64,000 nt of DNA, from contig JAACQG010000011.1 in NCBI GenBank assembly GCA_009995045.1, forward strand, positions 16,596 through 80,595. Direction: 5' to 3'. Positions 1 through 64,000 of the stretch are shown one piece after another. The position numbers and the translations under genes are program-made. A model generated the notes under the pieces. It saw only the letters and a list, made by a program, of their open reading frames with translations. It had not been told where the DNA came from and made no database searches. The number at the start of each line of letters is the position of its first letter. Positions within the stretch are counted from its first letter, which is position 1. This DNA is from Alphaproteobacteria bacterium (lineage in GTDB: Bacteria > Pseudomonadota > Alphaproteobacteria > Micavibrionales > Micavibrionaceae).

Positions 1-186
1 AGGTTTAAGTTTTTAAGTGTGGCTTTTAATGACATATTTTAAGATTATTGGGAAAGTATTAATAAAAGGTTAAATATTGGCAGCGGGTGATGCATTTTAC
101 GCATATTGACTGTGTTGTAATTTTGTGATGAAATACTCTCTTAAGTTGAGTAAACCTAATTAATACCAAACACATAGGAAAAGACC

Positions 187-351
187 ATGAGTGTAGAGGC
201 CGCGGCTGCTGCGGGTGGTGGTTTTTTGTCTGCTGAATTTATGTTGACCCATGGGGCAGTATTCCTTGGGACAGCGTTTTTGGCAGCCACGACAGGTGTC
301 GATTTTCACCACCTTGCAATGGAGTTTGTTGTTGATCCAGTATTAAGGTAG
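187..351 (+). CDS. small hypothetical protein, 54 aa
   Basis: A short reading frame of 54 residues preceded by an AGGAAA ribosome-binding sequence at 177-182, about four bases before the ATG, and closed by TAG just before a strong hairpin terminator. The product starts with an Ala/Gly-rich stretch (MSVEAAAAAGGG) followed by a mostly hydrophobic segment, with no charged cluster and no recognisable domain; a weak membrane segment around residues 19-37 is possible. A possible promoter lies upstream (TTGACT at 106-111, with AATACT-like bases near 132-137, spacing longer than ideal). The support is the RBS plus its own terminator, not homology. I do not recognise the family. It could also be a stable short RNA whose ORF is incidental. 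Confidence 0.55.
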   Translation: MSVEAAAAAGGGFLSAEFMLTHGAVFLGTAFLAATTGVDFHHLAMEFVVDPVLR

Positions 352-369
352 GCGATAAATGTCCAAATA

Positions 370-402
370 AAAAAGCAGGCCATATTTGAGCCTGCTTTTT
401 TG
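370..402. terminator. bidirectional Rho-independent terminator
   Basis: An 11-bp perfect stem (AAAAAGCAGGC at 370-380 with GCCTGCTTTTT at 390-400) around a 9-base loop. It lies between the small plus-strand gene ending at 351 and the minus-strand reductase ending at 424, and has A/T runs on both sides, so it can terminate from either direction. Confidence 0.8.
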
Positions 403-423
403 TGTCTGGAACTTGCTTTTCAA

Positions 424-1659
<1,236 letters not shown>

Positions 1660-1660
1660 T

Positions 1661-2470
1661 TTAGATGGCGTCCACCCTCACATTGCTAGATGATATAGTC
1701 TGTTGATAGTCTTTTAGCAAGCCCCGAATTTTAACAGAATCGCCAACAATGATGATGGCAGGGGATTTCGGGCATGCTTTTTCGACATCATTTGCGTAAG
1801 TGGCGAGGGTTGTTTCCACTACGGTTTGGTCGGCCACGGTTGCGTTTGAAACGATGGCGACGGGGGTTGATGGTGATTTTCCGCCTTTGATCAAATTTGC
1901 GGCGACGTCCGGCATGGTTTTTAGAGCCATGAAAAAGACGATGACGGGGGATGATGCGGCGAGGGAGTCCCAATCAATGCTGTTGGGTAGCTCGCCTGTT
2001 GCGTCGCGCCCTGTGACGAAGCTGACGACATTGTTGACGTCGCGATGCGTTGCGGGGATGGAGGCATAGGTTAGGCCGCCGATACCGGAGGTTACGCCGG
2101 GTATAACACGGAAATTGATGTGAGATTTGGCCAGTTCGATCACTTCTTCACCGCCGCGCCCGAAGACGAATGGATCGCCGCCTTTCAGGCGAAGAACGCG
2201 TTTTCCCGCTTTGGCGTGTTTGATCATTATGGCGGTGATTTCAGTTTGTTTCATGGAGCGCACGCCTGCGCGCTTGCCAACGAATTCAAGCGTGGCGTCT
2301 TTGCCCGCCCAATCAAGAACGTCATTTGAGACGAGGGCATCATGCATGATCACATCAGCCTTGGCGAGGCCTTTGGCGGTGAGTAGGGTCATGAGGCCGG
2401 GATCACCTGGCCCTGCACCCGCGAGCCAGACGGTGCCTTTTTCGAATGTGGGGAGTTTGTTGGATGGCAT
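1661..2470 (-). CDS. cobA: uroporphyrinogen-III C-methyltransferase (SUMT)
   Basis: A 269-residue tetrapyrrole methylase that transfers two methyl groups from SAM to uroporphyrinogen III, giving precorrin-2 for sirohaem and hence for sulfite reductase. The family P-loop-like motif GAGPGDPG is at residues 18-25, the RLKGGDPFVFGRGGEE block is at 94-109, and VIPGVTSG follows near 120. An open frame continues upstream into cysH, but the ATG at 2468-2470 starts two bases after the cysH stop and fits the family length, so it was chosen. In enteric bacteria this domain is fused to the dehydrogenase/ferrochelatase as CysG; here the two halves are separate genes flanking cysH. Cobalamin supply is an alternative role, but the neighbours favour sirohaem. 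Confidence 0.93.
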   Translation of the reverse strand: MPSNKLPTFEKGTVWLAGAGPGDPGLMTLLTAKGLAKADVIMHDALVSNDVLDWAGKDATLEFVGKRAGVRSMKQTEITAIMIKHAKAGKRVLRLKGGDPFVFGRGGEEVIELAKSHINFRVIPGVTSGIGGLTYASIPATHRDVNNVVSFVTGRDATGELPNSIDWDSLAASSPVIVFFMALKTMPDVAANLIKGGKSPSTPVAIVSNATVADQTVVETTLATYANDVEKACPKSPAIIIVGDSVKIRGLLKDYQQTISSSNVRVDAI

Positions 2471-2472
2471 GC

Positions 2473-3252
2473 TTAAATCCCGCCACCTGAGGTGTCGTCC
2501 CATTTGCTGTCGAGGCTGTGGATTCCGCATTCTTGTTTGTCGAATTGCGCCCAGCGCCCTGATCGTTTGCCTTCGCCCGGTTTGGGGAGGGATGTGCATG
2601 GCATGCAGCCAACGGAGGTGTAACCCCATTGTACCATTGGGTGTTCGGGGAGGCCTTGTTTTTCCCATTCTTCGTCGATCATTTCCTGTGTCCAGGTGGC
2701 GATCGCGTTGACTTTGACGCGGCGGTCATCGTGTTCCATGCGGGGCAGGGCGGCGCGTGATCCACCGTGGATGCGTTTGCGGCCATTGATCCATGCATCG
2801 AAGCCGTGGAGGGCTTCTTCGAGGGGGACGACTTTACGCAAGTAACAGCATGCGTCGGGATTGCGCAAAGCCAGATCGCCATCGGGATCGGTTGCTTTTA
2901 ATGCGCTTGGCTCGGGCTTTATGATGCGGACATCGGTGAGGCCTAGTGTTTTGATGAGGTCGTCACGATATTCAAGCGTTTCGGGGAAATGCTTAAGGGT
3001 GTCGAGGAAGATCACGGGGGTTGATTTTTTGACCTTTGAGACGAGTGAAAGCAGCAACGCGGCCTCAGTTCCGAAAGAGGAGACGAGGGCGATTTTGTCT
3101 TTGAACACGTCGTTGATCATGATGTCGAGTAGCTCAAGGCTCTTTTTCTCACCATGCTGTGCGTTGAGCGCCGTGGTGAGGTCATCAAGTTCTTTAACCC
3201 GTTGTGGGTCTGCGGGGGCGCCGGTTGGCGCTAAATCCATTGCTTGTGGCAT
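2473..3252 (-). CDS. cysH: assimilatory adenylyl-sulfate reductase (APS/PAPS reductase)
   Basis: A 259-residue reductase of the CysH family that reduces activated sulfate to sulfite. The nucleotide-binding SFGTEAA block is at residues 59-65. Cysteines at 135-136 (DACCYLRK) and 216/219 (GCMPC) form the paired-Cys plus CxxC pattern that binds a 4Fe-4S cluster; that pattern marks enzymes using APS rather than only PAPS. The catalytic C-terminal motif ECGIH is at 241-245. It starts one base after the stop of the sirohaem gene and ends two bases before cobA, so the three are almost certainly co-transcribed and translationally coupled. No ATP sulfurylase or APS kinase gene is in the window, so sulfate activation must be encoded elsewhere. 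An internal ATG at residue 5 is also possible as the start. Confidence 0.93.
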   Translation of the reverse strand: MPQAMDLAPTGAPADPQRVKELDDLTTALNAQHGEKKSLELLDIMINDVFKDKIALVSSFGTEAALLLSLVSKVKKSTPVIFLDTLKHFPETLEYRDDLIKTLGLTDVRIIKPEPSALKATDPDGDLALRNPDACCYLRKVVPLEEALHGFDAWINGRKRIHGGSRAALPRMEHDDRRVKVNAIATWTQEMIDEEWEKQGLPEHPMVQWGYTSVGCMPCTSLPKPGEGKRSGRWAQFDKQECGIHSLDSKWDDTSGGGI

Positions 3253-3253
3253 A

Positions 3254-3832
3254 TTATAGCCAGCCTTCCTTTTTTATCATATCGATGGTTTGGCGGAGGA
3301 CTGTTCGCCCTGGTAATCCATCGGATCGCCATTTCTGACGGTTTTCTGCGAGAATTTCAAGTCTTTCTGCCCATTCGGGGCCGAATTTATTTGATATATG
3401 TTTTTTTATCTCGATGCCAAGTCCCGGGGATTTGCCGTTGGTGGAGATGGAAAAGAGCAGATCGCCACGGCGGACTATGGATGGGGTGTGGAAGTCGCAG
3501 TAGGGGATGACGTCTTCGATGTTCACGAGGATGTGCTTTTTGCGGCAATGGTCGGCGAGTGTTTTGGCGTAATCAATGTCGATATCAACGATATAGACGA
3601 TGTGTGCTTTGTTCAGGTCGCGTTTTTTTGGGAGGCGGCTATGGATTGTTGTGCCGAGGGTTTTCATGTCCTCGATCAACTCGCCCATGCAATGACACGG
3701 GGCAGGGGCGTATATCGTGAGGTTTTTTGCGATGTTTGCATCGCGCAATCCCACGAGCCGCTTTTGCGTCAGGAATTCATTGCCGATGAGGACAATGTTT
3801 GTGAATTCGGGATTTAGGATTATCGGGAACAT
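3254..3832 (-). CDS. precorrin-2 dehydrogenase / sirohydrochlorin ferrochelatase (CysG-N/Met8 type)
   Basis: A 192-residue protein matching the stand-alone N-terminal half of CysG (Met8p-like), which oxidises precorrin-2 with NAD+ and inserts iron to form sirohaem. A short beta-strand and Gly segment (VLIGNEF) begins a degenerate Rossmann fold. VNIEDV at 103-108 carries the Asp that corresponds to the catalytic residue of this family, and STNGKSPGLG at 130-139 is the conserved loop after the second beta sheet. A C-terminal helical dimerisation region follows. It starts two bases after the stop of the AT-rich orphan gene and one base before cysH. No clear Shine-Dalgarno sequence precedes its ATG, so it probably depends on coupling to the gene upstream. 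The ferrochelatase activity is inferred from the family. Confidence 0.88.
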   Translation of the reverse strand: MFPIILNPEFTNIVLIGNEFLTQKRLVGLRDANIAKNLTIYAPAPCHCMGELIEDMKTLGTTIHSRLPKKRDLNKAHIVYIVDIDIDYAKTLADHCRKKHILVNIEDVIPYCDFHTPSIVRRGDLLFSISTNGKSPGLGIEIKKHISNKFGPEWAERLEILAENRQKWRSDGLPGRTVLRQTIDMIKKEGWL

Positions 3833-3834
3833 AA

Positions 3835-4326
3835 TTAGCCAATTAAACGTTTGAAAATTACATAGATTATATAAAGTAATATGGTTGCTAGTATAAATTC
3901 ATACAAATTAGCTACTATTTTTGCTCCTTGTAATGCATTGTTTCCAAGCTTTAGAAAGGCCAAGGCACCTAAGATAGATAGAGCATTTTTTCTCCAAAGG
4001 TAAAGAGAAACATAAATATATTTAAGTTGTCTGGGGAGTCTTCTAAAAAGGTGTCCCCATTTTGAAATTTTAGCATGCCTAACTTCTAATAAAAACCCGT
4101 GGTTTTTTGTATATTCTGGTTCTATTCGACCACGTATTAACTTCATGCGTTCAATTATACTTAGTGCTTCTGCGATGTTTTTGTTATGCCTGTAGTCATC
4201 TTTTCCTTCCTGTGTATTTGAAGAGGTTTTTGCGAAAACTTTTTTGGCAGTAATTGTCTCTTTGCTATTTTCAATCTCAAAACAAATTTCGAATATTTTG
4301 TTTATAAATTTTGAATTTTCAAACAC
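3835..4326 (-). CDS. AT-rich orphan membrane protein inside the sulfur operon
   Basis: About 163 residues from a GTG start placed directly at the cysI stop (TAGTG); an alternative GTG at 4347 would overlap cysI by 20 bases. The N-terminal two thirds is polar and basic (KKVFAKTSS, RHNKNIAEALSIIERMKLIRGR). The C-terminal third has two predicted membrane helices: ALSILGALAFLKL, then a longer one around EFILATILLYIIYVIF. The DNA is conspicuously richer in A and T than both flanking genes (roughly one third GC by eye). I recognise no family. Its placement between cysI and the sirohaem gene with near-zero gaps suggests it is transcribed with them, but nothing in the sequence ties it to sulfur metabolism; it may be a recently acquired or fast-evolving gene. 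Confidence 0.65.
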   Translation of the reverse strand: MFENSKFINKIFEICFEIENSKETITAKKVFAKTSSNTQEGKDDYRHNKNIAEALSIIERMKLIRGRIEPEYTKNHGFLLEVRHAKISKWGHLFRRLPRQLKYIYVSLYLWRKNALSILGALAFLKLGNNALQGAKIVANLYEFILATILLYIIYVIFKRLIG

Positions 4327-4327
4327 A

Positions 4328-6094
4328 CTACAGCTTCTTCGCTGCACCTGAGCTTGCGGCTAGTTCTTTTCTTCGATCTTCACCGATGCGTTCACAGAAA
4401 TCGCCGAAGCCTTCGTTGTCATTTGTGCGCTCGTTTTTGAATGCGACGAAGAAGGGTTCCAGGAAATTGCCGATTTGGTCGACTTTTACCATGTCTGCGA
4501 CTTTGTGGTTGAGGCGGGTGCCTTCGAAATCTCCGCCAATATACATGGCGTAGAGATTTGGGGCGCGTCCGACGATGCCGATATCGCCGACATAGGGGCG
4601 TGAACAGCCATTGGGGCAGCCGGTGATACGCACGGCCATGCGTTCTTGTTCTAGGCCATGTTTTTTGAGGGTTTCTGTTACGGTTGAGATGATTGGCACG
4701 CGGGCGCGCTCACCTTCGGTTAGAGCTTTTCCGCAAGTGGGCAGTGCGACACAAGACATGGCCCAAAGCTCAACGGGAAGGTGGTCTTCGGCGAGTTCTA
4801 CGTGGTTGTCGCGGAGGATTTTCTCGATCTCTGCTTTTTCGCTCTCTTTGATGTCACAGAAAATGACGTCTTCTGTGGGCATGAGGATCATGGGTTTGTC
4901 GAATTTATGTGCGAGTTGGCGGAAGGCTTTGCGCATTTGAAATTCTGGAGTGTCCTTGATGCGGCCAGAGGTTACGGGCACGCCGAGATAACAATTGCCG
5001 TCGCCTTGCTCTTGCCAGCCGAGGTGGTTCTTTACTTCGAGTTTGCCGAAATCTTTGATAGGGGCGAATTTTTTGCCGAAATATTCTTCGATTTTTTCAG
5101 TGCAAAATTCCATGCCGTTTTCTTCGACGACGTATTTTAGGCGGGCGTGTTGGCGATCGCCGCGATCGCCGTGGTCGCGTTGGAATTTAATTACGGCTTT
5201 ACAGGCGTCGAGCACATCTGCGCTGTCGACATATCCTAATGCAGTGGCGACGCGGGGGTATGTGTCGGCATTGTTGTGTTTCATGCCAAAGCCACCGCCG
5301 ATATAGACGTTATATCCTTGGACGCCGTTATCATCATATATGGCGATGAGGCCGACATCATTGGTGAGCGCGTCTACTGTGTTGTCTTCGGGGACTGCGA
5401 TTGCGATTTTGAATTTGCGGGGCATCCATTGCGTGCCGTAGAGCGGGTCGACATCGTCAGTTTTTTCCCAGCGTACATTTTCGCCTTCGCGATCTTGGGC
5501 GTCTTCGGGGCGTGGAGTTGCGGGTTCGTATTTTTTACCTTCGACCCACATTTCATGATAGCCAGTGGTGGTTGGTAATGTGGCGTCGGAGATTATTTGC
5601 GCCATGTCTTCGATTTCTTTATAGGCGGCAATTTTTAGCGGGCTTGGCACGGCCATAACGTTACGTACCACGTCACCGCATCCACCAAGCGTTGTCATCA
5701 TGGCTTCGTTGATTTCTTGGATGAGTGGATGGATGTCGCCTTTAAGGACGCAGTGAAATTGTAAGCCTTGGCGTGATGTAACGCGTAAAGTCTCGTTTGA
5801 GAATTTTTCGGCGAGAATGTCGAGTGCGAGGTATTGTTCTGCTTTGATGCGGCCACCGGGCAGCTTCGTGCGGAGCATCATTTCCCATTCTTTATCGAGG
5901 CCTTGTTTTTTGCGTGGTGTCGCAGTGTCGCGGTTGTATCCTTGGTAAAAGCCGTGGAATTTCGTCAGCTGCTCATCGTCTTCGTCGAATTTTTCGATTG
6001 AGTCATCGGCAACGACTTTTGCAATTTTACCACGTAGGCCGCGTGAGGCGATCTTTACGTGTTCAACATGTGAGAGTTTTTGCTCATCTGACAT
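4328..6094 (-). CDS. cysI: assimilatory sulfite reductase haemoprotein
   Basis: A 588-residue sirohaem/4Fe-4S enzyme that reduces sulfite to sulfide with six electrons. The two ferredoxin-like half-domains are visible: the first carries RVTSRQGLQFHC at about 104-115, where sirohaem-binding Arg residues lie. The cluster cysteines are C448, C454, C493 and C497 in CVALPTCGK and GCPNGC, the hallmark spacing. Length is between CysI (about 570) and plant ferredoxin-type enzymes (about 640). No flavoprotein partner CysJ is in the window, while a ferredoxin-NADP reductase ends the same block, so ferredoxin may be the donor (inference). The ATG has an AAGGAAG ribosome site just upstream. It leads the minus-strand sulfur operon, and its promoter must lie in the 6095-6237 interval shared with the Hpt gene. 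Confidence 0.95.
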   Translation of the reverse strand: MSDEQKLSHVEHVKIASRGLRGKIAKVVADDSIEKFDEDDEQLTKFHGFYQGYNRDTATPRKKQGLDKEWEMMLRTKLPGGRIKAEQYLALDILAEKFSNETLRVTSRQGLQFHCVLKGDIHPLIQEINEAMMTTLGGCGDVVRNVMAVPSPLKIAAYKEIEDMAQIISDATLPTTTGYHEMWVEGKKYEPATPRPEDAQDREGENVRWEKTDDVDPLYGTQWMPRKFKIAIAVPEDNTVDALTNDVGLIAIYDDNGVQGYNVYIGGGFGMKHNNADTYPRVATALGYVDSADVLDACKAVIKFQRDHGDRGDRQHARLKYVVEENGMEFCTEKIEEYFGKKFAPIKDFGKLEVKNHLGWQEQGDGNCYLGVPVTSGRIKDTPEFQMRKAFRQLAHKFDKPMILMPTEDVIFCDIKESEKAEIEKILRDNHVELAEDHLPVELWAMSCVALPTCGKALTEGERARVPIISTVTETLKKHGLEQERMAVRITGCPNGCSRPYVGDIGIVGRAPNLYAMYIGGDFEGTRLNHKVADMVKVDQIGNFLEPFFVAFKNERTNDNEGFGDFCERIGEDRRKELAASSGAAKKL

Positions 6095-6237
6095 TATGGC
6101 TTCCTTTGGTGCATATTTGTTATAATGAAGTAATCTTTTTAAGGGTGGTTTTCAAGGAAATTATGTGGGAAAAGAATGTATTGCCTGATTTTTTAGGTGT
6201 CGCTTTATACCATTCATTCTCTAGAAAAGGGATTAAC

Positions 6238-6591
6238 ATGCCTTCAGATTTTAACGTGGATAACCTTAAGCAAATTAAAGAGCTTATGGGGGATAAGTTT
6301 GACCACTTGGTTGAGGTTTACTCGCGGACAAATCGTAAGCATGTTGAAAATATTCGGGCGGGGTATGCAAGTGATGATGTGATTATCATTTTGAATTCAG
6401 CACATTCGATGAAATCATCAGCAGGCAATTTAGGGCTTTCGGGGTTGTCGGCCTCGACAGAGGCGTTGGAAGTTGGCGCTAAATCTGTTTCTGAAGGGGC
6501 GGAATCATTGTCATCTTATGAAGAATTGATTGCGAAAATTGAAGAGCAGTTTGAGGCTGGTTTGATTTTTTTGAACAAACAGCAAGATTAG
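6238..6591 (+). CDS. Hpt-domain phosphotransfer protein
   Basis: A 117-residue single-domain histidine phosphotransfer protein. The phosphorylatable His is H56 in AHSMKSSAGNLG, the classic HxxKSSAxxxG pattern; the rest is helical, as expected for a four-helix bundle. The ATG at 6238 follows AAGGG by about six bases. An in-frame ATG at 6163, also with a reasonable AAGGA, would add 25 residues (MWEKNVLPDFLG...) that do not belong to the fold. A TATAAT-like box at 6121-6126 could be its -10 element. It converges tail to tail with a receiver-domain gene, leaving one base between the stop codons. An Hpt and a lone receiver side by side suggest a multistep phosphorelay, with hybrid kinases elsewhere as partners (inference). 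Confidence 0.9.
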   Translation: MPSDFNVDNLKQIKELMGDKFDHLVEVYSRTNRKHVENIRAGYASDDVIIILNSAHSMKSSAGNLGLSGLSASTEALEVGAKSVSEGAESLSSYEELIAKIEEQFEAGLIFLNKQQD

Positions 6592-6592
6592 T

Positions 6593-6985
6593 TTAGTCTT
6601 CGAACCCAATTGTTAATGGCAATATTTTTTGCAATCGCGAGATGAGCGTTTCTTCATCGAATGGTTTTACCATGTAATCACTTGCTCCCATAGATAGGCA
6701 TTCCGATACATCCGCAATTGCGGTTACGCCTGTTAACATTAATACGGGTGTATCTTTGATTTTTGGTGTTTGCTTAATATGTTTTAATGTTTCGTGCCCA
6801 TCCATTTCGGGCATGATGATATCAAGGATAACGCCGTCGATTTTTTCGTCTTTGTTGAGGATATCGAGGCCAGCTTTTCCGTTTAAGGCCATTTCATGCT
6901 CGAAACCATTTTTCGCGAGTATTTGCTGAAGCATTAAAACTGTTGTTTCGTCGTCATCAATAATTAATATTTTTTGTTTGGACAT
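6593..6985 (-). CDS. single-domain response regulator (CheY-like receiver)
   Basis: A 130-residue stand-alone receiver domain. The acidic pocket DDD is at residues 10-12, the phospho-acceptor Asp is D55 in VILDIIMPEMDG, the switch Thr is T85 in MLTG, and the conserved Lys is K107 in MVKPF. No output domain follows, so it must act by protein contact or as a phosphate carrier. It is convergent with the Hpt gene at 6238-6591, its likely phosphotransfer partner by position. An AT-rich interval of about 115 bases separates its start from the end of glnD and should contain its promoter, but I could not pick a convincing -35/-10 pair. Confidence 0.92.
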   Translation of the reverse strand: MSKQKILIIDDDETTVLMLQQILAKNGFEHEMALNGKAGLDILNKDEKIDGVILDIIMPEMDGHETLKHIKQTPKIKDTPVLMLTGVTAIADVSECLSMGASDYMVKPFDEETLISRLQKILPLTIGFED

Positions 6986-7100
6986 TCTGTCAGCCTTTTA
7001 ATTAGTGAATCATATTATACATGTTATTATGGGGTATTACGATTGTGTTTTTATAAAAATTACTATTATAAGATGCGCCTAATATTGTTTCTAAAACCAG

Positions 7101-9530
7101 TTAAGGGGTTTTAGCCGTTTCTAGCAGTAATTTTTTTAGTGTTTTTAAGCGTTTCTCATCTGTTACTTTTTTGCCTTTAAGTGTTGTGACATAGAAGATG
7201 TCCACAGCTTTTAAGCCGAGGGTGCCTACTTTTGCATGTGCGATGATGAGGTTTTGTTTGCTTAATGTTTGGGCGACGTTGAAGAGGAAGCCTTGGCGAT
7301 CACGGCCATAGATTTCAATATATGTGGCGTCTTTACTGGCGTTATTGTTGATGACGACACCTTCGGGTATGTCGAATACAAGTTCTTTTGTTTTTGGTTT
7401 TTTGACTGTTTTGGCGACTTTCTTTTCTAAATCGGTGTTGTCATCCAATGCGGCAAGGATTGATTTCTTGATCTCTTCGCAGCGGAATTGTTTTGTGATT
7501 TGTTGGTGGCTGGCGCTTTGGATGGTGAAGATGTCTTCGGCTATACCGCCGTCATGGGTGTTGATGCGGGCTTCGATGATGTTGACGTTTGCGGCGGCGA
7601 GTGCGCCGCTGAGTGTTGCGAAGAGGCCGATTTTGTCTTGGGTGATGATGCGCAGGGTTGTGGCGTTTTTGGTGTCGTCTTGGGTGAATGTGATGACGGC
7701 TTTTTCATCGCCAAGATCTGGCGTGGCTTCAGGTTTTGATTTTTGTTGCGGTTTTTTGCCTGATAGGCGGTCTTCAGCCAGAATATATAATTCGGTGAGG
7801 AGTGAGTCTTTCCAGCTTGTCCAGCGGTCCGGGCCAACGGCCATGATGTCGCATGTTGTCAAGATTGTGAGTAGCTTTAAGCGTTCTATATCGTGAATGC
7901 GAAAGAGGAAATCTTCGAGTGTTTTAGAGTCTTCGAGGTCACGTTTAAAGGCGATTTCCGACATAAATAGATGGTCGAAAATGAGCCATGAGACGAGGCG
8001 TGTTCCTTGGTCGCTGAGTTGGAGACGTGGGGCGAGTTTTAGGGCGAGTTCTGCGCCGAGGGTTGAGTGGTCTTGACCCATTTTTTTGTTTTCGCGCCCT
8101 TTGCAAATATCGTGCAGGAGGATTGCGACATAGAGTGTTTTGCGGTTTTCGATGGTTTGGATCAGGGTGCTTGCGAGAGGGGCTTGTTCTTTTAGCGCGC
8201 CGCTTTCGAGTTTGTGCATGATGTCAACGGCATTAAGGGTATGTTCGTCAACGGTATAGACATGATAGCGATCAAATTGCATGAGGCCTTTGATCTTTTG
8301 AAATTCGGGGATGAAGCGTTCCAAAACGCCAGCTTCGTTCATGCGGCGCAGTGTGAGGGCGGCGTTTTTGTCGTCGGTGAGAATCTCAAGAAAGAGCGCG
8401 TTTGCGGTGTGGTTGTGGCACAACATGTTATCAATAAGTTTGATGTTACGGCGTATTTTTTGGAGCGCCTTGGGGTGGATGTCGATATCGGCTTCTTGGG
8501 CGACGCGAAAAAAGCGAAGGATGTTGATAGGGTCGTCTTTTAGCTTCTGATTGGGGGCGAAGTTTAGGCGGTTATTGATTGTTTCAAAACCAAGAAAGCT
8601 TTTTGCACGTTGTGGGACGAGGCGGTTTTTTTGCTCTTCTTCTTCTTCGATTGCGGCGACGAGAATGCGGGTGAGGTCGCCGATATCTTTTGTGACGAGG
8701 AAGTAATGCTTCATGAAGCGTTCAACGGATTTGGCGTTGTTGCGGTGTTGATAATTCAGGCGTTGGGCAAGTTGGGGTTGGATATCGAAATGCAGGCGTT
8801 CTTCACCGCGTCCGGCAATATCGTGTAAATGGCAGCGCACGGTGAGGAGAAATTCGTAATCTTTTTCAAAGCGTTGTTGTTCTTTGCTGGTGATTATTTT
8901 TAAGTCTTTGAGTGTCTTTGGTGTTGGCGCATTATAGATAACGCGGGCGATCCAGAAGAGGGTTTGATAGTCACGGAGGCCACCTTTGCCGTCTTTTATG
9001 GTTGGCTCAAGCACATATCGCGAGTCGCCGAGGCGCATGTGGCGGGCGTCGCGTTCGTCTAATTTTCCTTCGACATATGCTTTCTTTGTTCTTGGTTTAA
9101 GGCTTTTTTCGAGTTCAGTTTCAAAGTCTTGGAAGAGGTTTTTGTCACCAGATATGATGCGTGCGTCCAGAAGGGAGGATAAGACTTTCGGGTCTTCTTG
9201 GCTGACGGTGATGCATTCTTTGATTGTACGGACGGAATGTCCGATTTTGATGCCTGAATCCCATATTTGGTAGAGGAATTTTTCGATGTCGTCATTGAGT
9301 GTTTTTGGTGTTTTATTCGAGGTGAGGAATAGGAGGTCGATGTCGGAATAGGGGCAGAGCTCTTCGCGTCCATATCCGCCGGTAGCGATGATTGCGATGT
9401 CTTGTGGGATGTGGCTGGTGAGGGATTTGATGTGTTTGTCCATGGCACGGCTGTGACGGTGGCAAAATTCTAAGCCGCTGATGCGGTTGTTGCGAAGGTC
9501 TTTGAGGGCTGAGGTGAGGGCGCGTTGCAT
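7101..9530 (-). CDS. glnD: bifunctional uridylyltransferase/uridylyl-removing enzyme (PII modification)
   Basis: An 809-residue nitrogen sensor that uridylylates PII proteins when glutamine is low and deuridylylates them when it is high. Order of domains: nucleotidyltransferase with GGYGREELCPYSDIDL at 51-66; a helical linker; an HD hydrolase domain with LLHDICKGRE and a later DHSTLG near 460-475; and two C-terminal ACT domains (from roughly residues 610 and 730), which bind glutamine. It is somewhat shorter than many GlnD proteins (about 890-950), mostly at the N-terminus. It begins three bases after the mutS stop, so the two genes form one transcript. mutS-glnD-murJ-trpS is a familiar alphaproteobacterial neighbourhood; here murJ-trpS lies a few kb away on the other strand. 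Confidence 0.95.
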   Translation of the reverse strand: MQRALTSALKDLRNNRISGLEFCHRHSRAMDKHIKSLTSHIPQDIAIIATGGYGREELCPYSDIDLLFLTSNKTPKTLNDDIEKFLYQIWDSGIKIGHSVRTIKECITVSQEDPKVLSSLLDARIISGDKNLFQDFETELEKSLKPRTKKAYVEGKLDERDARHMRLGDSRYVLEPTIKDGKGGLRDYQTLFWIARVIYNAPTPKTLKDLKIITSKEQQRFEKDYEFLLTVRCHLHDIAGRGEERLHFDIQPQLAQRLNYQHRNNAKSVERFMKHYFLVTKDIGDLTRILVAAIEEEEEQKNRLVPQRAKSFLGFETINNRLNFAPNQKLKDDPINILRFFRVAQEADIDIHPKALQKIRRNIKLIDNMLCHNHTANALFLEILTDDKNAALTLRRMNEAGVLERFIPEFQKIKGLMQFDRYHVYTVDEHTLNAVDIMHKLESGALKEQAPLASTLIQTIENRKTLYVAILLHDICKGRENKKMGQDHSTLGAELALKLAPRLQLSDQGTRLVSWLIFDHLFMSEIAFKRDLEDSKTLEDFLFRIHDIERLKLLTILTTCDIMAVGPDRWTSWKDSLLTELYILAEDRLSGKKPQQKSKPEATPDLGDEKAVITFTQDDTKNATTLRIITQDKIGLFATLSGALAAANVNIIEARINTHDGGIAEDIFTIQSASHQQITKQFRCEEIKKSILAALDDNTDLEKKVAKTVKKPKTKELVFDIPEGVVINNNASKDATYIEIYGRDRQGFLFNVAQTLSKQNLIIAHAKVGTLGLKAVDIFYVTTLKGKKVTDEKRLKTLKKLLLETAKTP

Positions 9531-9533
9531 TGT

Positions 9534-12227
9534 TTATGAGCCGTTTGCGAGAGATTTGAGGGTGTAGATCAATTCATGTGCGTCGCGCGGCGTCAGGGCA
9601 TCGGGGTCGATGTCGTTGAGGGCGTTTGTTAATGCGGTGTTTTGTGGTGATGCTTTTTGCGGGGCTACGGATGAGAATAGCGGTAGGTCATCGGCGAGCT
9701 TTGTAAGGTTTCCTGATTGCTCGCCGGTTTGGAGCAGTTCGAGGATGACTCCCGCGCGTTCAATGACGGCGTCGGGGAGGCCTGCGAGTTTTGCGACATG
9801 AATACCGTAGGAGCGATCCGCTGCCCCTTTTTTGATTTGGTGCATAAAGATGATCTCACCTTTCCATTCCTTTACGGCCATGGAATAGCAGGTGAGCGCA
9901 TCGAGTTTTGAGGTGAGGGCGGTGAGCTCGTGGTAATGGGTTGCAAATAAGGATCGGCAGCGGTTCACTTCATGCAGATTTTCAACGCAGGCCCATGCGA
10001 TGGATAGGCCGTCAAAGGTCGCGGTTCCGCGCCCGATTTCGTCCAAGATAACCAGTGATCGCTCTGTTGCTTGGTTAAGGATTGTAGCGGTTTCAACCAT
10101 TTCCACCATGAATGTGGAGCGTCCACGGGCGAGGTCATCAGATGCGCCGACGCGTGAAAAGACACGGTCAATGACGCCAATATGCGCCGATTTTGCAGGG
10201 ACGAATGAGCCAATTTGCGCGAGAATTGCGATGAGTGCGTTTTGACGTAGGTAGGTTGATTTACCCGCCATGTTCGGGCCAGTGAGAAGCCAGAGGCGTT
10301 GATCGCCGCTGAGGTCGCAATCATTGGGGACGAAATTTTGCGTGTCTTTTCTAAGGGCTGCTTCGACAACGGGGTGGCGGCCGCCCTGGATGTTGAAATT
10401 GAGCGATGTGTCGAGGATGGGGCGTGTGTATTGCATGTCTGCGGCGAGTGTGGCGAGCCCTGCGATGCAGTCAATGCTGGCGAGGGCGCGGGCGCGAGTG
10501 CCGATGTCAGAAGCATAGGCGATGCATGCGTCGACGATTTTATCGAATATTTCCAGCTCAAGCGCGAGAGATTTTTCGCCAGCGGATGTGATGTCGCGCT
10601 CTAATTCTGTTAATTCGGGTGTGGTGAAGCGGGCGGCGTTGGCCATGGTTTGGCGATGGATGAAATCTGTATTGCCCATCATGGCGTCGGCGTGTTTTGA
10701 CGTGACTTCGATGAAATAGCCAAGGACATTGTTGAATTTTATTTTGAGTGTCTCGATCCCTGATTTGGCTTGGTACTCGCCCTGAAGCTTTGCGATGACT
10801 TTGCGGCTTTGGGTTTTGAGGGCTTTTAGCTCGTCTAGGCGGCGGTCATATCCGTGTGCAATAAATCCGCCCTCGCGCAATAAAGCGGGGCAATCTTGGT
10901 CGATTGCGTTTTTGAGAGTGTCGTGAAAATCGCTTAAATGGGGGAGCGATTTGAGGTCATTGACTGTGTCGGAAAAGACGCTGCGGGCGGTTTCGTTGGC
11001 CTGGATTGTGCTGCGAATGATCTCTATGCTTTTGAGGCCGTCGGAGAGCATCAGGAGGTCACGTGGGCCGCCTCTGCCGACGGTAAGGCGTGCGAGGCTG
11101 CGCTCCATATCGGGTGTGGATTTGAGTTGCTCGCGCAAAGTGTCGTTAAAATGCGGATCATTGGTGAGGCATGTTATACGATCAAGGCGGGCGTTTATGG
11201 CTTTGATATCGGTTAGGGGAGCGGCAAGATATGATTGGAGGAGGCGTGCGCCGGGGCCGGTGACTGTGCGGTCTATGCAATCAAGGAGGCTGCCTTTGCG
11301 TGATCCGGACAGGGTGCGTGTGAGTTCCAGATTGGCGCGTGTTGCGGCGTCGATTTCGAGTGTGTCGCCATGCGAGATTTGGCGGGGTTTTTCGAGATAG
11401 GGCATTTTGCCGATTTGTGTGCGCTCGACGTAATCAATTAAAGCCCCAGCGGCGGCGATCTCTGCGCGTGAGAATGCGCCAAAGGATTCAAGGGTGTCGA
11501 CGCCGAACATGGATTCTAAGCGTTTTTTTGCGTTATCGGCGTTGAAGGTGGATTGGGGCTGGATTGTTTTGTTTGAAATATCACTAAAGGATTCTTGCAG
11601 CCGGTCGGAGAGCAGGGTCTCTCGTGCGTCGATGCGGCCAATGGCGGCGTTGATGTTATTTTTTGACACGGATTGAACCGAAAATGCACCTGTCGATAGT
11701 TCCACCCATGCGAGACCGTATTGGCCGCCGATTTCGGTGAGGGCGCTTAAATAGTTGTTTTCGCGGGCGTTGAGGAGGGTGTCTTCGGTCAGGGTTCCTT
11801 GTGTGACGAGGCGAACAACGTCACGGTTCACGAGTGCTTTTGATGCTGGGCGGCCTTCGGCTTTCGCGCGGACTTTTGCTTCTGCTGGGGTTTCGGTTTG
11901 TTCGCAGATGGCGACTTTGAACCCTGCGCGGATGAGTTTCGCGAGATAGGGTTCATAGGCATGGAATGGCACGCCACACATAGGTGTGTCGGTTCCGTCT
12001 TTTTTGCCGCGTTTTGTCAGGGTAATATCGAGGGTTTCGGCGGCCTTGATTGCATCGTTGTTGAAGAGTTCGTAAAAATCACCCATGCGGTAGAAGAGGA
12101 GGGCATCGGGATAGCGATCTTTGAGCGCGAGATATTGCGCCATCATGGGGGTGTTTCCCGCGGCGAGATATGCATCGGCGGGGCTTTCGGTTGGTTGAAC
12201 CGTTTCTTTTAACGCGGGGTTTGACAT
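9534..12227 (-). CDS. mutS: DNA mismatch repair protein
   Basis: An 897-residue MutS that recognises mismatches and recruits MutL. The mismatch-reading motif GDFYELF is at 49-55 (Phe51 stacks on the mispair and Glu53 contacts it in the known family). The ATPase Walker A motif GPNMAGKST starts at about residue 650 and the Walker B/signature region [15 protein letters not shown] lies around 727-741; FATHYHEL follows. The length is typical of proteobacterial MutS1. The C-terminal helix-turn-helix and a tail resembling the tetramerisation region ([22 protein letters not shown]) are present. The ATG at 12225-12227 is the only start near the conserved N-terminus. It is followed at three bases by glnD. 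Confidence 0.97.
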
Positions 12228-12314
12228 GGTTAGAATCTAGACGTAGGGCGCGTAAAGGTCACGCAGAAAATGCCTGCGCGAGGATGTTGTTTGTGGATTT
12301 AGTTTGAGCGCTGC

Positions 12315-12767
12315 TTACTTCGTTCCTGTGGAGCCGAAGCCTCCCTCGGCGCGGGTGGATTCGTCAAGCTCGGTCACGACTTCCCAGCCAACGGTTTCGT
12401 AGCGTTCTACAACCATTTGTGCGATACGCATGCCGCGTTCGATTGTGAATGATGTTTGACCGTGATTGATGAGGATCACTTTGATTTCACCGCGATAATC
12501 AGCGTCGATCGTTCCGGGGGAGTTGAGGACAGTAATTCCGTTTTTGATAGCAAGACCAGAGCGCGGACGAATTTGAGCTTCATATCCGGGGGGGAGGGCG
12601 ATTGATAGCCCGGTCGGAACAAGTGCGCGTTCGCCAGAGCCGAGTTCGATGGCTTCTTCAAGTGCGGCGGAGAGATCCATCCCTGCGGATTGTTCGGTCG
12701 CGTAGGTAGGGAGTTGAAGCCCGACGGCATGTTCAAGGGGGAGGAGTTTGACTTTTACTTCTGGCAT
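12315..12767 (-). CDS. dut: deoxyuridine 5'-triphosphate nucleotidohydrolase (dUTPase)
   Basis: A 150-residue trimeric dUTPase that hydrolyses dUTP to dUMP, keeping uracil out of DNA and supplying dTMP synthesis. All five family motifs are visible: AGMDLSAA (1), [10 protein letters not shown] (2), [14 protein letters not shown] with the catalytic Asp (3), RIAQMV (4), and the flexible C-terminal arm EGGFGSTG (5). It lies downstream of coaC-coaB on the same strand with about 100 bases between, matching the common alphaproteobacterial coaBC-dut order. No terminator was seen in that gap beyond a short CCTCAC/GTGAGG palindrome with no T-run, so read-through from coaB is likely. Confidence 0.96.
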
Positions 12768-12869
12768 TTGTGATCTTTCGTCTATTCGTCTGAATGTCGC
12801 ATATTTTAATGATGGTGTATTATTAATACAGTTCTGTGTTTCTGCCTAGCCTCACTGTGAGGGATGGGG

Positions 12870-13559
12870 TTATTTTTTTTGATTTTCGAAATGGTTTTGA
12901 ATTTTGTTGGTGAGTTTATCGGCAATCGCGATTTTGCTCATTGTTTGCCAATCTTCTTGTGTCTCGTTGGTGATGAGGTGGATGTGATTGTTGTCACCGC
13001 CAAAGACATTGTGTTCGTTTGCGGGGGACACGTCATTGGCTAAAATCCAGTCGCATGATTTTCGCTTGAGTTTTGCCGCTGCGTTTTCGATAAGGTTTTC
13101 GGTTTCGGCGGCGAAACCGATGACAAGGGTGGGGCGGTTATGAGCCGTGGCAATGGTTTTGAGGATGTCGGGGTTTTCGGTGAATGTTATTTGCGGTTCA
13201 CCTGACCCTTTTTTGATTTTTTGGTTGGAGAATGTGGGGGCCCAATCTGCGACGGCGGCGGCGCATATCGCGATGTCTTGTTGTGATGATAAAAGGGTGT
13301 TTTGAACCGCTTTCAGCATTTGTTTTGCGGTTTCAATGCGGATCATTGTGATCCCGCTTATGTCGGGTAAATGCGTTGGGCCGGAGATGAGGGTGACGTC
13401 AAATCCGTTATCGGATAAGGATTTTGCAATTGCGTAACCTTGTTTTCCGCTAGAGCGGTTGCCGATAAAGCGGACGGGGTCAATGGGCTCATATGTTGGG
13501 CCAGCCGTTACAATTACTCTCATTTTTCTCTCGCTGCTTTGCGGATTGTTTTTTGTCAC
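12870..13559 (-). CDS. coaB: phosphopantothenate--cysteine ligase (CoaB, stand-alone)
   Basis: A 229-residue protein equal to the C-terminal half of the usual CoaBC fusion; it joins cysteine to 4'-phosphopantothenate using CTP. RVIVTAGPTYEPIDPVRFIG near the N-terminus, NRSSGKQG, the CAAAVADW segment and ANDVS are conserved family blocks. The GTG start at 13557-13559 overlaps the coaC stop (GTGA), so translation is coupled; an ATG 12 codons later (MRVIVTAG) is an alternative start. Most bacteria have a single coaBC gene, so the split is unusual. No homopolymer run occurs just before the coaC stop, which argues against a simple sequencing frameshift. Confidence 0.92.
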   Translation of the reverse strand: MTKNNPQSSERKMRVIVTAGPTYEPIDPVRFIGNRSSGKQGYAIAKSLSDNGFDVTLISGPTHLPDISGITMIRIETAKQMLKAVQNTLLSSQQDIAICAAAVADWAPTFSNQKIKKGSGEPQITFTENPDILKTIATAHNRPTLVIGFAAETENLIENAAAKLKRKSCDWILANDVSPANEHNVFGGDNNHIHLITNETQEDWQTMSKIAIADKLTNKIQNHFENQKK

Positions 13560-14110
13560 TTAATGGTCTTGTATATTTCAGCGAGGATGTCTTCGGGTTC
13601 GCTCATGCGGCCTAGTCCTTCTTCGTTACAGGCCATGGCGCCGTGTTCGGGGCCGATCAAGGTGATGGCGCGGGATTTTATTTTTGTGATGTTGTCTTGG
13701 GTCGCGGGGTTGTTCCACATGGCATGGTTCATGGCGGGTGCAATCAGGACGGGGGTGTTGTGATTGGCCAGCAGGGTGGTGGAGGCAAGGTCGTTTGCGA
13801 GCCCGTTGGCCATTTGTGCAATGATGTTCGCGCTTGCGGGGGCGATGACGATGAGGTCAGCTTCGCGTGAGAGACGGATGTGACCCATTTCGGTTTCATC
13901 TTTGAGTGACCATAGATCGGTGTGGACTTGTTCTTCGCACAGGGCGGAGACGCTTAAGGGGGTGACGAATTGTGCGCCGCCTTCGGTTAGGATGCAGCGA
14001 ATGGATGCCCCTGATTTTTTGAGGAGGCGGATCAGCTCTAGTGATTTATACGCGGCGATGCCGCCGGAGATCACGAGGAGAATTGATTTGTTTTTTAAAA
14101 TGTCTGTCAT
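13556..14110 (-). CDS. coaC: phosphopantothenoylcysteine decarboxylase (CoaC, stand-alone)
   Basis: A 184-residue flavin-dependent decarboxylase of the HFCD family, the step after CoaB in coenzyme A synthesis. The FMN-binding GGIAAYK is at residues 16-22, the catalytic His is H77 in MGHIRL, PASAN is at 91-95, the substrate motif PAMNHAMW is at 125-132, and the catalytic Cys C161 is in ACNEEGLGRM. The protein ends soon after this loop, where fused CoaBC proteins continue through a short linker into the ligase. Its stop overlaps the coaB GTG. The upstream gene on the same strand ends in a terminator at 14128-14157, so coaC should have its own promoter within the short 14111-14127 stretch or depend on read-through. 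Confidence 0.93.
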   Translation of the reverse strand: MTDILKNKSILLVISGGIAAYKSLELIRLLKKSGASIRCILTEGGAQFVTPLSVSALCEEQVHTDLWSLKDETEMGHIRLSREADLIVIAPASANIIAQMANGLANDLASTTLLANHNTPVLIAPAMNHAMWNNPATQDNITKIKSRAITLIGPEHGAMACNEEGLGRMSEPEDILAEIYKTIK

Positions 14111-14127
14111 AGATCGTTTTATAAAAC

Positions 14128-14157
14128 AAAAGCCCCGCTTTGTTAAGCGAGGCTTTT
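14128..14157 (-). terminator. Rho-independent terminator after the Ala-rich membrane protein
   Basis: A 13-bp stem with one mismatch (AAAAGCCCCGCTT at 14128-14140, AAGCGAGGCTTTT at 14145-14157) around a four-base loop. Read on the minus strand it ends in TTTTGTTTTAT and lies between the gene ending at 14183 and coaC starting at 14110. Confidence 0.8.
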
Positions 14158-14182
14158 ATAAATCTTTATATGTGAGTGTTAA

Positions 14183-14794
14183 TTACTCAGTGATTTCTTT
14201 TGCTTTGTCCATAAGCTCTTCGCCAGAAGCTGGCTCAGAGTCTGTTGCTTCTTCAGCAGCGTCTTTAGCATCTTCTTTTGCTTCTTCCGCGGCGTTTGCA
14301 GCTTCTTCAGCAGGTGATGTTGTAACGGCATCTTTTGCTTCGGCTGCGGCTTCTTTTGCGCTTTCGATGGCTTTGCTTACTGTTGCGCCAGTTGCTTCGG
14401 CGGCATCAGATGCGGCTTCGGTTGTTGCGTCAGCAGCGTCTTTCGCCATTTCAGCAGCGTCATGGCCAACTTCTACAGCTGTTTCTTTTGTTGCTTCGGC
14501 GGCGTCAGCGGCAGTTTCTTTTGTTTCTTCATATGCACCAGCAGCAGCTTCAGTTGCGTTTGCGGACGTTGCGGAGATTGTTTCGCCAGCATCATTTGCC
14601 GCTTCTTTTGCTGAATTTGTGATGTTTGCGATACCTTCGGAAACGCCTTCAGGGGCACTTTCATTTCCTGCGGCTGGCTCGATGTAAGAGACGTCGCTTG
14701 TTCCGGAGATGTTGTTATAGATTGCGAAGATGGCAACAAGGCCAGCAGCCAAAACTACACCTGAATATACGATTGATTTAGTAAAGTTGTTCAT
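14183..14794 (-). CDS. membrane-anchored Ala/Glu-rich repetitive helix protein (LEA-like)
   Basis: A 203-residue protein with one N-terminal membrane helix (VVLAAGLVAIFAIYNNI, residues 13-29), then about 165 residues composed almost only of A, E, K, D, T and S. Imperfect 11-residue-like units recur (AADAAEATKET, AAEMAKDAADAT, AAEEAKEDAKDAA), giving a long amphipathic helix or coiled coil like LEA or apolipoprotein-type proteins. The tail is EELMDKAKEITE. A GAGAGGAA ribosome site precedes the ATG, and TTGACA occurs at the right distance upstream (complement of 14871-14876) with a poor -10. It occupies the place where ubiB is often found, between ubiE and coaC. Function unknown; envelope or desiccation protection is a guess from composition. 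Confidence 0.75.
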   Translation of the reverse strand: MNNFTKSIVYSGVVLAAGLVAIFAIYNNISGTSDVSYIEPAAGNESAPEGVSEGIANITNSAKEAANDAGETISATSANATEAAAGAYEETKETAADAAEATKETAVEVGHDAAEMAKDAADATTEAASDAAEATGATVSKAIESAKEAAAEAKDAVTTSPAEEAANAAEEAKEDAKDAAEEATDSEPASGEELMDKAKEITE

Positions 14795-14952
14795 TAGAAA
14801 AATTTCCTCTCAGTTAATCCCTACAATTTATTTTTTGGATGTGCGCTAATTTGCGACTCTTAGCGTCTTCTGTCAATAAAAATCCTTAAAGGCCTGTATT
14901 TACAGTTATATTTAATATGTAAAATTTGCGCGGTTTGGCCTAAAAATAAGCT

Positions 14953-15702
14953 TTAAGGCTTAAGTCCTTGGTGAATCGCTACAATTCCTGCGCTCATGTT
15001 GGTGTAATGAGTATGGGCGAAGCCAGCATCTTTCATACGGGATTCGAGTTTTCTTTGTGTTGGGAATTTGCGGATGCTCTCAACGAGGTATTGGTAGCTG
15101 TCCGAATCTTGCGTGATGATTTTTCCCATGGTTGGGATCGCGGCATATGAATAGGCGTCATATGCTTTTGCAAGCAGTGGGTTTTCTACATGGCTGAATT
15201 CGAGGCAGAAGAATTTTCCGCCGGGCTTTAGGACGCGATGGGCTTCTGCGAGGGCTTTATCGATATGGGTGACGTTGCGCAGGCCGAATGCGATTGTGTA
15301 GATGTCGAAGTGATTATCGGGGAAGGGCAGGTCTTCGGCGTTGCCGCTGATCCAGTTAAAGCTCTCGATCCAGCCTTTGTCGATGGCACGGTCGCGGCCA
15401 ACTTCCAGCATTGCGGGGGTGAGATCGCAGATGGTGATGTCGGCTTTTGGGCCGATACGTTTGCGCAGGCGGAATGCTATGTCGCCTGTGCCGCCGGCCA
15501 CATCGAGGAATTTTTGATTGGGCTTCGGGCGTATCATGCGAATGAGGCGATCTTTCCAAAGGCGATGAAGGCCGCCAGACATCAGGTCATTCATGATGTC
15601 ATATTTAGCCGCGACGGAATCAAATACGCCGTGGACAAGGTGTGTCTTTTCTTCGGGCGTTACAGTTTTTGTGCCAAACTGTGTTTTCTCAGGGTTCTGC
15701 AT
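14953..15702 (-). CDS. ubiE: demethylmenaquinone/2-octaprenyl-6-methoxy-benzoquinol methyltransferase
   Basis: A 249-residue class I SAM methyltransferase that carries out the C-methylation step of ubiquinone (and menaquinone) synthesis. The family signature FDSVAAKYDIMNDLMSGGLH is near residues 27-46, the SAM motif LDVAGGTGDIAF follows near 66, and the second UbiE signature (FGLRNVTHIDKALAEAHRVLKPGG) lies near 140-163. The C-terminal KIITQDSDSYQYLVESIRKFP is typical. It is divergent from murJ with only about 37 bases between the two starts, so their promoters must overlap or lie within coding sequence. In many alphaproteobacteria ubiB follows ubiE; here it does not. Confidence 0.95.
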   Translation of the reverse strand: MQNPEKTQFGTKTVTPEEKTHLVHGVFDSVAAKYDIMNDLMSGGLHRLWKDRLIRMIRPKPNQKFLDVAGGTGDIAFRLRKRIGPKADITICDLTPAMLEVGRDRAIDKGWIESFNWISGNAEDLPFPDNHFDIYTIAFGLRNVTHIDKALAEAHRVLKPGGKFFCLEFSHVENPLLAKAYDAYSYAAIPTMGKIITQDSDSYQYLVESIRKFPTQRKLESRMKDAGFAHTHYTNMSAGIVAIHQGLKP

Positions 15703-15739
15703 ATTGTGATCTCCAATGTAACCATGTATGTCCTAATAT

Positions 15740-17278
15740 ATGAAACTTGCAAAAGCAATGGCGACGGTGGCGGGGCTCACGGGGGTATCCCGTGTGGCGG
15801 GGTTTGCGCGTGATGTTTTGACGGCGGCTGTGCTTGGTGCGGGGCCTGTTGCGGATGCTTTTTTCGTGGCGCTTAAGCTGCCTAATTTCTTTCGTAGGGT
15901 GACGGCGGAGGGAGCGTTTTCGGTGGCGTTTGTGCCGCTTTATTCGCATAAGCTTGAAGATGAAAGCCGTGAGGCGGCGGATGCGTTTGCGAATAATGCG
16001 TTTATGGTGATGCTTTTGTTGCTGTCGGCATTTACGTGTTTGGCGATGATTGGCATGCCGTATATTATGAACGTCATTGCGCCGGGGTTTGTTGATGATT
16101 CTATTCGTTATGATTTAGCGATTGAGTTGACGCGCATTACCTTTCCTTATCTTTTGCTGATGTCGCTTACAGCCTTGCTTGGTGGGGTTTTGAATGCGCT
16201 TGATCGGTTTGCGCCGTTTGCGTTTGCGCCCGTTCTTTTTAATGTGTGTTTGATTGGTTCATTGTTGATGGCGGGGCATTTTGAGAGCGCGGGGCATGCG
16301 CTGTCATATGGTGTTTTATTTGCGGGTGTGGCGCAGGTGGTCTGGCTTTTGATTGCCGCTTGGCGTGTTGGTTTGAAGTTTCGGATTATGCGTCCGAAAT
16401 TTAATGGTGATATTAAGCGTGTGTTTAAATTGATGGGCCCGGGCGTTATTGGCGCGGGGGTTATGCATATCAATTTATTTGCAGATATGATTTTAGCGTC
16501 TTTTTTAACGGCGGGGTCGATTTCTTATCTTTATTATGCGGATCGTCTTAATCAGCTTCCGCTTGGTGTGGTTGGCATTGCGGTTGGCACGGCGTTGTTG
16601 CCGATGTTGTCAAAGGCAATGGCCAAGGGGAATATGCAAGAAGCACGTGATTTGTTTAACCGTGCGCTTGAGCTGTGTTTGTTGTTGGCGCTTCCAGCGG
16701 CGGCGGCGTTGTTTGTTATCCCTGATGTGTTGATTTATGTTTTGTTTGAACGTGGGGCTTTTGACGCGGGGGATACGGCGGTTACGGCGCTTGTTTTGCG
16801 GTGCTATGCGATTGGTTTGCCTGCTTATATTGCCATTAAAGTGTTTTCAACGGCGCATTGGGCGCGTCAGGATACTGTGACACCGGTTAAAATTTCGGTG
16901 GTTGCGACGATTTTGAATGTCGTGCTTTCGATTGCGTTTATACAGTTTATGGGGGTTGCAGGGATTGCGCTTGCGACCGGTTTGACGGCGTGGCTTCAAT
17001 TTGGTGCGCATATTTGGTTTTTGCGCGGTATGGAGGCGGCGCATTTGGATGTACGGTTTAAGACGGCGGCGGTGAAGATTGTTTTATCGAGCATTATCAT
17101 GGCTTTGGTTGTTTATGTTGGTTCTAAATTTGCGATATTTGATACGAAGCTTTTAAGCTCGTTTGCGCTTGGTGGACTTGTTGTTAGTGGGATGGTTGTT
17201 TATGCTGCTTTAATCCTTGGCAGTGGGGCGGTTGATCGTCGTGCTTTGAAGCGATACTTTAAGAAGAAGAAAATATAG
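15740..17278 (+). CDS. murJ: lipid II flippase
   Basis: A 512-residue inner-membrane protein of the MviN/MurJ branch of the MOP superfamily that moves lipid II across the membrane for peptidoglycan synthesis. About 14 hydrophobic helices can be followed along the whole length. Conserved family features include the early GLTGVSRVAGFARDVLTA segment, PNFFRRVTAEGAFSVAFVP in the first loop, YADRLNQLPLGVVGIAVGTALLP near residues 265-288, and LFERGAFDAGDT near 340. The Arg and Glu residues in these loops are those needed in known MurJ proteins. trpS follows after 12 bases on the same strand, a typical alphaproteobacterial pair. Confidence 0.96.
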   Translation: MKLAKAMATVAGLTGVSRVAGFARDVLTAAVLGAGPVADAFFVALKLPNFFRRVTAEGAFSVAFVPLYSHKLEDESREAADAFANNAFMVMLLLLSAFTCLAMIGMPYIMNVIAPGFVDDSIRYDLAIELTRITFPYLLLMSLTALLGGVLNALDRFAPFAFAPVLFNVCLIGSLLMAGHFESAGHALSYGVLFAGVAQVVWLLIAAWRVGLKFRIMRPKFNGDIKRVFKLMGPGVIGAGVMHINLFADMILASFLTAGSISYLYYADRLNQLPLGVVGIAVGTALLPMLSKAMAKGNMQEARDLFNRALELCLLLALPAAAALFVIPDVLIYVLFERGAFDAGDTAVTALVLRCYAIGLPAYIAIKVFSTAHWARQDTVTPVKISVVATILNVVLSIAFIQFMGVAGIALATGLTAWLQFGAHIWFLRGMEAAHLDVRFKTAAVKIVLSSIIMALVVYVGSKFAIFDTKLLSSFALGGLVVSGMVVYAALILGSGAVDRRALKRYFKKKKI

Positions 17279-17290
17279 GAAGTTACTGTT

Positions 17291-18298
17291 TTGAAACGAA
17301 TATTATCATGTATGCAGCCGACGGCGAATTTGCACCTTGGGAATTATCTTGGGGCGCTTAAAAATTGGGTGGCGTTGCAGGATGAGCCAGATAGCGAATG
17401 CCTATATGGTGTTGTGGATTTGCATGCGATTACGGTGCCACAAGAGCCAGATGATTTGCGCTGGGCAACGCGTGAGATTGTTGCGGCGTATATTGCGGGG
17501 GGCATTGATCCGTCGCGCGCGGCGATATTTGTGCAATCGGCAGTGCCTCAACATTCAGAGTTGATGTGGCTTTTGGCGACAATGACTCAGATGGGTAAGC
17601 TGGAGCGTATGACGCAGTTTAAAGACAAGGCGGGCAAGAATGCGGAGCGTGCAGGGCTTGGTTTGTTTGCTTATCCTGTGTTGATGGCGGCGGATATTCT
17701 TATCTATAAGGCGACGCATGTGCCCGTTGGGGATGATCAGAAGCAGCATTTGGAATTGGCACGTGATATTGCGGCGACATTTAATACGCGATATGGCGTG
17801 GAAACCTTGGTTGCGCCGGAGCCGTATATTATGGGCGCGGCAACGCGGGTGATGTCATTGCAGGATGGTGCGAAAAAGATGAGCAAATCAGATCCATCGG
17901 AGAAGTCACGCATTAGTTTGACGGATGATGCGGATGTTATTGCCAAGAAAATCAAGAAGGCACAGACGGATCCTGATGGTATGCCTGAGACGGTTGAGGG
18001 GCTTGAAGGGCGTGTGGGTGCGAAGAATTTGGTGAATATCTATGCGGGGTTGGCGGGGATTTCACAGGCGGATGTGGTTGCGCAATACGCGGGCAAGGGA
18101 TGGGGCGAGTTTAAGCCTGCGCTTGCGGAGTTGGCGGTTGAGCATTTGGCGCCGATTACGGCAAAGATGCGTGATTTGATGGATGACCCGACTTATATTG
18201 ATGGTGTTTTGGCGATGGGGAATGCGAAAGCGCGTGAACTTGCGCAGCCGACATTGGATGAGGTTCGGGATATTATGGGATTTGTTAAAAGCTCTTAA
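17291..18298 (+). CDS. trpS: tryptophanyl-tRNA synthetase
   Basis: A 335-residue class Ic aminoacyl-tRNA synthetase that charges tRNA-Trp. The HIGH-equivalent motif is LHLGN at 14-18 and the KMSKS loop is KKMSKSDPS near 195-203. The Rossmann core and the C-terminal helical anticodon-binding part (LEGRVGAKNLVNIYAGLAG onwards) are complete. The start is a TTG at 17291, chosen because the protein begins at the usual place (RILSCMQPTANLHLG) and no ATG fits; an AGGAAG at the end of murJ lies upstream. It is probably transcribed with murJ. No tRNA-Trp gene or leader peptide rich in Trp was seen before it. Confidence 0.96.
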   Translation: MKRILSCMQPTANLHLGNYLGALKNWVALQDEPDSECLYGVVDLHAITVPQEPDDLRWATREIVAAYIAGGIDPSRAAIFVQSAVPQHSELMWLLATMTQMGKLERMTQFKDKAGKNAERAGLGLFAYPVLMAADILIYKATHVPVGDDQKQHLELARDIAATFNTRYGVETLVAPEPYIMGAATRVMSLQDGAKKMSKSDPSEKSRISLTDDADVIAKKIKKAQTDPDGMPETVEGLEGRVGAKNLVNIYAGLAGISQADVVAQYAGKGWGEFKPALAELAVEHLAPITAKMRDLMDDPTYIDGVLAMGNAKARELAQPTLDEVRDIMGFVKSS

Positions 18299-18368
18299 CT
18301 TCGTCTTTACTTTTATAGTGGCATGATAGGGCGAAATTTGGCATACTATATTCCGAGAGGTTCCTTTC

Positions 18369-19028
18369 ATGTCTTACTATAAATCACTATTTTCGTTTGC
18401 CTTTGTTGCGATTGTGGCTTTTCCTGTGATGGCAAAGGCAGATGTTTTTGTCTGGAAAAATCAAGAAAAGGACGTTTCTTTGACGTTTCCAGATCGTTGG
18501 GGCATTGTTAGCAATATTGCTTATGATGAGGTTTTGCGTATCGCCGCGCCAGTGGTGACGGGTCAGTTTGAGGATGCGCAATGTCGTTTGCGTATTCGGG
18601 ATGACGGACGTTTTAGAATGCAGCCAGTTTCCAATAGTGGTCCATTGCAGCGTGAGTATTTTGGCTTGGAGTTTTGGGATGGTTATACCGATGAATACAA
18701 GCATGCAGCGGTTAATCATGTGGAAAATAACACCGGTTTTGGACGTGGTTTTGCGTCTATGGCTGATATTACCTATGAAGGGTTTGATCAGCCGAAATCT
18801 ATTCGTCGTGCGATTGTGTTCGCATCTCATTATCAAAATAAGCTTTATATTTATGAGTGTAGCGCGGAGCAGGCGGCATTTGATAAATGGTATCCTTCCT
18901 TTATGAGCATATTGAAATCCGTTGATTTTAAGCCGATGGTGCCATTTAAGCGCGGGTATTATCGCGATTTCTATGATGGTGAGACGGTTATTCATGGCCG
19001 CCGTGAGATTGACGATTACACATTCTAA
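18369..19028 (+). CDS. hypothetical secreted/periplasmic protein, 219 aa
   Basis: A protein with a clear Sec signal peptide (LFSFAFVAIVAFPVMAKADV, cleavage probably after AKA, residue about 24), then a compact domain of about 195 residues rich in aromatics. Notable segments are VFVWKNQEKDVSLTFPDRWG near the mature N-terminus and YYRDFYDGETVIHGRREIDDYTF at the end. Two cysteines (in AQCRLRI and YECSAEQ) could form a disulfide. The start has a good GAGAGG ribosome site eight bases upstream. It sits alone between trpS and the TauE gene with no terminators seen on either side. The layout (a strand resembling FPDRW, then an alpha/beta body) recalls small periplasmic proteins that bind lipids or cell wall, but I recognise no family. 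Confidence 0.8.
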   Translation: MSYYKSLFSFAFVAIVAFPVMAKADVFVWKNQEKDVSLTFPDRWGIVSNIAYDEVLRIAAPVVTGQFEDAQCRLRIRDDGRFRMQPVSNSGPLQREYFGLEFWDGYTDEYKHAAVNHVENNTGFGRGFASMADITYEGFDQPKSIRRAIVFASHYQNKLYIYECSAEQAAFDKWYPSFMSILKSVDFKPMVPFKRGYYRDFYDGETVIHGRREIDDYTF

Positions 19029-19120
19029 TTTTCGGAACATCTTCCAATGTATGGCTTGCGTTTATGCGTTATATTAGTGCATTGTAAGTGCCATAAATGA
19101 CGTAGCAAATTTAATAGCTT

Positions 19121-20038
19121 ATGCAGATTCACCTACCTATTGCCGAGATGAGCGTTTCAGCGGAAATTATTTTTCTGGTGAGCGCTTTTGTTGGTTTCTT
19201 GTCTGGGGTTTTTGGCATTGGCGGCGGGTTTTTGACCACGCCGTTTCTTATTTTTACAGGCATACCACCCGGAATTGCAGTAGGGACGCAAGCTAGCCAG
19301 TTGGTGGCGAGCAGTGTTTCAGGGGCGATTGGGCATTGGCGGCGTAATAATGTTGATATCAAGATGGGGCTAGTTATGTTGACTGGCGGCATTATGGGTT
19401 CATTCGTCGGGATTATGATCTTTAAGTTGCTTGAGTTTTTTGGGCAGGTTGATTTTGCGATTTCATTGATCTACGTGGTTTTGTTGAGTTCGATCGGGAT
19501 TATGATGCTGATTGAAACCGTGTTTTCAAAGTTCTTTAAAAAGAAGAATGTACGTCAGGAGTTTAACACGCTCAGGGTTTCGCCATTTATTGCGTCTTTG
19601 CCTTATAAGATGCGCTTTCCACGGTCAAAATTGTTTATCAGTGCATTGGTTCCTGGCGGGATTGGGTTTATCGGAGGGATATTGGCCTCTGTTCTGGGTA
19701 TCGGTGGTGGGTTCTTGCTCGTTCCGGCGATGATTTATATTTTGGGGATGCCGACATTATTGGTGGCGGGAACGTCATTGTTTCAGATTATCTTTACCAC
19801 GGCTTCGGCGACGATTATGCATGCGGTGTTTAACAACACGGTTGATATGGTGTTGGCAATCATTTTGATTTTAGGGGGCGTGATCGGTGCGCAGCTTGGT
19901 ATTTCTGCGGCGCGTTTTGTCAAGCCTACACAGGCGCGTATTATTATGGCGATTATGGTTTTGTTGGTCGCAGCGCAGCTTTCCTACAAATTGTTTGTTG
20001 AACCGAGCGAGTTATTCTCAACGTTGGTGTGGCCATGA
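19121..20038 (+). CDS. TauE/SafE-family membrane exporter (putative sulfite/sulfonate)
   Basis: A 305-residue inner-membrane protein of the TSUP (TauE/SafE) family, whose members are linked to export of sulfite, sulfoacetate or related anions. Eight or so hydrophobic segments are arranged as two repeats, each opening with the family glycine motif: GVFGIGGGFLTTPFL near residues 28-42 and ASVLGIGGGFLLVPAM near 190-205. An extra cytoplasmic loop with FFKKKNVRQEF lies in the middle. The ATG at 19121 has no ribosome site; MSVSAEI nine codons later is an alternative. Its stop overlaps the start of the PF09608-like gene (ATGA), so the two are coupled. The substrate is unknown; association with the sulfur genes at 1.6-6.1 kb is only suggestive. 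Confidence 0.85.
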   Translation: MQIHLPIAEMSVSAEIIFLVSAFVGFLSGVFGIGGGFLTTPFLIFTGIPPGIAVGTQASQLVASSVSGAIGHWRRNNVDIKMGLVMLTGGIMGSFVGIMIFKLLEFFGQVDFAISLIYVVLLSSIGIMMLIETVFSKFFKKKNVRQEFNTLRVSPFIASLPYKMRFPRSKLFISALVPGGIGFIGGILASVLGIGGGFLLVPAMIYILGMPTLLVAGTSLFQIIFTTASATIMHAVFNNTVDMVLAIILILGGVIGAQLGISAARFVKPTQARIIMAIMVLLVAAQLSYKLFVEPSELFSTLVWP

Positions 20039-20781
20039 TGCGTGGTTTTGTCATTTTAGTTGGCGTGTTTTTGTTGTCTGATTTTGCTGTCGCGCAGGAT
20101 AAGGCCTTAACTGTTAATCTGGCGCAAGACTCGGTTGATATTTCGACGGGGTTTAACGGAGCAAAGCTTTCCTTGTTTGGGGTGAAAGAAAAACGTGGGC
20201 ATGTTGCAGTTGTGATTAAGGGGCCTTTGAAAAATGTTTTGGTGCGCCAGAAAAACTCGGTTTTTGGGGTTTGGATGAATAATGTTTCTATCGCGTTTGA
20301 TGATGTTCCACAATTTTACGATTACGCGCTTAGTGATAAGGAAGAGAACATTCTTGATGAGGATGCTCTTAAATCAAATGGGATTGGTTTAAGTTCACTG
20401 AAATTTAAGGCTGAGGAAAATTCATTAAAGCCGGATGAAATCGATGCGTTTGCTTCAGCGTTGGTTCGTAATAAACAGGTGGCTGGACTTTTCCCGATGG
20501 AGGCGCGGGATATCGTGTTTCTAAGCGATACGTTTTTTAAGGCCGAGTTTTATGTTCCGCCGAATGTGCCAACGGGGGATTATGTGATTGAGACATTCTT
20601 GATTAATGATGGTGACGTTTTAGATAAGAATGAAACCAGGGTTAGGGTGGCGCAGGTAGGGCTCAGCTCTAGTGTTTATCAGTTTGCGCATTCCTACTCT
20701 TTGGCGTATGGTCTTTTTATTGTATTCATCGCTGTGATAGCCGGATGGTTATCAAATGTAGTTCGCCAGAGAACGAGTTAA
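20035..20781 (+). CDS. alphaproteobacterial transmembrane protein, PF09608/TIGR02186-like
   Basis: About 248 residues with an N-terminal signal sequence (FVILVGVFLLSDFAVAQDK, cleavage near AVA), a large periplasmic domain starting with a LSVNL-like strand (ALTVNLAQDSVDISTGFNGAKLSLFG), and one C-terminal membrane helix (YGLFIVFIAVIAGWLSN) followed by a short basic tail. This architecture and the FNGAKLSLFG segment match the Alph_Pro_TM family, which in alphaproteobacteria usually sits next to a TauE-type permease. The start codon ATG overlaps the permease stop as ATGA. A function has not been established for the family; a periplasmic partner of the exporter is the natural inference. A second ATG follows immediately and could be the true start. 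Confidence 0.85.
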   Translation: MMRGFVILVGVFLLSDFAVAQDKALTVNLAQDSVDISTGFNGAKLSLFGVKEKRGHVAVVIKGPLKNVLVRQKNSVFGVWMNNVSIAFDDVPQFYDYALSDKEENILDEDALKSNGIGLSSLKFKAEENSLKPDEIDAFASALVRNKQVAGLFPMEARDIVFLSDTFFKAEFYVPPNVPTGDYVIETFLINDGDVLDKNETRVRVAQVGLSSSVYQFAHSYSLAYGLFIVFIAVIAGWLSNVVRQRTS

Positions 20782-20793
20782 GGGGATTTAACC

Positions 20794-21291
20794 ATGGCTG
20801 ATACATCACAAAATCAACCAATAAGCGAAAAATATGCTGCTCATCAAACTTGGGGTGGTACGTATTTGGTTGTTGCTGACCGTACAGAAGAGTTTCCTGT
20901 GGCGCTTAAATATGCCGCGTCTATGGCGCATGCGAATAAGTGCCGTATTGGTATTTTTTACGTGATGGAGAATCAGGGGTTTACGCATTGGGGCAATATT
21001 GAAAAGCGCATGCGTGACGAGCAACGTGAAGAAGCCGAGCAGATCATCAATGAGGCGTGTACGAAGCTTAGCGATCTTTCAGATATGATGCCTACAATTT
21101 ATCTTGTGGATGGTGGTCGTATGGATGCGCTAGTTGAGGTGATTGAAAATGATCCGGGTATTGCGATGTTGATTTTGGCGGGTGGGACTCAAGGTTCCGG
21201 GCCGGGGCCATTGGTTTCGCATTTCACGGGCAAGGGGCTATCGCGCCTTCGTGTTCCTGTGATGATTGTTCCTGATCATTTGGCTTTATAG
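20794..21291 (+). CDS. universal stress protein (UspA family)
   Basis: A 165-residue single UspA domain. After an unstructured first 20 residues come the first beta strand (YLVVADRTEEFPVALKYA), the helix and strand KCRIGIFYVME, the long helix with QREEAEQIINEACTKL, and a C-terminal nucleotide-loop-like segment GGTQGSGPGPLVSHFTGKG ending in VPVMIVPD. The G-rich loop resembles the ATP-binding G2xG9G(S/T) signature but with irregular spacing, so nucleotide binding is uncertain. An AAGGGG ribosome site (AGTTAAGGGGATTT) precedes the ATG. It follows the PF09608-like gene by 12 bases and precedes the NifU-like gene, an arrangement often seen in alphaproteobacteria. Confidence 0.9.
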   Translation: MADTSQNQPISEKYAAHQTWGGTYLVVADRTEEFPVALKYAASMAHANKCRIGIFYVMENQGFTHWGNIEKRMRDEQREEAEQIINEACTKLSDLSDMMPTIYLVDGGRMDALVEVIENDPGIAMLILAGGTQGSGPGPLVSHFTGKGLSRLRVPVMIVPDHLAL

Positions 21292-21373
21292 CTTTTTGTC
21301 TTATTAAATACTTTCATTGCTTGAGTTTTGCCTATGTTGGGCTTATTTCTTTGTAAAGACAAGGAGCATTCAT

Positions 21374-21922
21374 ATGTTTATTCAAACACAGGCCACGCCC
21401 AACCCCGCGACGATAAAATTCATTCCAGGTCAGGTTGTTTTGGAACGTGGACTGAGAGATTATCAATCGGTTGAAGAGGCGTGTAATTCTCCACTTGCGC
21501 AGCGTTTGTTTGCTTTGCAGGGTGTTACGGGTGTGTTTTTGGCGAATGATTTTGTGTCTGTATCAAAGGCAGATGACACGGATTGGAATATGCTTAAGCC
21601 GATGGTGATGGCGGCGTTGATGGAGCATTTATCCATGGGGCAGCCGATTTTGATTGAGGCAGAGGCCGAGGATGATGGCGCCGAAGATGACGAGATCACT
21701 GCGCAGATCAAAGAGCTAATTGCGAGCCGCGTGCGTCCTATGGTTATGATGGATGGCGGCGATATTGAATTTGACCGTTTTGATGACGGGATTGTTTATT
21801 TGACAATGCGCGGCGCGTGTTCTGGATGTCCTAGTTCTACTGCGACACTAAAATCAGGGATTGAAGGGATGCTTAAGCATTTTGTTCCCGAGGTTATTGA
21901 AGTTCGTCCATCTGAGGGGTAG
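21374..21922 (+). CDS. NFU/NifU-type iron-sulfur cluster carrier
   Basis: A 182-residue iron-sulfur scaffold/carrier of the Nfu1/HIRIP5 type. The N-terminal Nfu_N domain begins MFIQTQATPNPATIKF and spans about residues 1-88; after an acidic linker (EAEDDGAEDDE) comes the NifU C-terminal domain with the cluster-binding cysteines C149 and C152 in GACSGCPSS. The open frame runs upstream, but the ATG at 21374 is preceded by AAGGAG at eight bases and begins at the exact family start, so it was chosen. Its last 29 bases overlap, tail to tail, the deacetylase-like gene on the other strand. It should serve assembly of 4Fe-4S proteins such as CysI and CysH in this same genome (inference). Confidence 0.93.
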   Translation: MFIQTQATPNPATIKFIPGQVVLERGLRDYQSVEEACNSPLAQRLFALQGVTGVFLANDFVSVSKADDTDWNMLKPMVMAALMEHLSMGQPILIEAEAEDDGAEDDEITAQIKELIASRVRPMVMMDGGDIEFDRFDDGIVYLTMRGACSGCPSSTATLKSGIEGMLKHFVPEVIEVRPSEG

Positions 21923-22952
21923 TGTCTTGCGGTGTGTGAAAGAGCATGCCGAGCCATCGCCATTGTTTTTCGTCACCATCGTTTTGAACGGGGAGCGTGC
22001 AGTTGAGGCGTGTTCGTTCGTCAGTAATTGGTATATGTGGAATGATTTCAACGCGATTTCCTAGTATCTCCATTCTCGGCTTTGACTGGTTCGAAACATG
22101 GCAGGACAAGTCAGAGATGTTATCTTCTAAACTTTGCGGTACGGTGAAACCGATCTGATCAAGTGGCTGTGACAATTGCCAGTTTTGAGGCTCTATGTCG
22201 ATTGTAGGCAGCGGCGCTGTGTTTGTGATCATGCGGAAGCGGTCAATATCGGCATATTGTGTTGTCATGGCAAAGCGGGGGAGGGCGAGCATGTCTGATG
22301 CGCTATGCGCGGGGCCGGAATGGAGGCCGAAAGCGGCGGTGAACCCTTGTTCTTTGCTGATCTCTAGTAATGTGTTTGAAATCTCACCATAGGGGTATGA
22401 GAATAATGTTGCCTCGGTGTTCATGTGTTCTTTGAAGGCGGTGCGTGATTTATTGATGAGGCGGGCGGCTTCATTTTTACTAAGTTGAGAAATGTGTTCG
22501 TAGTTTGCGGGCATGATGCCGAAGCTGGCGTTATCGGATTTTGCGATTTTTCTTAATGTTCTCCAGTCGAGTTGGCTTGGGATTTCTGTGCTTTCGCTAG
22601 AGATGAATAGTGTGAAGGGAATGTCGTTTTGAATTAGCTTTTTTATCGCGTTATCATATGCAGATTGGAAGACGCCATCGAAGGTGATTGCGATTGTCCT
22701 TGGTGGTAATGGTGTTTTAGATTTAAGCGCGTCAACGATTTGGCTTAATGGCAAGACGTTGTAATCGCCATTCGTGATTTCCTCAATATGCGTGTCGAAA
22801 AGCTCCGTGCTTAGGTTGGTTTGTTGATGCTCAGGTTCCCCTATATGCTGGTAGGCAAGGATGACGGCTTTGCTGTTATCGTTTTCCAATACGTTCGCTA
22901 CCGCTGGGGTAAGTGTGAGGAGGATCAGGATTAAGATGTGAATGTAACGCAT
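21894..22952 (-). CDS. NodB-like polysaccharide deacetylase homologue, probably catalytically dead
   Basis: A 352-residue protein with a Sec signal peptide (ILILILLTLTPAVAN) and a NodB-homology region over about residues 25-230: AVILAYQHIGE, FDTHIEEI, the motif-1 position ITFDGVFQSAYDN, and motif 3 FSYPYGEI. Motif 1 reads TFDG where active enzymes have TFDD, so the metal-binding Asp is lost. Motif 2, normally GxHTxxH, reads GIMPANY, so both metal-binding His residues are missing as well. A C-terminal region of about 120 residues (IDIEPQNWQLSQPLDQIGFTV onwards) has no recognised domain. It may bind glycans without cleaving them, or have a different activity. Its end overlaps the NifU-like gene by 29 bases on the opposite strand. 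Family assignment is firm; function is not. Confidence 0.85.
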   Translation of the reverse strand: MRYIHILILILLTLTPAVANVLENDNSKAVILAYQHIGEPEHQQTNLSTELFDTHIEEITNGDYNVLPLSQIVDALKSKTPLPPRTIAITFDGVFQSAYDNAIKKLIQNDIPFTLFISSESTEIPSQLDWRTLRKIAKSDNASFGIMPANYEHISQLSKNEAARLINKSRTAFKEHMNTEATLFSYPYGEISNTLLEISKEQGFTAAFGLHSGPAHSASDMLALPRFAMTTQYADIDRFRMITNTAPLPTIDIEPQNWQLSQPLDQIGFTVPQSLEDNISDLSCHVSNQSKPRMEILGNRVEIIPHIPITDERTRLNCTLPVQNDGDEKQWRWLGMLFHTPQDTTPQMDELQ

Positions 22953-23029
22953 TGTCTAGTTCTGCCACTGTTGCGGGCTGCTTGCAATAACAATTGATGC
23001 ACCTGCGTTGTTCGTGTAGAGATTTGATC

Positions 23030-23698
23030 ATGAGTGATGAACGAAAAATTTTGGTGATTGATACGGCGATGGAGGGGTGCGGCGTTGCAGTGTTTGATGC
23101 AGGGCGTGATACGGTTTTTGATGCCTATAGCGATGAAGCGCACGGGCAGGCGCAGCGATTGGTGCCGATGGTTCAAAGCGTTGTTGAAGATGCGGGGATC
23201 GGTTTTGATGCTTTAAGCGATATTGTTGTTTGCAATGGACCGGGGACGTTTACCGGTATTCGTATTGGCTTATCGAGTGCGGGCGCGCTTGGTTTGGCTG
23301 TGGGTATTCCTGTTTATAGTTATACGAGCCTTCAGGGATTGGCGATGACTGCGAAGTCGCGCGGCTTGGATGATGATTTTGTTGTTTTGGTTGAAACGCG
23401 GCGGCAGGATTTTTATGTGCAAGGGTTTGATGCCGCGGGGATTGCGTGTGATGAGCATCAGTCTTTGATGCGTGAGAATGTTGACGTTGGGGGGCGCATC
23501 CTGATTGGTAATGCGGCAAGGCGGTTTGATCATAAAGGCGTATTCGCTCATTACGATGTCGATAAAATTGATGTTGGTGTGGTGGCGCGTATGTTTGTTC
23601 GGGGTGATGTGGTTTTTGGCGACGATTGCGTGCCCATATACCTGCGTGCGCCAGATGTTAGTCAGCCCAAAAATGCACCACGGAAATTATCTGTTTGA
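23030..23698 (+). CDS. tsaB: tRNA t6A37 threonylcarbamoyltransferase complex subunit
   Basis: A 222-residue member of the ASKHA-fold TsaB family, which with TsaD and TsaE makes N6-threonylcarbamoyladenosine at position 37 of ANN-decoding tRNAs. The N-terminal strand and loop ILVIDTAMEGCGVAVFD, the VCNGPGTFTGIRIGLSSA block near residues 66-84, and the SYTSLQGLA segment are characteristic. An upstream in-frame ATG at 22994 would add 12 unlike residues; MSDERKILVID at 23030 starts where the family starts and was chosen. It starts 77 bases from the divergent deacetylase-like gene. In many alphaproteobacteria rimI follows tsaB; here mucR is next. Confidence 0.92.
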   Translation: MSDERKILVIDTAMEGCGVAVFDAGRDTVFDAYSDEAHGQAQRLVPMVQSVVEDAGIGFDALSDIVVCNGPGTFTGIRIGLSSAGALGLAVGIPVYSYTSLQGLAMTAKSRGLDDDFVVLVETRRQDFYVQGFDAAGIACDEHQSLMRENVDVGGRILIGNAARRFDHKGVFAHYDVDKIDVGVVARMFVRGDVVFGDDCVPIYLRAPDVSQPKNAPRKLSV

Positions 23699-23802
23699 GA
23701 ATGCATAATTTTCATGCGATTTGGTCTTGTTTTTTTTACGGCTCGGTATAAGTAATTATAGTAACAAATACTAATAAAACAAAATAAACGAGGGAGTTTG
23801 AA

Positions 23803-24201
23803 ATGACTGAGTCTGTAACCCGCGAAGAATTACTCGCTTTAACGAGTGAGATTGTTTCGTCCTACGTGTCAAATAATACGTTGCCTGCACATGAAATTCC
23901 CGCTGTGATTGAACAGGTTTTTAAGACTTTGTCTAATGTTGATCAGGAGGTTGGTGCTCATGCAGACCGTCCAAAGCCTGCGGTTCCGATTAAGAAATCT
24001 GTAACGCCGGAGTATATTATCTGTCTTGAGGATGGTAAGCAGTTGAAAATGCTGAAGCGTCATTTGAAGACGTCATATGATATGTCTCCCGAAGAATATC
24101 GTGAGCGTTGGGGGTTGCCTGCGGATTATCCGATGGTTGCGCCGGAATATGCGAAGAAGCGCAGTGCGCTCGCCAAGGATATTGGTTTGGGTAAGCGATA
24201 G
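23803..24201 (+). CDS. MucR/Ros-family transcriptional regulator
   Basis: A 132-residue zinc-finger regulator of the Ros/MucR family, which in alphaproteobacteria acts as an H-NS-like silencer at AT-rich promoters and controls exopolysaccharide, motility and virulence genes. The diagnostic block is IICLEDGKQLKMLKRHLKT near residues 72-90 followed by MSPEEYRERWGLPADYPMVAPEYAKKRS. The first zinc-ligand Cys of the eukaryote-like C2H2 finger is not in the usual CxxC spacing (ICLED), as in many MucR proteins. The N-terminal half is the oligomerisation region. GAGGGAG six bases before the ATG is a strong ribosome site, and a 16-bp hairpin terminator follows the gene. No other gene shares its transcript. 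Confidence 0.93.
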   Translation: MTESVTREELLALTSEIVSSYVSNNTLPAHEIPAVIEQVFKTLSNVDQEVGAHADRPKPAVPIKKSVTPEYIICLEDGKQLKMLKRHLKTSYDMSPEEYRERWGLPADYPMVAPEYAKKRSALAKDIGLGKR

Positions 24202-24231
24202 TTCTCGTTTTATAATTTATCTCATACATAA

Positions 24232-24275
24232 AAAAAACGCTCACTTATCAATTGGATGTTAAGTGAGCGTTTTTT
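24232..24275. terminator. strong bidirectional terminator between mucR and proC
   Basis: A perfect 16-bp stem (AAAAAACGCTCACTTA at 24232-24247 and TAAGTGAGCGTTTTTT at 24260-24275) with a 12-base loop. It lies between the plus-strand mucR and the minus-strand proC and has a run of T on both strands. Confidence 0.9.
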
Positions 24276-24296
24276 GTATTTGGTAGGGTAGTTGGA

Positions 24297-25115
24297 TTAT
24301 CCGCCGAGTTCTTCACCACGTTTTTTGGCTGCCTGGAGTGCTTCGTTGAGAATGTCTTGGAAGCGACCATCCATGAGCACGTTTAGCGCGGCGGCAGTTG
24401 TTCCGCCGGGGCTGGTTACGTTTTCGCGGAGTGTTGATGCGGGTGTGTCAGCTTCGCTTGCGGCGAGGGCTGCACTGCCGACGACGGTTTGGCGGGCGAG
24501 GATCATGGCTTTGTCTGCGTCTAATCCCACGTTTTCGCCTGCTTTTGCGAGGGCTTCGATGAGGTGGAAGATATAGGCAGGGCCGCTTCCTGACACTGCG
24601 GTCACTGCGTTCATGAGGTTTTCGTCATCCACCCACGCAGATTTGCCGGAGCAATCGAGCATGCGTGTTACGATCTCTTTTTGTGAGTCGGTCGGGTGTG
24701 CGTTAGCGACAGCGACGCTCATGCCTTCGCCGATTGAGGCAGGGGTGTTGGGCATGACGCGGACGATAGGCTGATTTGCGCCGAAATAGTTTTCGAAATT
24801 GCCGATGGTTTGTCCTGCGGCGACCGAGAGGATCAAGCAATCATCGGAGATGATGTGTTTGAGGGCTTCGCAGACTTCCATCATCATTTGTGGTTTTACA
24901 GCGAGGATGCAGATATCGCTCTTTGCGACGTCATCTGAAATGCTTTTTACGGTTTCGCCGAATGTGATGCGGTTATCACCTTTGGTGAAATCGGGTTGGC
25001 CGTATGGTTCGACGATGTTGTATGTGGCGTCGATGTCGGATGCGAGCCATCCTTTAAGCATTGCGCCGCCCATTCTGCCGCAGCCGATGAGTGTGATTTT
25101 GTATGAAGTGCTCAT
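24297..25115 (-). CDS. proC: pyrroline-5-carboxylate reductase
   Basis: A 272-residue NAD(P)H-dependent enzyme that performs the last step of proline synthesis. The Rossmann motif GCGRMGGAMLKGW is at about residues 11-23, VKPQMMMEV near 75, and the signature VRVMPNTPASIGEGM near 120-134 with the GSGPAY block near 173. The C-terminal dimer region (DADKAMILARQTVVGSAAL, TSPGGTTAAALNVL) is intact. It is the last gene of the minus-strand ubiK-ybjN-proC run, only three bases after the YbjN gene, and ends just before the terminator at 24232-24275. Confidence 0.95.
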   Translation of the reverse strand: MSTSYKITLIGCGRMGGAMLKGWLASDIDATYNIVEPYGQPDFTKGDNRITFGETVKSISDDVAKSDICILAVKPQMMMEVCEALKHIISDDCLILSVAAGQTIGNFENYFGANQPIVRVMPNTPASIGEGMSVAVANAHPTDSQKEIVTRMLDCSGKSAWVDDENLMNAVTAVSGSGPAYIFHLIEALAKAGENVGLDADKAMILARQTVVGSAALAASEADTPASTLRENVTSPGGTTAAALNVLMDGRFQDILNEALQAAKKRGEELGG

Positions 25116-25118
25116 ATC

Positions 25119-25622
25119 TTAAGATGCTCCTTGAGTTTGCATGAGTGCGAGTGGAAGGGTGTCGTTATTGGCAGCGGTGTCAGCGGAAAGAAGGCTGAAG
25201 GCTGCGTAATTGGTTTCGCATTGTGCGAGGGCGATGTCCAGGATGCTTTCAAGCTGTTCGTAAGATTGCTTGTTTTCCGGGTTTAGCAATGTGGTGTAGC
25301 GGAATGAGGGGGTATTTGTGTCGGCGGCGATTTCGAAATGGCCCATCCATGATCTTTCGTTGATTGTCATGAGGATGTTTGCGGCGTTCATGATGTTATG
25401 TGCGCTGATGATCAAATTGTATTGGACGGAAATTTGAAGGGCGGTCATGTCTGCTTGCCAGAGAAAGATGAGCTGGTAGTCGCCGTATTTTCCGGCGAGG
25501 GTTACGAGTAACTCGTTATCGCCCATGCGGTTGAAATCCCAATCATTAGCGTGGAGGATATCCTCGATATTGTCCAATGGGTTTGGGGTGTCTTTATGGA
25601 GGGTGTCGAATAGGCTTGGCAT
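25119..25622 (-). CDS. YbjN-domain protein
   Basis: A 167-residue protein of the YbjN family (a type III secretion chaperone-like fold found in many proteobacteria). It has the usual pattern of an N-terminal helix (NIEDILHANDWDFNRMGDNELLV), a central beta sheet (YQLIFLWQADMTALQISVQYN), and a helix-strand end (WMGHFEIAADTNTPSFRYTTLLN). No signal peptide is present, so it is cytoplasmic. It lies between ubiK and proC with two- and three-base gaps, a conserved alphaproteobacterial arrangement. The molecular role is unknown; in E. coli YbjN overproduction affects motility and stress, which cannot be carried over safely. Confidence 0.85.
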   Translation of the reverse strand: MPSLFDTLHKDTPNPLDNIEDILHANDWDFNRMGDNELLVTLAGKYGDYQLIFLWQADMTALQISVQYNLIISAHNIMNAANILMTINERSWMGHFEIAADTNTPSFRYTTLLNPENKQSYEQLESILDIALAQCETNYAAFSLLSADTAANNDTLPLALMQTQGAS

Positions 25623-25624
25623 AT

Positions 25625-25870
25625 CTACTTTTTTTTCTTCTCAAGTGTTTCGATACGCAGCTTAAGGTCTTCGTGTTCTTTGCGGGTTTCTTGGAGGATG
25701 GCTTCTAAGCGATCCAAGTCGGCGCGTGGGACGAGGTCTAAGCGGTCGACGATTTCATCGACGCGGGATTTGATTTCCGCGCGGATGTTGTGGGTGATGC
25801 CACTCGCGATACCAACGGTTCCGCCAGCAAGGCGTGCCATATCGTCCAAGATTTTTTCACGTTTTTGCAT
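25625..25870 (-). CDS. ubiK: ubiquinone biosynthesis accessory factor (UbiK/BMFP family)
   Basis: An 81-residue protein of the BMFP (YqiC/UbiK) family. It has the N-terminal conserved stretch DDMARLAGGTVGIASGI, the RAEIKSRVDEIVDRLDLVPR segment typical of the family, and a C-terminal coiled coil (LEAILQETRKEHEDLKLRIETLEKKKK). UbiK binds the UbiJ SCP2-domain protein and helps the late steps of ubiquinone synthesis; that role is taken from gammaproteobacterial work. It is first in the minus-strand ubiK-ybjN-proC run and is divergent from lgt, with about 113 bases between the starts. Confidence 0.88.
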   Translation of the reverse strand: MQKREKILDDMARLAGGTVGIASGITHNIRAEIKSRVDEIVDRLDLVPRADLDRLEAILQETRKEHEDLKLRIETLEKKKK

Positions 25871-25983
25871 GGAAGAGAGGTAGCACGCGGGCAGGAGCGA
25901 ATCAAGCGGCCTTAGGGATAATCTTCGGGATGAGTGTGGATGGTTTATTGATTGTTTGGGGTTGCTGCTTTAAACAGTTTTTT

Positions 25984-26790
25984 ATGGTTTTAGAATTTCC
26001 GAATATTGATCCCGTTGCGCTTGCGCTTGGCCCGTTTCAGATCCGTTGGTATGCGCTTGCGTATTTAGCGGGGTTTTTGCTTGGGTGGCGCTATTGTATG
26101 CGCCTTGCCGGCTGGGATGAGGGGTATCGGCCAAACCGTGATGATATTGATGACTTTTTGACATGGGTGATTGTCGGGGTCGTGCTTGGTGGGCGTATTG
26201 GGTATGTCTTGTTTTATAATTTTGGATATTATTCACAGGCTCCTTTAGAGGCGCTTAAGATTTGGCATGGCGGTATGTCGTTTCATGGGGGGGCGCTTGG
26301 TGTGATTGCGGCGTTGTTTATTTATCCTGCGCTTAAAAAATTTCCGCCGCTTCGTCTTTGCGATATTGTCTGTGCGGCGGTGCCGATTGGGTTGTTTTTC
26401 GGGCGGATCGCGAATTTTATCAATGGGGAACTTTTTGGACGTGTGACAGATGCGCCATGGGGGATTGTATTTCCACGCGGCGGCGATTTACCGCGTCATC
26501 CTAGCCAGCTTTATGAGGCGTTGCTTGAGGGGGCGGTGCTGTTTGTAATTTTACACTTGTTGGTCCGTAATGACGCGATCCGAAACAGGCCAGGGATTGT
26601 TTCGGGGGCGTTTTTGATGGGCTATGGCGTTTTTCGTGCGTTTATTGAATTTTATCGTGAGCCGGATGAACAGATCGGGCTGTATTTTGATTTGGTGTCA
26701 CAGGGGCAATTGCTCAGCATGCCGATGGTGATTGTCGGGGCAGGGGTGATTGTTTTTTCAAATCTATCACATAAAAATAAGAACGCATGA
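25984..26790 (+). CDS. lgt: prolipoprotein diacylglyceryl transferase
   Basis: A 268-residue inner-membrane enzyme that moves a diacylglyceryl group from phosphatidylglycerol to the lipobox Cys of prolipoproteins. Seven hydrophobic helices are present. FPNIDPVALALGPFQIRWYALAY is the typical N-terminus, MSFHGGALG carries the essential His, and the Lgt signature GRIANFINGELFGRVTD is near residues 140-156, followed by PRHPSQLYEALLEG. The frame is open further upstream (an ATG at 25931), but the family begins at the ATG at 25984, which has no visible ribosome site. The stop overlaps the midA start (ATGA), so lgt-midA-pgeF form one coupled operon. Confidence 0.94.
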   Translation: MVLEFPNIDPVALALGPFQIRWYALAYLAGFLLGWRYCMRLAGWDEGYRPNRDDIDDFLTWVIVGVVLGGRIGYVLFYNFGYYSQAPLEALKIWHGGMSFHGGALGVIAALFIYPALKKFPPLRLCDIVCAAVPIGLFFGRIANFINGELFGRVTDAPWGIVFPRGGDLPRHPSQLYEALLEGAVLFVILHLLVRNDAIRNRPGIVSGAFLMGYGVFRAFIEFYREPDEQIGLYFDLVSQGQLLSMPMVIVGAGVIVFSNLSHKNKNA

Positions 26791-27818
26791 ATAGCTTAGA
26801 GACGATCATTCATAACCAGATTATGCAACACGGGCCGATGGATATTGGTCAGTTTATGGCGATGGCCTTGTCACATCCAAAGCATGGATATTATGTCAGC
26901 CGTGATCCAATCGGCAGTGCAGGGGATTTTGTGACCGCGCCGGAAATTTCGCAGATGTTTGGTGAGGTCGTTGGTGCGTGGGCGGCGCATAGCTGGGTGC
27001 AGATGGGTGCGCCGGAGGCTTTTGTTTTGCTGGAATGTGGGCCGGGGCGTGGAACGCTGATGGCGGATGTGATGCGTGCTTGCGCCGGAATTGACGGGTT
27101 TTGCGATGCGGCTCAGGTGCATTTGATTGAGGTTAGTCCAGAGTTGCGGGCAAAGCAGGGGGAGGTGTTGGCGGGGTATGACCCGATATGGCATGATGGT
27201 TTAGGGGGCGTTTCTGATGATTTGCCGATCCTTGTGATTGCCAATGAGTTTATGGATGCATTGCCGTTTCGCCAGCTTATATATCTTGATGGCGCATGGC
27301 ATGAGCGTGTTGTCAGTGTCAAAGAGGATGCTTTGGTGTTCACGACACGTCCTGCGCCAGAGGTGTTGTGGCCGCAATTCGGTTCGCCGCATTTCGGGGG
27401 TATATATGAGTTTTCTGCGCCGCGATTGAATTTTGTTGATGCGGTGTGTGCGCGGTTAAAGGCGCATCATGGCGCGGCTTTGTTGATTGATTATGGGCAT
27501 GCGTCATCGGCGTTTGGTGATACGTTTCAGGCGGTAAAGGGTCATGAATTTGCGGATGTGTTATCCAATGTTGGTGATGTGGATTTGACGTCGCATGTTG
27601 ATTTTGAACCGTTATATGAGGTGGCGAAGACCCAAGGATGCATTGCACAGCCATTGATGGAGCAGGGTGATTTTCTGCGGATTATGGGCATAGAAGCGCG
27701 GGCGGCTTACTTGGCGCAAAAGGGTGCAAAAGGGATTGAGGCGGATTTAATGCGTTTGATTGATGTCGGTGAGATGGGGGCTTTGTTTAAGGTGATGGAT
27801 GTGCGCTATGGGTTCTGA
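26787..27818 (+). CDS. SAM-dependent methyltransferase, NDUFAF7/MidA family
   Basis: A 343-residue class I methyltransferase of the DUF185 family. In mitochondria NDUFAF7 dimethylates an arginine of the complex I subunit NDUFS2, and alphaproteobacterial homologues are presumed to act on NuoD. The N-terminus has GPMDIGQFMAMALSHPKHGYY, a common family opening; GDFVTAPEISQMFGEVVGAW follows, and the SAM motif is LLECGPGRGTLMADVMR near residues 80-96. VIANEFMDALPF near 150 is the second conserved block. The start overlaps the lgt stop by four bases and its stop lies inside the first codons of pgeF, so all three genes are translationally coupled. Confidence 0.9.
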   Translation: MNSLETIIHNQIMQHGPMDIGQFMAMALSHPKHGYYVSRDPIGSAGDFVTAPEISQMFGEVVGAWAAHSWVQMGAPEAFVLLECGPGRGTLMADVMRACAGIDGFCDAAQVHLIEVSPELRAKQGEVLAGYDPIWHDGLGGVSDDLPILVIANEFMDALPFRQLIYLDGAWHERVVSVKEDALVFTTRPAPEVLWPQFGSPHFGGIYEFSAPRLNFVDAVCARLKAHHGAALLIDYGHASSAFGDTFQAVKGHEFADVLSNVGDVDLTSHVDFEPLYEVAKTQGCIAQPLMEQGDFLRIMGIEARAAYLAQKGAKGIEADLMRLIDVGEMGALFKVMDVRYGF

Positions 27819-28605
27819 TTTGTATTTTAAGATGGATGGGTTTGTTGAGGGTCAAAATGAGGGCAAGGTCTTTCATGGGTTTTTTGGGCGTCAAGGCGGC
27901 GTGAGCCATGGTATATATAGCTCGCTTAATTGTGGGCCAGGGTCAGATGATGATCCGCAGGCGGTGCGTGATAATCGCCGTATTGTTGCCCAAGCCGCGG
28001 GGTGTGATGTGGAGAGTTTGCTGTCACTTCATCAGGTGCATGGGAATGCATGCGTCACTGTTGATACCTTGTATGATCCATATGAAAGGCCGAAAGCCGA
28101 TGCGCATGTGACGGATCAAGTGGGAATCGCGCTTGGTGTGTTAACGGCTGATTGTACGCCGATTTTGTTTCATGGACATAAAGACAATGGCGCGCCGGTG
28201 ATTGGCGCGGCGCATGCAGGATGGGGCGGTGCATTAAAGGGGGCTTCGGCCAGTGTTGTTGAGGCGATGATTGCTTTGGGCGCTTCGCCGGAGAGCATCG
28301 TTGCGTGTATTGGGCCATGTATTTCGCAGGCTTCATATGAGGTGTCGGATGATTTTCTGGCACCTTTCACTGCGGAGGATGCAGATCATAAATCGTTCTT
28401 TATACCGTCGGTGCGTAAGGGGCATATGATGTTTGATTTGGCGGGGTATAATGGGCTTAAGGCTCGTAAGGCAGGTGTGGCAAGGGTTTTGATTAAAGAA
28501 TTGGACACGTATTTCAATGAAGAAGACTTCTTTAGTTATCGCCGTACAACGCATCGTAGCGAGGGTGATTATGGGCGGCAGATCTCTGTTATAAAAATTA
28601 ATTAG
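27799..28605 (+). CDS. pgeF: peptidoglycan editing factor / laccase-domain protein (YfiH)
   Basis: A 268-residue member of the YfiH (PgeF) family, which hydrolyses misincorporated UDP-MurNAc-L-Ser precursors or acts as a purine nucleoside phosphorylase in other members. The metal-binding residues lie in [18 protein letters not shown] and GAAHAGWGG, the usual His, Cys and His ligands. [17 protein letters not shown] near the N-terminus and [16 protein letters not shown] at the end are typical. The ATG at 27799 has AAGG just upstream; an ATG three codons on (27808) is equally possible. It overlaps midA by 20 bases and closes the lgt operon. Confidence 0.93.
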
Positions 28606-28626
28606 GGTTTACGTCCTTTGGGTGGT

Positions 28627-28670
28627 TGATTTTTATATCGGCGTGTCCTTATATGAGGGCGTAAAAATCA
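28627..28670 (+). other. inverted repeat in the leader of prs
   Basis: A perfect 9-bp inverted repeat (TGATTTTTA at 28627-28635 and TAAAAATCA at 28662-28670) encloses a further partial CCT/AGG pairing, and lies 30 to 73 bases before the prs start. It is not followed by a T-run, so it is not an ordinary terminator for pgeF. It may be a protein-binding site or part of a leader structure. Confidence 0.4.
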
Positions 28671-28699
28671 AAAATAATCGCTTGAATAGGGTCTGGCAC

Positions 28700-29632
28700 A
28701 TGAAATTGATATCCGGTAATTCGAATAAGGCTCTTGCGGAGGCGATCTCTTCGTATTTGGATATTCCTCTAACGCAGGCGAGTATTAAGCGGTTTTCGGA
28801 TAATGAAGTCTTTGTTGAGATCATGGAGAATGTTCGCGGCGAGGATTGTTTTTTCATTCAATCGACCTCTTACCCGGCCAATGACCATTTGATGGAATTG
28901 TTGATTTCGATAGATGCGCTTCGTCGTGGGTCGGCGCGCCGCATTACGGCTGTTATTCCTTATTTCGGGTATGCGCGTCAGGATCGCAAGACGGGCGGGC
29001 GCACGCCGATTTCTGCAAAATTGGTGGCGAATTTGATCACGGCTGCTGGTGCGGATCGTGTTTTAACCATGGAGCTTCATGCAGGTCAGATTCAGGGGTT
29101 CTTTGACATTCCCGTTGATAATTTGATTTCCGGGCCTGTGTTTACTCCGCATATTGAAGAGACATTTAATGGTGAGAAGATTTGTATCGTATCGCCGGAT
29201 GTTGGCGGGGTTGTGAGGGCGCGTTCATTGGCGAAAAGAATTGGTGCGGATTTAGCGATTATTGATAAGCGCCGCGAAAAAGCCGGTGTTTCAGAGGTGA
29301 TGCATGTTATTGGTGAGGTCGAGGGCAAGGTTTGTTTGCTTGTTGATGACATCGTTGATTCTGGTGGCACGCTCTGTAATGCGGCGGGCGCGTTGAAAGA
29401 AAATGGCGCGAAAGAGGTTCATGCCTATGTTGTGCATGGCGTTCTTTCGGGCGAGGCGTGTAACAAAATTCAAGCATCACCGATGGAAAAATTGGTGATT
29501 ACCGACAGCATCGTGGCGACCGAAGAGGTTGCGGCTTGTGAGAAGGTTGTTCAGCTTTCTGTTGCTTCGTTGATTGGCGAGGCCGCGCGCCGCATATCGG
29601 AAGAGCGTTCGATTTCTGCTTTGTTTAAATAA
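28700..29632 (+). CDS. prs: ribose-phosphate pyrophosphokinase
   Basis: A 310-residue PRPP synthetase that makes phosphoribosyl pyrophosphate for nucleotides, His and Trp. The family N-terminus [17 protein letters not shown] is at the chosen ATG; the frame is open 26 codons further up but that part is unlike the family. [46 protein letters not shown] is split here over residues 57-101 and carries the ATP-binding His and Arg; the PRPP-binding loop is [12 protein letters not shown] near 213-224. An AGGG lies nine bases before the ATG. An inverted repeat in the leader may be regulatory. It is followed by the small gene at 29690. Confidence 0.96.
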
Positions 29633-29654
29633 AAATTCTGTGCTGTGATTTTCT

Positions 29655-29683
29655 TTGACAAGCTTACACCTTATTATTATGTA
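29655..29683 (+). promoter_or_regulatory. sigma70-type promoter placed for a leaderless transcript
   Basis: A consensus -35 box TTGACA at 29655-29660, a 17-base spacer, and a TATGTA -10 box at 29678-29683. A start of transcription seven bases after the -10 box falls on the ATG at 29690, which has no Shine-Dalgarno sequence. Confidence 0.5.
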
Positions 29684-29689
29684 TAACGC

Positions 29690-29935
29690 ATGAGTTGGAT
29701 GGGACGAAGAATCGCGGATGGTTTTGGTTTGGCTGCGGCTGGGCTGATTGTCTCTGGTGGCTTGGCGTATGCATCGCCCTCTGATTATGCGGATTTAGCG
29801 GCGGATCCTACGCAACATGGTGGGCGGGCGACCAAATTGGTACAGGCATTTACTATGGTTGAGCCCAATACCGCGCTGATCTTGGGGGCGGGCAGTCTCT
29901 TGCTTAGCATGTATATGCATCATCACGCCAAATAG
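29690..29935 (+). CDS. small membrane protein, 81 aa
   Basis: An 81-residue protein with two hydrophobic segments: GLAAAGLIVSGGLAYAS near residues 11-27, which could be a signal-anchor, and ALILGAGSLLLSMYMHHHAK at the C-terminus, which ends with a His-rich tail. Between them lies a polar part (DYADLAADPTQHGGRATKLVQ). No family was recognised. Support for the gene is its own well-formed promoter, a complete frame, and its place between prs and rplY without overlap. There is no ribosome site, and the predicted transcript would begin at or next to the ATG. The short C-terminal HHH could bind metal, but that is only a composition remark. Confidence 0.65.
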   Translation: MSWMGRRIADGFGLAAAGLIVSGGLAYASPSDYADLAADPTQHGGRATKLVQAFTMVEPNTALILGAGSLLLSMYMHHHAK

Positions 29936-30039
29936 GGCGTAAAAAAACCTTGTAATCCTTTTCGTAATCTGGTTAATTCGCGCATTGCAACGCGCCTTAA
30001 TCCCCCTGGAGTTTGGCGCATATTAAAAAGGAAAATGCT

Positions 30040-30717
30040 ATGTCAAAGAATTATGCTTTGGAAGCGGATGCGAGAGACACTGTTGGCAAGGGGGCCGCAC
30101 GTACACTTCGCCGCGAAGGAAAAATCCCAGCCGTGATTTACGGTGATAAAAAAGAGCCGATTAAAATTACGCTCGATTCGAACACAATCAATGTTGTTTA
30201 TAACAAGGGCCACATGTTCACAACGCTTTGTGACCTTAATGTTGGTAGCGATAAGCACCTTGTTCTTGCGCGTGATATTCAAACACACCCAGTAACAGAT
30301 GTTGTTGATCATGTTGATTTCTTGCGCGTGACTGCGAAGACGAAAATTGCGGTTGATGTTCCTGTTCAGTTTATCAATGAAGACAAATCCCCTGGTATTG
30401 AAGAGAAGGGCGTATTGAACGTTGTTCGTCATACTGTTGAGCTTCGTTGTTCAGCGACGAATATCCCTGACTATCTTGAAGTTGATTTGACTGGTAAGAA
30501 GCACGGCGATTCTATCAATATTAGCGATGCTAACCTTCAAGACGGTACAACACCGGTGATTGATAATCGTGACTTCACGATTGCGACATTGCTTGCACCG
30601 AAGAAGTTGGAAGACATTGAAGCAGAAGAAGCGGCGGAAGCTGACGCGGATGCCGCAGAGGATGCTGCGGACGGTGACGATGCTGCTGAAGAGTCTAAAG
30701 AAGACGCAGGCGAGTAA
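30040..30717 (+). CDS. rplY: 50S ribosomal protein L25 (general stress protein Ctc type)
   Basis: A 225-residue long-form L25/TL5, which binds 5S rRNA. The N-terminal domain contains the standard block GKGAARTLRREGKIPAVIYG at residues 18-37 and HLVLARDIQTHPVTDVVDHVDF; the C-terminal beta domain contains ELRCSATNIPDYLEVDLTG. A tail of about 35 residues is made almost only of E, A and D. The ATG at 30040 follows AAGGAAAA; a frame extension to 30013 is not typical. The leader 29936-30039 has a short GCGC-loop-GCGC hairpin flanked by TTAA. A clear terminator follows the gene. rplY-pth-ychF is a very common order in proteobacteria; here the last two are separated by an insertion. Confidence 0.94.
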   Translation: MSKNYALEADARDTVGKGAARTLRREGKIPAVIYGDKKEPIKITLDSNTINVVYNKGHMFTTLCDLNVGSDKHLVLARDIQTHPVTDVVDHVDFLRVTAKTKIAVDVPVQFINEDKSPGIEEKGVLNVVRHTVELRCSATNIPDYLEVDLTGKKHGDSINISDANLQDGTTPVIDNRDFTIATLLAPKKLEDIEAEEAAEADADAAEDAADGDDAAEESKEDAGE

Positions 30718-30741
30718 GCTGCTTATCTTTATAAGATTTTT

Positions 30742-30772
30742 AAAAAGAGGGGTTTAGGCTCCTCTTTTTTTT
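30742..30772 (+). terminator. Rho-independent terminator after rplY
   Basis: A 9-bp stem (AAAAAGAGG at 30742-30750, CCTCTTTTT at 30761-30769) followed by a run of T, between rplY and pth. Confidence 0.8.
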
Positions 30773-30826
30773 ACGCCTTTGTTAATGGCGGCTGTAAAAA
30801 ATAAAATCGGGCGGCTATAGTTTGTT

Positions 30827-31450
30827 ATGTTTTCAATGTTTAAAAAGAGTGATCCGAATATGTGGTTATTGGTGGGGCTTGGCAATCCAGGCGATAAGTA
30901 TAAGGGCAATCGGCATAATATCGGTTTTATGGTGATTGACGCGATTGCGGATGGTGCGGTTCATTTTCCGCCCTATAAATCCAAGTTTCAAAGTCATATG
31001 AGCGAGGCAAAGGTCGGTGATAGCCGTTTTGTTTTGTTAAAGCCGCAGACATTTATGAATGAATCGGGGCAGGGGGTGCGCAAAGCTGCGCAGTTTTATA
31101 AAATACCCCCTGAGCGTATTATTATTTTTCATGACGAATTAGATTTAAAACCGGGTGATGTACGGGTGAAAAAGGATGGTGGCCTTGCGGGGCATAATGG
31201 ATTGAAGTCGATTAAGGCGCATTTGGGCACGGCGGATTTTTGGCGTTTTCGCATTGGGATTGGGCACCCGGGGGATAAGAACCGTGTGAGCGATTACGTG
31301 CTGAGTGATTTCGCGAAGTCGGAAGGCGCTATCGTTGAGGCTTATGAGGATGGTTTTGCGGATTCCTATGAGATCATCGCGCGCGATGGGGTTGAGGCTT
31401 ATGCTCAATCTGTTGTGGATTGCGTGCAGCGCCGTATAAAGGCATTATAA
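30827..31450 (+). CDS. pth: peptidyl-tRNA hydrolase
   Basis: A 207-residue hydrolase that frees tRNA from dropped-off peptidyl-tRNA. The signature LLVGLGNPGDKYKGNRHNIGF near residues 14-34 holds the catalytic His, VLLKPQTFMNESGQGV near 65-80 holds the conserved Asn, and FHDELDLKPGDVRVKKDGG follows with the catalytic Asp. GHNGLKSI and RIGIGHPGD are also present. No Shine-Dalgarno sequence precedes the ATG; a TATAGT box at 30816-30821 lies five bases before it, suggesting a leaderless message with a weak -35. A second ATG three codons on is possible. The usual partner ychF is 2.1 kb downstream, beyond two minus-strand genes. Confidence 0.95.
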   Translation: MFSMFKKSDPNMWLLVGLGNPGDKYKGNRHNIGFMVIDAIADGAVHFPPYKSKFQSHMSEAKVGDSRFVLLKPQTFMNESGQGVRKAAQFYKIPPERIIIFHDELDLKPGDVRVKKDGGLAGHNGLKSIKAHLGTADFWRFRIGIGHPGDKNRVSDYVLSDFAKSEGAIVEAYEDGFADSYEIIARDGVEAYAQSVVDCVQRRIKAL

Positions 31451-31487
31451 ATTTAGTCTTACTATTTACTATCTATGATGGATTGGG

Positions 31488-32015
31488 TTAGTTTCCGGCT
31501 GGGCCAGCTTGCATCGCTTCCATTAATGCTTGATCAATAGCATTGGGTCGTGGGGCAGGTCTTATGCTTTGTGTTAGAGGGGCGTATTGAGTTGCTGCTT
31601 CTGACGTGCCTGATTGAATGGCCTCCGAGAATATTGACATTATTGTCTGGTATTTATCTTTTATGGATTGCGTGGCTCTTTCGTCAATATCTGTAAATTG
31701 AGCCGTAAAAGATAATGCTGCGGCTGTTGTGAGAGTTATGATGTAGGCATGAGCCCATTCGTCGCGTTGTACTTTACGTAGCGCTTTTTTGGGGTTTGCT
31801 GCTAAGTCACCGAAACGTTGTGCCGCGGCGTTTTCTTGCTTTATTCTTTTTAAGACTTTGGCTTCTTTCGCAGCGTCTTTGGTGGCTTTTTTTATATCTG
31901 CTTTTTTGGCAGCAAGGGTTTCTTCGCGTGTATGCACTTCATTGTTAGCTTCAGCTAGTGCTTCATCTATGGATTGTGGTGCTTCATCTTTTTTTGGTTT
32001 TCCAAATAGTCTCAC
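31488..32015 (-). CDS. hypothetical protein with basic coiled-coil N-terminus and one hydrophobic segment
   Basis: About 175 residues from a GTG at 32015, chosen because AGGGAAA lies seven bases upstream; a GTG at 32045 gives 185 residues but has no clear ribosome site. The first 90 residues are charged and helical (ADIKKATKDAAKEAKVLKRIKQENAAAQRFGD), followed by a hydrophobic helix (AYIITLTTAAALSFTAQF near 97-114) and a less ordered C-terminal part with many Gln and Pro (SIRPAPRPN). I recognise no family. It is the downstream member of the minus-strand insert between pth and ychF and lies 69 bases after the flagellin gene, so the two may be co-transcribed. Confidence 0.7.
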   Translation of the reverse strand: MRLFGKPKKDEAPQSIDEALAEANNEVHTREETLAAKKADIKKATKDAAKEAKVLKRIKQENAAAQRFGDLAANPKKALRKVQRDEWAHAYIITLTTAAALSFTAQFTDIDERATQSIKDKYQTIMSIFSEAIQSGTSEAATQYAPLTQSIRPAPRPNAIDQALMEAMQAGPAGN

Positions 32016-32084
32016 GGTGCATTTCCCTATGAATGTTATTTTCACAGAGATTTAGTATAAATATTCTGTTATGTCAAATATTAA

Positions 32085-33395
32085 TTAAAAGAGTTCGGCG
32101 ACGCTTCTGGTTTGGGAGGAGAAGGCGAGGGTGCTGAATTGGATGGATTGGCGGGTTTGCAGGGCAAGCAGGTTTGCGCCTTCTTCGTTTTGATCGGCGA
32201 GGGTGAGGTCGTCGCGGCCATTTTGAAGGGTGTTGATGATGTTGCGTGTGAAGTCTTGGCGCGCGGTAACGATGGAGAGGTCGGTTTGGAGCGTTGATGT
32301 GTATTTGCGTAATGTGAGGCGGGCATTATTGATGTGTTCGCGAGATTTCTGTAAGGTGCTGAGAAGTCCGAAATCAGCGTCAATTATACCTAATCCAAGG
32401 CTTGAGGCGTCAATACCATCGCTTACCAATGTGCTTGTTCGCTGTTCGTTAAAGGCGATTGTTAGGTTTTCGTCTTCGAGCAGGTTTATGCCACGATAAT
32501 TTGCATCTTTTACGATGAGGTCGATTTGTTTTAAAATCTCGTTGTAATCGGCCTCGTACTCTGCGGCGCGTTTTTTTTTGGCGATCGGAAGAACAACATC
32601 ATTGCTTTCAAAGAGGGTGATATTATCAAAACGAGAGTCGCCATCATCGCCCGGGCCGTCATCGTCGTTAATTAGTGTTAAGAAATTAAAGTTGCCTTCA
32701 AAGTATTCTCCAACAGGGATTTCAATCGTTTCTACTTCGCCTGATCCGGTGTATTGAAAAGTTGGCTCAGGGGCGCTAACTGCAAACCCACCAGATTGGG
32801 TGCCGTATATATAAAATCGATTTATGCTGTTTGTCAGATTATTATCGTCTTCAAAACCAATTGATACGATTTCAGGGATGTTTGAGCTTTGATAGTCAAA
32901 ACGCAATACTGTGTTTTCTGTGATCGTGTAATCAAGCTCTAGTTTTTTCCATAGATTTCCATCCAGTTTTATGGATTTTCCATCATTATCAATTGTTACT
33001 AAGCCACCAAAATCTTGTGATGGCACATAGCTGCTGAGATCGGCAAGGCTGTCTACTATGATATTTGGCAGGGGTTCGTTGTTTGGGTATAGCTCTAGTT
33101 CGGCTTCGTTTAAGAGGGCGTCTGCTTGGTTTAGAAGTTTCAGGATTGCTTCCACGCCTGTTGCGGTCTCGTCTATGGCTTTTATGCCTTGTCCGATATT
33201 GTCTAATAAGCGTGTGAGGTCAGATGCGCGGTTGTTGAGGGCGCGAGAGGTGAAGAAATTTTGAGGGTCTTGGAGGGCGTTGTTTACATCTTTGCCGGTC
33301 GCAAGATTCTGCTGCACGCGGTCGATTGTCCGTTGCGCGCTTTGTATAGCAAGCAGTTGGCTCTGTTGGGAGCCTGTTAAAATGTTTCCGACCAT
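32085..33395 (-). CDS. flagellin-like protein with an inserted beta-sandwich domain
   Basis: A 436-residue flagellin family protein. The N-terminal helical D0/D1 region covers about residues 1-100 (SQLLAIQSAQRTIDRVQQNLATGK, then NNRASDLTRLLDNIGQGIKAI) and the C-terminal D1/D0 region covers about 275-436 (ARLTLRKYTSTLQTDLSIVTARQDFTRNIINTL, ending SVAELF). Between them, residues 118-264 form a beta-rich domain with WKKLELDYTITENTVLRFDY, IVSIGFEDD, FYIYGTQ, EIPVGEYFEG and SRFDNITLFE, a pattern like modules in secreted polysaccharide-binding proteins. No signal peptide is present, as expected for export by the flagellar type III system. No other flagellar gene is in the window. It could be a main or minor filament protein, or a hook-associated FlgL-like protein. 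Confidence 0.85.
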   Translation of the reverse strand: MVGNILTGSQQSQLLAIQSAQRTIDRVQQNLATGKDVNNALQDPQNFFTSRALNNRASDLTRLLDNIGQGIKAIDETATGVEAILKLLNQADALLNEAELELYPNNEPLPNIIVDSLADLSSYVPSQDFGGLVTIDNDGKSIKLDGNLWKKLELDYTITENTVLRFDYQSSNIPEIVSIGFEDDNNLTNSINRFYIYGTQSGGFAVSAPEPTFQYTGSGEVETIEIPVGEYFEGNFNFLTLINDDDGPGDDGDSRFDNITLFESNDVVLPIAKKKRAAEYEADYNEILKQIDLIVKDANYRGINLLEDENLTIAFNEQRTSTLVSDGIDASSLGLGIIDADFGLLSTLQKSREHINNARLTLRKYTSTLQTDLSIVTARQDFTRNIINTLQNGRDDLTLADQNEEGANLLALQTRQSIQFSTLAFSSQTRSVAELF

Positions 33396-33583
33396 TCTCG
33401 TCTGTTATCTGTGCCTGCATTCCTTGCGGACACAATTCTCCTATTATTTCCATCGTACATGAAATTGGTTAGGAAACCTCTAAAACTCTTATGTTTTCCA
33501 ATGGTTTTGATGTGGTTTATCTATTGTATTTAGGGGCGAAAGAATTTATTCATGTGGTTGCTTATTTTACAAAGGTGGAAGAT

Positions 33584-34690
33584 ATGAGTTTTAATTGTGG
33601 AATTGTTGGCTTGCCGAATGTCGGTAAATCTACGTTGTTTAATGCGTTGACGGCGACCCAAGCGGCGCAGGCGGCGAATTTTCCGTTTTGTACGATTGAG
33701 CCCAATACGGGGATTGTTGCCCTTCCTGATGCACGGCTTGATAAAATTGCCAAGATCGGTGGATCGGCGAAGACGGTTCCGGCGCAGTTGGAGTTTGTTG
33801 ATATTGCTGGCCTTGTGAAGGGGGCATCAACGGGCGAGGGGCTTGGTAATAAATTTTTGGCCAATATTCGTGATACTGATGCGATTATTCATGTTCTGCG
33901 GTGTTTTGAAGATGATGATATCACGCATGTGGATGGATCAGTTGATCCGATTCGTGATGCGGAAACGATTGAGATGGAGTTGATTCTCGCGGATATGTCA
34001 TCCATTGAAAACCAGATTAACTCGCTCGGTAAAAAGGCGCGTGGCGCGGATAAGGAAGCCAAGGCTCAGCTTGAAATGGCGGAAAAGATACAAGTGATTT
34101 TGGAGGCTGGAAAGCCTGCGCGCACATTTGAGGTTGGTGATGATCCTGATGAGAAACGCGCGTTTAAGATGCTGCAGCTTTTGTCGTCTAAACCAGTGCT
34201 TTATGTTTGTAATGTGAGCGAGGATGATGCGGCGACTGGCAATGCTCTATCTGCTAAGGTCGCGGAGATGGCGGAAAGCCAAGGCGCGCAGAGCGTGATT
34301 ATTTCTGCGGCGGTGGAATCCGAGATTGCGCAGATGGACAGCCCGGAAGATCAGGCGGAATTTTTGGAATCTATGGGCTTAGAAGAAGCAGGCTTGAACA
34401 AGATTATTACGGCTGGTTTCAAGTTGCTTGGTTTGCATACATATTTCACCGTAGGGCCAAAAGAGGCGCGGGCATGGACGGTTCGTGTTGGCGCGAAGGG
34501 GCCGGAAGCCGCGGGTGTTATTCACTCTGATTTCGAGAAGGGCTACATCAAGGCGGAGACGATTGGTTTCGATGATTATGTTACCCTTGGCGGGGAAAGC
34601 GGTGCAAAAGAAGCAGGTAAAATGCGCCAAGAGGGTAAGGATTATGTTGTTAAGGATGGGGATATTATCCTATTTAGATTCAATGTTTAA
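33584..34690 (+). CDS. ychF: redox-regulated ATPase, Obg family
   Basis: A 368-residue P-loop protein of the YchF/OLA1 group, which binds ribosomes and prefers ATP over GTP. The P-loop GLPNVGKST is at residues 9-17, a switch-like segment QLEFVDIAGLVKGAS near 60-74 includes DIAG in place of the usual DTPG, and a coiled-coil region lies near 130-165. The C-terminal TGS domain (AGFKLLGLHTYFTVGPKEARAWTV) is intact. The frame extends upstream, but the ATG at 33584 has AAGGTGG at six bases and the standard start MSFNCGIVGLPNVGKS. pth, its usual neighbour, is separated by the flagellin insert. Confidence 0.96.
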   Translation: MSFNCGIVGLPNVGKSTLFNALTATQAAQAANFPFCTIEPNTGIVALPDARLDKIAKIGGSAKTVPAQLEFVDIAGLVKGASTGEGLGNKFLANIRDTDAIIHVLRCFEDDDITHVDGSVDPIRDAETIEMELILADMSSIENQINSLGKKARGADKEAKAQLEMAEKIQVILEAGKPARTFEVGDDPDEKRAFKMLQLLSSKPVLYVCNVSEDDAATGNALSAKVAEMAESQGAQSVIISAAVESEIAQMDSPEDQAEFLESMGLEEAGLNKIITAGFKLLGLHTYFTVGPKEARAWTVRVGAKGPEAAGVIHSDFEKGYIKAETIGFDDYVTLGGESGAKEAGKMRQEGKDYVVKDGDIILFRFNV

Positions 34691-34705
34691 TCCATATGGA
34701 TTGCT

Positions 34706-35653
34706 ATGAAGGATTTGTATAAAGGGCATAATAGAGACAATAATGATGGGCAGGCGCATTCACACGCGCTTAAGCCTTATTATGTTGCCGGATTTGTGCT
34801 GTTGACCATTATCATTATAAAAACATATGCTTATGCGGTCAGTGGTTCGTCTTCGATGTTGGCCTCTTTGGTGGATAGCCTTGGCGATATTGTGATTTCG
34901 GGTTTTGCTTTTTTCAGTATACGCATGTCATTAAAGCCAGCGGATCATGAGCATCGGTTTGGGCATGGAAAGGCCGAGGGTTTTTCCGCATTAATGCAGG
35001 CGTGTTTTTTAAGCGGGGCTGCTGTGTTCCTCGTATTTGAAGCGGTTCATAAGCTTTTCACGCATGAGGTGGTGACGCATCATGGCGTTGGGGTTGCGGT
35101 TTCATTGCTGTCGATTGTTTTGACGTTGGTTATCGTGAATGCACAAAAAAAGGCTTATGCGGTGGCGCCGTCATTGGCGTTGAAGGCTGATCAGTTTCAT
35201 TATACGAGTGATGTTGTTCTTAATTGCGCGGTTATTCTTGCCTTTTTGATTGATTGGTATTGCGGGTTTGTTTATGCGGATCCGTTGATCAGTATTGCGA
35301 TTGCGGCCTATATATTGCGGACGGTTAAGCATATTGGCGGGGATGCGGTTAATATGTTGATGGATCGTGAGATTGAGCAAGAAGACAGGCAGAAAATTAT
35401 TGATATCGCCACCGCGCGTGAAGATGTGCACGGTATTCATGATTTGCGCACGCGCAAATCGGGGATGAGTATTTACATTAGTTTTGATGTTGAGCTGGAC
35501 GGAGGCTTATCTCTAGAAGATGCGCATGCGATTACACGGGAATTGGATTTGCAATTGCTCGCGGTTTTTCCGAATGCGGAAATTATCATTCATAAAGACC
35601 CTGTCGGTGATATATACGACCCGCGCCATCGTGTTGCGGGTGTGCATCATTAA
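34706..35653 (+). CDS. cation diffusion facilitator (CDF) metal efflux protein
   Basis: A 315-residue membrane protein of the FieF/CDF family that exports divalent metals such as Zn2+, Fe2+ or Mn2+ against protons. Six membrane helices are present. The transport site is visible as SMLASLVDSLGDIV in helix 2 and HYTSDVVLN in helix 5; the HxxxD of the latter helix and the D of SLGDIV are typical. DHEHRFGHGKAEG lies in the loop after helix 2. The C-terminal cytoplasmic domain (AREDVHGIHDLRTRKSGMSIYISFDVELDG) has the ferredoxin-like fold that binds metal. Metal preference cannot be read safely from the sequence. It follows ychF by 15 bases. Confidence 0.92.
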   Translation: MKDLYKGHNRDNNDGQAHSHALKPYYVAGFVLLTIIIIKTYAYAVSGSSSMLASLVDSLGDIVISGFAFFSIRMSLKPADHEHRFGHGKAEGFSALMQACFLSGAAVFLVFEAVHKLFTHEVVTHHGVGVAVSLLSIVLTLVIVNAQKKAYAVAPSLALKADQFHYTSDVVLNCAVILAFLIDWYCGFVYADPLISIAIAAYILRTVKHIGGDAVNMLMDREIEQEDRQKIIDIATAREDVHGIHDLRTRKSGMSIYISFDVELDGGLSLEDAHAITRELDLQLLAVFPNAEIIIHKDPVGDIYDPRHRVAGVHH

Positions 35654-35659
35654 TCAGCA

Positions 35660-36526
35660 TTATCCGTGGGTGAGCGCGGTGTAAGCTTCGGCTAGCTGCG
35701 CTGTAATCGGGCCCGGTGTGAACTTCATGTCATCGATTTTACCAACCGGTGTGATTTCCGCTGCTGATCCAGTGAGGAAAATCTCTTCGAAACTTTCCAA
35801 TTCTTCGGGTTTAATGCGGCGTTCGTTGACGGTAATGCCCATGTTTTGAGCAATTGAGATCACTGTTTGGCGGGTTAGGCCGTTTAAAAATCTATCTGCA
35901 ATCGGGGTGTGGATTGCGCCATCTTTAATCAGGAATATGTTCGCGCCCGTGCTTTCGGCGATGAAGCCTTCGTGATCAAGCATGAGGGCATCGGTATATC
36001 CGGCTTTTTTCACTTCGAGTTTAACCATGCAGCTTAGATTATAGAGCGACGCGGTTTTTGACGCGGTTGGGGCGCAGTTGGGGTTTGGTTTGCGCCAATC
36101 TGTACTTTTGAGGGAGATGCCGACTTTACGCACTTCGGGGTCGAAATAGCTGCCCCAATCCCAAGCGGCAACAGCCATGTGGGTTTTTGTGCCTTCAACG
36201 TCGATGCCCATTTGCTCGGCGCCGCGCCATGCGGCTGCGCGGATGTAGCAATTTTCGAGGTTGTTGGCTTTGATGACCTCGTATTTGATTTCGTCGATTT
36301 GTTCGGCGGTGTAATGCATATCCATGTGGATGATGTCGGCGGAGTTCAATAGGCGCTTTGAATGCTCGTTGCATTTAAAGATTTTGCCGTTATAAGCGCG
36401 TTCACCTTCAAAGACTTGTGTTCCGTAATGGAGGGCATGGGTAAGATAATGCACTTTAGCTTCGCGCCAAGGGAGCATTTCGCCATCCATCCAGATAAAG
36501 CCGTCACGATCGTCAAATGGTATCAT
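35660..36526 (-). CDS. ilvE: branched-chain amino acid aminotransferase
   Basis: A 288-residue PLP enzyme of fold type IV that makes and breaks Val, Leu and Ile. The N-terminus FIWMDGEMLPWREAKVHYLTHALHYGTQVFEGERAY is standard. The PLP-binding Lys lies in APTASKTASLYN near residue 154, and ALMLDHEGFIAESTGANIFLIKDG gives the PLP-phosphate and Glu contacts. Its end faces the CDF gene, six bases apart. Its ATG is embedded in the outer arm of palindromic repeat copy B at 36524-36626, with the weak ribosome site AAGAAG about eight bases upstream and inside the same palindrome. Its place beside an OmpR/EnvZ-type pair is common in alphaproteobacteria. Confidence 0.94.
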   Translation of the reverse strand: MIPFDDRDGFIWMDGEMLPWREAKVHYLTHALHYGTQVFEGERAYNGKIFKCNEHSKRLLNSADIIHMDMHYTAEQIDEIKYEVIKANNLENCYIRAAAWRGAEQMGIDVEGTKTHMAVAAWDWGSYFDPEVRKVGISLKSTDWRKPNPNCAPTASKTASLYNLSCMVKLEVKKAGYTDALMLDHEGFIAESTGANIFLIKDGAIHTPIADRFLNGLTRQTVISIAQNMGITVNERRIKPEELESFEEIFLTGSAAEITPVGKIDDMKFTPGPITAQLAEAYTALTHG

Positions 36527-36626
36527 TTTCGTCTTCTTTCACTTTTCACCGCGTTACTGCGCGTCTAAAGTATTAAATACTTGTCGTCGCTTGTGCCTAG
36601 TGAAAAGGCAAAATGAGACGAAAATG
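36524..36626. repeat. palindromic element, copy B, overlapping the ilvE start codon
   Basis: The second copy of the nested palindrome. The outer arm is a perfect 11-bp pair (CATTTTCGTCT at 36524-36534, AGACGAAAATG at 36616-36626) that begins exactly at the ilvE start codon. The inner arm is an 8-bp pair (CTTTTCAC at 36542-36549, GTGAAAAG at 36600-36607). The core at 36550-36599 matches copy A at about 44 of 50 positions and contains AAGTATT/AATACTT. The arms differ in sequence from copy A but keep the same pairing and the same relation to a minus-strand ATG. Confidence 0.78.
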
Positions 36627-36718
36627 CGCAATAATAAGTTGTTCTGTTTATTATTAACTCGTTGTTGTAAAACGAAGGGATAGATTAGGTTAACAGGTTA
36701 AGAGTTGTAAATATAATC

Positions 36719-37456
36719 ATGGAAAAAGACGCCAAAACGAAAGAAAATTACCCTGTCGGGTTAGGGCAGAAGCCGCATATTTTGGTTATTGATGATGATG
36801 CGCGGATCCGTGATTTGGTTGTGCGGTATCTGTCGGAGCATGATTTTGTTGTGATTTCGGCATGCGACGCGCGTGAGGCGCGTGAGGCATTGGCGCAGTT
36901 TGAGGTGGATGCGTTGGTTGTTGATGTGATGATGCCGGGTGAGACGGGTTTTGTGTTTTTAAAATCGTTGCGCGATGGTGGCAATGATGTGCCTGCGATC
37001 ATGCTCACGGCGCGTGGGGAGGTTGATGACCGTATCGAGGGGCTTGAGGCGGGGGCGGATGATTATTTGTCAAAACCGTTTGAGCCAAGGGAATTGGTTT
37101 TGCGGCTTCATGCGATATTAAAGCGCGGCATGGCGGCGCGTGAGGATTTGTATCAACGTTTTCGTATTGGGTCGTGGGTGTTTGATGGTGAGCGTGCGTT
37201 GCTGCGAGGAGATGATGGTGATGATATGAAATTAACCGCGATGGAGGTTAGTTTGATTAAGGCATTGGGCGCGCAAGCTGGTGAGCCAGTGAGCCGTGAT
37301 GATTTGGCGGCGGCGTGCGGTGTGGATGCGGGGGAGCGGACGGTCGATGTGCAGGTGACGCGATTGCGCCGTAAAATCGAAGCGGATACGAAAGCGCCGC
37401 GCTATCTACAGACGGTGCGCGGGCAAGGATATTTGTTGAGGGTGGATGGAATATGA
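36719..37456 (+). CDS. OmpR-family response regulator
   Basis: A 245-residue two-domain regulator. The receiver domain covers about residues 18-135 with the acidic pair in LVIDDDARIRD, the phospho-acceptor Asp in ALVVDVMMPGETG near residue 68, Thr in MLTARG and Lys in YLSKPFEPREL. The winged-helix DNA-binding domain covers about 145-245 with LTAMEVSLIKALGAQAGEPVSRDDLA and RTVDVQVTRLRRKIE, the recognition helix and its flank. The sensor kinase follows with an ATGA overlap. The ATG at 36719 is the first fitting start. The pair next to ilvE resembles the OmpR/EnvZ-like PetR-type locus of other alphaproteobacteria, but target genes cannot be told from here. Confidence 0.93.
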   Translation: MEKDAKTKENYPVGLGQKPHILVIDDDARIRDLVVRYLSEHDFVVISACDAREAREALAQFEVDALVVDVMMPGETGFVFLKSLRDGGNDVPAIMLTARGEVDDRIEGLEAGADDYLSKPFEPRELVLRLHAILKRGMAAREDLYQRFRIGSWVFDGERALLRGDDGDDMKLTAMEVSLIKALGAQAGEPVSRDDLAAACGVDAGERTVDVQVTRLRRKIEADTKAPRYLQTVRGQGYLLRVDGI

Positions 37457-38826
37457 GTAGCGAAAATAAAGATATAGGTGATTTTGTTAAGAATGAGCGT
37501 AAAGGCGGGCTTATGCGTCGATTTTTGCCACGCTCTCTTTTTGGACGGTCTTTGTTGATCTTGATCACGCCGGTAGTGTTGATCCAAATCGTGACGACTT
37601 TGTTCTTTATTGATCGACATTGGACGAAGGTAACGAGCCGTTTGAGCAATGCGGTGGCGGGCGAGGTTGCGTTGATTGCGCAATCGTATGAACAAGGGAT
37701 CACGCCCGAGCGGGCTGAGCAAATTATAGCTTTGGCAAAATCACATCTCAGTTTTGATGTTGTTTTTCGCGATGGTGTTTCATTGGGCAATTTGAATAAG
37801 GAGCATTTTACCGCGCCATTAGAAGGATTGTTTATCAAGACATTACGTAGTGAGCTTGAATATGAACTTAAGCGACCATTTGTTCTGGATGTGGATTTTG
37901 AAGAAAAGCGGGTATTGGTTGAGGTTCAGCTTAGCAAAGGTGTTTTGGAGGTTAGGCTTCCTGAACGACGTTTATATTCATCTTCCGGGTATGTGTTTTT
38001 ATTGTGGGTTTTTGGGTCGTCGATTCTTTTGCTGATTATTGCGGTGATTTTTATGCGCAATCAGGTGCGCCCTATTCGTAAATTGGCGGCGGCGGCTAAG
38101 CGGCTTGGTCAGGGGCGGGATGTTCCATCGTTTAAGCCAGAAGGGGCGCGGGAGGTGCGAGATGCGTCGCAGGCGTTTATTGATATGCATCGTCGTATTA
38201 AGCGACAGGTCTCACAGCGCACGGCAATGTTGGCCGGGGTTTCGCATGATTTGCGCACACCTTTGACGCGGCTTAAGCTGCAACTTGCGATGCTTGGTGA
38301 TTCAGCGGATATCATTGAGATGAAAAATGATATTTCCGAGATGGAAAAGATGATTGATGGGTATCTTGATTTTGTCCGAGGGGAGGGCGGTGAGCAAACT
38401 GCGATCAGTGATTTAAATGCTATTTTCTCGCGTGTTTTTAAAGGGGTAGGGCATAAAGGCGTTGTTGTGCATCAGGATATTCATGATGATTTAAATGCGA
38501 TGATTCGTCCGCGTGCCGTTGAGCGGGCTTTATCGAATGTTATTCAAAATGCGGCGAAATATGCGGGTGAAATATGGGTGCGGGCAGAGATTACTGAGGA
38601 GCGCAAGCTGCTGGTTGTGGTTGATGATAACGGGCCAGGTATTCCTGATGGTGAATTGGAGGACGTGTTTAAACCGTTTTATCGTTTGGATGAAGCGCGC
38701 GGGACAGAGGGTGTTGGTCTTGGTTTGCCGATTGCGATGGATGTTGTTCATGCGCATGGTGGGAAGATATGGCTAGAGCGGTCTGAGCGTGGCGGCCTGC
38801 GTGTGATTATTCGGATGCCAGTTTAA
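37453..38826 (+). CDS. EnvZ-like sensor histidine kinase
   Basis: A 457-residue membrane sensor, partner of the OmpR-type regulator with which it overlaps by four bases. The first membrane helix is SLLILITPVVLIQIVTTLFFI near residues 33-54, a periplasmic part of about 125 residues follows, and the second helix VFLLWVFGSSILLLIIAVIF lies near 178-198. A HAMP linker (RPIRKLAAAAKRLGQGRD) leads to the HisKA domain with the phosphorylated His near 264 in GVSHDLRTPLTRLKLQ, and the ATPase domain has N (SNVIQNAAKYA), DDNGPGIPD, and GVGLGLPIAMDVVHAHGG. A bidirectional terminator follows. The stimulus cannot be told from sequence. Confidence 0.93.
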   Translation: MSSENKDIGDFVKNERKGGLMRRFLPRSLFGRSLLILITPVVLIQIVTTLFFIDRHWTKVTSRLSNAVAGEVALIAQSYEQGITPERAEQIIALAKSHLSFDVVFRDGVSLGNLNKEHFTAPLEGLFIKTLRSELEYELKRPFVLDVDFEEKRVLVEVQLSKGVLEVRLPERRLYSSSGYVFLLWVFGSSILLLIIAVIFMRNQVRPIRKLAAAAKRLGQGRDVPSFKPEGAREVRDASQAFIDMHRRIKRQVSQRTAMLAGVSHDLRTPLTRLKLQLAMLGDSADIIEMKNDISEMEKMIDGYLDFVRGEGGEQTAISDLNAIFSRVFKGVGHKGVVVHQDIHDDLNAMIRPRAVERALSNVIQNAAKYAGEIWVRAEITEERKLLVVVDDNGPGIPDGELEDVFKPFYRLDEARGTEGVGLGLPIAMDVVHAHGGKIWLERSERGGLRVIIRMPV

Positions 38827-38844
38827 TCAAATATCTGGTTAAAA

Positions 38845-38869
38845 AAAAGGCCGCGTGAAGCGACCTTTT
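38845..38869. terminator. bidirectional terminator between the EnvZ-like kinase and the phasin
   Basis: A 10-bp stem with one mismatch (AAAAGGCCGC at 38845-38854, GCGACCTTTT at 38860-38869) and a 5-base loop. On the minus strand it ends in eight T residues, so it mainly serves the phasin gene; on the plus strand the T-run is shorter. Confidence 0.75.
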
Positions 38870-38892
38870 GTATCGGTTTATATGTTTAGCGA

Positions 38893-39345
38893 TTAGGCGG
38901 CTTTTGTGCCTTGTTTTTTAATCGCTGATTTTATTTCAGAAACACTGGCGCTTACGCGTTTGTTCAAAATACCTGTTGCTTGCTGGTTGGATTTGTTCAG
39001 CAGTTCTGACATTTCTTGAAGGCTTCCGACGTTACGTTCATATGTCTTTTTAAAGATATCTGCGTTGAGCGCCATTTTATCTTCAGGTGAACCCTCGCTT
39101 AGCGCCTGTTTAGCAATCTCTGAATTGTCTTCCACGAGTTGTGAGAGAAGTTCAGTTTGGCGTTGAGCAATTGTCTGAATGCCTTCGATTGCGGTTTTTT
39201 GTGCTTCCGATAACGCTTGGAGGTTTTTGCGCTGTGTTTCTAAAAATGCTTTCATGTCGATGGGGCCTTGGTTGTAGCCTTCGAAGTATTTTGAAAAATC
39301 ATTGTTTGAAAAGAAATCAGTAAAACTATTTTTTTTGTCAGCCAT
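38893..39345 (-). CDS. phasin (PHA granule-associated protein)
   Basis: A 150-residue helical protein of the PF09361-type phasin family that coats polyhydroxyalkanoate granules. NFFSN-like opening and DMKAFLETQRKNLQALSEAQKTAIEGIQTIAQRQTELL, shown here in residues 30-67, is the family core; the remaining helices are polar and coiled (DIFKKTYERNVGSLQEMSELLNKS). The C-terminal IKKQGTKAA is Ala/Lys-rich. It lies 16 kb from the pha genes. About 105 bases upstream of its ATG is TTTGCTGCGTA (39450-39460), identical to part of the phaR-phaC intergenic region, which supports control by PhaR. A TATACT -10-like box lies in between on the minus strand. Confidence 0.9.
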   Translation of the reverse strand: MADKKNSFTDFFSNNDFSKYFEGYNQGPIDMKAFLETQRKNLQALSEAQKTAIEGIQTIAQRQTELLSQLVEDNSEIAKQALSEGSPEDKMALNADIFKKTYERNVGSLQEMSELLNKSNQQATGILNKRVSASVSEIKSAIKKQGTKAA

Positions 39346-39449
39346 GGATACATCCTTGTGAGAAAATATTGTTTCATGCGTTGGTTTCGCATATGCACAA
39401 AAGTATAGGAAACACTAGAAAATGCAAGGTTTTTACGAGGAAGAATGTT

Positions 39450-39460
39450 TTTGCTGCGTA
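39450..39460. promoter_or_regulatory. candidate PhaR-binding site upstream of the phasin gene
   Basis: The 11 bases TTTGCTGCGTA are identical to those at 55610-55620 between phaR and phaC. PhaR proteins of other alphaproteobacteria bind TGC-rich sites near phasin and phaR genes. The rest of the 39346-39597 interval holds the promoters of the phasin gene and the divergent PAS kinase; no clear hairpin was seen. Confidence 0.5.
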
Positions 39461-39597
39461 CTGTTGTGTGTCTTTTTAGTTTTAATATTTAAAATTAGTA
39501 ACTTTTTAAGAGGTTTAGGGCATTTTAAGGAGGGGAAGAATTCTGCGTAGACTTTTATAAATGCATCGAATATTCGGGGGATTGAAATCAAAATAAA

Positions 39598-42144
39598 ATG
39601 ATGGCAGATGAAATAACAGATATAGAGATGCCTGACGGGCAGGTTAAGGTCAGCAAAACGATGCTCTCGCAAGGGGTGCATTTGGGTTTTCTGATGCTTG
39701 GCGCGCTTATTTCTTTGCTTTTATTTCTTGCTGTTCAATCTGTTGCCGTTTCGATTTTAAGTGATGACTACAAGAGAATCTCAGCAGAAACGTCACGCGC
39801 AGTTGCAAAGGAATTTACAGAGTTAGAGTTTGCGGTTCGTACGATTTCAACTTTGCTTGCTTTGTCAGATGAGAATGATAGCGGAAAAATTGTGCAAAAG
39901 CTCAATAACGTCGAAGCATCTCTGCAGCCATTTGAAAAATTGTTATGGCTTCATAAAAACGATGATGAATGGTCTTTATTGCCGTTATATGAGGATTTAT
40001 TTAATGCCGAGATTGATGGTTTTACGGATGTTTTGAAAAACACAGGCGTTCAGAAAGCTATACGCAACGCGATGCGCGAGCGTGATAAATTGTTTTTGGT
40101 GCCATATTCCAGTGCCGCAACGCAAAAGGCAGTTTTTGCGTTGGTCAAGGCGACCGAGACAACATCGGGTGAGACGAGCGTTTTGTTGGCATTTACGCAT
40201 TTGGATCATGTTTTTGAGACCCGTAAGCTGAATGTCAATGAGTTGGTATCCACCTTGAGTATTCGTGACATAGAAGATGGTAAGGTGTTTTTTGATTTTA
40301 AGCGGGAGAAAGTTTTACAGCAGGCGGATTATGATGCGGGGCAGAGTTTTGATTTGGATTTTGGGGCCAGAACGTTAGAAATTAATAGTCATTTTTATAA
40401 AAAAGACGATATGTTGCTGCTAGAGCTTATGCCGTATTTTGTCCTTGGGTTCTGCTTGATTTTGACTTTTACAATTACATTACATTTGCGCTCTAATCAT
40501 ATGCAAGCGCTCAAATTTTCTGTTGTTAACAAAAATCTGACAAATAAGAACGAGGCTTTGCAGGGAGAGATCCGTAAACGTGAGCTTTTGAATCAGACGG
40601 CGCGTCGCGCGGATCGTGAAAATCGCGTTATTATTGATTCGGTGTCGGATATTATTTTTGAAGCCGATATTGATGGGAAAATATTATTCTTAAACGCGCG
40701 GTGGCCGACGATCACAGGTTTTGATATCGAGCAATCTCTCGGTTTGGAGTTGTTTAAGATACTGCACCCGCAAGACCAGCATGATGTTCGTGACGATTTC
40801 CAGTCGCTAGTGCAGGGGCGTGTAAACTCATTTCGTAAATTTACGCGTATTCGTACGTCTGATGGCACGTTTCGTGCGGCAGAGTTATCGGTTTCGATGA
40901 TTAATCAGGACGATGAGGATGGGCGTCGTCTTGTTGGGACATTTACGGATGTTGAAGAGCGCAGGCGCGCAGAGCGTGCCTTAAGTGAGGCGGAGCGTAA
41001 ATATCGTAATATTGTTCAAAACGCGGCGGGCGGGATTTTTCAGATGACGCCGGAGGGGCTTTATTTGAGCGCCAACCCATCAATGGCAGATGTGTTAGGG
41101 TATGATAGCCCCGAACAGGTTTTGCGTGAGGTTAAGAACGCACATAAGGATGTTTATGTTGATACCAATGAGCGTCTTGCATTTATACGTAACCTTGAGA
41201 AGAGCGAGGTGGTTAATAACCATGAGGTTCTTGTAAAGCGCCGCGACGGAACGGAAATATGGGTGAATGAAAATATTCACACCGTTCGCGATGAAACAGG
41301 CGGAATTCTCTATTTCGAAGGCAGTATCGAAGATATTTCCGTGCGTAAACTGTCTGCGATTGCGCTGCAGGAAGCTAAGATGCATTCGGATTTGGCGAAC
41401 CGGGCAAAGTCAGAGTTTCTGAGCAATATGAGCCATGAGTTGCGGACGCCATTGAATTCTATCATTGGCTTTTCTGAGATGATTAAGGGGGAGGTTCTTG
41501 GGAAATTGGAGCAGCCAGCTTATTTGGAATATGCAAAGGACATTAACGAGAGCGGTAAAACTTTGTTGAATGTTATTAATGAGATACTTGATATCTCTAA
41601 GATTGAGGCTGGTAAACAGAATTTAAATGAGAGTCAGATCAGAGTTGATGCAATTGCAGGGGCTTGTATTGATTTGTTAAGTGGTAAGATTCAGTCTTCT
41701 GGTATTACGGTGACGAATAACCTTGCGGGGATGCCTGAAATTATTGGTGAGGATTTGTCGATTAAGCAAGTGCTGATGAATTTGTTGTCGAACGCGGTGA
41801 AGTTTACCCCGAAAGGCGGACGTGTATCTTTATCATATGAGGTCGACCGTGATGGAGCGTTGCATGTATCCGTTACTGATACGGGGATTGGGCTTGATGA
41901 GAGTGAGATTCAAAAAGCGTTATCACCATTCGGGCAGGTCGATAGCGAGCTTGATCGAGGTGGGTCAGGGACAGGGCTTGGTCTTACGCTTGTTGATGCT
42001 CTGCTTAAGCTTCATGGCGCTGAGCTTGACCTTGTTTCTCAAAAGGGGATTGGCACGACGGCTACGGCAATATTCCCGAAAGATCGTGTTGTTATGCGTA
42101 AAAACTTTTCCGCTCAGTCAGAAAACCAAGTGCAAGATATTTAA
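39598..42144 (+). CDS. membrane PAS-PAS sensor histidine kinase
   Basis: An 848-residue sensor kinase. The first membrane helix is at about residues 28-50 (LGFLMLGALISLLLFLAVQSV), a periplasmic domain of about 230 residues follows (unrecognised; helix-rich start, with FTHLDHVFETRKL), and the second helix is near 280-298 (PYFVLGFCLILTFTITL). A short coiled coil leads into two PAS domains (about 345-455 with ITGFDIEQSLGLELFKILHP and about 470-590 with QNAAGGIFQMTPEG). HisKA holds the phosphorylated His near residue 613 in NMSHELRTPLNSIIGFSEMI, and the ATPase domain has NLLSNAVKFTPKGG, DTGIGLDE and GSGTGLGLTL. No receiver domain. No partner regulator is adjacent. Its stop overlaps the recX stop by four bases on the other strand. 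Confidence 0.92.
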   Translation: MMADEITDIEMPDGQVKVSKTMLSQGVHLGFLMLGALISLLLFLAVQSVAVSILSDDYKRISAETSRAVAKEFTELEFAVRTISTLLALSDENDSGKIVQKLNNVEASLQPFEKLLWLHKNDDEWSLLPLYEDLFNAEIDGFTDVLKNTGVQKAIRNAMRERDKLFLVPYSSAATQKAVFALVKATETTSGETSVLLAFTHLDHVFETRKLNVNELVSTLSIRDIEDGKVFFDFKREKVLQQADYDAGQSFDLDFGARTLEINSHFYKKDDMLLLELMPYFVLGFCLILTFTITLHLRSNHMQALKFSVVNKNLTNKNEALQGEIRKRELLNQTARRADRENRVIIDSVSDIIFEADIDGKILFLNARWPTITGFDIEQSLGLELFKILHPQDQHDVRDDFQSLVQGRVNSFRKFTRIRTSDGTFRAAELSVSMINQDDEDGRRLVGTFTDVEERRRAERALSEAERKYRNIVQNAAGGIFQMTPEGLYLSANPSMADVLGYDSPEQVLREVKNAHKDVYVDTNERLAFIRNLEKSEVVNNHEVLVKRRDGTEIWVNENIHTVRDETGGILYFEGSIEDISVRKLSAIALQEAKMHSDLANRAKSEFLSNMSHELRTPLNSIIGFSEMIKGEVLGKLEQPAYLEYAKDINESGKTLLNVINEILDISKIEAGKQNLNESQIRVDAIAGACIDLLSGKIQSSGITVTNNLAGMPEIIGEDLSIKQVLMNLLSNAVKFTPKGGRVSLSYEVDRDGALHVSVTDTGIGLDESEIQKALSPFGQVDSELDRGGSGTGLGLTLVDALLKLHGAELDLVSQKGIGTTATAIFPKDRVVMRKNFSAQSENQVQDI

Positions 42145-42761
42145 TACACGCGGTATCCTAATTCATAAATTTCATCCTCTGTTACATTCAATACGCGCCG
42201 AGCCGTATCGTAGCTGTATCCGTTTCTCGCTAGTATGGCTAAAGCTTTTACGTCTTCGTATTTTTCTCTCTCATCATAGGGGCCTAAGCGTTTTTTACGG
42301 GCAAAGGTGATGGCGGCAAAGAATTCGGCTTCGCTTGGGTCTTCTGTGTTTTCAGTGTCGAAATGTTCTAAGGCTTTTTCAATGTCGGATGTGGGAACGC
42401 GTTTTTGCGCGAGCTTTGCAATGATGGCTTTTTTTGATTTTCCTGCGCGGCGCAGTGAGGTAACCATGCCACGGACATATCCGTCATCATCAAGATAACC
42501 TTGTTTGAGCAGGTCTTCGGTGACCTTATCAAGCATTGCGAGGCATTCTTCGCGGTCTTGGTCTTTATGGTGGTAGCATGATTTGTTGATTTTGCGTGCC
42601 ATGACAGTTTTGAAATGACCAGAGCTTGCGGTGAAGCGTTCGAGGTAATACATGCCGGAATTGCGCAAGTATCGCTCGCTGATTTTCTTAGGCGGGCGTT
42701 TTTCGCGTTTTTTATACGGCTTTTTTTTGGTTTTGTATGGTTCGGGGTTGCTATCGTCCAT
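42141..42761 (-). CDS. recX: RecX-family regulatory protein
   Basis: A 206-residue helical protein of the RecX family, which binds the RecA filament and limits its activity. After a basic N-terminal tail (KTKKKPYKKREKRPPKK) three-helix repeats can be followed: SERYLRNSGMYYLERFTASSGHFKTVMARKI is typical of alphaproteobacterial RecX, then LLKQGYLDDDGYVRGMVTSLRRAGKSKKAIIAKLAQKRV and the final LAILARNGYSYDTARRVLN. No recA gene is adjacent. Its 3' end overlaps that of the PAS kinase by four bases. The divergent ABC-2 permease gene starts 42 bases from its start codon, so both promoters must sit within a very short shared space. Confidence 0.88.
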   Translation of the reverse strand: MDDSNPEPYKTKKKPYKKREKRPPKKISERYLRNSGMYYLERFTASSGHFKTVMARKINKSCYHHKDQDREECLAMLDKVTEDLLKQGYLDDDGYVRGMVTSLRRAGKSKKAIIAKLAQKRVPTSDIEKALEHFDTENTEDPSEAEFFAAITFARKKRLGPYDEREKYEDVKALAILARNGYSYDTARRVLNVTEDEIYELGYRVY

Positions 42762-42802
42762 AGGATGCTTAATTTCTTATACTCAGTTAATAGGATATAT
42801 AA

Positions 42803-43606
42803 ATGAGCACGAATACAGAACTCTCGGTTAAATTGATAAAAGGCATGAATATGATCGGCCTGCTTACGCTTATTAAACGCGAAGTTGGTAGATTTCTCAA
42901 TGTTTATACGCAGACAATTGTCGCGCCGGTGATTACGACATTATTGTTTTACACGGTCTTCGCGCTTGCGTTTGGCGGAATACAGCGCAGCGTGGGGGAT
43001 GTTTCCTTTATGGCGTTTTTGGCGCCTGGTTTGATTATTATGACGATGGTGCAAAATGCGTTTGCCAATACGTCATCGTCGCTTGTGATATCGAAAGTGC
43101 AGGGCAATATTGTTGATGTGCTGATGCCGCCATTATCGCCGTTGGAGATTTTTGTCGGGTTTGTGTCTGGATCTGTTATACGCGGTGTTGTTGTTGGGTT
43201 TGTGACGGTTTGTGTGGTGCAGGTTTTTGTTCCTTTGAGCTTTCATCATATTGGTTTGATCGTTTTATATGCGCTTTTAGGGACATATATGATGGGATCG
43301 CTTGGTATTGCGGCGGGGATTTGGTCGGAGAAATTTGATCATATCGCGGCGGTAACGAATTTCATTGTGACGCCGCTCACGTTTTTATCGGGGACATTTT
43401 ATTCGATCAATCAATTGCCGGGGATTTGGCGTGAGGTTGCGCTTTTTAACCCGTTCTTTTATATGATTGATGGGTTCCGATACTCATTTATCGGCCAAGC
43501 GGATGGCAATATTGTTATTGGCATATTGGTTTTAATTGGCATTAATGTGTTTTTGACCACGCTATGTCTTTGGATGTTACGCACCGGTTATAAGATAAAA
43601 GCTTGA
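42803..43606 (+). CDS. ABC-2 type transport permease (YadH-like)
   Basis: A 267-residue inner-membrane permease with six hydrophobic helices and the ABC-2 signature near the C-terminus (PLTFLSGTFYSINQLPGIWREVALFNPFFYMIDGFRY, which runs over residues 191-228). The N-terminus ends in a cytoplasmic segment GLLTLIKREVGRFLNVY before the first helix. The closest known type is YadH, whose ATPase partner YadG is normally encoded next to it; no ATP-binding gene is present on either side here. AGGATATATAA gives a ribosome site before the ATG; a later ATG at 42845 is possible. Substrate unknown (polysaccharide, lipid or drug export are all known in the family). Confidence 0.9.
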   Translation: MSTNTELSVKLIKGMNMIGLLTLIKREVGRFLNVYTQTIVAPVITTLLFYTVFALAFGGIQRSVGDVSFMAFLAPGLIIMTMVQNAFANTSSSLVISKVQGNIVDVLMPPLSPLEIFVGFVSGSVIRGVVVGFVTVCVVQVFVPLSFHHIGLIVLYALLGTYMMGSLGIAAGIWSEKFDHIAAVTNFIVTPLTFLSGTFYSINQLPGIWREVALFNPFFYMIDGFRYSFIGQADGNIVIGILVLIGINVFLTTLCLWMLRTGYKIKA

Positions 43607-43628
43607 TTTGATGGTATAATATAAAATT

Positions 43629-44576
43629 ATGAGCGATATTTCCGACATTACATATCCTGCTATTTTGCCTGCCAATGACCTTTCTGATGAGGTTGGGGAT
43701 AATGTTGTGCAGACATTTCAATTGGAATCCAATGCGCTGCGCGGTCGTTGTGTGCGCATGGGGGATGTTTTGGATGAGGTGCTCAATGCGCATGATTATC
43801 CGCCTGTTGTTGCGCAATTGGTCGCGGAGACGATGACGTTGACTGTGCTGCTTGCGTCTATGTTGAAATATGATGGTATTTTTACATTGCAGACCAAGGG
43901 CGATGGGCCCATTTCGATGTTGGTTGCGGATATGAAATCCAACGGGGATTTGCGCGGTTGCGCGGCTTTTGATGTGGAGCGGCTTGAGGCGTTGGTGAGC
44001 GTCGAGGGCGATGATATTGCTTTGTCTAAGGCTTTGGGCACTGGCTACATGGCCTTTACGGTGGATCAGGAGCAGGGCGAGCGCTATCAAGGGATTGTTG
44101 ATTTGGCTGGAGAGAGCTTGATTGATTGCGCGCAGCATTATTTTAACCAATCTGAACAGATTAATACTGGTGTTAAAATGGTTGTCGGCAAGCGCGATGG
44201 TGTGTGGCGGGCAGGCGGCCTTATGATACAGGAACTGCCCGATGAGGGTGGTAAAGATGCGCATGATATTGATGATGATGCATGGACACGCGCAATCGCA
44301 TTTTTAGAGAGTGCGAGCGATGACGAGATGCTTGATGCGGATTTGGATGCGAATGCTTTGCTGCATCGCTTGTATCACGAGGAAGGTGTGCGTGTATTTG
44401 AGCCGCTTAATCTTCAGCATAAATGCCGATGTGACGAGGAGCGTGTGCGTAATGTTTTGTCGAGTATGTCAGAAGAAGACATGCATGATATCGCTGTTGA
44501 TGGTATGATCGAGATGCGCTGCGAATTTTGTAGCCATGTTTATCGTTTTAATCCTGATGATCTGCAATCTCTCTAA
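43629..44576 (+). CDS. hslO: redox-regulated chaperone Hsp33
   Basis: A 315-residue Hsp33 that becomes a holdase when oxidised. The N-terminal substrate-binding domain contains RGRCVRMGDVLDEVL and LLASMLKYDGIFTLQTKGDGPISMLVADM, with a GTGYMAFTVD block. The C-terminal zinc-binding switch has cysteines near 265 and 267 (KCRCDEER) and near 298 and 301 (CEFC), the CxC-x(27-32)-CxxC pattern of the family. It follows the permease gene by 22 bases. There is no ribosome site; a TATAAT box ends nine bases before the ATG, which could give a message with almost no leader. Confidence 0.95.
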   Translation: MSDISDITYPAILPANDLSDEVGDNVVQTFQLESNALRGRCVRMGDVLDEVLNAHDYPPVVAQLVAETMTLTVLLASMLKYDGIFTLQTKGDGPISMLVADMKSNGDLRGCAAFDVERLEALVSVEGDDIALSKALGTGYMAFTVDQEQGERYQGIVDLAGESLIDCAQHYFNQSEQINTGVKMVVGKRDGVWRAGGLMIQELPDEGGKDAHDIDDDAWTRAIAFLESASDDEMLDADLDANALLHRLYHEEGVRVFEPLNLQHKCRCDEERVRNVLSSMSEEDMHDIAVDGMIEMRCEFCSHVYRFNPDDLQSL

Positions 44577-44606
44577 TTCCTTTAATCTTTTTGGTTGGTT
44601 CTTTAT

Positions 44607-45179
44607 ATGAAATATTATTTTGCTGTTCCTCTTTGTTTGTTGGCTTTGACGGCGTGTGAGCGTCCGCTTGGCAAGGTGCGTCATGGTATGCCGATGCCGG
44701 TTCAAACATTTGCGCATATTCAGCGTTTACCCATTGCTGTGCAATCGGTTGATGTTGTCGTTGAGGATGACCGAGGCGATGATTATAGCGCGGATTTCCC
44801 TGTCTCTTTGGATGATAAGGTAAAGGCTTATTTTGGGAATAAGCTGGATGTGATTGGTGGTAACGGTCGGTTGGTCGTGCGTGTTGAGGATTCTTATGTT
44901 GAGCATGAGTTGATAGAAGCGAGCAGCCGCATCTGGCAAAAAGTCGGCGTGGGCCATGTGAACCGTTATGCGATGAACCTTGTTGTGCGTTTGGAGCATG
45001 TTGATGCTTCGGGGCGTGTCATTTATGGACGCGTTTTAAAGGCACAGAAGGTCGTGAATATATCCGAGCATGATTCTTTGGTTGAGCGGGATCAACAGCG
45101 GTTTGATGCGATTGAGGATATGTTCAATATTCTTGATCCTGAAGTGACGCGGATCGTGCGTGATGAAATGAACCTTTAA
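44607..45179 (+). CDS. putative lipoprotein, 190 aa
   Basis: A protein with a lipoprotein signal peptide: hydrophobic segment AVPLCLLALTAC with lipobox LTAC, giving lipidated C17. The mature part of about 170 residues begins with a linker (PLGKVRHGMPMPVQTF) and then an alpha/beta domain: LPIAVQSVDVVVED, VKAYFGNKLDVIGG, LVVRVEDSYVEHE, and a final helix DAIEDMFNILDPEVTRIVRDEM. The layout, a strand followed by a helix and a conserved acidic region, recalls small outer-membrane lipoproteins that assemble pumps or LPS transport, but no family can be named. An in-frame TTG start at 44595 is unlikely because the signal would be shifted. It follows hslO by 30 bases. Confidence 0.82.
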   Translation: MKYYFAVPLCLLALTACERPLGKVRHGMPMPVQTFAHIQRLPIAVQSVDVVVEDDRGDDYSADFPVSLDDKVKAYFGNKLDVIGGNGRLVVRVEDSYVEHELIEASSRIWQKVGVGHVNRYAMNLVVRLEHVDASGRVIYGRVLKAQKVVNISEHDSLVERDQQRFDAIEDMFNILDPEVTRIVRDEMNL

Positions 45180-45210
45180 CGGTTTTATTCCTTTGAACTA
45201 TATCATTATT

Positions 45211-46653
45211 TTATGATTTCCAGAAATGCGGTGAAAGCATCACGAGAACCGTGAATATCTCAAGGCGGCCAATCAGCATGCCAAATGAGAGGATCCATTT
45301 TGCGCTGTCTGGAAGGGATTGGAATGTGCCGCTTGGGCCAATGATTTCGCCTAAACCCGGGCCGACATTAGAGATTGATGTCACTGCGCCGGACATTGCG
45401 GTGATGAAATCAAGCCCAACGAATGATAGCGCGATAGCAAGCATCGCGAATGACAGCGCATAGAGGAACAGGAAGCTCATTACTGACATGGGGACATCCG
45501 ATGCAATGGGTCTGCCGTTATAATTGGCGATGAATACGCCGTTGGGGTAGATGAGTTTTTGAACTTGTACTTTTGCGACGGCGTAGAACACCTGAAAGCG
45601 GAAAATTTTGATGCCGCATGATGTTGATCCCGCGCATCCGCCGACAACCATAAGCATGAAAAATAATGCTACGACAAATCCACCCCATTGGCCGTAATCG
45701 TAATTGGCGAACCCTGTGCCTGTGACCAGTGAGATGATGTTGAATGCGGAGTGTAATACGGCATCACCTGGTGTCATGATGTTGTTTATGACGAGGTAGA
45801 TTGATGTTGCGGTTATGCTTGCGATAAGCATGCCGATGAACCCTTGCACTTGTGTGTCGGTGAACATGGGGCGGATGTTGCCTTGGGCGGCTTTGAGATA
45901 AAGCACGAATGGCAGGCCGCCAGCGACCATGAAGATGATGGCCACGATTTCGGTCGACATGTTTTCGTAATGCGCGAAAGAGGAGTCATATGTCGAAAAA
46001 CCGCCAGTTGAAATTGTGGTGAGTGCATGCGCCAGTGCATCAAAGGTCTGCATCCCGCTCATCATATAGGCGATGATGCACATAAGGGTCAAAAAGAGAT
46101 AGATTAGTCCGATTGAACTAGCGAGTTGTGCGGTTCTGGGGAGGACTTTTTCGCTTTCGGAGAGTTCGGTGCGGAAAATTTGCATGCCGCCGACATTGAG
46201 GAAGGGGAGCACGGACATTGCCATGATGATGATTCCAATCCCGCCAAGCCATTGCAGGATCGCGCGCCAGAGGAGGATTCCTGGTGGGGCTGTGTCTAAG
46301 CCTGTGATAACGGTTGATCCGGTTGTGGTGATGCCTGACATCGCCTCAAAGAAGGAGTCTGTGAAGGAAAGATCCATTGCGCTTAATTTGAACGGTAAAG
46401 CGGAAATCAGAGACAGTGATAACCATACTGACGAGATCAGGATGAATGCCTGCTTTACACTGATCTTATGGGCAAGGCTAGCATTGCTAAGGATTAGTGA
46501 TCCACCAAAAAAGGCTGTGATGACGATGCAGAGTAAGAAGACTTTCCAGTCAGGGTTGCCAAAGTAAAGGTCAGCAAGCATGGGCAGAAACATGCTTATC
46601 ACTAGAATAGAGATCAATAATCCATTCACGTATAATATGGGTCTTAAATCCAT
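45211..46653 (-). CDS. trkH: Trk/Ktr-type potassium uptake protein TrkH
   Basis: A 480-residue K+ uptake channel of the TrkH family. Four membrane-pore-membrane repeats can be followed, with selectivity-filter-like segments TGSTVITGLD (near residues 111-120), STGGFSTYDSS (near 220), TGTGFANYDYG (near 315) and ISNVGPGLGEIIGP (near 430). Pore glycines are present in each. KRAL-type cytoplasmic loops with many basic residues complete the topology. TrkA, the NAD-binding gating subunit, is not in the window. It is convergent with the lipoprotein gene, with about 30 bases between their stops, and no terminator was seen there. Confidence 0.93.
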   Translation of the reverse strand: MDLRPILYVNGLLISILVISMFLPMLADLYFGNPDWKVFLLCIVITAFFGGSLILSNASLAHKISVKQAFILISSVWLSLSLISALPFKLSAMDLSFTDSFFEAMSGITTTGSTVITGLDTAPPGILLWRAILQWLGGIGIIIMAMSVLPFLNVGGMQIFRTELSESEKVLPRTAQLASSIGLIYLFLTLMCIIAYMMSGMQTFDALAHALTTISTGGFSTYDSSFAHYENMSTEIVAIIFMVAGGLPFVLYLKAAQGNIRPMFTDTQVQGFIGMLIASITATSIYLVINNIMTPGDAVLHSAFNIISLVTGTGFANYDYGQWGGFVVALFFMLMVVGGCAGSTSCGIKIFRFQVFYAVAKVQVQKLIYPNGVFIANYNGRPIASDVPMSVMSFLFLYALSFAMLAIALSFVGLDFITAMSGAVTSISNVGPGLGEIIGPSGTFQSLPDSAKWILSFGMLIGRLEIFTVLVMLSPHFWKS

Positions 46654-46714
46654 TTTATAGTCGCTTTCTCTTGGCTTGGCGCTCGTTTAGCTTTGGTAGT
46701 GTACTGCAAAAACA

Positions 46715-46750
46715 AAACCGGAGCACATGGTTTAATATGCACTCCGGTTT
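46715..46750 (-). terminator. Rho-independent terminator after the OmpA-like gene
   Basis: A stem of 9 plus 3 bp (AAACCGGAGCACAT at 46715-46728 and ATGCACTCCGGTTT at 46737-46750, with a two-base internal mismatch) and an 8-base loop. On the minus strand it is followed by TGTTTTTG. It lies 23 bases after the OmpA-like gene. Confidence 0.75.
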
Positions 46751-46773
46751 AAATTTGATTATTTCGTGTTGCC

Positions 46774-47691
46774 TTAGTTGAACGAGATGTTCACACGGCG
46801 GTTTGCTGGTTCACGGACATTGTCAGGTGTTGCAACAAGAAGGTCGCTTTCACCCATTGCGCCAGTTTGGATCATTTCAGCAGGTACGCCGCGCTCCATC
46901 AAGGCTGCTTTAACTTTGTCTGCACGTCGAACAGCCAAGCGCTCGTTATAAGCGGTTGAACCAGATGTGTCAGTATGACCCGTTACATTGATTGATGTTG
47001 GTGGGTTCGCGGCGACTTCTTCTGCCACTGCGTCAAGAACATTTAATGCACCGGAACCAAGTTGTGATGAGTCCCAGTTGAAGAATACAAGATACATCGC
47101 GTTTTCAACGGCCATTGGCGCATTTGCATCAACGTCAAACGGGCTGAGCTCTGCTACTGGTTCTGCGACAGGCATAGGAGCAGCCGGCGCAAGTGAACCT
47201 TCAAGTTGGTTGATGGCTTCTAAGAATTCATTCTTACAAGCGTTGATGTTATCATTTTGCCAATTTTCTTCCTGGTTTTCGATCCAGCAGTCGAATTTCG
47301 CTTGAGCGCGTGCGGAAAGCTCAGGTGCAACTTCGCGTGCGCCGAGGTCGTATGCAAGGATCAAGCGGCCACGTGCGGCGCCAAGTTCCAAAAGATGCGC
47401 TTCGCTCAGGTTCCAGTCACTAACTGGTTCTGGCAATACGGTGTCACCAGATGCAGCGGCAAGGCCTTTGCGTGCAAAGTGAAGTGCATCGGGATAGTCG
47501 AACATGTCTTTTAATTCGGAATTTGCGAAGGTGCGGTATTCGTTAGCTAGTGCTTGTGTGAATGGGCTACCAACTGCTTGTGCTTCGTTGAGTGCGTCAA
47601 CTTCACTAAAGCTGTTAAATGCGGTACAACCTGATGTTACGGACATTGCCAACAATCCTGCGACCAATGTGAATTTGCGTATCGTCTTCAT
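46774..47691 (-). CDS. OmpA-family lipoprotein
   Basis: A 305-residue protein with a lipoprotein signal (LVAGLLAMSVTSGC, lipidated C22), a helix-rich part of about 150 residues with two further Cys (CWIENQEENWQNDNINAC), a Pro-rich linker (LAPAAPMPVAEPVAE), and a C-terminal OmpA peptidoglycan-binding domain: YLVFFNWDSSQLGSGALN, NVTGHTDTSGSTAYNERLAVRRADKVKAAL, and REPANRRVNISF. It should link the outer membrane to peptidoglycan, like Pal. The ATG at 47691 has AAGGAGC upstream; an extension of seven codons lacks a good site. It stands alone with its own terminator. The flanking intergenic stretch 47692-47967 holds the promoters of this gene and the DJ-1-like gene. Confidence 0.92.
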   Translation of the reverse strand: MKTIRKFTLVAGLLAMSVTSGCTAFNSFSEVDALNEAQAVGSPFTQALANEYRTFANSELKDMFDYPDALHFARKGLAAASGDTVLPEPVSDWNLSEAHLLELGAARGRLILAYDLGAREVAPELSARAQAKFDCWIENQEENWQNDNINACKNEFLEAINQLEGSLAPAAPMPVAEPVAELSPFDVDANAPMAVENAMYLVFFNWDSSQLGSGALNVLDAVAEEVAANPPTSINVTGHTDTSGSTAYNERLAVRRADKVKAALMERGVPAEMIQTGAMGESDLLVATPDNVREPANRRVNISFN

Positions 47692-47880
47692 ATAATTTTG
47701 CTCCTTACACAAGCGTATAAATTCTGATTAATAATAGGGTTTTAATAGGCTCTTTGAGTATTGTAAAGAAGCTTTAGGTAAATTCTGTTTATTTTGTGAA
47801 TAAATATGAATAGTCATTCTATTTATTGCTTTAACAGGTGTGATTGACGTTTAATTGGCGGCGTTATTCATAAAAAAGTC

Positions 47881-47910
47881 TTGACTCTTTTTGTTGCGGG
47901 GCAATATACC
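47881..47910 (+). promoter_or_regulatory. sigma70-type promoter for the DJ-1-like gene
   Basis: A TTGACT -35 box at 47881-47886, an 18-base spacer and a TATACC -10 box at 47905-47910, 57 bases before the DJ-1-like start codon. Confidence 0.5.
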
Positions 47911-47967
47911 GTTGCAACTATCTTTCACAAAAAAGCAATAATAATTGAAAACAGGAGTACTCTCAAT

Positions 47968-48444
47968 ATGCAAAAACCTCTTCTTGGACACAAAGTAGCA
48001 TTTCTTGCCGCTAATGGATTGAATGAAACAGATTTGATCGGCGCGCAAAAAATTGTTCAGGCATTAGGTGGGGATACGCGTATTATAGGGATGGATCAAG
48101 GATTGGTGAGTTCGCTCAATGAGCATGGCTGGGGGCTTAACTTTGCCGCTGATCAGGCGCTTAATCAATCTTTGGCGGTGGATTATTCGGCGGTGGTTGT
48201 GCCTGGTGGTAAGCGAAGCATTGAGAAATTACAATTGACTGCGCATACACGTCGTTTCTTGCGTGGTTTTTATGAGAGCAATAAGCCGGTTTGTTTGGTG
48301 AATGAAGCCTCTGAGCTTTTGGCATTTGCCGAGATTGCGGCCGAAGAGGGGCGTGATAACCTTTTGGTGCTTGATGGTGATCTTGAGCCTATGACTGAAT
48401 TTTTAAAGACTTTATTGCTTGAAGAACAGGCCGTTGCCGCGTAA
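47968..48444 (+). CDS. DJ-1/PfpI-like protein
   Basis: A 158-residue flavodoxin-like protein of the DJ-1/PfpI superfamily, probably acting as a glyoxalase, deglycase-type or stress protein; that breadth is why no specific name is given. The first strand KVAFLAANGLNETDLIGAQKI and the oxidised-Cys nucleophile elbow KPVCLVNEASELLAFA (Cys near residue 111) are recognisable, but the His that normally follows the Cys in this superfamily is Leu, so catalysis is doubtful. The AVVVPGGKRSIEKL block precedes it. The ATG at 47968 follows AGGAG by about ten bases; the longer frame upstream is not typical. It lies nine bases before prfB and may be co-transcribed with it. Confidence 0.85.
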   Translation: MQKPLLGHKVAFLAANGLNETDLIGAQKIVQALGGDTRIIGMDQGLVSSLNEHGWGLNFAADQALNQSLAVDYSAVVVPGGKRSIEKLQLTAHTRRFLRGFYESNKPVCLVNEASELLAFAEIAAEEGRDNLLVLDGDLEPMTEFLKTLLLEEQAVAA

Positions 48445-48453
48445 AAGTTTTTT

Positions 48454-49561
48454 ATGCGTGCAGATATTCAAAACATTGTAGATCAGATAGAGGCATCTTT
48501 GGTGCTTCTGAGGAGGCATCTTTGACTGGGATGTGTCTTTGCATCGTCTTGAGGAGCTTAATGCGTTAAGCGAAGATCCTGATTTATGGAATGATCCTGA
48601 AAAAGCGCAGAAAATTATGCGAGAGCGCAACCGATTAGATGCGCAAATTTCCGAGATAAAAGGCATTGAGCAATCGCTTGCCGATCATATTGACCTTATT
48701 GATATGGGTGAAGAAGAGGGTGATCAGGAGATTGTTGCCGAGTCTGAAGCTGTTCTCAAGGGATTACAGGTTAAAGCCGAGAAGCAGAATTTGAAGAGTT
48801 TATTGTCGGGTGAGGTTGACGGCAATGATGCGTATCTTCAGGTGAATGCGGGGGCAGGTGGAACCGAGGCTCAGGACTGGGCCGAGATGATCTTGCGGAT
48901 GTATACAAGATGGGCGGAGCAGCGCGGATATAAAGTTTCGGTTCTAGAGCGTAGCGACGGTGAAGAGGCGGGGATTAAATCCACGACGTTGAGTATTGAA
49001 GGGGATCAGGCTTATGGCTGGTTGAAATCTGAAAACGGGGTGCATCGTTTGGTTCGGATTTCACCGTTTGATTCCAGTGCGCGGCGCCATACTTCTTTTG
49101 CTTCAGTTGCGGTTTCTCCTGTCTTGGATGATACGGTGGAAGTGGATTTAGAGGATAAAGATTTACGGGTCGATACGTATCGTTCTAGCGGTGCGGGCGG
49201 TCAGCATGTGAACACGACAGACAGCGCGGTGCGCATCACGCATATCCCGACAGGTATTGTGGCAGCGGTGCAGAGTGAGCGCTCACAACATCAAAACCGG
49301 GCGAACGCGATGGCGCTTTTGAAGGCTAAAATTTATGAGGCCGAGATGCAAAAGCGTGAGCAAGATGCTGCCGCGGCGCATGGAGAAAAAACGGATATTG
49401 GGTGGGGGCATCAAATTCGCTCTTATGTATTGCATCCATATCAGATGATCAAAGATTTGCGCACGGCAGCGGAGACAACGAATTCGGCAGCTGTCCTTGA
49501 TGGGGACTTGGATATGTTCCTTGAGGCGGCGCTTGCGCATAAGCTTGAAACATCTGAATAG
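48454..49561 (+). CDS. prfB: peptide chain release factor 2 (programmed +1 frameshift)
   Basis: RF2, which terminates translation at UGA and UAA. The reading frame is interrupted after codon 23 by an in-frame TGA (48523-48525), and continues in the +1 frame from 48524, giving 368 residues after frameshift. The site CTT TGA C is preceded by AGGAGG at 48511-48516, the RF2 autoregulation signal. The codon-recognition tripeptide SPF is near residues 205-207 and the GGQ motif is in [20 protein letters not shown] near residue 248. The coding region is thus 48454-48522 joined to 48524-49561. It begins nine bases after the DJ-1-like gene. A TTTTTTATG start without a strong ribosome site suggests coupling. 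Confidence 0.96.
48511..48525 (+). promoter_or_regulatory. programmed +1 frameshift site of prfB
   Basis: AGG AGG CAT CTT TGA C, with an internal Shine-Dalgarno-like AGGAGG six bases before the CTT shift codon. Low RF2 lets ribosomes shift and make full-length RF2; high RF2 ends translation at TGA. Confidence 0.95.
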
Positions 49562-49662
49562 TGTCGTTTGGTGTAAAACTCTCATAAGTATTTACTCTGC
49601 GCTTGAATTCTTGTGTCGTTTGTTTAAGCTCCAATTAGTTTCGAGAATTTAAGGGATATAAT

Positions 49663-51270
49663 ATGTCACGTGTTTTGATTTCAACGCTCGCATTTGGTGC
49701 GGCCAGTCTTCTATCAACGACGTCTCATGCCCAGCCTCTTAATATCAATCCTTATCCCATGCAAAAGGCGGGCACGTTGAGTGTTCAAGAGCCTCAGGTA
49801 GTGACGCCGGAGCCGGTTGAAGTTTTTGCGAAAGAAGCGGAAGAGGACATTATTCGGCTTGAGCGCGAAAAGGAAGCCTTAGCGGCGGAGCGTGAACGCG
49901 CGGAAAAAGTCAGACGAGATGCGCAAGCGCGGGCGCTTGAATTGACGCAAGAAAAAGAGCGTTTAAGCGCGATGGAACGTGCCGCGAATGAAGAGGCTGT
50001 GCGTCTTCAGCGTGAGTATGAAGCGCTTGCAGCAGAGCGCGAGGCGCAATTAGCCGCGGAGCGAGAGCGTTCACAGGCGTTAGAGGCGCAGGCCAAGGCT
50101 GAGGCGGCGCGTCTTCAGCAAGAAAAAGAATTAGAATTTGAACGCGCACAAGCCATTGAGGCGCAAGCTAAAGCGGACACGCTTCGCCTGCAAAAAGAAA
50201 AGGCAGAATTAGAGCAGGCATTGGCTGCGCGCGCGGAAAAAGATGCGGCGCAGGCGCAGGCATTGGCGCAAGATATGGAGCGCCTGAAGGTTGAAAACGA
50301 GATATTGTCTGAAAAACTGAAGCAGCGTGAGGTTGCGGAGGCAGCGCAAGCGCTTGAAAAACAGAAGATGCAAGAGGCGCTTAAGATTAAACAGCAGCGT
50401 GAAGATGCGGCGGCTTTAGAGCGTGAGAATGCAATATTGGCAGCAAAGTTAGAAGCTCAGCGTTTGGAAGATGAGCGCATTGCAGCGGTTCAGGCAGAGA
50501 ATGAGGCAAAGGCTCGTGAGCAGGCACAGGTTGAGGCGTTAAAAGAGCAGAATATTGAATTGGCGCAAAAGCTAAAGGCGATTGAAGAAGAAAAGCGTAA
50601 GCAGGCTGAACTGGCTCTAGCAAAAGATGCGTTGGATCAGCAGACCAAGACCAAGTCGCAGGCGGCTCTTGATGGTCTTAATGATGCAGATGTACTTTTA
50701 GAGACTGAAATTTCTAATGTTGATCCTCTTTTTGAATCTGCATCTGCTGAAAATAATCCAGTTGGTATGACACCTTTGCCGTCTTCAGAGGATGGTGAGG
50801 TTCTTGAAGTGCGCGCATCTGATTTGGGTTTGGTTAAATCAAACGCGGTGATTTTAAATGATGAAACACAGGTTAAGCCAGTTGAACCATCGCGCGAGCG
50901 CAAAGTGTCGCGTCAAGTTGATTACGAGGCAGCGGGGTTGACGGTTATTCCATATCCTGTTCAGCAAAATATGCAAGGGGCTAATCCTTCTGCCTCGATT
51001 CAGCGTCATGCTCCTAGCCAGGCTTCTGCGCAGGCAGGAGAATCGCTCGAAGATGTTTTGCGTAGCTGGTCTCGCGCGGAGGGCGTTGGATTTTTATGGA
51101 AGACGACACAGAATTTTAACCTTCAGGCGCCGATCTCTATGAATGGTAATTATGCGGCTTCTGTTGAGGCATTGTTGGCGCAGTATGATGGGGATGCAAT
51201 TCGTCCGGTTGGTAAACTAACAACCGACCCTGTGACAGGTACGCGCATATTGAGCATCCTTACCGAGTAA
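49663..51270 (+). CDS. secreted coiled-coil protein with TcpQ-like C-terminal domain
   Basis: A 535-residue protein with a signal peptide (LISTLAFGAASLLSTTSHA, cleavage near residue 23), a very long charged coiled coil over roughly residues 45-335 rich in AxxEREx, QAKAEAARLQQEKE-like units, a less ordered region (335-450), and a C-terminal domain of about 85 residues (GESLEDVLRSWSRAEGVGFLWK, then NLQAPISMNGNYAASVEALL). The end resembles the TcpQ/PilN-type domains that meet secretins in type IV pilus and conjugation systems. It starts after an AAGGGA ribosome site. It pairs with the next coiled-coil gene, 168 bases on. Function unknown; a periplasmic scaffold or pilus/secretion spacer is the best inference. 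Confidence 0.8.
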   Translation: MSRVLISTLAFGAASLLSTTSHAQPLNINPYPMQKAGTLSVQEPQVVTPEPVEVFAKEAEEDIIRLEREKEALAAERERAEKVRRDAQARALELTQEKERLSAMERAANEEAVRLQREYEALAAEREAQLAAERERSQALEAQAKAEAARLQQEKELEFERAQAIEAQAKADTLRLQKEKAELEQALAARAEKDAAQAQALAQDMERLKVENEILSEKLKQREVAEAAQALEKQKMQEALKIKQQREDAAALERENAILAAKLEAQRLEDERIAAVQAENEAKAREQAQVEALKEQNIELAQKLKAIEEEKRKQAELALAKDALDQQTKTKSQAALDGLNDADVLLETEISNVDPLFESASAENNPVGMTPLPSSEDGEVLEVRASDLGLVKSNAVILNDETQVKPVEPSRERKVSRQVDYEAAGLTVIPYPVQQNMQGANPSASIQRHAPSQASAQAGESLEDVLRSWSRAEGVGFLWKTTQNFNLQAPISMNGNYAASVEALLAQYDGDAIRPVGKLTTDPVTGTRILSILTE

Positions 51271-51438
51271 GACCCTTGTTAAATTAGGGTTTTCTTATTT
51301 AGGTTTCATTTTTTCATAAAGAGGCATGTCTTGAGGAATGTCGGGATATGTGGCATGATTCGTGTTGTGATTCTGCTTTATATTTCCTTTCTTTGAATCG
51401 CGGCAATAATTAAAAAATTTCCAGTTCGGAGTCTCCTT

Positions 51439-54400
51439 ATGCAAATGCGTTATATCCTTTTAACATCCGCGGCTAGCGTTGGTCTTTTTTTTACGGCATC
51501 GCATGTGCCAGAGGCGTTCGCACAAAAGGGAGTTTTTCTCAGTCCTTCTTCTCAGTGGGCAGTCACAAAGGTTGCGGGCAGCCCGTCATCGGGGGAGGCA
51601 GGATATTGCGCGGTTGCTAAGCGGTATGAAGGCAATGCGATTTTAACAATTGCACGCAATCAAGGCACGGAGACGTCTTTCGCACTCGATTTGCAAAAAC
51701 CTATATTTAATACGGCTAACCTGATGAAGGTTACGCTTGATCCGGGTGCAGGTGAGCAGAGAGATTATTCAATTAGTCCTGCATCACAGCAAGCATTTGT
51801 CATCCGTTTAGGGCGTGATGAAGCTTTTTTTAGTGCTATTGACCGTACTGGTATGTTGCGTGTTGAGGCTGCGGGTAAATCATATGTTTTCAATATCTCA
51901 GATATAGCAGACGGGCAGACCAAATTAAATTCATGTTTGGCATCATCCGTGCAACCAGCCGCAGGTTCAGAGGCACCGGTGTCATTTGAGACCAAAGTTG
52001 AAAGTCATAGTAACCAAGAATTTATTGCGCAGTTGAATGATCGTATTCGTTCACTTGAAAATCAAAATACGTCTCTTCAGGCGAAAATAGTGGATGTGGA
52101 GCGCGAGGAATTGCCTATTGCGCGTGCAGATACACCTCCTTCTCTGTCCGATAGTTCTTTACGCGTTGAAAAATTGCAAGCCCAGAACCTTAAGCTTAAG
52201 GCCGAGCTTCAAGCGGGTGAGATGGAACTGCGCAATGATAAATTGGCTCTTTTGGCTGCGGATAATGCGCGGCTTAGCAAGGAGCTAGCGCGCAAATCAA
52301 ACGTGTCACAAGAGGTTGGGCAACTTCAAGAGCGCGTCAATGCGTTATTGGCGGAAAATAACCGTTTGAAAGAGGCAAAGGCCGGATTGGCCAGTGCTGA
52401 AGTTTCATCATATGAGAGTAATATTGAGCAGCTGCAGGCAGAAAACAAATCATTGAAGGTCGCGCTGACTAATGAGGCACAAAATTCAGACCTTACCCAA
52501 CAGCTTCGTTCGCGTATCGAGCAAATTGAAAGTGAAAATCGCTCTCTTAAAGAGCAAGTGAGCGTTGGTGAACAAGCGGCGCTTCGTTTGGATCATGAGA
52601 AAATAGCAGAGATTCAAGCCGGGCATTTGCGTGAGGTTGCGATGTTGCGTTCTAAAATTGATGATTTGCGTTTGGCGCAAACTGCGGATGAGCGAGATGC
52701 TCAGAAAATTGATGTTTTGACGGAGCAATTGGCCTCGTTGCGTGGCGATAATCTTCTTCTTAAGCAGGAGCTTCAAGAAAAAGAAGAAAAAATTGCGAGT
52801 GCTCTTCCTGCGTTTGATGAGCAGGATCTTGCTGCGCTTGAGAATGAAAATCAGCAATTGCAATCAAAATTAAATAAGGCACAGAAGACAGCGTCTTTGC
52901 AAAGCAAGGCAATCTCTGTATTAGAGAGTGAAAACGCGTCTATAAAGGGGCAGCTTGATGCTGTTGATTTGGCCTCTGTTGATGGTTTGAGCGAAAAATT
53001 GGACGCATTGAACGAGGCTTTGGCGGAGAGTCAATCCGAACAAGCCGCGCAACAAGAACAGCTTGCCGCTTTGATGGCGGAAAATACAGAGTTAAAGTCT
53101 TCTTTAGATGCGAAGATTTCTGAAAATCTATCTCTTGCGAGCGTCTTAGATGATGTTAGTGCGTTAAAAGAAGAGATTGCGTCCAAAGATGAAAAAATTG
53201 CTGCGTTTGATGGTGTTCCTGAGCGTTTGCAATCGTTGATTGGTGATTACAATGCTTTGAAGGATGAAAAGGCGAAGCTTGAACGTGATAACGCTCTTAT
53301 GGCGCAGGCAAATGAGTCTAATGCGGAACTTTTGGCTAAACTTGAAGACGCTCAAGCGCTTAATGATAGTTTTGAGGTGAAGTTAGCCGAGGTTCAGGGG
53401 AAGGTTACTGAAATGTCCGCGTTAAGCGGTGAGGTAGAGAGTTTGAAAGCTGCTTTAACTGATAAAGAAGATAAGTTGCAGGAGCTTGCGTCTTTGCGCG
53501 ATGAATTGTCGCAGGTGGTGGCGGAGAATGCTGCGCTTAAACAGGAAGCGACAACACTTGCGTCAGCACAGGATGCTGCACAGATGAGCGTCAACAAGGA
53601 TTTGGCGAAAGAGAATATTGCTCTGAGACGAAGCTTGTCATCTGTTATTGCCAAGGCTGAAGACCAACAAGCCTATATTAAAGAACAAGAGAGTACAGTT
53701 GAGCGTGTGCTTGCGAAGAATGTAGCGTTAAAGGGGCAGTTGGATTTGGCGGCGCAATTGATGGCTTCGAATACCTCAGGTGCTGCAGATGAGCCGATGA
53801 AAATTGCGAAAGCTGAAGCTGATGTACATCAAGAGCCAGACGCTAAGGTTATTTTAGCGTCTGCTTCTGCGGTTGCTGCGCCTAAGCCGCGCTCTAAGCC
53901 TGTTGCTGCGAATGTGAAAAAGAGCGTTCAAGAGGATGTTTCTTTCGCAGAAACTTTGGCGCAAATGGAGCCCGCGGCGGGCGACGAGGTTGGCCCAGTT
54001 GAAGAGAAAGTTGCGCAAGTTGAAGTTATAGAGACGCCAGATATTGTTGAAGATGCGCAGGAATTTATGGATCGTGATCTCAATCAGGCGCAGATATATG
54101 AAGAACAGCTTAAGCGTAGCCTCAACAATAAAGAAGACGTTGCCGTTATCAATGAGCCGCCTGTTGATGTTGAGGTCTTGAATGATCCTGTTTCGGAAGA
54201 TGCTGATATTGATGCTGTGATTAGTCGTACGCAGGCGCTAGACGAGTTGCCTTCGCTTGACGATGATGTTGAGCAAGAGATTGCCAATGATAATGCGGTT
54301 GATGATGCAAAGGAATTTGTTGCTGCGCGTGATGGCAAAGATGAAGATGTCGAGATGAAAATGAGCCAAGACCCGTTTGAGGGGATTGCTGTTGAAGGGG

Positions 54401-54975
54401 AAGATGCTGCACGCGACGTTGCGACGGCTGACGCTCAAGAGAGCTTTGATGATATTGCTGCGATGCCGAGATCGATTAAGCAGCCTATGAGTAGCCCTGT
54501 TGCGATTGAAGAACCAATGATGGCGGATGCGGGGCAAGGCGGTAATGCGGTTGAGCGCGTGTTGTCTATGGCGCATATCTCTGGCGTTAGTAAGGTCACG
54601 GCGGTTGCTGATAAGGATGGCGCGTATCAATGGCGCACTGGTGGTTTATATGGATCAGGTGAGCAGCGTTCTATTTCCAACTCCGCTCAATTTGATGAGT
54701 ATGTTAAAGACTATCTCATGAAAACAGAGGCACGTTGCCCGGGTGATTTTGCGATTTTCCCAGATGATTCTACGGAGAGTGGTGCGATGCGTGTTGATAG
54801 TTACGAGATCGCATGTGTTGGTGCGAATATTAGCTCTAGTGCTTCATTGGTGTTTTATAATGAAGGCGATACATTCACCGTTCTTGCCCACGAAACCGAA
54901 GCAGATAAAATGGGGCAGGCGATGTCGGTGCGCGATAAGATTTTTGCAAGCCTTGCGCGGTGGAGAGATTCCTAA
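51439..54975 (+). CDS. very large secreted coiled-coil protein, 1178 aa
   Basis: Starts with a signal peptide (LLTSAASVGLFFTASHVPEAFA, cleavage near residue 28), then a beta-rich domain of about 145 residues (WAVTKVAGSPSSGEAGYCAVAKRYEGN..., with two Cys) recalling invasion-associated IalB-type domains, then a coiled coil from about 195 to 790 with heptad-like LxxENxxLK repeats, then an acidic, Pro/Val-rich spacer (about 790-1040), and a globular C-terminal domain (about 1040-1178, from NAVERVLSMAHISGVSKVT to the end) with two Cys (ARCPGDFAIF, YEIACVG). No family was recognised for the whole. Its separate transcript may start in the 51271-51438 gap, which has only a weak ACCCT/AGGGT hairpin. 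It ends at a strong terminator. It probably acts with the preceding gene at the envelope. Confidence 0.82.
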   Translation: MQMRYILLTSAASVGLFFTASHVPEAFAQKGVFLSPSSQWAVTKVAGSPSSGEAGYCAVAKRYEGNAILTIARNQGTETSFALDLQKPIFNTANLMKVTLDPGAGEQRDYSISPASQQAFVIRLGRDEAFFSAIDRTGMLRVEAAGKSYVFNISDIADGQTKLNSCLASSVQPAAGSEAPVSFETKVESHSNQEFIAQLNDRIRSLENQNTSLQAKIVDVEREELPIARADTPPSLSDSSLRVEKLQAQNLKLKAELQAGEMELRNDKLALLAADNARLSKELARKSNVSQEVGQLQERVNALLAENNRLKEAKAGLASAEVSSYESNIEQLQAENKSLKVALTNEAQNSDLTQQLRSRIEQIESENRSLKEQVSVGEQAALRLDHEKIAEIQAGHLREVAMLRSKIDDLRLAQTADERDAQKIDVLTEQLASLRGDNLLLKQELQEKEEKIASALPAFDEQDLAALENENQQLQSKLNKAQKTASLQSKAISVLESENASIKGQLDAVDLASVDGLSEKLDALNEALAESQSEQAAQQEQLAALMAENTELKSSLDAKISENLSLASVLDDVSALKEEIASKDEKIAAFDGVPERLQSLIGDYNALKDEKAKLERDNALMAQANESNAELLAKLEDAQALNDSFEVKLAEVQGKVTEMSALSGEVESLKAALTDKEDKLQELASLRDELSQVVAENAALKQEATTLASAQDAAQMSVNKDLAKENIALRRSLSSVIAKAEDQQAYIKEQESTVERVLAKNVALKGQLDLAAQLMASNTSGAADEPMKIAKAEADVHQEPDAKVILASASAVAAPKPRSKPVAANVKKSVQEDVSFAETLAQMEPAAGDEVGPVEEKVAQVEVIETPDIVEDAQEFMDRDLNQAQIYEEQLKRSLNNKEDVAVINEPPVDVEVLNDPVSEDADIDAVISRTQALDELPSLDDDVEQEIANDNAVDDAKEFVAARDGKDEDVEMKMSQDPFEGIAVEGEDAARDVATADAQESFDDIAAMPRSIKQPMSSPVAIEEPMMADAGQGGNAVERVLSMAHISGVSKVTAVADKDGAYQWRTGGLYGSGEQRSISNSAQFDEYVKDYLMKTEARCPGDFAIFPDDSTESGAMRVDSYEIACVGANISSSASLVFYNEGDTFTVLAHETEADKMGQAMSVRDKIFASLARWRDS

Positions 54976-54997
54976 AAAAAGATTTTTTGATATATAC

Positions 54998-55034
54998 AAA
55001 AACGCCCTGACTTTTATGGAAGCAGGGCGTTTTT
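54998..55034. terminator. strong bidirectional terminator before phaR
   Basis: A perfect 12-bp stem (AAAAACGCCCTG at 54998-55009, CAGGGCGTTTTT at 55023-55034) with a 13-base loop, between the large coiled-coil gene and the end of the minus-strand phaR. Confidence 0.9.
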
Positions 55035-55062
55035 TATTGGAGGGATTTCTTTTTAGAAAATC

Positions 55063-55587
55063 TTAGTTTTCGTTTTCTTTGGCGTTGTATGAAGGGTTGA
55101 ACATTTTCATTGTGCGCTCAAACATTTCTATGTTTTTGCGGTTCATTTCTTCAATGGCTTCACCACCTGGCATGGCGGTCATTTTTGGAACGCCGGGCAC
55201 TTTTGGAAACATGCTTTGCATGCTGCTCATGTGCTCTTTCATTTGTTCTTGGTTTTTGACGAAGATGTCCATTGTTTGCTCAAGATAATTTGGAATCATG
55301 CTGCCGTTTTCGCCGCCATAAAAACCAATAAGGTTGCGCAAGAAATCAGTGGGAAGAAGATTTTCTTCGCCTTTGGATTCTTGATCAACGATGATTTGTG
55401 TTAGCACAGAGCGCGTTAAATCTTCGCCTGATTTTGCATCTTGAACGACGAAGTCATGGCCTTCTTTTACCATGTCGCATAGATCGTCGAGTGTTACATA
55501 GCTACTCCGCCCCGTGTCATATAGACGTCGGTTCGCATATTTTTTAATGATAGTTGGATCGTTAGGTCCGCGTTTTGTCTTGGCCAT
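55063..55587 (-). CDS. phaR: polyhydroxyalkanoate synthesis repressor
   Basis: A 174-residue regulator that binds DNA when PHA is absent and is released by binding to PHA granules. The N-terminal DNA-binding domain (PF07879-like) is IIKKYANRRLYDTGRSSYVTLDDLCDMVKEG near residues 13-43, followed by the PHB_acc region RSVLTQIIVDQESKGEENLLPTDFLRNLIGFYGG, and a Met-rich C-terminal tail with PKVPGVPKM. The ATG at 55587 is preferred: GAGG lies eight bases upstream, while the ATG at 55593 is too close to it. It is divergent from phaC, with TGC-rich inverted sites in between. Confidence 0.93.
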   Translation of the reverse strand: MAKTKRGPNDPTIIKKYANRRLYDTGRSSYVTLDDLCDMVKEGHDFVVQDAKSGEDLTRSVLTQIIVDQESKGEENLLPTDFLRNLIGFYGGENGSMIPNYLEQTMDIFVKNQEQMKEHMSSMQSMFPKVPGVPKMTAMPGGEAIEEMNRKNIEMFERTMKMFNPSYNAKENEN

Positions 55588-55606
55588 TTTCATGTCCTCT
55601 TTTCTA

Positions 55607-55685
55607 AAATTTGCTGCGTAGAATTGTTGGTAATATTACATACTAAAACGGGTTTGAAAAGAAACAATTGTTGCGCTGCGAATTT
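55607..55685. promoter_or_regulatory. candidate PhaR operators between phaR and phaC
   Basis: Two related sequences face each other: AAATTTGCTGCGTAGAATTG (55607-55626) and the complement of 55665-55685, AAATTCGCAGCGCAACAATTG, which agree at about 15 positions. Part of the first (TTTGCTGCGTA) recurs exactly upstream of the phasin gene. A TATAAA -10-like box for phaC lies downstream at 55726-55731. Confidence 0.5.
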
Positions 55686-55736
55686 TTAATTTTTTAACGT
55701 GCTGGCTGGCGTGATTTTTTTGCGGTATAAATAGGC

Positions 55737-56846
55737 ATGCGAACGACACCGAGAATTTTATCATTGCACATGAGTATGGCGGCTTCCTATTGGCAGGAGC
55801 GGTTTGAAAATGGTGAGCAAGATGCTGCGGGTATACAGCAGGAATTTCAAGATATGTTGCGTGGCATACAGATGTATATGGCGCATGGTTATGTGCGAAA
55901 GAGTGATCATTTAAAAGCGGTGTTTGAAAAAAAGACGTCGCGCGTTTTGCAATTTGAAGGGTATCAATACGGAGGTGGCAAGCCTGTCGTTTTGCTCATT
56001 CCATCGCTTATTAATAAGTCTTATATTTTCGACATTACTGAAGGGCAATCCATGCTGCGGTATTTTTGTGCGCGCGGCATTGATGCGTATTTATTGGATT
56101 GGGGTGATTTTTTAAATGACCCAGATATGCAGGATTTTGACGGTGTTGTTTTGTCGCGTATGCGTGCATGTGTTGCGGCATTGGCGATGCATGTTGGTGG
56201 GGATATTCATGCGCTTGGGTATTGCATGGGTGGGAGTATGTTGGCGGGGCTTGCGGCGGTTGATGATGCGTATTTAAAGTCGCTGATGTTTATGGCGACG
56301 CCATGGGATTTTCATGCGGGCTCACAAGATATGTTGAACCGCGTAAAATTTTGGTCACCGTCCTTGATGACTTCATTGCAAGATGACAAACAGATGAAAG
56401 TTGATTGGTTACAGATTTTGTTTTCATCATTATACCCAGAGCAGGCGATGAAAAAATTTGCGCGGTTTTCAAAGATGGATATGGATAGTGATGCGGCGCA
56501 AACATTTGTTGCTGTTGAAGATTGGTTGAATGATGGTGTGCCACTTCCTGCGGGGGTAGGGGGCGCGGCGGTGAAGGAATGGTTTTTAGAGAATAAGCTT
56601 GTATGCAATGCGTGGGAATTGGGTGCGCAAAACGTTGATGCGCATGCGATAAATTTGCCGTCATTTATTATTGCGTCCTCGCGCGATAAATTGGTGGAGT
56701 ATGATGAGGCGTTTGCTCTATATGAGGCGATCCATGGTGCAACAATTCATGATCCCAAATGTGGGCATGTTGGAATGATTGCAGGCGGTCATGCGGTCAC
56801 GGATGTTTGGTCGCCGATTGCCGATTGGATTTTTAAAAACCACTAA
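55737..56846 (+). CDS. phaC: poly(3-hydroxyalkanoate) synthase, short form
   Basis: A 369-residue alpha/beta-hydrolase-fold synthase that polymerises hydroxyacyl-CoA. The modified lipase box is GYCMGG with the nucleophile Cys C163; catalytic Asp and His are in SSRDKLVEYDEAF and CGHVGM (His near 343). PVVLLIPSLINKSYIFDI and YLLDWGDFL are conserved PhaC blocks. It is much shorter than class I enzymes (about 590) and close to class III PhaC (about 355), which needs a PhaE partner; none is next to it. The ATG has only AGG two bases upstream; the TATAAA box just before it could give a leaderless message. It opens the phaC-phaA-phaB run. Confidence 0.9.
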   Translation: MRTTPRILSLHMSMAASYWQERFENGEQDAAGIQQEFQDMLRGIQMYMAHGYVRKSDHLKAVFEKKTSRVLQFEGYQYGGGKPVVLLIPSLINKSYIFDITEGQSMLRYFCARGIDAYLLDWGDFLNDPDMQDFDGVVLSRMRACVAALAMHVGGDIHALGYCMGGSMLAGLAAVDDAYLKSLMFMATPWDFHAGSQDMLNRVKFWSPSLMTSLQDDKQMKVDWLQILFSSLYPEQAMKKFARFSKMDMDSDAAQTFVAVEDWLNDGVPLPAGVGGAAVKEWFLENKLVCNAWELGAQNVDAHAINLPSFIIASSRDKLVEYDEAFALYEAIHGATIHDPKCGHVGMIAGGHAVTDVWSPIADWIFKNH

Positions 56847-56922
56847 AACGGACTCTTGCATTATATTCTACGAAGGGTATGTTGCTATCATCGAATTTTG
56901 ATTTAATGGATAGGAAAATCTT

Positions 56923-58134
56923 ATGACTGATTCAGACCCCGTAGTTATTGTTGCAGCGAAACGCACAGCGATTGGAAATCTTGGTGGCGCGTTAAGCACG
57001 TTGCAAGGACATGAATTGGGTGCGAAAGTTATTCATGCATTGTTGGAGCAATCGGGTGTCGATGCAGGCGATGTTGACGAGGTTATTTTAGGGCAGGTTT
57101 TAACCGCAGGGGCCGGACAAAACCCAGCTAGACAAGCAGCGATCGCGGCGGGCATTCCACAGGAAAAATCAGCGTATACAATTAACCAGGTTTGCGGATC
57201 AGGTTTGAAGACAATTGCACTTGGTGTGCAGGCGATTTTGAATGGTGATGCAAATATTGTTATTGCGGGCGGGCAAGAAAGTATGAGCCGTTCTGCGCAT
57301 GCGACATTCATGCGTGAGGGGGTTAAGTTTGGCAATGTTGAGTTGACCGATACCATGATTAAGGATGGCCTTTGGGATGCGTTCAATGATTATCATATGG
57401 GAATCACGGCGGAGAATGTTGCGGAGAAATTCGATATCTCTCGTGAGCGTCAGGACGAATTTGCAGCGACCTCACAACAGCGTGCGGAAGCCGCGATTGG
57501 TGCGGGTAAGTTTAAGGCGGAAATTGTGCCTGTTGTTATTAAAACCCGCAAAGATGAAATTATGGTTGATGCGGATGAATTTCCACGCAGCGGTGTGACG
57601 GCAGAGGGGCTTGGTAAGTTGCGTCCTGCGTTTAAAAAAGATGGCACAGTGACGGCGGCGAATGCGTCGGGCATTAATGATGGTGCGGCGGGCGTTGTTT
57701 TGATGCGCGCATCGGAGGCATCCAAGCGTGGTCTTAAAGTGTTTGCATCGATTAAGGCGCATGCAGTTGCTGGTGTTGATCCTTCTATTATGGGGACGGG
57801 GCCAATTCCAGCGTCTCAAAAAGTTTTAGCAAAAGCGGGGTGGTCGGTTGATGATCTGGATTTGGTTGAATCTAACGAGGCATTTGCTGCGCAGGCATGT
57901 AGCGTGATGCAGGAAGTTGGGTTTGATGCAGAGAAGACTAATGTGAATGGCGGGGCGATTGCGCTTGGTCATCCGATTGGTGCATCTGGTGCGCGTGTTC
58001 TTGTGACGTTGTTGCACGAAATGGTGCGCCGTGATGCGGGTAAAGGATTAGCCACGCTCTGTATTGGCGGTGGAATGGGGATTGCGATGTGCGTTGAGCG
58101 CGGCGCGGATCTTGATTTGATTAAAACGATTTAA
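56923..58134 (+). CDS. phaA: acetyl-CoA C-acetyltransferase
   Basis: A 403-residue thiolase that condenses two acetyl-CoA to acetoacetyl-CoA, the first step of PHB synthesis. The active-site Cys is in NQVCGSGLK near residue 91, the His in [10 protein letters not shown] near 351, and the second Cys in CIGGGMGIA near 380. [11 protein letters not shown] and NEAFAAQ are also typical. A good AGGAAAA ribosome site precedes the ATG. It lies 76 bases after phaC and 27 before phaB, so the three form one operon. A general fatty-acid role is possible, but the neighbours point to PHB. Confidence 0.96.
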
Positions 58135-58161
58135 GAGATTTAGGAAAACGGAGAATTAAAT

Positions 58162-58881
58162 ATGTCTAAAGTAGCGATTGTAACGGGCGGTACGCGCGGA
58201 ATTGGTTTGGCCATTTCACAAGGGCTTATTGCCGATGGTTATAAGGTTGCGGCGGCTTATCGCAGCGATGAAGAGTCGGCGCAAAAATTTCGTGACCTTG
58301 GCGGGTATGCTATTCAGATTGATGTCTCCGATTTCACATCGTGTCAGGATGGCGTTACGAAGATTGAAGAGGCGCTTGGGCCGGTGAATGTGCTTGTGAA
58401 CAATGCGGGTATCACGCGCGATGGTGTGCTGCATAAAATGGAAGAAGATGCATGGCATGCGGTTATCGCGACGAATTTAACATCATGTTTTAGCATGAGC
58501 CGCGCCGTTGTTGGCGGGATGCGTGAGCGTGGATTTGGGCGCATTATTAACATTAGCTCCATCAATGGTGAGAAGGGGCAGTTTGGCCAGACCAATTATG
58601 CGGCGGCCAAAGCGGGTATTCTTGGTTTTACAAAAGCGCTCGCGCTTGAGACGGCGACAAAGGGGATTACGGTCAATGCAATTTGTCCCGGTTATATTGA
58701 AACCGATATGACATCCAATATTAAACCAGAAATTCTTGAAAGCATTGTGAAGTTGATCCCTGCAGGGCGTATGGGCAAGCCGGAAGAGATTGCCTCGCTT
58801 GTCGGGTTTTTGGCGTCGGATAAAGCATCGTTTATTACTGGTGCAACTCTTGATGCAAATGGTGGTCAATATATGGCATAA
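58162..58881 (+). CDS. phaB: acetoacetyl-CoA reductase
   Basis: A 239-residue short-chain dehydrogenase that reduces acetoacetyl-CoA to (R)-3-hydroxybutyryl-CoA with NADPH. The cofactor motif is GGTRGIG near residues 9-15, NNAG follows near 82-85, and the catalytic Ser, Tyr and Lys lie in NISSINGEKGQFGQTNYAAAK near 134-154. CPGYIETDM is the post-catalytic loop. The PhaB-type segment INGEKGQFGQTNY distinguishes it from FabG, which otherwise looks similar. It lies 27 bases after phaA and ends 38 bases before the cyclic-nucleotide-domain gene. Confidence 0.95.
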   Translation: MSKVAIVTGGTRGIGLAISQGLIADGYKVAAAYRSDEESAQKFRDLGGYAIQIDVSDFTSCQDGVTKIEEALGPVNVLVNNAGITRDGVLHKMEEDAWHAVIATNLTSCFSMSRAVVGGMRERGFGRIINISSINGEKGQFGQTNYAAAKAGILGFTKALALETATKGITVNAICPGYIETDMTSNIKPEILESIVKLIPAGRMGKPEEIASLVGFLASDKASFITGATLDANGGQYMA

Positions 58882-58919
58882 TGGATATAGCGAAGCTTTA
58901 TTGAAGTGGAATTTTATCT

Positions 58920-59453
58920 ATGGCCAAAGAGTCAATTGTACTGGAGCGTTGTTTCGTTCCCAAAGGGAAGTTAGTCGTCAAAGAGGGCGATGAGGGTAAT
59001 TGCGCGTATTTGATACAATCTGGCTCTGTTTCTGTTTTTACTTATAATGACGGCAATAAAATTGATCTTGCTAAATTTAGTGTGGGTGAGATTTTTGGTG
59101 AGTTATCATTGATCTTTGATGAGCCGAGAAGCGCATCTGTCATGGCGGATCAGGATTGTAATCTTATTGTGATTACGCGTCAGACATTAAAACAAAAGCT
59201 GAAAAACAGTGACCCGATGGTTAGCGCGATTGTCGGCATGCTGACCAAGCGAATATTGAGCGTTAATAATGCGCTTGTTACAAAGCTATCGGATGTTGAT
59301 GATCTGATTGATACGAGCCGCATTATATATCAAAATGTCCTTACATCCATGCCGCGTAGCAAGCAGCGCAGTTTTCAAAACGCGGTTTTACCGAAATTAG
59401 ATGATTTGCTTGATACAATCCGCGAATTTCAACTTTCTGACAAAGACGAATAA
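58920..59453 (+). CDS. cyclic nucleotide-binding domain protein without DNA-binding domain
   Basis: A 177-residue protein with one Crp-type cyclic-nucleotide-binding domain (about residues 5-115): KLVVKEGDEGNCAYLIQSGSVSVF, then FSVGEIFGELSLIFDEPRSASVMA. The phosphate-binding cassette FGELSLIFDEPRSA keeps the Glu and Arg that contact cNMP in active domains. The rest is helical (LSVNNALVTKLSDVDDLIDTSRIIYQ, ending LDDLLDTIREFQLSDKDE) and has no helix-turn-helix. It could be a cNMP-responsive adaptor or signalling partner. It follows phaB by 38 bases and precedes the AsmA gene by 84; co-transcription with the pha genes is possible but not shown. Confidence 0.88.
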   Translation: MAKESIVLERCFVPKGKLVVKEGDEGNCAYLIQSGSVSVFTYNDGNKIDLAKFSVGEIFGELSLIFDEPRSASVMADQDCNLIVITRQTLKQKLKNSDPMVSAIVGMLTKRILSVNNALVTKLSDVDDLIDTSRIIYQNVLTSMPRSKQRSFQNAVLPKLDDLLDTIREFQLSDKDE

Positions 59454-59537
59454 CCATTAGTTTCCTTGTGTAGGGAACCTTTCCTGTCGTATAAGCATTT
59501 ACATCACTGCACGATACTATGAAAGGTTCTCTTGATT

Positions 59538-62500
59538 ATGCGCTTTGTATTCGGATTCATTACAATTTTGGTTTTATTGGTTGTCGGGCTTTTGCTTGCG
59601 CCCAACTTCATTGATTTTGAAAAATATAAAGACCAAGGGCTTTCGCAGGTTAAAGCGCGCACAGGATATGATGTCGCTATTAATGGTGAATTTCAGGTTG
59701 GGTTTTTGCCTGCGCCGCATGTGAAATTGAGCGGGGTTCGTGTTGTTAATCCATCTGTTTCTAATGATCCGATTGCGACATTTGATGAATTGTCGGTTGG
59801 GGTTGCGATTGCACCGTTGTTTAAGAAGCAGGTTCAGGTCACAGATATCAGTTTGGATAAGCCTGTCTTTGATTTGCGTGTTAATCGTGAGGGCAAAGGC
59901 AATTGGTTGTCTCCTGAGGTTGAGGCTTTGCTTGCACCTAAGGATGGTGCTGCGGAGAAGCCAAAAAGCGGAGCCGGGCAGAATATTGCGTTTGATAATG
60001 TGAGCATCTCTAACGGTGCATTGCGGTTTTTTGATGCACGCTCAGGCAAGGATACACAAATTACAGATGCCAATATTGACCTTGCTGCGTCAAGTTTGAA
60101 TGGGCCATTTGAGGCTAAAGGCTCACTTAAGCTAGGTGGGCAGGAGATTAAGCTCGATATTGATACAGAGGCCATGAACAAGGATGCAGGATCATTGCCG
60201 CTTAAGGCGCAGGTTCAGTATGGTTCATATGATGTTTCATTCAATGGTGTTGCGGGAATCGTTGCTCCATATGATGTGCAGGGTAAGACAGAGATTAAAA
60301 TGGCGGCGGCGGCGTTGCCGATTTCCGAAGATGTTATGATCACAGGGATGTTATCAGCCAATCAAAATTCAGCGGCGATTAAAGATTCTGTTGTAAAAAT
60401 TGGTCCGTCTTCATTTAAGGGGCAGGGGTTGCTTGATCTTAAACCATTGTCCATTCAGGCCGCGTATGAGGGCAGCGATGTGATTGATTTGGCGAAGTTT
60501 TTGCCGAAATCCAATGGTGCGAAAAAGTCAGATGATCCGTTATTGATGTTAACGGAGATCATGCCCAAAAGCATTACGTTGCCGCAAGATTTTGAGGCGG
60601 ATATTGCGCTGAAGACGGGCGGAATTTTGTTTAATCAAATTTTGCTTAAAAATACGAGTGTGAAAGCAACAAAGAAAGATAAAGCGTTTCAGTTTTCTTT
60701 GCGTGCAGCGGATATTCCCGGCACTGGCCCTGCGTCAGTTGAGGGGGATTTAAACTTTGCGTCACGCTCAACATCCAAAAATGGGGCGCAGGTTTATTCT
60801 GATCCAACGCTTTCATTTACGGTGCAGGCCAATACTCAAAATACTGGTGATCTTGTGAAGGCATTGACGGGTCAGTCTAATATCCCTGTTGCGAGCAGTG
60901 CCCGTATTGGGAAATTTTATATTAAAGGGGATGCAAAACCGGGGCGTTTTGCGCTCAAAGACAGTGTCGTGAACCTTGATGATCTTAAGGTGTTAATGAG
61001 TGGTAATGTCAAGCAGGGCGCGGCAAAGCCGGAGATTGATTTTTCGGTTACGTCGTCTGTTGACGATCCATATGCATTTGCGCAGAGTTTAAATGTAAAG
61101 ACCGAGAGCTGGCCGCAGAATTTGGGCGGTGTTACAATTGGCGCTGACCTAAAGGGGACGATGGATAATCTTTCGACTGATGCGACGGTGAAAGCATTCG
61201 GCGCGGATTTCACGGTTAGCGGTAAATTGGACGAGCTTATGGCCGCGTCTGGTGTTGATAATTTAAAGGTGCGTGTGGCGCATCCTAATTTGGCAAAATT
61301 CCTTGAGAGTTTCGGTGCGTCTGCACCTGACTTTGCGGCGATGTCTAAACCCATTGATGCGAGCGCGGTTGTAAAGATGGATGGCAAAGTCATTACGCTT
61401 AGCGGTATTAACGCAAAAATGCTTGGTACAACAATGGCGGGGTCATTGCGTTATGATGGCGGTGCGGGAAAGCCGGATGCGTCTGGTGATCTAACATTTG
61501 GCACTCTTGAGCTTAAGAGCAATAAGGGAGCAGCCAAGAGCGGCGGCGGTTCAGGAAATTCATCGGGTGGTAAGTGGTCAAATGCGCCGATGAACTCTGG
61601 CTGGTTGCATGCGGCGAATGCGGATTTTTCTATCGCGGCGGATCGCCTTATATATGAAACATGGGATGTTACGAAACCGTCGCTTAAGATTATGATGCAA
61701 AATGGTGCATTGGATATTAAAGACCTTAAAGGTGGCTTGTTTGATGGTCAGGTTGCATTGCAGAGCAAGATTTCATCTGCGTCACCAACCGCGCCGATGA
61801 GCATGTCTACGGATGCGAATATTGATAATGTGAATATCGGCAAACTGGCCGAGACATTATCCGGATCTCGTAAGCTTCAGGGGGATGGGCGCGTTTCTCT
61901 CTCCATGAGTGTGGCGGGGAATGGTGTATCACAAAAGGCATTGGTGAGCAGTTTGAATGGATCGGCTAAGCTTGACGGAACGAATGTTGTTTTGAAAGGG
62001 TTTGATTTGGCTGGCCTTGCTTCGGCGTTGCTTGAGAGCAATAAACCATTGCCGCGTGTTCAACAGCTTGTGAATGCTTCATCTTCAGGCGGGGAGACTG
62101 CGTTTGATACGGTGAAGGGTGATTATGGCATTGCGAATGGTGTTGTCAGCATTAATTCCATGGCGCTTGATGGCCCTGCGGCGGAAATCGTGTCGACGGG
62201 GAATGCAGATTTGCCACGGTGGTATATTGATACCAAGCACACGATTACGCTTAAGAAAGCCAAAGAGGTTGATCCGTTTGATGTTGTGATTAAAGGGCCG
62301 CTTGATAATCCTGGTAATACCTTTGGTAAGGGGATATTCGATACTTATCTCAACGAAAAGCTTGGTGAGAAGTTGAATGAGCTTATTGGTGATAAGGTTG
62401 GCAGCGATGTGAGTGATGCTTTGCAGAAATTTGGTATCTTGCCGCCGAGCAAAAAGAAAGCCGCTCCCGCGCCAGTTAACGATAATACAACGGGTGAGGC

Positions 62501-62612
62501 TGCACCGGTAGAGCAGCCGGTTCAACAAGAACAACAAGCCCCTGCTCAAAAAACACCAGAGCAGGAAGCGCAAGAGGCGATTGAAGGCGTGATTAAAGGC
62601 TTGTTTCAGTAA
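59538..62612 (+). CDS. large AsmA-family protein
   Basis: A 1024-residue envelope protein of the AsmA/TamB-like group, thought to bridge the inner and outer membranes and move phospholipids. One N-terminal membrane helix (FVFGFITILVLLVVGLLLAPNF), then the AsmA opening (YKDQGLSQVKARTGYDVAINGEFQVGFLPAPHVKLSGV), a long repetitive beta region with many Gly and Asp, and a C-terminal AsmA_2-type domain with LQGDGRVSLSMSVAGNGVS and a large part of about 150 residues ending in a Gln/Pro-rich tail (QPVQQEQQAPAQKTPEQ). A low-complexity linker AKSGGGSGNSSGGKWS is near residue 670. The ATG at 59538 is at the start of the membrane helix with AAAGG upstream. It may be the last gene of the pha-side run. Confidence 0.92.
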   Translation: MRFVFGFITILVLLVVGLLLAPNFIDFEKYKDQGLSQVKARTGYDVAINGEFQVGFLPAPHVKLSGVRVVNPSVSNDPIATFDELSVGVAIAPLFKKQVQVTDISLDKPVFDLRVNREGKGNWLSPEVEALLAPKDGAAEKPKSGAGQNIAFDNVSISNGALRFFDARSGKDTQITDANIDLAASSLNGPFEAKGSLKLGGQEIKLDIDTEAMNKDAGSLPLKAQVQYGSYDVSFNGVAGIVAPYDVQGKTEIKMAAAALPISEDVMITGMLSANQNSAAIKDSVVKIGPSSFKGQGLLDLKPLSIQAAYEGSDVIDLAKFLPKSNGAKKSDDPLLMLTEIMPKSITLPQDFEADIALKTGGILFNQILLKNTSVKATKKDKAFQFSLRAADIPGTGPASVEGDLNFASRSTSKNGAQVYSDPTLSFTVQANTQNTGDLVKALTGQSNIPVASSARIGKFYIKGDAKPGRFALKDSVVNLDDLKVLMSGNVKQGAAKPEIDFSVTSSVDDPYAFAQSLNVKTESWPQNLGGVTIGADLKGTMDNLSTDATVKAFGADFTVSGKLDELMAASGVDNLKVRVAHPNLAKFLESFGASAPDFAAMSKPIDASAVVKMDGKVITLSGINAKMLGTTMAGSLRYDGGAGKPDASGDLTFGTLELKSNKGAAKSGGGSGNSSGGKWSNAPMNSGWLHAANADFSIAADRLIYETWDVTKPSLKIMMQNGALDIKDLKGGLFDGQVALQSKISSASPTAPMSMSTDANIDNVNIGKLAETLSGSRKLQGDGRVSLSMSVAGNGVSQKALVSSLNGSAKLDGTNVVLKGFDLAGLASALLESNKPLPRVQQLVNASSSGGETAFDTVKGDYGIANGVVSINSMALDGPAAEIVSTGNADLPRWYIDTKHTITLKKAKEVDPFDVVIKGPLDNPGNTFGKGIFDTYLNEKLGEKLNELIGDKVGSDVSDALQKFGILPPSKKKAAPAPVNDNTTGEAAPVEQPVQQEQQAPAQKTPEQEAQEAIEGVIKGLFQ

Positions 62613-62657
62613 GAGACGTCCATCGTTTCATTCTGGCGGCTCATTATTATAGCCGGA

Positions 62658-62873
62658 CTAAAGAGCTGTTTGCTCTTGGAGTTTTCTTAAAATATAGACG
62701 CGCACGGCGCTCGAGAGGTTATACCCCTCTCGGGCGTCGTCTATATTTGCGATGAGTTTATTGATTGAGATGTCTTGTTTGTCCGCAATCATTTTTAGGG
62801 CGCTCCAGAACTCTTCTTCCATCGAGATGCTGGTTTGGTGCCCTAAAATATTGACGGATCGCTTTTTAATCAT
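62658..62873 (-). CDS. ribbon-helix-helix domain protein
   Basis: A 71-residue protein of the RHH_4 type. The beta strand that would contact DNA is SVNILGHQTSISMEEEFW and two helices follow (FWSALKMIADKQDISINKLIANID and NLSSAVRVYILRKLQEQ). Such small RHH proteins often follow fumC in alphaproteobacteria. It starts 16 bases after the fumC stop and is probably on the fumC transcript. Its own target is unknown; toxin-antitoxin or autoregulation are possible for the fold, but no toxin gene is adjacent. Confidence 0.85.
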   Translation of the reverse strand: MIKKRSVNILGHQTSISMEEEFWSALKMIADKQDISINKLIANIDDAREGYNLSSAVRVYILRKLQEQTAL

Positions 62874-62889
62874 TTGATCAAAGCTTTTA

Positions 62890-64000
62890 TCAATCGCGTG
62901 GCTTAATCATGGTGAGTGGATCAACCCATTCATCAAATTGTTCTGCGGTTAGCAGGTCAAGTTCAATGGCGGCTTCTTTTAATGTTGAGCCGTCGGCATA
63001 AGCTTTTTTCGCGATCTTTGCCGCGTTATCGTAGCCGATATGCGGGTTTAGCGCGGTGACCAGCATGAGAGAGTTTTCCATCATCGCGGTGATGCGCTTT
63101 TCATCGGCTTCTATACCCACCACACAATTATCCGTAAAGCTTTTCGCACTGTCGGCGATGAGGCGGATCGATTGGAGGAGGTTATAGATCATGACGGGTT
63201 TAAACACGTTGAGTTCGAAATGGCCATTTGATCCAGCGACGGACACGGTTGTGTGGTTACCCATGATTTGTGCGCAGACCATTGTGAGGGCTTCGCATTG
63301 TGTTGGATTGACCTTGCCCGGCATGATGGATGAGCCTGGCTCATTGGCGGGGAGGATGATTTCACCGATGCCAGAGCGTGGGCCAGAGCCGAGCAGGCGG
63401 ATGTCATTGGCGATTTTCATCAGGCTCACCGCGAGTGTGTTGAGCGCGCCTGAGCTTTCGACAATTGCGTCATGTGCGGCGAGGGCCTCGAATTTGTTTT
63501 CGGCGGTGACGAAGGACAGCTTTGTAATTTCTGCGACTTGTTTCGCAAATTCTACGTCAAAGCCCACCTTCGAGTTGATCCCTGTGCCGACGGCTGTGCC
63601 GCCTTGGGCGAGTTGGTAGAGGCGCGGAAGGGTGTCTTTTACGCGGGCGATACCATATTCGATTTGCTTGGCGTAGCCTGAGAATTCTTGGCCGAGTGTT
63701 AATGGTGTTGCATCCTGTAAGTGTGTGCGACCATTTTTTACGATTTTGGCGAATTTCTGTGCTTTTGCGTCTAATGCCTTATGGAGAGTTTCTAATGCGG
63801 GCAGCAAACGATGGTGGATTTCTTCGACTGCGGCGATGTGCATTACGGTCGGGAATGTATCATTCGAGCTTTGCCCCATGTTGCAATGGTCATTGGGGTG
63901 GATTGGGTCTTTGCCGCCGCGTGTGCCCGTGAGTGCTTCGTTAGCGCGGCCTGCGATGACTTCGTTTGCGTTCATGTTGGATTGTGTGCCAGAACCGGTT
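62890..64000 (-). CDS. fumC: class II fumarate hydratase (5' part outside the window)
   Basis: The C-terminal 370 residues of fumarase C, which interconverts fumarate and malate in the TCA cycle without an iron-sulfur cluster. The frame is open to the window edge and reads [14 protein letters not shown], a conserved fumarase motif, so the gene continues past 64000. [33 protein letters not shown], and the class signature [15 protein letters not shown] near the C-terminal third are present. The internal ATG at 63973-63975 is not the start. Aspartase and argininosuccinate lyase share the fold, but the TGSGTQ and [11 protein letters not shown] details indicate fumarase. The RHH protein follows. 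Confidence 0.95.

Follow-up and report, generated by a model that had tools for sequence, protein, structure and literature searches.

A putatively mobile, MITE-like hairpin family with variable but paired arms in Micavibrio-like Alphaproteobacteria, one branch of which may supply a leader and ribosome-binding site

Introduction

Small mobile repeats of bacteria usually sit where they do little harm, and Rickettsia palindromic elements (RPEs) are known for in-frame insertion within ORFs. Several families of short structured repeats resemble the element studied here, as far as the accessible parts of the papers cited go. ERIC, RUP and Correia/NEMIS are dispersed MITE-like repeats of about 100-200 bp with TA ends, long stem-loop transcripts and filled and empty sites (PMC2229807), and Correia elements are reported to bind RNase III and to be either cleaved or protected (PMC2649163). 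CGTC and GTAG REPs are palindromes of Alphaproteobacteria, including Micavibrio aeruginosavorus, in which CGTC-1 REPs are present; they measure 20-40 bp, the CGTC type having an 8-9 bp stem and a 4-base tag, and GTAG ends often supply a TAG stop codon (PMC3733652). The pneumococcal BOX, RUP and SPRITE repeats are interspersed, structured, thought to affect the expression of neighbouring genes and over-represented between convergent genes (PMC3049150), and RPEs are palindromes of small alphaproteobacterial genomes (PMC10969869). The genome of M. aeruginosavorus has been described as containing few repeats and no mobile elements (PMC3189940).

The window analysed here, a stretch of 64,000 nucleotides from an alphaproteobacterial contig (GenBank assembly GCA_009995045.1, contig JAACQG010000011.1), carries two copies (A and B) of a dispersed hairpin that is like ERIC, RUP and Correia/NEMIS in size, long stem-loop, a possible TA at the ends and the existence of filled and empty sites. 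Unlike their fixed terminal repeat, the arms of this family vary with pairing kept, a comparison made by description; moreover, its right end lies at gene boundaries, one branch has a built-in Shine-Dalgarno sequence, and no partner transposase was found among the enzyme types searched. It is palindromic like the alphaproteobacterial REPs, and some of its ends seem, by eye, to supply a TAG stop codon in the same way. It differs from REPs in its several helices, its length of about 110 nt and the lack of a Y1 link at the loci searched and, judged by form rather than by consensus sequences, it is not a 20-40 bp palindrome with a GTAG or CGTC tag. It shares interspersion, structure and a possible effect on neighbouring genes with BOX, RUP and SPRITE, but its Shine-Dalgarno branch stands before start codons; the likeness to RPEs, by description, lies in the palindrome and the type of host genome. 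The accessible text of PMC2229807, PMC10969869 and PMC3049150 makes no mention of variable-but-paired arms, right-end placement or a Shine-Dalgarno branch. Literature on MITEs that carry start codons or ribosome-binding sites is scarce in the sources searched, most subscription papers lying beyond them, and earlier publication is possible.

Results

A covariance model, R1, was built from five copies of the own genome (G000). The features at the two window loci are as follows.

36524..36626, minus (the sense strand of the element and the strand of ilvE): copy B, whole hairpin, with an R1 match of 87.2 bits at 36541-36609
36524..36534, minus: right (3') outer arm of copy B with the ilvE start codon inside, from sequence
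36616..36626, minus: left (5') outer arm of copy B, from sequence
36533..36539, minus: Shine-Dalgarno-like AAAGAAG in the right arm of copy B, mostly paired in the predicted fold, from sequence and fold
36542..36549, minus: right inner arm of copy B, GTGAAAAG on the minus strand and CTTTTCAC on the plus strand
36600..36607, minus: left inner arm of copy B, CTTTTCAC on the minus strand and GTGAAAAG on the plus strand
36550..36599, minus: core of copy B, whose apical hairpin occupies 36568-36582
35660..36526, minus: ilvE, branched-chain amino acid aminotransferase (NF005726, 434.7 bits, cut-off 396)
36638..36671, minus: candidate ilvE promoter region upstream of copy B, beginning with a TTTACA box
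about 1549..1656, minus: copy A, oriented like copy B and standing ahead of the gene at 424-1551
424-1551, minus: thioredoxin-reductase-like gene, whose best ncbifam match falls short of the cut-off
1557..1562, minus: Shine-Dalgarno-like AAAGGA in the right arm of copy A
1569..1578, minus: right inner arm of copy A
1629..1638, minus: left inner arm of copy A

The two copies share 43 of 50 alignment columns of the core, close to the figure of about 44 of 50 in the original prediction. What it said of the inner and outer arms of copy B and of the ilvE ATG (36526-36524, minus strand) also proved correct, and the arms of copy B differ from those of copy A yet pair. Its statement that the outer arm stops exactly at the G of the ATG holds for copy B, in which the pairing runs through the ATG, but fails for copy A, in which it ends at the A (1551-1558 pairs with 1649-1656). 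Predicted folding energies are -36.2 kcal/mol (z -4.9) for copy B and -42.2 kcal/mol (z -5.7) for copy A, and none of 200 shuffles of either copy folded as well. A separate feature of the window, at 14380-14618, is a set of three diverged 53-nt direct repeats.

The unit is an imperfect hairpin of about 110 nt, consisting of an outer stem, often ending in TAGTC/GACTA, an inner stem, a core of short helices separated by purine-rich internal loops, and an apical hairpin. Beyond A and B, G000 has a copy in front of accD, another in front of purU and a third flanked by the 3' ends of two ORFs that face each other; R1 gave 11 matches in this genome at E <= 0.05 and 20 at E <= 10. Copies were found in seven of the eight genus genomes and in 62 of 105 family genomes (E <= 0.001). 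The family is probably Micavibrio-like, judging by its closest named ilvE relatives, which are MAGs of Alphaproteobacteria, one of them labelled Micavibrio. A class-wide draw, searched at E <= 0.0001 with stricter filters, gave matches in six of 385 genomes, four of them from the own family and the two others being G453 (11 matches) and G215 (one match). G453 belongs to a different alphaproteobacterial family; its cores are arranged almost in tandem, at spacings of about 86-105 bp (L360, L364, L367), in one case directly before a tRNA gene. At the gathering score, Rfam had no match in the window and only tRNA at 20 element loci; a loose threshold yielded four weak matches, all below gathering scores.

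For the covariation analysis, 65 genus copies were aligned with 93 from 86 further stretches and two rows were dropped, leaving 156 copies (effective number 104), of which those from beyond the genus are the top of the score list and not a random sample. Both sides had changed at 8 of 15 pairs in the five copies and at all 15 in the 65 copies, in which 88.5% of cells pair vs 66.6% in shuffles. In the 156 copies the top pairs by APC-corrected mutual information are mostly nested pairs of one end-to-end hairpin; they cover the outer stem, the inner stem, the two-base core helices 16-56, 17-55 and 20-51, 21-50, and the apical stem, and the 60 top pairs also include neighbouring columns and a few non-pairing ones. 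Arms fit their own partner best: inner arms pair with it at 93% of positions, vs 69% when matched with arms of other copies in that genome, and outer arms at 81% vs 62.5%. Columns 15 and 57 form a non-standard pair that seems to covary (C-A 151, A-G 4, A-A 1). A second state suspected by eye, with the left outer arm pairing with the core, has no pair among the 60 top covarying ones, and the impression that pairing extends further outward in copy B than in any other copy did not hold on checking, L257 having the longest under the rule applied.

The 33 column pairs listed contain 319 cases of G-U and 104 of A-C, and because G-U exceeds A-C, folding of the sense strand of the element is favoured. 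This excess leans on column pair 28-44, which holds 92 of the G-U cases; the core helices show no excess (27 vs 22), and a folded single DNA strand would also be expected to produce one.

Elements shared by descent bear on the same question. In 26 cases, elements from two genomes flank the same gene; at the paired sites that differ between them, both sides had changed with pairing kept in 146 cases and one side with pairing kept in 68, while pairing was broken in one element in 111 and absent from both in 25. Of the 25 element pairs that could be set against a background, 13 resemble each other more closely than do about 94% or more of the cross pairs formed between their genomes, and about half of the 26 pairs may be separate insertions. 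Of the 68 double-changed sites in the 13 descent pairs, 49 form a pair in both elements, vs a mean of 5.6 of 29 (maximum 18) when the 3' columns are re-dealt; sites changed on one side with pairing kept number 42 vs 30.1, sites broken in one element 49 vs 88.8, and sites unpaired in both 13 vs 67.1. Since double-changed sites are kept and broken sites are fewer than after re-dealing, pairing is maintained, imperfectly, after insertion. An element common to G000, G005 and G043 stands at accD, and others are shared at ruvC and further genes. Pairing of the ilvE sense strand appears to be selected, which was one of the two accounts that the original prediction offered; it draws support from the covariation in the 156 copies, the compensatory changes in elements shared by descent and the excess of G-U over A-C on one strand.

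The second account was that the element copies flanking DNA in inverted form when it inserts, so that one arm should pre-exist at sites without it. Of 31 copies in G008, G009, G093 and G094, 15 were selected manually, almost all of them adjacent to start codons, and six genomes were searched for their right flanks; for 14 loci the joined flanks could be aligned with an empty site (16 alignments), the presence of an arm being judged by eye. The right arm had no counterpart in the empty sites of 11 of the 14 loci, and both arms therefore arrive with the element, against the second account. The other three (grxD, atpB and thyA) are ambiguous, the empty leader resembling the arm, and one of the two empty sites of grxD is a second copy of the gene in the same genome, G094. 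At obgE, cheR, rpoN, hslV, hisA, purF, zapA-like and thyA the left flank aligns, with gaps (the largest of 14 bases, at rpoN), up to a junction within about 10 bases of the ATG. At fabF the filled site has lost the leader seen in the empty one, and there is little alignment between the left flanks; at L090 the left flank aligns poorly; at gpsA the element lies about 20 bases further upstream. At thrC (L228, in G008), comparison with the empty site places the element within the first codons, and an in-frame ATG is present in its right arm. The names obgE, hslV, hisA, purF, thyA, atpB, grxD, thrC, gpsA and ruvC pass the ncbifam cut-off; fabF passes one in L041 and that of the related subfamily in L256, matches for cheR and rpoN are below cut-off, and zapA-like is a putative name read by eye from a sequence with no ncbifam match. 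The ilvE element was found only in G000, with no counterpart in 29 other family orthologues and five named ones, a count in which three of the five named are probably identical with G007, G030 and G031, and in which G001-G006 were not among the genomes drawn. The ilvE empty sites are too diverged to place the insertion point of copy B.

The placement of the element relative to genes, with boundaries taken from a simple longest-ORF rule, is asymmetric. In 96 of 156 copies a gene boundary falls 9-24 nt from the right end, whereas for the left end this holds in 23 of 154; at start codons the counts are 71 of 111 for the right end and 2 of 51 for the left, and at stop codons 25 of 45 and 21 of 103. 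The predicted relation to an ATG is thus real but partial, given that the right end also abuts stop codons of opposite-strand genes and, in three stretches, the 5' ends of tRNA genes at 15-26 nt. In L284 (1001-1272), two elements about 200 bp apart flank a tRNA-Leu gene. The strands of the left and right neighbours are ++ in 76 copies, -+ in 35, +- in 27 and -- in 16, with no left gene called in two; the right-hand gene is co-oriented in 111 of the 156 and on the opposite strand in 45, and both neighbours run antisense to the element in 16 copies. In one branch the right arm contains AAAAGGAAG or similar, and the copies stand in sense orientation just before start codons, so that the arm of the element replaces the leader of the gene. 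Of the copies with AGGA or GGAG in the right arm, 48 of 57 stand beside a start, vs 23 of 99 for the rest (Fisher P 7e-14), and the tandem orientation stands at 39:1 in AGGA copies and 37:15 in the others.

The nearest relative of a copy lies in the same genome in 52 of 156 cases (shuffled mean 7.8) and in the same genus in 100 of 156 (shuffled 34.9). Copies at loci with unlike flanks (L230, L242) reach 98% identity, and such near-identity at unrelated loci shows, by sequence comparison, that the family is mobile. At about 110 nt and dispersed, it has the form of a MITE (short, below 200 bp); instead of conserved terminal inverted repeats, exact TAGTC/GACTA ends occur in 37 of 156 copies and the arms vary with pairing kept. 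TA flanks most of the 37 canonical copies, where it is indistinguishable from the stem, and at obgE the junction in the empty sites lacks a TA. No mobilising enzyme was found in searches for Y1 in 105 genomes and for DDE_3 in 14. Y1 genes are present in 35 of the 105 family genomes, including the copy-rich G008, G009 and G014; the equally searched, copy-rich G005, G006, G043, G079 and G093 gave no Y1 match, and no element was found within about 1.5 kb on either side of 30 Y1 loci. The only Y1 match listed in G000 (C23, 11123-11326) is weak and contains several stop codons. An IS630-type MITE was considered as a candidate and is weakened: DDE_3 occurs in one of 14 genomes (G068), and its two loci there have no element nearby.

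Discussion

We consider it likely that copy B belongs to a MITE-like palindromic, putatively non-coding mobile family of about 110 bp, one branch of which supplies a leader and a ribosome-binding site. Sequence comparison shows that copies are scattered through genomes, that the element brings both of its arms along, that covariation keeps the sense-strand fold and that the right end is set at gene boundaries. In the genes of the Shine-Dalgarno branch, ilvE included, ribosomes would start from the arm of the element. The hairpin would hold the Shine-Dalgarno sequence, with its GG in an internal loop, and in copy B also the AUG; when closed, it might lower or condition translation until opened, for example by RNase III cleavage or by passing ribosomes. 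In 47 leader copies the AGGA is predicted to be half unpaired at 10-45 C, by eye with the GG in an internal loop and the A's in a stem, and the AUG of copy B is predicted to be fully paired. In 14 of 18 ilvE orthologues a TTTACA box, possibly a promoter, stands 60-157 nt ahead of the gene, and in G000 it lies upstream of the element, so that the element is probably transcribed within the ilvE 5' UTR; by eye, a similar box lies upstream of the element at accD. We propose, tentatively, that the Shine-Dalgarno branch is a mobile translation-initiation cassette, which would prefer to integrate just before start codons, displace the native leader and put unrelated housekeeping genes under one common ribosome-binding site controlled by structure (e.g. 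released by RNase III).

It is also possible, if somewhat doubtful, that the element is purely selfish and has no host role, its pairing being kept as the folded-strand substrate of movement and the start-codon copies being the least harmful. Its dispersal and patchy presence, the restriction of the ilvE copy to one of the orthologues examined and the unrelated housekeeping functions of the named flanked genes agree with this, as does the opposite strand of the right-hand gene in 43 of 100 copies without AGGA. However, compensatory changes go on in elements shared by descent, and tolerance alone poorly explains a Shine-Dalgarno branch that stands before starts in 48 of 57 cases and in tandem at 39:1. 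A true cis-regulatory RNA, that is, a riboswitch-like leader staying with its genes, is unlikely: the sense-strand fold, the start-codon placement and the sharing at accD, ruvC and other genes would suit it, but it should always lie 5' of its gene in sense, whereas the 45 right-hand genes on the other strand and the 16 copies antisense to both neighbours do not fit. The named genes have no common pathway, the ilvE copy is confined to G000 among the orthologues examined, and Rfam had no match besides tRNA. Even less probable is that the element is a REP mobilised by a RAYT (Y1) transposase, in spite of the palindromic, dispersed form and the Y1 genes of a third of the family genomes, some of them copy-rich, given that none of the 30 Y1 loci holds an element and five copy-rich genomes lack a Y1 match. 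Inverted copying of the flanking gene leader by template switching upon insertion is hardly credible, since right arms are alike at unrelated loci, are missing by eye from most of the empty sites and often show one-sided changes to G-U, even though arms differ between loci and pair, and the empty leaders of grxD, atpB and thyA resemble the right arm.

To return to the mobile family with a leader-supplying branch, if the proposed cassette is real, selfish DNA could rewire the translation of many genes at once, through placement at start codons, a Shine-Dalgarno sequence of its own and a compensated stem. The filled and empty sites in sister species make this idea of translational rewiring testable.
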